Made by a program: the position numbers and the translations under genes. From a virus, in IMG/VR virus record IMGVR_UViG_3300025128_000418, positions 1-21,216 of that record: a stretch of DNA of 21,216 bases; one strand, given 5' to 3'. The notes beneath the pieces were generated by a model, which was not told where the DNA came from, did not search any database, and saw nothing but the letters and a program-made list of their open reading frames with translations. Every line of letters begins with the position of its first letter. The stretch's first letter is position 1. Below are positions 1 through 21,216 of the stretch, in pieces.

Positions 1-10
1 CTGGGCGCAA

Positions 11-35
11 TTACAAATTAAGTTTGCGTTTGTAA
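11..35. repeat. Inverted repeat upstream of the rightward regulator gene
   Basis: TTACAAA (11-17) and TTTGTAA (29-35) are perfect 7-bp arms around an 11-nt spacer. The repeat covers the place where a -35 box would lie for the rightward promoter, so it could be a second operator. Read leftward it could instead be a weak AT-rich terminator; there is no GC-rich stem to support that strongly. Confidence 0.4.
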
Positions 36-51
36 CCGGCCTTAATATAAT
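23..51 (+). promoter_or_regulatory. Predicted sigma70-type promoter for the rightward gene
   Basis: A perfect -10 hexamer TATAAT lies at 46-51. The best -35 candidates are poor: TTTGCG at 23-28 with a 17-nt spacer, or TTGCGT at 24-29 with a 16-nt spacer, each matching TTGACA at about three positions. A weak -35 suits a regulated promoter. Transcription would start near 58, next to the palindrome at 60-75 and about 37 nt before the start codon at 95. Confidence 0.5.
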
Positions 52-59
52 AAGAAATA

Positions 60-75
60 TCAATTAATTAATTGA
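60..75. promoter_or_regulatory. Perfect 16-bp palindrome, probable operator
   Basis: TCAATTAATTAATTGA is its own reverse complement and begins 8 nt after the TATAAT box, so a bound protein would sit over the transcription start. The gene just downstream encodes a ribbon-helix-helix protein, a family that binds short palindromes as dimers and often represses itself. The binding is inferred from position and symmetry. Confidence 0.5.
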
Positions 76-78
76 CTC

Positions 79-89
79 GACCAATGGTC
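79..89. repeat. Small interrupted palindrome before the start codon
   Basis: GACCA-A-TGGTC is a perfect 5-bp inverted repeat with a one-base centre, 5 nt before the ATG at 95. No Shine-Dalgarno sequence is seen here. It could be an accessory operator half or chance. Confidence 0.3.
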
Positions 90-94
90 AATAA

Positions 95-382
95 ATGCTG
101 ATAAAAATTCTCTCCGCACAACTAAATGAAAACCAACAACAAATAAAATGCCCAATCCCACAAACGGCATCCCTACAATTGATGCCAACTAATGACATAG
201 GCCCAGGTCGAGCAAACGTCACTGTAACCCTAACCAAAAAACAAAAAGCTCAGGTTGAGAAACTTGCAGCCCAGTCAGGAATGAACCGCAACCAATACAT
301 GCAACAGGTTGTCCATAAATTGATTGAGGATGTCACCATCTTTGAGCAGCAAGTCCCCAAGGTGGGGAAAGGAAAGCTTTAG
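95..382 (+). CDS. Ribbon-helix-helix DNA-binding protein, probable regulator
   Basis: This 95-residue protein is the only gene on the plus strand. Residues 41-46 (NVTVTL) fit the N-terminal beta strand of an Arc/MetJ-type fold. Helices of about 47-60 and 64-78 follow, with a polar turn at SGMNRN between them. The first 30-40 residues are Gln/Asn-rich and look unstructured; an internal ATG at 182 would give a 66-residue protein closer to the usual length, so the start is uncertain. The gene is A-rich compared with its neighbours. It lies behind a TATAAT box and a perfect palindrome, which suggests self-regulation. Its stop overlaps the stop of the convergent lysis gene by 4 nt, with no terminator between them. 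The fold assignment is fairly safe. The role, whether repressor of early genes or antitoxin-like, is inferred. Confidence 0.65.
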   Translation: MLIKILSAQLNENQQQIKCPIPQTASLQLMPTNDIGPGRANVTVTLTKKQKAQVEKLAAQSGMNRNQYMQQVVHKLIEDVTIFEQQVPKVGKGKL

Positions 383-693
383 TTCGACAGCTTATCTAAT
401 ATTGCGGTCTGCCTGACCTCTATCCGGTCAAGTGCCTCATCTGTCCCCTCCTGCCGGGTGCGGATGACGGCAACGTCTGTTTTTATGTCTGAGATGTCAG
501 CAGCATGGTGGACCAGTGCCGTAGCATTGCCATCAATGCGCACCTTGTGGTTTTCTATTTCCTTGGTCTCACGGGCATGGTTGCCAATGACAGTGACGGC
601 AAAGCCCGCAAAGGACACGGCCCCAGAGAGGATGGTGATGACAAACCACTTGGGTAGTTTGACGGTGTTGTCTTTGTCTTTTTCTACGGTCAT
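379..693 (-). CDS. Membrane-anchored coiled-coil lysis protein (i-spanin or holin-like)
   Basis: A 104-residue protein with a short charged N-terminus and one hydrophobic segment (about 17-37: FVITILSGAVSFAGFAVTVIG). A long charged region rich in I/V heptad-like spacing follows, up to the end. One N-terminal membrane anchor plus an outward coiled coil is the layout of inner-membrane spanins, and XhlA-type holin accessories have the same parts in the reverse order. The start is well supported: AAGGAG at 698-703 lies 4 nt before the ATG, and the ATG overlaps the stop of the endolysin-like gene by one base (TGATG), so the two are translationally coupled. It is the last gene of the leftward operon. 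The lysis role rests on position and topology, not on a diagnostic motif. Confidence 0.55.
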   Translation of the reverse strand: MTVEKDKDNTVKLPKWFVITILSGAVSFAGFAVTVIGNHARETKEIENHKVRIDGNATALVHHAADISDIKTDVAVIRTRQEGTDEALDRIEVRQTAILDKLSN

Positions 694-1262
694 CAGTCTC
701 CTTGGGTGAGTAAATAGGTGAATTGTTTTTGCCCTTGGTGGGCTAGTTCATTGTTGAGTGTGGTGCGGAAATGGTCCCACTGCTCTGGTGGTAGGGTCTG
801 ACAACCTGCTGATGAGGTGGTCTGCAACCCTCCTTTATGGATATTGATGCCAAACCACCCGGTGTCCTCATAGGGTGGGTCCCCATCCCGGGTGACGGTC
901 ACCTCTGCCGCCTGCCTGAAAGCTTGGTATTTTCCCCGATGCAGGCCGGGTTTATATTGCCAGGTGCCAGAGTTAAGGACTGCCATGCCCTTGCCTGCCC
1001 CGGTCCCGCTGCCCTTGCGTTGACTGCTTGGGTCTGTGTTGGCATTGAATGCAGTGAATGAGTGAGGTGCGCAGACAAAGAGAGCATCATCATAGACCCC
1101 CCGGTCATTGCGTCCTGCTACCCCTAAAGAATTGAGATAATAACCACGCACACCCAACAGCACCACCTGCTTTTGTGCGTCATCCCCCAGGTGATGCGCC
1201 ACCTTGAGCCTGACTATCTGCTGCCCTAGTTGGGGTCTTTGTGCTGGCAGCAGTTCCGTCAT
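693..1262 (-). CDS. YkuD/L,D-transpeptidase-like enzyme, probable endolysin
   Basis: A 189-residue protein. Its C-terminal half carries GINIHKGG (H142) and, nine residues later, SSAGC (C154). This is the His and S-x-G-C arrangement of the catalytic site in YkuD-type L,D-transpeptidases, which act on the tetrapeptide stems of peptidoglycan through a cysteine. Related phage proteins with NIH..G...SSAGCQ occur in lysis modules. I infer a peptidoglycan-cleaving endolysin, since no lysozyme, amidase or transglycosylase gene is seen nearby. There is no signal peptide, so release would need the holin-like neighbour. The start lies 2 nt after the stop of the lipoprotein gene. It could instead be a cell-wall remodelling enzyme carried in the virion. 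Confidence 0.6.
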   Translation of the reverse strand: MTELLPAQRPQLGQQIVRLKVAHHLGDDAQKQVVLLGVRGYYLNSLGVAGRNDRGVYDDALFVCAPHSFTAFNANTDPSSQRKGSGTGAGKGMAVLNSGTWQYKPGLHRGKYQAFRQAAEVTVTRDGDPPYEDTGWFGINIHKGGLQTTSSAGCQTLPPEQWDHFRTTLNNELAHQGQKQFTYLLTQGD

Positions 1263-1264
1263 TG

Positions 1265-1486
1265 TTATTTCTCACTGTCAACCTCTAGGGTCTCGTTGAG
1301 CTTTCGAGCAAATACAATTGCCCCAACTGCGTGACCTCTGCCCTTGACCTCAACCCCGATGCCTCGCCTTGCGCCGGCAACAAAAGATGCCTCTGGGTCA
1401 CCTATCTGGTTGCCCAGGTCAGCAGAGATGCCACACCCGGAAAGGGTGAGGGCAGCGAGTGATAATAATATAAATATTGGTTTCAT
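1265..1486 (-). CDS. Small outer-membrane-type lipoprotein (o-spanin candidate)
   Basis: A 73-residue protein starting with a classic lipoprotein signal: basic start, hydrophobic core IFILLSLAALTL and lipobox L-S-G-C with Cys18 as the lipidated residue. The mature part is about 56 residues, Gly- and Ala-rich, with no recognised domain. It sits 2 nt after the upstream gene's stop and just before the endolysin-like gene. In phages of Gram-negative hosts a short lipoprotein in the lysis cassette is usually the outer-membrane spanin. Here the possible inner-membrane partner is two genes away, at 379-693, so the pairing is tentative. The lipobox is direct evidence for a diderm, probably Gram-negative, host. 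Confidence 0.6.
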   Translation of the reverse strand: MKPIFILLSLAALTLSGCGISADLGNQIGDPEASFVAGARRGIGVEVKGRGHAVGAIVFARKLNETLEVDSEK

Positions 1487-1488
1487 GA

Positions 1489-1854
1489 TCAGTCAGGTTG
1501 GATGGGTGCAGTGGCGGGGTCTACTTTGGCAATGATCCGGGTCTTATGCCCGGGCCAGAAATCTTTTGTGAGTCCGTGACGGTGTTGGAAATCGCCAACA
1601 AATTTGTCAGCAATCTTTTTGACGGCAACCTCAAGAGAAATGAAAAGCAGGCCACCAATGCCGGCAGCAATTTGATAGGTGGTGTCACCTGACTCAATGC
1701 CAATTGATCCCAACCAGGCAGAGGTGGTGAGTCCAATCTTGTTGACCAACCACCCAATCTTGGAGTGGCAGAATTTCATCAGGGGCTTTGCGAGTGTGTT
1801 CATGATTGGATTGCGGGCAGGGGTGGATTTTCTAAGCCTTTTTAAAATTCGCAT
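1489..1854 (-). CDS. Small membrane protein, holin candidate
   Basis: A 121-residue protein with a very basic N-terminus (MRILKRLRKS) and one clear membrane segment near residues 62-80 (IAAGIGGLLFISLEVAV). A weaker hydrophobic stretch around 35-52 precedes it, and the C-terminus is hydrophilic. Size, topology and position just before the lipoprotein and endolysin-like genes fit a holin, but there is no family signature. The chosen ATG follows TTTAAA by 2 nt, as do the portal, protease-capsid and major tail protein starts. A second in-frame ATG at 1803 would remove the basic leader; dual starts of this kind occur in lambda-type holin/antiholin pairs. Its 42-nt leader holds a GATAGGG element. 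Confidence 0.5.
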   Translation of the reverse strand: MRILKRLRKSTPARNPIMNTLAKPLMKFCHSKIGWLVNKIGLTTSAWLGSIGIESGDTTYQIAAGIGGLLFISLEVAVKKIADKFVGDFQHRHGLTKDFWPGHKTRIIAKVDPATAPIQPD

Positions 1855-1869
1855 ATTTTAAATCGCATA

Positions 1870-1877
1870 GATAGGGT
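1870..1877 (-). promoter_or_regulatory. GATAGGG intergenic element (copy 1)
   Basis: GATAGGGT on the plus strand, ACCCTATC in the sense of the genes, in the 42-nt gap before the holin candidate. It lies 15 nt before that ATG, closer than the 29-31 nt of the other three intergenic copies. The function is unknown. Confidence 0.4.
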
Positions 1878-1896
1878 CGGAGATTGCAGACAGGCT

Positions 1897-2238
1897 CTAG
1901 GGATTGTCCCCTAGATCCGGTTCTCCCTCCGGTTCATAATCAGGGACCGGGAAAAACCCTGCACCCTCAGACTCGGCAATTGATAACTTTGCCCGATTGT
2001 CTAGCCGTGTCTGTATATCGGCAGGGACATCAACGAGGGCAGCGCGGTCAACATCAAAGGGGACAAGCCACTCATTGCGGTCTGGGTGTTTGATTGGGTC
2101 AGCATACTTTTCAGCAGCATAACCCTCAATGCCTCCGTCCTCCACTGAACGGGAGGCAAGAGCATGGCACAAATCACAAGCGGCCTGTGCCTCTGCGAGT
2201 GCATCAGACCCGGTGTAATGGAGATAAAAATTTTCCAT
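1897..2238 (-). CDS. Small acidic protein of unknown function after the lectin gene
   Basis: This 113-residue protein is acidic overall. It starts MENFYLHYTGSD, has a C-x-x-C pair (CDLC) near residues 22-25 and ends in a low-complexity acidic tail (EPEGEPDLGDNP). I do not recognise the family. Its ATG directly abuts the TAG of the lectin gene (TAGATG), so it is coupled to it. A small protein straight after a receptor-binding gene may be a fibre-assembly chaperone or tip component. That is only a positional guess. Confidence 0.55.
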   Translation of the reverse strand: MENFYLHYTGSDALAEAQAACDLCHALASRSVEDGGIEGYAAEKYADPIKHPDRNEWLVPFDVDRAALVDVPADIQTRLDNRAKLSIAESEGAGFFPVPDYEPEGEPDLGDNP

Positions 2239-3177
2239 CTAATAACCCAATCCAGTTGTCCCACTTGTTGCATCAACATTGTGACGTTTGCACATTTGCA
2301 AAATAAGGGATTCAACTTGTGCATTACTGATGTCAGAGTCTGTGACATCAAAAAGAATCACCTCGGCAATATACCCGTCGAGGGGTGCGGTCTCCAGGGG
2401 ATCATTGCCAACGAAAAAAGGTGCTGTTACCGTGGAATCTTTAGCATAGGCGTAGGGGTAAGTATATGTTTGGTCTGATTTCATGAAGAGAGTCGGCTTG
2501 TTAGTGTCGGAGGGCAGCCTTACTCCACTTACCTGATCGTAATTGGTCCCCGGATTGTCATATTGGTTATAAGTTCCGCTTATCCAGTTTGTGGAATATT
2601 TGTAACTGGATGTCGGTGCATAAGCCCAGATCACTCGGTTCTCTTTTGGGCTGGTGTGGTTGATGTTGTAAAGCATCCACTGGCGATCTGTATCCCAATT
2701 TGTATTGCCGGACTGCCCACAGATACCTTGTGTCGCCCCGTAGGTTGTCTGATACATTGCAACCAGCACCAACGGAGAGTCTATGTCTCGGTCTGTATCA
2801 GTCCCGCAGAATAGCCCTGTCTTAGTGCCGCCCCGCTTAAATTCAACAATACCCTGCGTGAAACAATGTTCATCCGCTGAAACATCGGTTTCGCTTATCT
2901 TTCTATTGTGAGCGTCAAAGGTATTAGACCCACCCCCATCAGGGTCACCTGGATTATAATAGTAAGGCTGGGCAGCGGCAACTGATTGTGAGAGTGTCCA
3001 ATCCTCTCCCAAGTTTGCCGGAGTCCACCGTGACCTCCACTCAGAGACTTTATAGCTCCCGTCTATATTCAGAGATTCCTCTAGTGTTGCGTCCCACCAC
3101 GCAAGAGGCTCATTGCCAAAAAACTCATAACCATAAGGAGTGGTTGAGCTTGCCGTCACGCCTGCGGGTATAAACAT
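2239..3177 (-). CDS. Concanavalin/LamG-like lectin, probable receptor-binding tail protein
   Basis: A 312-residue protein with the two marks of a laminin-G/concanavalin-like jelly roll. Near the N-terminus is PLAWWDATLEESL; near the C-terminus, at about 265-300, is DGYIAEVILFDVTDSDIS followed by VESLILQMCKRHNV. The closing pattern GYIAEV-hydrophobic-D followed by an amphipathic helix is typical of these sandwiches in phage adhesins. The middle is rich in Tyr, Asn and Gly, as in sugar-binding loops. The gene follows the large tail fibre with only 4 nt between them. I infer binding to a surface glycan. Its base composition is more AT-rich than the neighbouring fibre gene, as expected for a host-range gene exchanged between phages. 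Confidence 0.6.
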   Translation of the reverse strand: MFIPAGVTASSTTPYGYEFFGNEPLAWWDATLEESLNIDGSYKVSEWRSRWTPANLGEDWTLSQSVAAAQPYYYNPGDPDGGGSNTFDAHNRKISETDVSADEHCFTQGIVEFKRGGTKTGLFCGTDTDRDIDSPLVLVAMYQTTYGATQGICGQSGNTNWDTDRQWMLYNINHTSPKENRVIWAYAPTSSYKYSTNWISGTYNQYDNPGTNYDQVSGVRLPSDTNKPTLFMKSDQTYTYPYAYAKDSTVTAPFFVGNDPLETAPLDGYIAEVILFDVTDSDISNAQVESLILQMCKRHNVDATSGTTGLGY

Positions 3178-3181
3178 ATGA

Positions 3182-5293
3182 CTATGAGGTCAGATCTCCA
3201 ATCAAATCAAACTCAGATGCGCCAGTGCCTTTTGTTATGCAGACCAGAGTTGCTGCACTAAATTGGTTTGCCAGTTTTTTCTTGCCCCCCACTGAGTTGA
3301 TGGTCACACCACTTGCAGCCTCAATCTCAACTGCACCGGCCCCAATCCGCATGATTGTGATCTGATCGCCGGGTTGGATCAGGTCATCAGGGACCGTCAA
3401 GGTGTGGTCAGAGGCATTGTTGATTCTCACCAATGACCGGGCATCCCCGGCAACCAGTGTGTAGGTTGTCCCGGTTTGCGTGTTGATTGATGTGCGCAGT
3501 TGATCAAAGCGCACCGAGTCATTGTCACTGCTACCGGCAGCAAGGTTGGTCAGTTTCGCACTGCTTGCATCAAGGTCACCGGATAATGTGCCACCATACC
3601 AGATGCCGTTGCTGATGTAGTAGCTGCCAAAGTCCACACCCCCTGACATTGTGCCACCTGATAAATCAAGCTTGAGATCAAGTTGCCCCTTGTTGACGGC
3701 ATCACCAGACGCACTGCCATCAGTTAAATTGGTTACTTTGTAGGATGACTGTGCATCAAGATCACTATAAAGGTAACAACTGTATAGATAAGCGTAATAA
3801 ATAGAATTATTTTGCATATCAAGAGTGCCACCCATTGTGATTGACCCATTGATTGTCACGCCACCATCCAACGGCACTGCACTCACCTGGGATGCTGTCA
3901 CTGAGTGGGGGTTGCTGGTGCTGCCTGTGTGAGAGGATAGGTCTGAGCTTGATGCCTTTGCATCCAGTTGGGTCTTGGTCACTGCGTCCTGTGCAGATGT
4001 GCCATCACCAACCCCGGTGATCTTGCTGGTCCCCATTGCCAACTCACCACTCATAGTGTCCCCGGTTTTGTCCAGGGCATTGGTCACCTGTGCGGCGGTA
4101 TAGTCTCCAGAGGTTGCTGCAACTGTGCCGGTCCTGCCAAAAACACTGGCAACATCAGAGGCATCCCGGCTGAGTGTTGTGCCGTCATAGCTTAAACCGG
4201 TCAAGGCCACATTCTCAAGTTGTGCAACGTCTGTGCCTCCCAGCTTAAAGACTGTGGACCCGGTGGGGGATAGCGGGGCAGAGCTACTGGTCAATTCTGC
4301 TGCCGGCTCAAGGAGCGTGATGTCCTCCTGATAATAAACCTCCTCACCTTTGCGCAGAGTGAAACCAACTGACAGGGGTGTCCCGTCCTCTTTGGCTGCA
4401 TAGGCAAGACCTGTTGTGGTCAATGCCAAGGTTGCAGTCACTGATGGTCTCTTGACCAGATTGCCTGACCCCGCTGAGAGTGCAGTCTTGTCACCGTTTG
4501 AGGCGTAGGTGATCTGCCACTTGCGTTGCCCGGTCTTTTTGACTGACCCAATGTCATCACTGAGCAGGGTGTTGAGGATCGCCTTGACCTGGGCAGCAGT
4601 TGCCTCTGTTGAAATTGGTTGTGAGTCTGAAAGGACAAAGAAAGACCCGGGTGCAGGATCGTTTGAGACTGAAACCTCAACCACCTCACGGGTGCTTGCA
4701 GTTCCCTCAACAATCGTGCTGATGGCGAGTGCAGGAGCACTATTGGCAGACCACCCTGATGTGGTCACCTCTGCCAGTGCTGCCTCCTCAAGTGTCAGGA
4801 TCTGCACCTCTTTGGTTGACCCATTGCCTGCTGTTGCCTCTGAAAGATAAACGCCGGCAGGTTGGATGCTCTCTGCCACACTTGCGGTGATTGCTGCCCT
4901 TGAGCCTGCTGACCGGAATGTGATGCTGTAGGCCCTGCCTGAGTCAAGGGTCTCAACGTCAACCCCCCCGGCAGTGGCAATCTCAGCTATTGAGTTTAAT
5001 GCTGCCTCGATGCGCTCCCGCAGTTTAGGTTTTGAAAGATCAATTGCCTCTGTGGTCCCGGTCCAGGTCAGGGTGAGGATGCCGGTGTTGAGCTTTTGAC
5101 CTGCCCTGCCAAGCACCACCTCATAATCTGATGACCCTGGTGTGTCATATCCACCATTATTGTCTACAAGGAACAACTCAAGCGGGACCTCTGCTGTGCG
5201 TTCTGCCCGGAGTATCTCAGAGATGGTGACCGGGGTGGTGTCATCAAACCCCTTTTGCAAACGAGCAGAGTCTGTGTTGTAAATTAATCGCAT
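3182..5293 (-). CDS. Large tail fibre protein with repeated modules
   Basis: A 703-residue fibre. The N-terminal third holds two related beta domains of about 95 residues, each ending in an aromatic-basic strand pattern (for example RAYSITFRS and RKWQITYAS). FGRTGTVAATSGDY at about residue 391 and SHTGSTSNPHSVTASQV are common linkers of phage fibres. Three spaced repeats follow, near residues 428, 526 and 586, of the type K-[ILV]-T-x-[VL]-x-D/A-G-[ST]-x-x-D-[AS]-V-x-x-x-QL, which build trimeric shafts. A compact beta domain (about 605-700) closes the protein. It should project from the tail tip. The ATG follows the upstream TAG by one base, and no Shine-Dalgarno sequence is seen. Confidence 0.75.
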   Translation of the reverse strand: MRLIYNTDSARLQKGFDDTTPVTISEILRAERTAEVPLELFLVDNNGGYDTPGSSDYEVVLGRAGQKLNTGILTLTWTGTTEAIDLSKPKLRERIEAALNSIAEIATAGGVDVETLDSGRAYSITFRSAGSRAAITASVAESIQPAGVYLSEATAGNGSTKEVQILTLEEAALAEVTTSGWSANSAPALAISTIVEGTASTREVVEVSVSNDPAPGSFFVLSDSQPISTEATAAQVKAILNTLLSDDIGSVKKTGQRKWQITYASNGDKTALSAGSGNLVKRPSVTATLALTTTGLAYAAKEDGTPLSVGFTLRKGEEVYYQEDITLLEPAAELTSSSAPLSPTGSTVFKLGGTDVAQLENVALTGLSYDGTTLSRDASDVASVFGRTGTVAATSGDYTAAQVTNALDKTGDTMSGELAMGTSKITGVGDGTSAQDAVTKTQLDAKASSSDLSSHTGSTSNPHSVTASQVSAVPLDGGVTINGSITMGGTLDMQNNSIYYAYLYSCYLYSDLDAQSSYKVTNLTDGSASGDAVNKGQLDLKLDLSGGTMSGGVDFGSYYISNGIWYGGTLSGDLDASSAKLTNLAAGSSDNDSVRFDQLRTSINTQTGTTYTLVAGDARSLVRINNASDHTLTVPDDLIQPGDQITIMRIGAGAVEIEAASGVTINSVGGKKKLANQFSAATLVCITKGTGASEFDLIGDLTS

Positions 5294-5296
5294 GAT

Positions 5297-6373
5297 CTAG
5301 CTTTGTGAGATGACTTTAATGAGTGCAGGATTGGCAACTGTTGAGGCATTGCTGGTGACGTTGAGCCTCATAAATTCAGCAAATAAATCATCTCCCACCA
5401 AATGCTGTGTCTGGTTACTATTTAAATTTTCAACAGTTGTGGTGGGAGCATCGAAAAAGTTTTCACCGTCATTGCTCAACTCAACCTTGAGGGCAAGAGC
5501 AGCATCAGGAGCAGAGGCAAGTCTGATGTCTACGGCAAACCTGCCACGGGTCTGGATCACGTTGCTGGGGCCTGCAATTCCAGGTGGCAGCGTTGATGTG
5601 GTCTGATTCTCAGCATCCAAATCAACCCCACTGATGATGGTTGATGATGCGCTTGCATTGCCGGCAGCAATCTCAGCAACCAGTGTGCCATCAACCCCGC
5701 CCCGGATAGGTGAGACAGACACCTTGGTTGCATCACTTGCCGTGGTCACCCATGACAATTGGCGTGAGCAGGCGATTTTATCACTCAAAGTGATTGTGGA
5801 CCCTGACACGGTTGCGGTCAGGTAAGGATTAGCCCCATCTGTGTTGGTCCAGTCGGTCCCCTCTGATGCATAAGATCCACCAATGGCAGCGTCATTGATT
5901 GCAGAGGCAAGATTGATTGCACAATTACCAGTGTCTGAGACTGACTTGACTTGCCCATTCGTTGAGGGTGTGCCAGTGGTCCAACTAAAGGTCCTAGTAA
6001 ATCCATTAAGCCCAATCTCCAGGGTGTCAGTCCCAGGTTGACTTAAGATCACAATTGTCCCAGTTGCCGCAGTGCCGTTGTTGCTCCTCACCTCTGCCTG
6101 CCCGGTCAGGTTGTTTTCTGTGGTGGCACTGGACCGGTGAGAGGCAAGGTATAGGTCAGACCATGCTGTTGAGCTAAGTGCCTCAATCTTTCCCTCATTG
6201 CTACCAACGGCAAGAGTGGCACTGGCAGCGGCACTGTCAGAGGTTGCCCTGCCGAATAGATACCAGGAATCATCATCTGCTGCTGCGGACGACCTGACAT
6301 AGACACCTGACCCTGAGTTGTGTGTGCCAATCATGGACACATCACCTAGAAAGCTTACCGTGTGGACACTCAT
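5297..6373 (-). CDS. Tail tip/adhesion structural protein
   Basis: A 358-residue beta-rich, Ser/Thr/Ala/Gly-rich protein. Residues of about 100-235 contain TLEIGLNGFTRTFSW, an AINDAAIGGSYAS helix and NPYLTATVSGSTITLSD. I recognise this as a domain found repeatedly in tail and fibre proteins of uncultured phages. The C-terminal 100 residues (RFAVDIRLASAPDAALALKVELSNDGENFFD) look like a beta sandwich. There is no enzyme motif. It lies directly before the large fibre gene, so it probably connects the fibre to the baseplate or decorates the tip. A 40-nt gap with a GATAGGG element precedes it, which suggests a separately controlled fibre segment. Confidence 0.6.
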   Translation of the reverse strand: MSVHTVSFLGDVSMIGTHNSGSGVYVRSSAAADDDSWYLFGRATSDSAAASATLAVGSNEGKIEALSSTAWSDLYLASHRSSATTENNLTGQAEVRSNNGTAATGTIVILSQPGTDTLEIGLNGFTRTFSWTTGTPSTNGQVKSVSDTGNCAINLASAINDAAIGGSYASEGTDWTNTDGANPYLTATVSGSTITLSDKIACSRQLSWVTTASDATKVSVSPIRGGVDGTLVAEIAAGNASASSTIISGVDLDAENQTTSTLPPGIAGPSNVIQTRGRFAVDIRLASAPDAALALKVELSNDGENFFDAPTTTVENLNSNQTQHLVGDDLFAEFMRLNVTSNASTVANPALIKVISQS

Positions 6374-6404
6374 TGCCCTAAATTACAACCCCCAGAGGGT
6401 CTAG

Positions 6405-6413
6405 GATAGGGGT
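6405..6413 (-). promoter_or_regulatory. GATAGGG intergenic element (copy 2)
   Basis: GATAGGGGT on the plus strand, 31 nt before the ATG at 6373, in the 40-nt gap between the ParB-like gene and the tip protein. Read in the gene sense, CCCTATCCT is followed by a G-run and ends GCAATG. It aligns well with the copy at 17516-17523. Confidence 0.45.
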
Positions 6414-6698
6414 CTAAACATACCAGACCCCACACACCTCAACCGGGACCATCATGTCAAGTCTGTCAGTCTGCGCCAAATACGACAACCGGTGATTGCC
6501 GTCACCAATCCGGGGTGCTGATCCTTTGAAAAGAACAAGTTTTGCCGGGTGCTTTGGCAACCACCCCTCAAGGTCAATTGACTGCATGACCTCCGGGTCT
6601 AGTTGACTAGGGGTGACCATTCCTGCCTTAAAGAGTATTCCTGCCGGCAAGGTGACCTTATGGGTCATTGATTGGGTCAGTCTATGTCTGCCGGCCAT
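6414..6698 (-). CDS. ParB/sulfiredoxin-like small protein
   Basis: A 94-residue protein. LVLFKGSAPRIGDGNHRLSYL (residues 54-74) contains the G-D-G-x-H-R core (65-70) of the ParB N-terminal/sulfiredoxin fold, followed by a VPVEV strand. Members of this fold bind or hydrolyse nucleotides or nick DNA. Full ParB proteins carry a helix-turn-helix after this domain; here the protein ends directly after it, so it is a stand-alone domain. The upstream tail gene overlaps its first 22 nt. A second ATG at 6668 would remove the overlap and leave 84 residues; neither start has a Shine-Dalgarno sequence. A nucleotide-binding domain is unexpected between tail genes, and its role there is unknown. Confidence 0.55.
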   Translation of the reverse strand: MAGRHRLTQSMTHKVTLPAGILFKAGMVTPSQLDPEVMQSIDLEGWLPKHPAKLVLFKGSAPRIGDGNHRLSYLAQTDRLDMMVPVEVCGVWYV

Positions 6699-7732
6699 TC
6701 TGGGATCTTGTCACGTAATGCCTGGACTGCTGCCTCATCATTCAGAGGTGTTGGCTCGGGTGGGTCACTAGACTCAGTTGTCCCGTCATTACGCACACCA
6801 GAACCAACTGAGCCCACCCTTGGGTGCTTGTTAAGCCAGACCGGACCCTCTAGAAACCACTGCCAATCCGTGGCGTTGCCGTAATTGTCCACCACATAAA
6901 ACCCAGCCAGGATGTGCTGCTTGGTGCTGGTGTTTTCTGGGATTGTTTCTGGAGTCTGCCCTACCCAATCGTTGCCGGCCTCATGTGATGTCTTGACGAA
7001 ATAGACCGCAGGCTTGCCGTCTGTGTCCTGCTGTACATACCAGTTATGCTCATAAAGCTGGGTGTAGATCCCCGGGTTGATTTTTGGGGGTGTTGCATCC
7101 TCATCTTTTGTGCCGTCCTCAATATAAATGTATTCCCCTTGCCCGCCATCGACATTTGCCGTTGATGAGTGGTCATGTGGCTCCCCATCAACCTCAGCCT
7201 CTGTGTGTTCAACCTGCAATACATGCTCTGCTTGCATTGCCCACTTGATCTTATCATCATGACCGGCTGCGCCCGCTTTGATATTAGGATCATCAAATAA
7301 ATCAGACCCAACTTGTGCCGGTGTGAAATTCGCCCAATTAACTTGCAGCCAGATCAAGTTAACCCGGTCTGCATCAAGGGTGATAGATGTGCCATCATCC
7401 GGATTGTATGCGTTGACGTAATGGGGCCAAGAGTCAAAGTGAGGGAATCTGTCAATGCCGGCATCATCACCCGGGTCCTTGTAATATGGACCATATACAA
7501 CCCCCGGTTTAACAAAGAGCTTGGCAGAGGTGTCCGCGTAGGAATACATCCTTGGCTCGAATTGCGCGTGGTATTCCGGATAGACCGGCTCAGGGACCTT
7601 AAACCCCGTGGGGGTAATCTCAAGGAGTCCACCCGGGATCGGCTTGGTTGCTCTGAGATAGCGCAGGATCTCAGCAAACTTGTCCCGGATTTTGCGCCAA
7701 GGGACCTTAGATTCTTTGGGTGGGGTCGGCAT
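6677..7732 (-). CDS. Tail structural protein of unknown fold
   Basis: A 351-residue acidic protein, rich in Trp, Tyr, Asp and Pro. The first 40 residues are basic and helical (WRKIRDKFAEILRYLRATKP). The rest appears beta-rich, with long acidic loops such as EHTEAEVDGEPHDHSS that could bind metal, and ends in PPEPTPLNDEAAVQALRDK. I recognise no family. Its ATG shares one base with the stop of the preceding gene (TAATG), so the two are coupled. Position between the tape measure and the fibres suggests a baseplate or tail-tip component, by analogy with the gene order of siphoviruses. Confidence 0.55.
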   Translation of the reverse strand: MPTPPKESKVPWRKIRDKFAEILRYLRATKPIPGGLLEITPTGFKVPEPVYPEYHAQFEPRMYSYADTSAKLFVKPGVVYGPYYKDPGDDAGIDRFPHFDSWPHYVNAYNPDDGTSITLDADRVNLIWLQVNWANFTPAQVGSDLFDDPNIKAGAAGHDDKIKWAMQAEHVLQVEHTEAEVDGEPHDHSSTANVDGGQGEYIYIEDGTKDEDATPPKINPGIYTQLYEHNWYVQQDTDGKPAVYFVKTSHEAGNDWVGQTPETIPENTSTKQHILAGFYVVDNYGNATDWQWFLEGPVWLNKHPRVGSVGSGVRNDGTTESSDPPEPTPLNDEAAVQALRDKIPEWPADID

Positions 7733-8541
7733 TAGACGCGCTCAGACATATTGTAAATCTCAAGGCAATGAGACTCATTGTGTCTAAAAATATCCTCCCC
7801 ATCCTGACTTATTGAGGAAAACCCTGAGACCTGTGTGATGGCCCAAATGCCCCGGGCAAAGGTCACTCTGTCCTTGTGCAATTGCTCAATGCTTTTGATC
7901 CCTGTTACCGCCGCTGCACCATCCTGTGGTAAAAAGGCATCATCATCAGTTGCCCTGGGTGGCGATTCGTTGTCAATCCATCCTACCAATTTTTGAGGCT
8001 TGCAGATTTCCTGCATGATGTGACCCGGTTTATTCATCTGTTGGGGTGTTGCCCCCCAAGGGTTGGGAAATCTAAACCTCTCTTTCTTTGGCAATAAATC
8101 CCTTTTGCGTTCATCAACGTAATTGTAAGTGACCAGGGGTGATAGATAGCTGTATTTTCCCCGCTTATAGGGTCCCGGGTTTGGCTGCAAGTAGACCTCC
8201 TTGATTTCAGCAGACCACTCAGCAGTAAATTGTCCAGAGTCTCCCTTATAGTCTCCTGATGCATCAACTGAGCTCTCAATGCCCTCAAATCGCAAGGTTG
8301 TCTCACCTCTGACCCCATCCAGGTCCTGCACCACTGGTGCAGCAATAAGGGTCAGATTTTTTCTGATCCCTGCCTTGATTATGGGTGTGCCTTTTGGCCA
8401 ATCTTTAATGAATTTCTCTGCCCCGTCAAGACGTCCGGCATAGACCAACTCATGAAAACTGACCCCATCCTCAGTGGCCCCCTGAGACCCCCCGGGGTTG
8501 CGTTGCCAGGTGGCATCTCCTATGTAATGTGGCGCACTCAT
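7732..8541 (-). CDS. Probable distal tail/tip protein
   Basis: A 269-residue protein placed directly after the tape measure, where distal tail (Dit-like) proteins usually sit. It starts MSAPHYIGDATWQRNPGG and includes VSFHELVYAGRLDGAEKF, a beta-rich middle (LTLIAAPVVQDLDGVRGETTLRFEG) and an aromatic region (GKYSYLSPLVTYNYV). No enzyme motif is visible. Its start overlaps the tape-measure stop by 4 nt (ATGA), and its own stop overlaps the next start by one base, so the three genes are a coupled block. The Dit-like role is inferred from order only. Confidence 0.5.
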   Translation of the reverse strand: MSAPHYIGDATWQRNPGGSQGATEDGVSFHELVYAGRLDGAEKFIKDWPKGTPIIKAGIRKNLTLIAAPVVQDLDGVRGETTLRFEGIESSVDASGDYKGDSGQFTAEWSAEIKEVYLQPNPGPYKRGKYSYLSPLVTYNYVDERKRDLLPKKERFRFPNPWGATPQQMNKPGHIMQEICKPQKLVGWIDNESPPRATDDDAFLPQDGAAAVTGIKSIEQLHKDRVTFARGIWAITQVSGFSSISQDGEDIFRHNESHCLEIYNMSERV

Positions 8542-9638
8542 ACCATTGCTGCGATTTGCTCAATATTGAATTGAGTCTTTTTATTCAGGGCCTTGATCAC
8601 ATCAAGGGTTGTTGTTTGCTTTACTAGTTCCTTTTGGACCGGGTTGACCTTGCTGACCGTCCCTTGCATACCCAGTAAAGCCAGAGGGTCCTTTGCCCCT
8701 CCTCCAAATTTTCTTAAATTCTGCACCCGCTGATCTCTCTCTTTTGCTTTTTCCTCCTCTAGCTTGAGTTTCTTTTTTTCAAGGTCTGCCGCTGCCTTTG
8801 CTGCTGCCGGGTCCTTTGGCCGGATGCTGGGATCAAATGCGCCCATTGCTGCACCGGCAGAAAACTTTGCCTTGGTTAACCAGGATTTATCTCCCCGGGC
8901 CTTTCCTAACAACATTCCTATGCTCTCTAAAGCCCTGTTCTTTAAATTTAACCGGGCATTGTCTGCGTCACGTTTTGCCTTTTCTCCTGATGCCTGCGTC
9001 CTGACTTGCACCTGACCCATCTGCGCTGCCAGTCTCTCCGGTCCTAGTTCACCCAATGCCGTCAGGACCGTTGTGGATAGCGTATCACCAAGGATGGGAC
9101 CAAGGGCAGCAAGTCCCTTGTCCCTGCCACCGGGTAACTCCTGCAATGCTTTGGAGAGCGCAAGCACTCGCTCCAGGGGTTTGAGTTTCTCAAATTTCTC
9201 CCATGAGATCCGCAGGTTGGCAAATGCGTCTTGCTTGCCGGTATCGCCTTGTGCTGCCTCACCAATGGAGCGGGAAAGCTCAAAGACAATCTCTGCCGTC
9301 TCATCTGCCTCAATCTTGAATTGCTCCAGAACAAAGGCAAGGGCCTGGAAATTCTCAAAGCCCATGTCTGCTTTTTTACTCAGCAGCAACTTATCCCGGG
9401 TTGCGGTGGTTTCCTTGCCAATGGCAGCAACGGCAATGGCTGCAACGCTTGCCGCCTTTTTAAGCATACCCAGGGCTTTTTTCATCTTGCCGATACCTGC
9501 TGCCCCTTTCTTGCCGGCATCCTCCCACGCTTTGCCAGTTTTCTTAGCGTCTTTGATGTTACGAGCAACAACAGGCTTGAACCTCTTGTCATCCCCCGTG
9601 AAATCTGTGCGTAGCTCAACTCCTACCTTTGTGGCCAT
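8538..9638 (-). CDS. Tail tape measure protein
   Basis: A 366-residue helical protein. A basic start is followed by a GKKGAAGIGKMKKALGMLKKAASVAAIAVAAIG stretch, with a hydrophobic segment at about 62-73, typical of tape measures. A long region of charged helices follows, with a strong coiled coil near 277-310 (AAADLEKKKLKLEEEKAKERDQRV). At the usual scale of about 0.15 nm per residue, such a protein would set a tail of roughly 50 nm, much shorter than lambda's. It follows the chaperone block and precedes the tip genes, as expected. The start overlaps the previous stop by one base (TAATG). It is the only plausible tape measure in the window, although a second one outside cannot be excluded. 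Confidence 0.65.
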   Translation of the reverse strand: MATKVGVELRTDFTGDDKRFKPVVARNIKDAKKTGKAWEDAGKKGAAGIGKMKKALGMLKKAASVAAIAVAAIGKETTATRDKLLLSKKADMGFENFQALAFVLEQFKIEADETAEIVFELSRSIGEAAQGDTGKQDAFANLRISWEKFEKLKPLERVLALSKALQELPGGRDKGLAALGPILGDTLSTTVLTALGELGPERLAAQMGQVQVRTQASGEKAKRDADNARLNLKNRALESIGMLLGKARGDKSWLTKAKFSAGAAMGAFDPSIRPKDPAAAKAAADLEKKKLKLEEEKAKERDQRVQNLRKFGGGAKDPLALLGMQGTVSKVNPVQKELVKQTTTLDVIKALNKKTQFNIEQIAAMV

Positions 9639-10429
9639 TACTTTCTACCCTTTCCCTTGGCTTTTGATTTTGCTTTCTCTAGGTCTTTTTCCATTCGCTC
9701 AACAGCAAAATTGAGCATCCCTTTGTCACCATAGAGTGCCTTTTTCATTGCCTGCACCATTACCTTGCGCCCCACCTCATAAGACCCTCTTACTCGGTTT
9801 ATTGAGTGCGCTTTGATGTTGTTGGTTGCCCTGGTCCCTTTTGATCTGGCAGCAGTTCCCCCGGGAGATGGTTGCGCGTCCTTGGGTCCTTTGCTCTTTA
9901 GTCCCAAACGTCTTGCCGATTGTAGAAACCCGGCAGCAATTGCGCCACGTCTTGACCTGCTGCGGTTGCGTATCGTTGCAGCCGCCTTGGTCAGTGGTCG
10001 GTTCCCCTCAACCCCTTTGACCTTTTTGCCCACCTTGACAGGCTTGGTCCCTGGTGAGACCACGATGGTTGATTGCCTCTTGCCTTTCCTTGCCCCTCTT
10101 TTTGATGCCAACCGGAAAAAATAAGCTCTCTTGGCATTGGCAGCAGATTGCTTGCCTGTCAGTTTTCTAGTCTTGCCGGTCTTGGATTTGCTCTGCTTTT
10201 TCCACTTTGCGGGATCATAAGCAGCAGAAAGGATGCCCTTATTAATCTTTGCCCTTGGTGCGCCCCCACGATTCTCAGACATGGCTGCATGAAAGTTGGC
10301 TTGTTGACCTGCCTTGGTCACAACCTCGTTGTGCGTCTTATTGCGGGCCTGACCATACAGCACCAGCACCTCATTGTAATAAGGAACATCAGTTATGCAC
10401 TGAATGATGTCATCTTTAGTGTTAGCCAT
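9638..10429 (-). CDS. Very basic protein of unknown function before the tape measure
   Basis: The chosen start ATG lies one base after the stop of the HAD gene, giving 263 residues (MANTKDDIIQCIT...). An upstream in-frame ATG at 10483 would overlap the HAD gene by 53 nt and add a Gly-rich leader, so I rejected it. The middle is extremely Lys/Arg-rich with Gly, Ser and Ala (for example KKQSKSKTGKTRKLTGKQ and RNRSRSRRGAIAAG), like a nucleic-acid-binding or disordered assembly segment. The C-terminal 60 residues (RVRGSYEVGRKVMVQAMKKAL...) look helical. I do not recognise a family. It may cap or chaperone the tape measure, or bind DNA at the head-tail interface. Confidence 0.5.
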   Translation of the reverse strand: MANTKDDIIQCITDVPYYNEVLVLYGQARNKTHNEVVTKAGQQANFHAAMSENRGGAPRAKINKGILSAAYDPAKWKKQSKSKTGKTRKLTGKQSAANAKRAYFFRLASKRGARKGKRQSTIVVSPGTKPVKVGKKVKGVEGNRPLTKAAATIRNRSRSRRGAIAAGFLQSARRLGLKSKGPKDAQPSPGGTAARSKGTRATNNIKAHSINRVRGSYEVGRKVMVQAMKKALYGDKGMLNFAVERMEKDLEKAKSKAKGKGRK

Positions 10430-10430
10430 C

Positions 10431-10757
10431 TTAAAGGGGAGGGATGCTTTTGGTGTATTTAGTCCACCCCCACCCCATATCATCCACGATTATCCCGGGC
10501 TTAGATAGGCAGGCATTGACCACACCCGTCAACTTGCACTGCTCAACTGCCTCCTCTGCTGCCTCCTCACCTCGCATGGACCAGACGTTGATGTCATAGC
10601 CATCAATTGCTTTTAAGATGATCCACCTGACCAGGGCAGAGTTGACCCGGTTGTTGATGAATAGGGTGTTATCAACATCCACATAGATCACCTTTGGTCT
10701 GGGCATCTTGCCATTGATCTTTTTAACCCTGTTAAACATACCCGGCAATTTCGTCAA
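10431..10757 (-). CDS. Small HAD-superfamily phosphatase-like protein
   Basis: A 108-residue protein if the TTG start at 10757 is used. That start has AGGAGG at 10767-10772 with a 9-nt spacer. An ATG at 10739 (102 residues) has no such site but overlaps the frameshift stop by 8 nt. With the TTG start, HAD motif I is VDVDNTL (D27 and D29), motif II is the Ser of VWSMRG (S60), motif III is the Lys of LSKPG (K86) and motif IV is IIVDDMGWG (D92, D93). All catalytic positions are therefore present in a minimal core with almost no cap. HAD enzymes remove phosphate via an aspartyl intermediate. The substrate cannot be deduced. Finding it between tail chaperone and tape measure is unusual. Confidence 0.65.
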   Translation of the reverse strand: MTKLPGMFNRVKKINGKMPRPKVIYVDVDNTLFINNRVNSALVRWIILKAIDGYDINVWSMRGEEAAEEAVEQCKLTGVVNACLSKPGIIVDDMGWGWTKYTKSIPPL

Positions 10758-11345
10758 AGCTTGCGCCCTCCTCCAGGTCAGGGCCTAGGAACTTGTTGCC
10801 AATCTCAAAGAGTCTCAGGCTCATGATCTGCAATCCCTGTGCGTAGGGCAACTCATAGATGATCTCATGCGGGGTCAATCCTGTTGCTCTGTGGATGTGG
10901 TAAATATACCCGGCATCTGTGCTGACTTTTTTGGGGCATCTGTTGCCCCGTCCTCCCCATCAGCCTTGATGTCATTTGATGAGGCATTGCGGTCAATAAA
11001 GATCTGGTTGGCAATCTCAATGGCATCACCCACCTCTGGCCCCTGCACATCAAACCCATTGATAAAGTCATCAACCTCCTCAATCACAACAGTTGGGTCC
11101 TTGCGCAAATCCCGCCGGCATTGCTTGAGATCATCAGCATCCATCCTGCCAACCCAAACCACTGCCAGTGCATCCTGCTCAATCTCAAAGTCTGCCTTGC
11201 GAATAATGGACAACCACAACCAGTTATGTCCACGGGACCATTTGACCGGTTGCCCCTGCCAGGAGTAGGTTTCTGATCTCTCATATGCTAGGTTTGCAGC
11301 CTCCTCTGCTGCCTCATCAATCTCAATTACTGCTGGTTGGCTCAT
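10732..11345 (-). CDS. Tail assembly chaperone long form made by -1 frameshift (GT-like)
   Basis: Ribosomes shifting back one base at A AAA AAG (10926-10932) would leave the short chaperone frame after residue 140 and add 64 residues, ending at the TAA at 10732-10734, for about 204 in total. The extension contains HRATGLTPHEIIYELPYAQ and LRLFEIGNKFLG. These resemble the T part of lambda gpGT-type chaperones, which bring tape measure and tail tube protein together. The extension has no good start of its own and would otherwise be an unexplained 140-nt gap between 10875 and 10732. Location between the major tail protein and the tape measure is exactly where such frameshifts occur. Confidence 0.75.
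10767..10772 (-). promoter_or_regulatory. Shine-Dalgarno AGGAGG deciding a TTG start of the HAD gene
   Basis: AGGAGG in the gene sense, 9 nt before TTG at 10757, inside the LEEG codons of the chaperone extension. No comparable site precedes the ATG at 10739. Confidence 0.5.
10875..11345 (-). CDS. Tail assembly chaperone short form (G-like)
   Basis: This 156-residue acidic, helical protein is read without frameshift. The start is good: TAGGA lies 6 nt before the ATG, which overlaps the previous stop (ATGA). The body contains WLWLSIIRKADFEIEQDALAVVWVG and DDFINGFDVQGPEVGDAIEIANQIF, ending with a linker rich in Asp, Gly, Ala and Lys where the slippery site lies. After that site the zero frame adds only 16 residues and stops at TGA. 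By analogy with lambda gpG it should coat the tape measure during tail assembly and be absent from the virion. Sequence similarity to gpG itself is not obvious; the call rests on order, size and the frameshift architecture. Confidence 0.7.
   Translation of the reverse strand: MSQPAVIEIDEAAEEAANLAYERSETYSWQGQPVKWSRGHNWLWLSIIRKADFEIEQDALAVVWVGRMDADDLKQCRRDLRKDPTVVIEEVDDFINGFDVQGPEVGDAIEIANQIFIDRNASSNDIKADGEDGATDAPKKSAQMPGIFTTSTEQQD
10926..10932 (-). promoter_or_regulatory. Slippery heptamer A AAA AAG for -1 frameshifting
   Basis: In the gene sense the zero-frame codons are GCC CCA AAA AAG, so A AAA AAG fits the X XXY YYZ rule, and C CCA AAA just before it also fits. AAA AAG is among the most efficient bacterial slip sites. 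The -1 frame is open for 64 codons beyond it; the zero frame stops after 16. Confidence 0.8.
10933..10949 (-). other. Hairpin immediately 5' of the slippery site
   Basis: In the gene sense GGGGCA-ACAGA-TGCCCC is a perfect 6-bp stem with a 5-nt loop that ends at the base before the A-run. It would be unwound by the ribosome as it reaches the slip site, so it could refold behind the ribosome. Whether it affects frameshifting is unknown. Downstream only a weak GGTA/TACC stem is seen. Confidence 0.4.
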
Positions 11346-11893
11346 TCTATTCCTATTCTTTTGGCAAAGTCCCGGGCATTGCGGTTTACGTTGTATTTGC
11401 GCCCGGACCGGGCAACACCTGTGATGTGTTCCGGGCTTGTGTTTATGATCCTCATGCAGTCCCGCCTTGCCTCCATAAATGCCCGCCCATAGGCAGCATA
11501 GGCCAAGGGCAGCACATTATTGATCTGTGCCTTTAGTTCCTTGTTGTCAATTTGCTCAACCAGGTCATCAAGTTTGGCGACAGGTTCCCCACTCTTGGAC
11601 TGGTATGCCTGCCTGATTGCATTTGTTGGCAGGGGTGTTGGGTTGCCGGTTGCGCCTTGAGGTTGGTGTTGCCAGGTGCTTGACGCACCATTCATGCAAA
11701 AGACCACCTCGGGTCTGCCATTATTGTAGGGGTTGGTCTTGGAATATTCCCGCCGCACCTCTGCGCCCGGGACCAACTCGACCCCTAGAGCGCGACAAAC
11801 AGCAACCTCCTCAGTCTGCTTGGTCTCACTAAACCCTCCCGCCAACTCAGACGGGACCATAATTCCACTCTGCGGTGGCTTATTACTTGCCAT
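11342..11893 (-). CDS. Protein of unknown function between tail tube and chaperone genes
   Basis: A 183-residue protein (MASNKPPQSGIMVPSELAGGF...). The N-terminal half includes a beta-like stretch (RPEVVFCMNGASSTWQHQPQG). The C-terminal half is helical and basic (LKAQINNVLPLAYAAYGRAFMEARRDCMRIINTS). No motif is recognised. Its stop overlaps the chaperone start (ATGA), so it is coupled to the chaperone, and it is separated from the major tail protein by a 51-nt gap with a GC-rich hairpin. The order suggests a tail assembly or minor tail role that is needed in smaller amounts than the tube protein. Confidence 0.5.
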   Translation of the reverse strand: MASNKPPQSGIMVPSELAGGFSETKQTEEVAVCRALGVELVPGAEVRREYSKTNPYNNGRPEVVFCMNGASSTWQHQPQGATGNPTPLPTNAIRQAYQSKSGEPVAKLDDLVEQIDNKELKAQINNVLPLAYAAYGRAFMEARRDCMRIINTSPEHITGVARSGRKYNVNRNARDFAKRIGIE

Positions 11894-11908
11894 ATTCTTT
11901 TGATTCTA

Positions 11909-11929
11909 CCGGGGCAACTGCCCCCCCGG
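11909..11929 (-). terminator. GC-rich hairpin after the major tail protein gene
   Basis: CCGGGG (11909-11914) pairs with CCCCGG (11924-11929) around a 9-nt loop. An alternative is GGGGC/GCCCC (11911-11924) with a 4-nt loop. It lies in the 51-nt gap directly after the major tail protein. There is no U-run after it, so full termination is doubtful; an attenuator, RNA-stability or pausing hairpin is more likely. Confidence 0.4.
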
Positions 11930-11944
11930 GTGGGTTGGGTTTTG

Positions 11945-12370
11945 TTAAGCTATATTAAAGCCGATGGGGCGCTCGAAAGTCATATCAACCGTCCTTGCAC
12001 CACCTTGTGGTTGTGATCCAGAAACTGAGGCAAGGCGTGTTTCGGCAGCAGCAAAGTCAAGGCCGTTGTAAGTGGACCCGGTAGCTGCAAAAAAGTCAGC
12101 ATTGGTGACAGAGGCCGCGGCAGTGAATGTCAACACATTGAGTCCACCGTCTTTATCAGTCACTGTGCATCCGCTTAAGCTCAGAACAATGGCGGCATCA
12201 TGATTGACGGCATAGCCTATGCGCCCAGAATATCGGTCCCTGAACTCAACTGCATCATTTTGCAGATCATACGAGAGATCCCCTAAGAGGACACCCGACT
12301 CATCTGACTCTGCTCCAATGGTGACATCTGTGTCGTTGATCCCGACCCCTACGTAGCTTGGTGTTGCCAT
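11945..12370 (-). CDS. Major tail (tube) protein
   Basis: A 141-residue beta-rich protein lying after the tail-completion gene and before the chaperone genes, the expected place of the tail tube protein. Alternating strands such as AAIVLSLSGCTVTDKDG, NVLTFTAAASVT and GARTVDMTFERP suit the tube sandwich fold. SCRATCH-like enzyme motifs are absent. The ATG follows TTTAAA by 2 nt and a GATAGGG element by 29 nt, and the gene ends before a GC-rich hairpin, so it looks like its own expression unit within the operon. Small size fits the shortest known tube proteins. I am fairly sure of the role by position, less so by sequence. Confidence 0.6.
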   Translation of the reverse strand: MATPSYVGVGINDTDVTIGAESDESGVLLGDLSYDLQNDAVEFRDRYSGRIGYAVNHDAAIVLSLSGCTVTDKDGGLNVLTFTAAASVTNADFFAATGSTYNGLDFAAAETRLASVSGSQPQGGARTVDMTFERPIGFNIA

Positions 12371-12399
12371 AGTTTAAAGTAATGGTTCAAGGGTTATGA

Positions 12400-12407
12400 G
12401 ATAGGGT
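12400..12407 (-). promoter_or_regulatory. GATAGGG intergenic element (copy 3)
   Basis: GATAGGGT on the plus strand, 29 nt before the ATG of the major tail protein, in a 42-nt gap. Orientation and spacing match the copies at 6405 and 17516. Confidence 0.45.
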
Positions 12408-12412
12408 AAAAA

Positions 12413-12862
12413 TCAAGCACCCACCTCTGGCTTGATTCCAAGGTGGGCAGAGAATGAAAATTGATAGACTCCGGCACTTGGCTCATTGGTCCACCCTCTA
12501 CTATAATCTACGGCATCAATGCCAGATGCCACCACAAGAGACCCTGATGACAACCGTGATCTGAGTGGATCACCTCCATTGCGTCCGTCCCCATAAGCCT
12601 CCAGGATCTGCCCCCAGCTTTGGCTAACAACCTCCGGGTCTGTGGCCTTTAAATAGTCATATTCTGCAATGATGTCACAATTGTAGAAACCAGACCGGGC
12701 AGGTGACTCTGCACCAGGGGAAACAACCACGGCAAGTGTGGACCCGTCTGCATACTCAGCCAGACCACTGCCCTCAATAAGATCAGGGGCAGGATCAAGG
12801 AAAGGTTTTGCCACCTCCAGCAGTCTCTGCTCCCACATTGTCTGGAAATCTGCAAACTCCAT
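12413..12862 (-). CDS. Probable tail terminator/tail completion protein
   Basis: A 149-residue protein in the slot between the head-tail connector and the major tail protein, where lambda has gpU-like tail completion proteins. It begins with a helical stretch (FADFQTMWEQRLLEVAKPFL), then has strands such as STLAVVVSPGAES and NCDIIAEYDYL, and ends with VYQFSFSAHLGIKP. That alternation of helix and a small sheet is compatible with the gpU/gpZ fold. The ATG abuts the previous TAA (TAAATG), so it is translationally coupled. No specific motif proves the role. Confidence 0.5.
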   Translation of the reverse strand: MEFADFQTMWEQRLLEVAKPFLDPAPDLIEGSGLAEYADGSTLAVVVSPGAESPARSGFYNCDIIAEYDYLKATDPEVVSQSWGQILEAYGDGRNGGDPLRSRLSSGSLVVASGIDAVDYSRGWTNEPSAGVYQFSFSAHLGIKPEVGA

Positions 12863-13189
12863 TTATCCGGTGGTGACAGTGAATGAGTAAAGAGACCCAC
12901 CCGTCTCAGTGAGATCATCATCCGGTGAGACAATGACCTCAAAGGTATCCCCCTGAAATTCAAGGGTTGCCCGTTCACCCTGTTGGGGTGGGTTGCCTAG
13001 GTCAGTCTTGAGTGCAGAGAGGTTGGCAGACACACTGTTGCGATACCTGCCGGGTCTTTCCTCACCGGTCCTCTCAATGCCATCAGGTAAGAGACAATCA
13101 ACCGGGTTGCGCTCACCCAGGGTAAGCTTGCCAGAGTTGACTTTTGCTGCCTCTTTAAAGGCAGACTCAACCTCACTCTGTAGACTCAC
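12863..13189 (-). CDS. Probable head-tail joining protein
   Basis: The best start is GTG at 13189, giving 108 residues (M/VSLQSEVESAFKEAAK...). AAAGG lies 4 nt upstream, inside the Lys-rich end of the preceding gene. The longer form beginning at 13240 would encode an Arg/Lys-rich leader that is merely the shadow of the KKKAKKKK tail in the other frame. The protein has an N-terminal helix and then beta strands, with GERATLEFQGDTFEVIVSPDDDLTETGG near the end. Size and place after the capsid suggest a connector of the lambda gpFII type. It overlaps the previous gene by 17 nt and abuts the next. Confidence 0.5.
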   Translation of the reverse strand: MSLQSEVESAFKEAAKVNSGKLTLGERNPVDCLLPDGIERTGEERPGRYRNSVSANLSALKTDLGNPPQQGERATLEFQGDTFEVIVSPDDDLTETGGSLYSFTVTTG

Positions 13190-13367
13190 TTGCCTTTTTC
13201 TTTTTGGCCTTTTTCTTGGGCGCAGGTGCAGGTGCATCATCGGCAGAGATTGCCTTTTGTGCTGCGATTAGATCAACCCCAATTTTGTCATCAACCTCAA
13301 TGGGTTTGTCTGATGCCTCAAAGATCTCCCTGCCGGATGAGGTTTGCTTTATGATTACGATTTTCAT
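13173..13367 (-). CDS. Small post-capsid protein with Lys-rich tail
   Basis: A 64-residue protein: MKIVIIKQTSSGREIFEASDK, a pattern seen in many short phage proteins coded just after the capsid (a small strand-turn domain with IEVDD and LIAAQKAI), then a low-complexity Ala/Pro and Lys tail (APAPAPKKKAKKKKAS). The role of this family is not settled; head completion or packaging help is usual conjecture. An AAGGA sequence lies shortly before the ATG. It is separated from the capsid gene by 92 nt holding a strong hairpin, so its expression is probably lower than the capsid's. Confidence 0.55.
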   Translation of the reverse strand: MKIVIIKQTSSGREIFEASDKPIEVDDKIGVDLIAAQKAISADDAPAPAPKKKAKKKKASESTE

Positions 13368-13396
13368 TTTCCTTTAATCTTGAAACTTTAAGAAAT

Positions 13397-13426
13397 GCGG
13401 GGTCCCCCGGTTAAGAGGGACCCCGC
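13397..13426 (-). terminator. Strong hairpin after the capsid gene, probable partial terminator
   Basis: GCGGGGTCCC (13397-13406) and GGGACCCCGC (13417-13426) are perfect 10-bp arms with a 10-nt loop. In the gene sense the stem is followed by ATTTCTT, a weak U-rich tail. It lies 33 nt after the capsid stop, within the largest internal gap (13368-13459). It could lower tail-gene transcription relative to capsid or protect the capsid mRNA 3' end. Confidence 0.65.
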
Positions 13427-13459
13427 TAATTGTTTAGGATGCTATTGCACCCGTGATAT

Positions 13460-14770
13460 TTACTGCGCTCCAGAGTCAGTAGACTTGGCGAAAGACTCAG
13501 CATGGCGCAACCCAATGTCATGGAATGAATTGGTTGTTACACTGATCTGGCCTGATCCAGCAAGACTGATGTTGTCCACGGTCACGCGGCGTGATCCCCA
13601 ACTTGCAACCACCAACTCCGACCATGCCCCAAACAGGACCTGGTTGGCAACGGTGAGAGCTTGGTTGAACATTACAACCGGCAGACCCATTGTGGAGAAA
13701 CCACCACCTGGTGCCTCTTTGATGACAAACTGACCACTGCCAGCATCAGCAGCAGCAGCTAAACCAGCAGCAATTGATGCACTGGATGTCACAAAGGCAA
13801 GGTTCTCTTGCGGTGCGTTTTCAGCCATAACGGCAGCCCACATGTTGACATAATCAGCATATGTAGGTGCGCCACCAAAAGTGACAGATGCATCAATCCC
13901 GGATGTGGCAGACACACCAATTGGTGCATCCCCTGTGCCTGGACCATCAAGAGCAGCAAGATCCAACGCAAGTGCCTCGCGCTTGATCAGGTCATCCCTG
14001 ACAATGTTCTCAACGCTCAAGCTGGACTGATTGACCAACTGATCTGAGTAGATTGTCTTAACGCTCAAGCGCTTGGGAGTCAGTGCCAATTGACCAAAGG
14101 TCTGAGCAGATGCAGTAATTGCAGCCTCCTCATCAATCCAGTCAGCAGTTGCCCCACCAGTCATTTTAGGCAGATTCACATTGCCACGCAGACCGGTCAG
14201 TCTGGTTGCACCAAGTGCAGTTGTGACAAGTTGTGCATCAAGTTTATCAATGAGACCACCAACATCAGTGGCGACCGTGTAGCCACCCTCTGAGTCAGTG
14301 CCTACCTCAAGGTCTGCTCTTGTCCCAAACTCTGCCGGGATAAAGAACTCATTGCCGCCAAGAGATGTGCCAAGATTTTTGGCAACCTCAACGGCAACCT
14401 CACGCTCAAGACCACTCAGGCCCTGACCACTCTTGATCTCACGTATTGCCTTAACCACGCTGAAAGACCTGCGCTCATTAGCGTCAAGACCAACTGCCTG
14501 ATCCAACCCCTTGGGGTCAATCTCAGCACTTGGTGCCTCCCAGGTGTCAGTGACACTCCTGCGGAATGACTCAAGGTCAGTCCCATTCTCAATTGCACTC
14601 TCAGCCTTTTCATCAAAGCCAAACTTTTTGCCAAGGGATCTGATGCCGGCTTGCCGGTTGATCTCATCCTTGCGCACCTTGTCCTTATCGGACTGACTCG
14701 GGACGTAGACTTGAGGCGCTGCCTCTGCCGTGTTCCGGGTCTCTGTTTCGTTATTTATAGATTCAGACAT
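13460..14770 (-). CDS. Separate scaffold/major capsid product from an internal start
   Basis: An in-frame ATG at codon 202 of the fusion gene (MSESINNETETR...) has AGGAGG at 14779-14784 with an ideal 8-nt spacer, stronger than most gene starts in this window. Its product is 436 residues: a charged, helical delta/scaffold-like segment (about the first 95 residues), then an HK97-fold capsid. In this way the cell could make many capsid subunits from the same gene that makes a few protease-linked ones. Lambda uses a similar nested in-frame start for its scaffold inside the protease gene. The product is predicted, not shown. Confidence 0.65.
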   Translation of the reverse strand: MSESINNETETRNTAEAAPQVYVPSQSDKDKVRKDEINRQAGIRSLGKKFGFDEKAESAIENGTDLESFRRSVTDTWEAPSAEIDPKGLDQAVGLDANERRSFSVVKAIREIKSGQGLSGLEREVAVEVAKNLGTSLGGNEFFIPAEFGTRADLEVGTDSEGGYTVATDVGGLIDKLDAQLVTTALGATRLTGLRGNVNLPKMTGGATADWIDEEAAITASAQTFGQLALTPKRLSVKTIYSDQLVNQSSLSVENIVRDDLIKREALALDLAALDGPGTGDAPIGVSATSGIDASVTFGGAPTYADYVNMWAAVMAENAPQENLAFVTSSASIAAGLAAAADAGSGQFVIKEAPGGGFSTMGLPVVMFNQALTVANQVLFGAWSELVVASWGSRRVTVDNISLAGSGQISVTTNSFHDIGLRHAESFAKSTDSGAQ

Positions 14771-15373
14771 TTTATTGCCCTCCTGTTTAAAATTAGATTT
14801 TAGTTGTGCGGCGTTTTCGGTATGGACTAGGCGCACCACGTTGTCACCTGAGTCCCCGGCTCGACCTACCCCAACAGTTGTGTCCATTGGAATAGAGACA
14901 AGGCTGATCTCAAAAGGTTCCCAATCAGTCACGCGGTAGGAGTTTTCCCCCTCCTTGCTGCGCTCTGCATCAGTTACCTCATGTATCCTGTAACCAAATG
15001 AGACCAGTCGTCTGATCCCATCTTTCACATCTTGAAAAATTTCTTGAGCCTTTGGACCCTTGCCAAACCTGACCACGGCATGACCTCTCTTGTCATCACC
15101 AATGGTTGCCATGTCCACCACCCCAATTTGCTCATCCGGGTCATGGTTCCAGAGCAAAGGCGCACCGTTGTTGATGCGTTCCATCCTGGCTGCACCTCTG
15201 CTGTGGTCCAGTATCTCAAGGCCCTGCATCCTCTGCCCGGGTTCCTCTGAGCTAAAGGACAACGCAACACTCCGGTCCTCATCCTTGATGTCATCCTGTC
15301 GGATCTCAAGTGACCGGTATTGCATGGGCAAGGTCTGCCCATCCTTGAAAAATTCTGGTTTCTCAGTGTCCAT
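13460..15373 (-). CDS. Prohead protease-major capsid fusion protein
   Basis: A 637-residue protein. Residues 15-175 are an HK97-type (U35) prohead protease: catalytic His in LLWNHDPDEQIG (H77) and Ser in WEPFEISLVSIPMD (S157 or S160). A linker with QEGNK precedes M202. A helical scaffold-like region runs to about 300, and then an HK97-fold capsid (ERRSFSVVKAIREI..., GGYTVATDVGGLIDKL, TKRLSV-type core strands). The protease should cleave the delta region during prohead maturation and free the capsid domain. Such fusions are known in phages with lambda-type portals. The ATG follows TTTAAA by 2 nt in a tandem duplication shared with the portal stop. An internal start at 14770 probably gives capsid alone. 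Confidence 0.85.
   Translation of the reverse strand: MDTEKPEFFKDGQTLPMQYRSLEIRQDDIKDEDRSVALSFSSEEPGQRMQGLEILDHSRGAARMERINNGAPLLWNHDPDEQIGVVDMATIGDDKRGHAVVRFGKGPKAQEIFQDVKDGIRRLVSFGYRIHEVTDAERSKEGENSYRVTDWEPFEISLVSIPMDTTVGVGRAGDSGDNVVRLVHTENAAQLKSNFKQEGNKMSESINNETETRNTAEAAPQVYVPSQSDKDKVRKDEINRQAGIRSLGKKFGFDEKAESAIENGTDLESFRRSVTDTWEAPSAEIDPKGLDQAVGLDANERRSFSVVKAIREIKSGQGLSGLEREVAVEVAKNLGTSLGGNEFFIPAEFGTRADLEVGTDSEGGYTVATDVGGLIDKLDAQLVTTALGATRLTGLRGNVNLPKMTGGATADWIDEEAAITASAQTFGQLALTPKRLSVKTIYSDQLVNQSSLSVENIVRDDLIKREALALDLAALDGPGTGDAPIGVSATSGIDASVTFGGAPTYADYVNMWAAVMAENAPQENLAFVTSSASIAAGLAAAADAGSGQFVIKEAPGGGFSTMGLPVVMFNQALTVANQVLFGAWSELVVASWGSRRVTVDNISLAGSGQISVTTNSFHDIGLRHAESFAKSTDSGAQ
14779..14784 (-). 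promoter_or_regulatory. Internal Shine-Dalgarno AGGAGG inside the protease-capsid gene
   Basis: In the gene sense CAGGAGGGCAATAAAATG: a full six-base Shine-Dalgarno sequence, 8 nt before an in-frame ATG, placed precisely at the protease-capsid junction. The surrounding codons (FKQEGNKM) are AT-rich and so probably unstructured. Confidence 0.7.
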
Positions 15374-15411
15374 TATTTAAAGTTTCCCAGTGTCCATTAT
15401 TTAAAGTTTCC
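15364..15411. repeat. Exact 24-bp tandem duplication at the portal stop/protease start
   Basis: Positions 15364-15387 and 15388-15411 are identical. The unit spans the last portal codons, its TAA, a TTTAAA box, the ATG and the first two downstream codons. The outcome is a six-codon mini-ORF (MDTGKL) from ATG at 15397 to a second TAA, between the portal stop and the real protease start. Confidence 0.85.
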
Positions 15412-16924
15412 CATTTTTAACGGTGTTGGATAGGGGGGGATTTTCTGTGGCAATGGTCTCTGCCTTAAATTCCGGCATATCAAGACCCTTGGCCTGCATC
15501 ATCTGCTCATACTCTGCCCACTCATTCAGCACCTCCTCCGGGTCAAGACCCCTCTCAGCCAGCACCCTTTGTGGGCTTGTGAGTTTCATGTCCAGGTCAC
15601 TCTTTTTGCCGGCAGAGTCTTTCTGCGGATCAATCCAATCCCACCGTCTTGCTTGGAAATGTGATGCCCTATACCTTTGCTCCTCCTCAAGTTTCAGACC
15701 TCCAAGTTGGTTGAACATCAATTGTGTGCGCAACCATGCCTCAAAGATTGGGCGCACCCGGCCATTGATTGCCTCATCCTGCTTAGTTTTCCACCCGTCA
15801 CGCTCAGAGAGTGACCCCAACCTGCCTGAGCTATAACTTGTCCCCTCCAGGTCTCCACTCAGACCGGCATAAGATACGCCCAGGGAGGATGCGCAAGATT
15901 GCAGGGTCTGCTTGGCGTGGTCAGGGAGTGCTGTGTTGGGAAACTGCGGTTGCAGGATCTCCCACTTGCGTCCCAGACCTGACTTGAGAGCAAACCCCGG
16001 AGTGATCTGCATCTGATCAGCAAACCTCTCACTCTCCTCATAATCCCACTCATCCGCGTTCTCATCAACCCTCTGGAACACTGCACAACTGGCAAGTCTT
16101 GCGGCAACGTGGTGTGACTCCTCAGTGCGGTCCAGGTGGCGCAGAGACTCGACGCAGGCCACAAGGTCACTGATGCCCCGCTGCTGGTCTGGTCTCCGGG
16201 GTGTAAATTGGTGCAGGATGTAGCCTGACTTGCTGGGGATGCCCGGGACATCCTCAAGGAACTCTGAGAGGGCGGGAACCCTTGAGCGTTTTGCGCCGGC
16301 ATACTGCTTGAACATGCCCCCCGGATGCTCACCGTTAAGCCAATAGGCAACGCACTTATTTTGCGGGGACAGTTCCTTGCCCATCACAATCCTGTTGCCG
16401 TTCTTTAGTTCAAGATTGAGATCATGGCTGAAAAAGTCAGGCTCAAGGGTCCTGATGGCAAACCTGTGCTTGTTGTTAAAGCCGGGATAAACAACAATAA
16501 AGACCTCACCATCAGTGCCTATAGACCTCTCCTGCAATCGGTCAATGTCATTGTGATGCTGGTTGCCACCGGGACTGCAAAGTTGTGGAGCTTTCCACTT
16601 GGCCCACTTTTCCTCGATGATGCGCCTTGCGTAATTATCAGCAACCCTTGCCTTGTCCATTACCCGGGATTGCAACTTAAACCCATCAGGCCCCACCACA
16701 TTGGTCACCCGCAGGTCCAGATACCTCTGGGCATACTTGTTGGTTTCGGCCAGGTCACGGCACATTCGCCGCATGTGACCCAAGTGCTGAGAGATGCGCT
16801 TGTTGCCATCATCATCATTGAGAACCCAGTCAGAGAGTAGCCTTGCGGCAGATAACTCTGAATATCCGCGCTTGCCGCGCTTGCCTTGAAAAATCTTGCC
16901 AATTGCCTTGAGTGGATTTGCCAT
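15401..16924 (-). CDS. Portal protein, lambda gpB family
   Basis: A 507-residue protein that forms the twelve-part ring at the head vertex through which DNA is packaged and to which the tail joins. Family-typical stretches include DLAETNKYAQRYLDLRVTNVVGPDGF near the N-terminus, ARRIIEEKWAKW, DGEVFIVVYPGFN, VPALSEFLEDVPG and, later, LGVSYAGLSGDLEGTSYSSGR, which is highly characteristic. EEVLNEWAEYEQMM near the end matches the C-terminal helix. Length is usual for the family. The ATG abuts the preceding TAA (TAAATG), with TTTAAA 3 nt upstream and no Shine-Dalgarno sequence, so re-initiation is likely. The gene ends in a 24-bp duplication. Confidence 0.9.
   Translation of the reverse strand: MANPLKAIGKIFQGKRGKRGYSELSAARLLSDWVLNDDDGNKRISQHLGHMRRMCRDLAETNKYAQRYLDLRVTNVVGPDGFKLQSRVMDKARVADNYARRIIEEKWAKWKAPQLCSPGGNQHHNDIDRLQERSIGTDGEVFIVVYPGFNNKHRFAIRTLEPDFFSHDLNLELKNGNRIVMGKELSPQNKCVAYWLNGEHPGGMFKQYAGAKRSRVPALSEFLEDVPGIPSKSGYILHQFTPRRPDQQRGISDLVACVESLRHLDRTEESHHVAARLASCAVFQRVDENADEWDYEESERFADQMQITPGFALKSGLGRKWEILQPQFPNTALPDHAKQTLQSCASSLGVSYAGLSGDLEGTSYSSGRLGSLSERDGWKTKQDEAINGRVRPIFEAWLRTQLMFNQLGGLKLEEEQRYRASHFQARRWDWIDPQKDSAGKKSDLDMKLTSPQRVLAERGLDPEEVLNEWAEYEQMMQAKGLDMPEFKAETIATENPPLSNTVKNGKL
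15429..15435 (-). promoter_or_regulatory. GATAGGG copy inside the end of the portal gene (copy 5)
   Basis: GATAGGG followed by more Gs on the plus strand, 55 nt before the protease-capsid ATG. It lies in coding sequence (codons for NPPLSN), so it may be chance, but it precedes the most strongly expressed gene and is in the same orientation as the four intergenic copies. Confidence 0.25.
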
Positions 16925-17485
16925 TTATTTAAATCTGATTTGCAACCCATGCCTGCCGGGTAAGTCTGAACCCTCCTTAAGCCTCTGCCGGGTTCTCTCT
17001 CTCTGGACCTCAGACTTGAGATCATCCCGCAAGGCAAACCTCTCAGAGATCCCCATCTTGGTGATGTCCACCCCGGCAACGCTGATTGACTCTTGCGCGT
17101 TTACAAGGTCGCCGGCAAGGGATGCCTCAACCAGCACGAGTGCCTTTTCTGCAAAGCTCTCACCCCCAAGGGATGCAGACGGGTCAGGCAACACATCCAC
17201 TGAACCCTCCCCGGCAACAATCGCACCGGTCCCCTGTTTTTCGGCGCGGGCAAACCAAGACCAACGACCAGGCTTGAATTGCGTTGAGTCCTCGGGGGTG
17301 AGAGTGACGGCAAAATCATCAGAGGAGGCAGTGGCAGTGACATCAATGGTGTCATTACCGGGCCGCTTGAAATAATAGATCAGGGACCAGGTGCTTGCGG
17401 GGTAGTCTCCATAAGTGACCACCCACTTGGTGGTGTCTCCTGCCCTGAACTTTGTGGGGACATTTGTGCCAGTCTCTATAGCCAT
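16925..17485 (-). CDS. gpW-like head-tail joining protein with N-terminal beta domain
   Basis: A 186-residue protein in the slot between large terminase and portal, where lambda has gpW. Residues 110-170 (AEKALVLVEASLAG...SISVAGVDITKMGISERFALRDDLKSEV, given in parts) match the gpW-type pattern: helix, small beta turn, then an LRDxLxxEV helix. Lambda gpW is only 68 residues. Here about 100 residues of beta-rich sequence (FRAGDTTKWVVTYGDYPAS...WSWFARAEKQG) precede it and look like an immunoglobulin-like or adaptor domain. gpW plugs the portal after packaging. A 44-nt gap with a GATAGGG element precedes the ATG. Confidence 0.65.
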   Translation of the reverse strand: MAIETGTNVPTKFRAGDTTKWVVTYGDYPASTWSLIYYFKRPGNDTIDVTATASSDDFAVTLTPEDSTQFKPGRWSWFARAEKQGTGAIVAGEGSVDVLPDPSASLGGESFAEKALVLVEASLAGDLVNAQESISVAGVDITKMGISERFALRDDLKSEVQRERTRQRLKEGSDLPGRHGLQIRFK

Positions 17486-17515
17486 TGCAAAAACTTAACC
17501 CCCCCACGCATCAAG

Positions 17516-17523
17516 GATAGGGT
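17516..17523 (-). promoter_or_regulatory. GATAGGG intergenic element (copy 4)
   Basis: GATAGGGT on the plus strand, 30 nt before the gpW-like ATG. In the gene sense CCCTATCCT is followed 8 nt later by a seven-G run and ends GCAATG, nearly superimposable on copy 2. Confidence 0.45.
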
Positions 17524-17529
17524 GAGACA

Positions 17530-18042
17530 TCACCTGCCGGGGTTCCCTCCTTTGCCTGAGTTTTTCTCCTTTCTCTTAGTTTCCTGCCTTGCCTTTTTAG
17601 CCGCCTGTTGCCTCGCCAACACCCTTTCATGCCTCTGTTGGTTATTAATGGCCCTACCGGCTTGCCCCCAAAGCGGGGGGTCTTTAAGGTTGTTGAGCCT
17701 CTCCCTTTCCATTGACCCCCGGAACAGATCAAACAGGTATCCAGGATCAGGATTGGCTAACCCCAATATTTCTGCACACCTTGCCGCGCCGCCATTTCTC
17801 CAAAAGGCAACCTCTGCCAAGATGTCAGCAGGTCCTGACACCACCCCTGACTGGAACCCCGCAACCTTGCCAAGCTTATTGGGCTTGATGGGTTTTGAGG
17901 TGAGGCGCAAGTCGGGGGTTAGATGCCCCAACCGTTGCGCCGTCTTGATCAGGGTGGCAGATGTGCGCAGCATATCAAGAGCCAGCAACTCATAACCCTC
18001 CAGATCGCTGTCTGCTAAAAATCCTCTGTGGGACAATATCAC
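17530..18042 (-). CDS. Unknown protein coupled to the large terminase
   Basis: A 170-residue protein. I chose GTG at 18042 as start because it overlaps the terminase stop as GTGA, the arrangement used by several neighbours; TTG at 18048 is the alternative. The middle has PADILAEVAFWRNGGAARCAEILGL, a helical segment with a possible helix-turn-helix character. The end is a highly charged, basic, probably disordered tail (RQQAAKKARQETKRKEKNSG). I do not recognise the family. Its position between terminase and gpW-like gene suggests a packaging or head-completion accessory, perhaps DNA-binding. Confidence 0.5.
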   Translation of the reverse strand: MILSHRGFLADSDLEGYELLALDMLRTSATLIKTAQRLGHLTPDLRLTSKPIKPNKLGKVAGFQSGVVSGPADILAEVAFWRNGGAARCAEILGLANPDPGYLFDLFRGSMERERLNNLKDPPLWGQAGRAINNQQRHERVLARQQAAKKARQETKRKEKNSGKGGNPGR

Positions 18043-19934
18043 AACCAACCACCTGCCTGCCGTCCCATCCCGGTCACCGGGGGTTGCGGTCTTGGTTTGG
18101 GTTTGTCCTTGTCACCTCCTCCTGCCAGCCTCTCAACCTCAGAGGCAGCACGTTCCTCAGTCATCTTGTCAGACTTGAAAGCTGCGATTGCATAGGCAAG
18201 GCAGTCAAGTGGCTCATTCCTAGGCGCACCCTCTGGGTGGATAAAATGAGATACAACCCTGCCATCTCTTGCTCGTTTGGTGTCGCGCTCCTCTGCAAGT
18301 AGACCATCAAAGAACTCAGGACCAAACATCTCAACCCCGTCCTCATAGGCATTGGTGAAATGGACACTTGTTGGGGTCTCAACCTCCGGGTCAAGCAGGT
18401 CATAGATTTGATCCTTTAGCTCAGAGACTCCCAGGGTCATGCGCTTTGCCCCTGTGGCGGCATCCACTCTGATCTTGTCCAGTGCAGGCGCACCAATCTG
18501 CGGTGACCCCATGACTGCCATGACCCCCTTGCTCTGGTTTGCTCGGGTCCAGGTTTGGACGGTGTTTTTCTGAAAGCGGGAATCTATAAAGAATTTACGC
18601 ATCTTGAGCATTGCCCCGGATGGGTGCGGCCACCTCCTGCGCAGAAACTTAGTCAGAGCAACCCAAGTCTTTGGAGAGTCCCACCTGCCTTGAATCTCTG
18701 TGTAGTTGATGCCCCAGATGCCTGATGGACCTGTGCCAATGACAATGATTGCAATGAATTTGCCGTTAACATCAGCACCACCCCACAACCTGGTTACCTC
18801 CTCCGGGAGTTGATCAGCCGGGTCATAGTCCTCCCGGTCCGCAAGCAATCCCTCTGGGTCTGCCTTAGTCTCATATTCCTCCTCATAACTCTCAGCCCAG
18901 AGTGTATTAATCAGCACCCTCCTTGCTTTTTTGGGGTTTTCGCTCGCATTGGCAGCATCAGATGAGGCAGCAACCTCAACCAGATAATCCGGGAACTTGT
19001 CAGCATGGTCCCCAACGTGTGCCATGCAGTTGAGGTGATACCCTCTGCGCCCCCCATATTTCTCATCCGGCAGGTCACCTGGCTCAACCCTCTCACCATC
19101 CCGGTTGCGGAAATGCCCGGTTTGCTCACAACTTTCCTTGCGCTCTAAGTCTCCAAAGGTGGCGGCACAACTAGGACACTCAACCTGGGCAAGATGGGAT
19201 TGACCGGCAGGCCAGACAATATGCTTGGGATGCCATGCTTGCGCCTCATTGCACTTGGGGCAGTCAAAGAACCAGACGCACCCATCAGTCTGGTCAAAGG
19301 CTGCATCTATCTTGCTGCCCCCCTTGATGCTTGGATATGAGGCAAGCCAATGGTGCTGCCTCTTGCGTCCCCGGGTCCTGCGCAGAAACGCCGCCAACTT
19401 GTCACCCTCATCAGTTGCCTCTGATGTGATGGCATCAATCTCATCAGCATCAGCAACATCAACCTCCAGGGTCCTGATCCTGCCTGCGCTATTGGCCCCA
19501 ACCCCGGTGATCTCTGCCCCGTTCTCCCATGCCTTGAATAGTGCGTTGTCCTTGATCATTGGCAGTGCTGACACAATCGGTGACTCATTGAGGATGGGCA
19601 TGAGTTTCTTAAAGAACCAATCAGCAGACAGACTCTCTGCCGGGAACATCTTGCCAATTTTTAGCTTGAGTTGCTCAATGGCAAAAGCATAAGCAACGGC
19701 AAAGAGATAGGTCTTGCCTGCGCCGGAATACATCCGCAAGGCAACTGAGGCAATGCGTGGATTCAGTAAGTCTGCTGCCGGTGTGATCTGGTAGGGCCTG
19801 AACACAAAGGGGGTCCCGTCTGCGTTCCTGATGTGAGACTCTGCCCATTGCTCAAACGGCAACCGGGGTTCTGCCCTCAAGCCTCCTTGCCATGCCTCCA
19901 GGAGTTGCTGGGAATATTCTGCCCGGTTGCTCAT
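18039..19934 (-). CDS. Terminase large subunit, GpA family
   Basis: This 631-residue motor cuts phage DNA and pumps it into the prohead. The N-terminal ATPase has a Walker A-like SGAGKT (70-75) and Walker B EVDVADADEID (157-167). A zinc ribbon is formed by CPKC (225-228) and CPSC (253-256), seen in many GpA-type terminases. The C-terminal nuclease starts at LWGGADVNGKF (acidic D388) and continues with FFIDSRF (D451). NEPLDCLAYAIAA near the end is a family hallmark. Length is normal for the family. The ATG overlaps the previous stop (ATGA). GpA-type terminases usually act at cos sites, but no cos sequence can be pointed out in the window. Confidence 0.92.
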   Translation of the reverse strand: MSNRAEYSQQLLEAWQGGLRAEPRLPFEQWAESHIRNADGTPFVFRPYQITPAADLLNPRIASVALRMYSGAGKTYLFAVAYAFAIEQLKLKIGKMFPAESLSADWFFKKLMPILNESPIVSALPMIKDNALFKAWENGAEITGVGANSAGRIRTLEVDVADADEIDAITSEATDEGDKLAAFLRRTRGRKRQHHWLASYPSIKGGSKIDAAFDQTDGCVWFFDCPKCNEAQAWHPKHIVWPAGQSHLAQVECPSCAATFGDLERKESCEQTGHFRNRDGERVEPGDLPDEKYGGRRGYHLNCMAHVGDHADKFPDYLVEVAASSDAANASENPKKARRVLINTLWAESYEEEYETKADPEGLLADREDYDPADQLPEEVTRLWGGADVNGKFIAIIVIGTGPSGIWGINYTEIQGRWDSPKTWVALTKFLRRRWPHPSGAMLKMRKFFIDSRFQKNTVQTWTRANQSKGVMAVMGSPQIGAPALDKIRVDAATGAKRMTLGVSELKDQIYDLLDPEVETPTSVHFTNAYEDGVEMFGPEFFDGLLAEERDTKRARDGRVVSHFIHPEGAPRNEPLDCLAYAIAAFKSDKMTEERAASEVERLAGGGDKDKPKPRPQPPVTGMGRQAGGWL

Positions 19935-20734
19935 CCGTCATAACACCCGCAAGGTGGGTGGTGAGGTTCTAAATCCAAAAGGAGTCTGCCTTGCGCATCA
20001 TCCATATTTACCCAATCCCGCCACAAGTTATTCTCACCACCAAGACCACGGTTTTGCCTCATGGTCTCCTGTGCCTGGTCCTCCATCCTTAAGGCCCTTT
20101 CTAGTAAGTCCGGGTGATAGTCCTTGAGGTTGATGACCTCTGACCTCTTGCTTGCGGGACAGTAAAAACAGGCAGACTTGCCGGGTGAGGTTATGCCGTG
20201 TTTGTTAATTATTGCCAAACAGTCTGCCCTCATCCATTCCCAATCAACCAAGGGGAAAACATGGATTGCCTTGCGCCCCTTTTTATGGTCCTCCTCCTTG
20301 ATAGACAATGCCCGGTGACCCTCTCCTGCATCATACCCAATGCACCTGATGACAGTCTTGACCCCTTGCTCATCCATCCAAGCCTTGAGTCTCTTGGTCT
20401 GAGGCTCAACCTTGTATTTCATTGAGCAGGCTTTTCTGCCAAAGGCCAAAGACGGCAAGGTCTTTTTCCGCAGGCAGTCACCCTCAAGACCCTCAAACTT
20501 GCCTTGATAGAGTTTGTGGACTGTCTCAATGCCAATACCCCACCAGTCCTGGCACCTTTTACTCATTTCCTCAACGTGCTTGTAAGTGTGCGGAAACTCA
20601 CCAGCAGTGTCTGCAAAGGTGATCAATGCAGGCTTTATGCCCCGGTCCCGGAAACCCAGCAACATGGCAGTGCTATTCACCCCCCCCCCATAAGCCACCG
20701 TGATTGGGTGGGTTGTGTTCGCTAAATCAATCAT
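19931..20734 (-). CDS. PAPS-reductase/PP-loop family enzyme
   Basis: A 267-residue member of the adenylylating PP-loop family that includes PAPS reductases and DndC-like proteins. The nucleotide loop is YGGGVNST (15-22). Further marks are TFADTAGEFPHTY, CSMKYKVEP (typical of PAPS reductases), a SACFYC pair and a closing CGCYDG. The several cysteines could hold an iron-sulfur cluster. The start is set by AGGAGG at 20741-20746, 6 nt before the ATG at 20734; the longer form from 20803 lies within the small terminase gene. Phage members of this family often lie next to terminases, but their substrate is unknown; sulfur chemistry on DNA, tRNA or a small molecule are possibilities. The loop is coded by ten consecutive Gs. 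Confidence 0.75.
   Translation of the reverse strand: MIDLANTTHPITVAYGGGVNSTAMLLGFRDRGIKPALITFADTAGEFPHTYKHVEEMSKRCQDWWGIGIETVHKLYQGKFEGLEGDCLRKKTLPSLAFGRKACSMKYKVEPQTKRLKAWMDEQGVKTVIRCIGYDAGEGHRALSIKEEDHKKGRKAIHVFPLVDWEWMRADCLAIINKHGITSPGKSACFYCPASKRSEVINLKDYHPDLLERALRMEDQAQETMRQNRGLGGENNLWRDWVNMDDAQGRLLLDLEPHHPPCGCYDG
20680..20689 (-). repeat. Ten-base G tract inside the PP-loop codons
   Basis: Ten Cs on the plus strand, ten Gs in the gene sense, read as GGG GGG GGG G(TG). They code the three invariant Gly of the nucleotide-binding loop. A one-base slip would destroy the frame at codon 18. It is the longest homopolymer I noticed in the window. Confidence 0.8.
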
Positions 20735-21167
20735 TAGCATCCTCCTCAAGTCCCTCATCCATTGCATCCTTGATCCTCTTGTTGAGCAGGTTCTGAGCAT
20801 CAAGGTCTAGGTCACTGCCCTCAATGATCTCACAAGTGATTGACGCAATCCGGGCTGCAAGGTGTCTGGCCTCTGGCAGTGGTATCCACTCACGCTCTAG
20901 CTTTTTGCGTTGAGCCTCTTTCAGTAAGGCATCCTGGATGTTGCGTTGCTCAATGGCAGTCTGCTGCCCCTTGCGTGAAACCAGTGCGCCAACTGCTTTA
21001 AACAATGGATAAAGCTTGGCCCTGCGCGGCCCGTCCTTGTGATCAATGCCGTCATCAATCATCACGGCAGACACATCCCGGTGGTCTGTCTTGCAGATCC
21101 GGGCAAGGTCTGACAGGTGGATCAGTGTGTGACCCGTTGCTCGTTCTGCGTCTTGCTCTCCCTCCAT
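20727..21167 (-). CDS. Terminase small subunit, Nu1-like
   Basis: A 146-residue protein just upstream of the large terminase unit, as in lambda. Residues of about 16-42 (LIHLSDLARICKTDHRDVSAVMIDDG) look like the winged helix-turn-helix that binds the packaging site. A middle helix rich in K, R, E and Q (AIEQRNIQDALLKEAQRKKLERE) and PLPEARHLAARIASITCEII follow, the usual assembly region of Nu1-type small subunits. The acidic C-terminus (DEGLEEDAND) would contact the large subunit, although the PAPS-like gene is inserted between the two. No Shine-Dalgarno sequence is apparent; the start is the first ATG of the frame. Confidence 0.7.
   Translation of the reverse strand: MEGEQDAERATGHTLIHLSDLARICKTDHRDVSAVMIDDGIDHKDGPRRAKLYPLFKAVGALVSRKGQQTAIEQRNIQDALLKEAQRKKLEREWIPLPEARHLAARIASITCEIIEGSDLDLDAQNLLNKRIKDAMDEGLEEDAND
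20741..20746 (-). promoter_or_regulatory. Shine-Dalgarno AGGAGG of the PAPS-reductase-like gene
   Basis: AGGAGG within the small terminase's last codons, 6 nt before the ATG at 20734. An ATG at 20740 is too close to it to be used. This decides the start and gives an 8-nt overlap with the small terminase gene. Confidence 0.65.
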
Positions 21168-21216
21168 GAGTGGTGCTTTAGATGTGAAAAAGTTGCGAAA
21201 AGTAAAACTCGGACCC
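21168..21216. other. Noncoding stretch before the small terminase gene
   Basis: These 49 nt before the small terminase ATG run to the window edge. In the gene sense they contain pyrimidine-rich blocks (TTTTACTTTTCGC, ACTTTTTCAC) but no convincing -10/-35 pair, no GATAGGG element and no recognisable cos site. A late promoter or cos site could lie just beyond. Confidence 0.4.

Follow-up and report, generated by a model that had tools for sequence, protein, structure and literature searches.

A probable gpG/gpGT-type tail assembly chaperone gene with a conserved -1 frame in a little-known phage lineage

Lambda and CRP-406 as reference systems

Tail assembly chaperones produced by -1 frameshifting represent a known mechanism, and the known members of this family share low sequence similarity (PMC5009743). 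In phage lambda, both forms bind to the tape measure protein through the region that they have in common, and the long form binds to the tail tube protein through its T domain (PMC5009743). Frameshifted tail chaperones are well known in tailed phages; the present case concerns a little-known phage lineage. We analysed a stretch of 21,216 bases, IMG/VR virus record IMGVR_UViG_3300025128_000418 (hereafter the window), and conclude that one of its genes is very probably, at about 94 per cent in our estimate, a gpG/gpGT-type frameshifted tail assembly chaperone with a short form and a -1 long form. This assignment is made because the -1 frame is conserved, the slip site is exactly kept, and T-like matches occur at the slip sites of other contigs near tape measure genes.

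As in lambda, the locus specifies a short and a predicted long form, and the T part closes a few bases inside the next gene. The slip site, however, reads A AAA AAG where lambda has G GGA AAG, the T part counts 64 residues compared with approximately 135 in lambda, and two genes separate it from the tape measure gene. No similarity was detectable between the fusion protein and lambda gpGT (hhalign E 0.21 over 14 columns). By this sequence comparison the window protein does not appear to be a homologue of gpGT itself, and the likeness of location to lambda gpG/gpGT noted in the original prediction stands as an analogy, not as sequence similarity.

The genome plan of the window follows that of Roseobacter phage CRP-406 (L008, PV211008.1). 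The window carries a gpA-type terminase (18039-19934), which is 26% identical to that of CRP-406, a lambda-type portal (15401-16924) and, at 13460-15373, a fusion of prohead protease and major capsid protein. In CRP-406, an A AAA AAC slip site lies at the zero-frame stop of CRP406_31, and the -1 frame runs from there towards the tape measure gene, filling an unannotated gap up to it. The resulting CRP-406 fusion matches phrog_344 and phrog_25875 (both tail assembly chaperone) and phrog_337 (tail protein), with both body and extension covered by the matches. These matches support the position-based chaperone assignment in the window, although the two chaperone sequences could not be aligned with each other. 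As an observation on CRP-406 itself, its annotation ends at the zero-frame stop of CRP406_31, and positions 9522-9690 probably hold an unannotated -1 frameshift and extension. The practical use of the present analysis is one of annotation, since CRP-406 carries an arrangement of the same kind that its annotation omits.

The original prediction placed the window's chaperone gene between the major tail protein and tape measure genes, and this holds loosely. The tape measure protein (366 aa, 8538..9638, minus strand) was recognized by phrog_9483 (tape measure, E 6.7e-8). The probable major tail (tube) protein (141 aa, 11945..12370, minus strand) was assigned by position only, from the gene order of CRP-406; it had no profile match, and hhalign against the CRP-406 tube protein was negative. 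The chaperone gene does lie between the two, but one gene intervenes on the upstream side and two, one of them HAD-like, on the downstream side.

Slip site and -1 frame

The short form, a gpG-like putative tail assembly chaperone, is the product of a zero-frame ORF at 10875..11345 on the minus strand; it has 156 residues (MSQPAVIE...STEQQD*) and homologues in the same place in two relatives, before the tape measure gene. The slippery heptamer A AAA AAG runs from 10932 down to 10926 on the same strand, in the X XXY YYZ register (codons CCA AAA AAG), 48 nt before the zero-frame stop. Downstream of it the zero frame encodes a 16-aa tail, SAQMPGIFTTSTEQQD. The T-like extension in the -1 frame (10732..10926, minus strand) comprises 64 codons, reads VSTDAGYIYHIHRATGLTPHEIIYELPYAQGL...IAGYV and ends with a TAA at 10734-10732. 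Joined to residues 1-140 of the short form, it would give a long form of 204 aa. All numbers of the original prediction, which had the -1 frame open for 64 codons from A AAA AAG to 10732 and a product of 204 residues, were reproduced.

Two overlapping heptamers of the chaperone gene, C CCA AAA and A AAA AAG at 10935-10926, lead past its zero-frame stop in the -1 frame; no other -1 heptamer of the gene does. Among the in-frame heptamers of all genes in the window, this is also the single spot at which the -1 frame outruns the zero-frame stop, by 140 nt. Because the more distant of the two relatives lacks the C CCA AAA at 10935, this heptamer was discarded as a slip-site candidate. The chance of 64 open codons came to 0.026 when all gene positions of the window were counted and to approximately 0.08 under a Markov-1 model. 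The length is thus only mildly unusual, and an open -1 frame alone is weak evidence. The extension is secure because it is conserved in two relatives, not because of the length of its open frame.

The closer relative (L003, IMG/VR contig 3300030106_005264) has a short form about 92% identical to that of the window. Read in the -1 frame, 20 codons of the extension differ between the two, 17 silently and three with replacement, and the 21 base changes fall on third positions of that frame in 17 cases. The Nei-Gojobori estimates are dS 0.58 and dN 0.027 (dN/dS approximately 0.05), whereas in the other two frames dN exceeds dS. Synonymous drift, expected in the -1 frame by the original prediction, is therefore present there and in no other frame, and the -1 extension is shown to be under purifying selection.

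The distant third member (L012, contig 3300010883_001622) was found by a scan with the terminase profile, its terminase being 73% identical to that of the window. Its short form is 43% identical and its extension 59% identical to those of the window; by this comparison, the T-like extension appears better conserved than the chaperone body that carries it. A T-like domain can thus outdo the attached chaperone body in conservation. The heptamer A AAA AAG is exact in L012 and is directly followed by a zero-frame TGA, a stop directly behind the heptamer being also the arrangement of CRP-406. Because L012 stops directly after the heptamer and still keeps the extension, the 16-aa tail of the short form past the slip site appears dispensable. 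In the alignment of all three sequences the slip site lies within an invariant block, CCAAAAAAGT. The original prediction was thus borne out on this point, as L003 and L012 each retain the gene together with an unchanged A AAA AAG.

Only these three members of the chaperone family were found. Scans of IMG/VR with the portal, the major tail protein and the extension returned only the close relative, or the close and the distant one. A scan of genome contigs with the T alignment yielded no relative, and tblastn of the fusion, the extension, the tape measure protein or the L033 extension described below gave no match among 50,697 phage records. One further IMG/VR match (L006) was rejected as a relative, being a chance match inside an unrelated repeat-rich gene.

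Possible stimulators of slippage were looked for on both sides of the heptamer. A purine-rich, Shine-Dalgarno-like stretch and a GGGGC...GCCCC motif are located directly upstream of it (10933..10959, minus strand). Duplex energies with the anti-Shine-Dalgarno sequence, 12-18 nt upstream of the slip site, are -11.2, -12.5 and -10.7 kcal/mol in the window and the two relatives, and a short GGGGC/GCCCC hairpin adjoins the slip site in the window and L003 only. Judged from sequence, both elements are possible frameshift stimulators. Downstream of the slip site, stem-loops were not significant (z -1.5 to +0.4), and no conserved structure was detected there in the window and its relatives.

T-like extensions elsewhere and competing explanations

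Neither the 204-residue fusion nor the short form or the extension of the window has a match in Pfam, PHROGs or NCBIfam, so that the suggested profile search against tail chaperone families came back empty. Given the low similarity among known members, a match of this kind would lend support to membership in the class but does not define it. The likeness to a T domain, which the original prediction had read from the sequence, was nevertheless recovered in a contig unrelated to the window (L033, IMG/VR contig 3300027659_000450). In a tblastn search of terminase-selected contigs, the window extension matched a segment of L033 with 41% identity over 29 residues (E 0.007), and this segment is likewise a -1 extension, which begins at an in-frame G GGA AAG within a gene close to the tape measure gene. 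When the sequences of the window, L003 and L012 were combined into a profile, hhalign aligned it with the L033 extension (E 1.3e-5, 36 columns; core AGYIYHIHRATGLTPHEIIYELPYAQGLQ / ASMVYTLARDTGWAEHFILWTLPMARALQ). The window and L033 share the T-like core A..VY.....TG......I...LP.A..LQ. In L033 a gene of about 272 aa stands between this extension and the tape measure gene, an arrangement also found in the window; the two differ in the slip heptamer, and no similarity was found between their short forms. Another unrelated contig (L022) gave a weak match (E 0.05) to the model built from the window, L003, L012 and L033; it has an in-frame A AAA AAA, and its T-like extension ends directly before the tape measure gene. 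AF2 models were weak (pLDDT 65 and 55), and that of the extension, all-helical at low confidence, was not used as evidence; fold searches returned nothing significant, the models being too weak for such searches to mean anything.

Three readings other than ribosomal frameshifting were considered. The extension could be a separate T-like gene with its own start, translated by re-initiation or coupling and never fused to the chaperone. Potential starts do exist, as codon 1 of the extension is GTG in L012 and codon 17 is TTG in the window and L003 or ATG in L012. In the window, however, no ATG, GTG or TTG occurs from the upstream -1 stop to codon 17, and yet codons 1-16 are conserved as protein (dN approximately 0.27, dS approximately 2, window versus L012). 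Because these codons are conserved without a start codon up to codon 17, the conserved frame begins at the slip site. This point lies upstream of any conserved start codon, and the heptamer is exact in all three members just where the conserved -1 frame starts. We consider a separate gene very improbable.

Slippage of the RNA polymerase on the run of six A residues would instead yield mRNAs with altered numbers of A, and the extension would be translated from these edited transcripts. The run in the window and the seven A residues at the analogous L022 site are compatible with such a process. Transcriptional slippage, however, usually needs longer homopolymer runs, the X XXY YYZ register is kept, and the G GGA AAG sites of the L033 and lambda analogues have no long homopolymer; this explanation is less probable still. 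The same run of A residues brings in a third reading, since homopolymer indels are a known type of sequencing error and an error, or a one-base deletion, could have split a single gene of 204 aa. The A count is nevertheless the same in three contigs from separate records, and the dual-frame layout holds at 43-59% identity with zero-frame stops at different places, which leaves this as the least probable of the three, with next to no weight. A frameshifted chaperone remains the preferred reading: the slip heptamer, the conserved -1 extension and the T-like homology of the class were all found, as was the position between tube and tape measure genes, with two genes before the latter and a tube gene assigned by order.

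Our data extend a widespread recoding event to a lineage so divergent that Pfam, PHROGs and NCBIfam miss it, and they illustrate that sequence and comparative codon evidence suffice to uncover a short overlapping -1 frame.

Proposed mechanism and neighbouring genes

Under the frameshifting model, most ribosomes would terminate at the zero-frame stop and produce the 156-aa short form. A minority would slip back by one base on A AAA AAG, with tRNA-Lys re-pairing from AAA/AAG to AAA/AAA, and synthesize the 204-aa long form with its putatively helical T-like domain. If lambda is a guide, the region common to both forms would coat the tape measure protein. The T domain, being rare, would recruit the subunits of the tail tube and let it polymerise up to the ruler's length, and both chaperone forms would depart before the virion is complete. 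We infer this transfer of the lambda mechanism from position, architecture and T-like homology.

The extension is followed by a HAD-phosphatase-like gene within the tail operon (10434..10736, minus strand, in the window; 3610-3915 in L003; 12262-12534 in L012). It was recognized by weak PHROG and NCBIfam matches and carries the motifs DVDNT (DVDNT/DVDDT/DVDET among the window and the two relatives) and KPGIIVDD. In the window, L003 and L012 alike, the ATG of this gene shares bases with the TAA that ends the extension (ATGNNTAA). Given this stop/start overlap, translation of the gene may be coupled to that of the frameshifted product. A stronger version, in which the gene is translated mainly by frameshifted ribosomes and the amounts of long chaperone and enzyme are both set by a single slip site, seems to us rather doubtful.

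Several other features of the region are recorded here. A gene of 183 aa (11342-11893, minus strand) separates the chaperone gene from that of the putative major tail protein; it is 92% and 63% identical in the two relatives and has no family match. A basic, Lys/Arg-rich gene of 264 aa (9638-10429, minus strand), which together with the HAD-like gene separates the T-like extension from the tape measure gene, likewise has no family match; a gene of similar size occupies the same place in L033 (9368-10186). A gene with a PAPS-reductase domain (19931-20803, minus strand; Pfam E 6.4e-6) is located directly upstream of the terminase large subunit. A 21-base stretch is 95% shared between the HAD-like gene (10549-10569) and the 5' end of the chaperone gene (11299-11319), both on the minus strand, and probably reflects chance in Ala/Glu-rich coding sequence.
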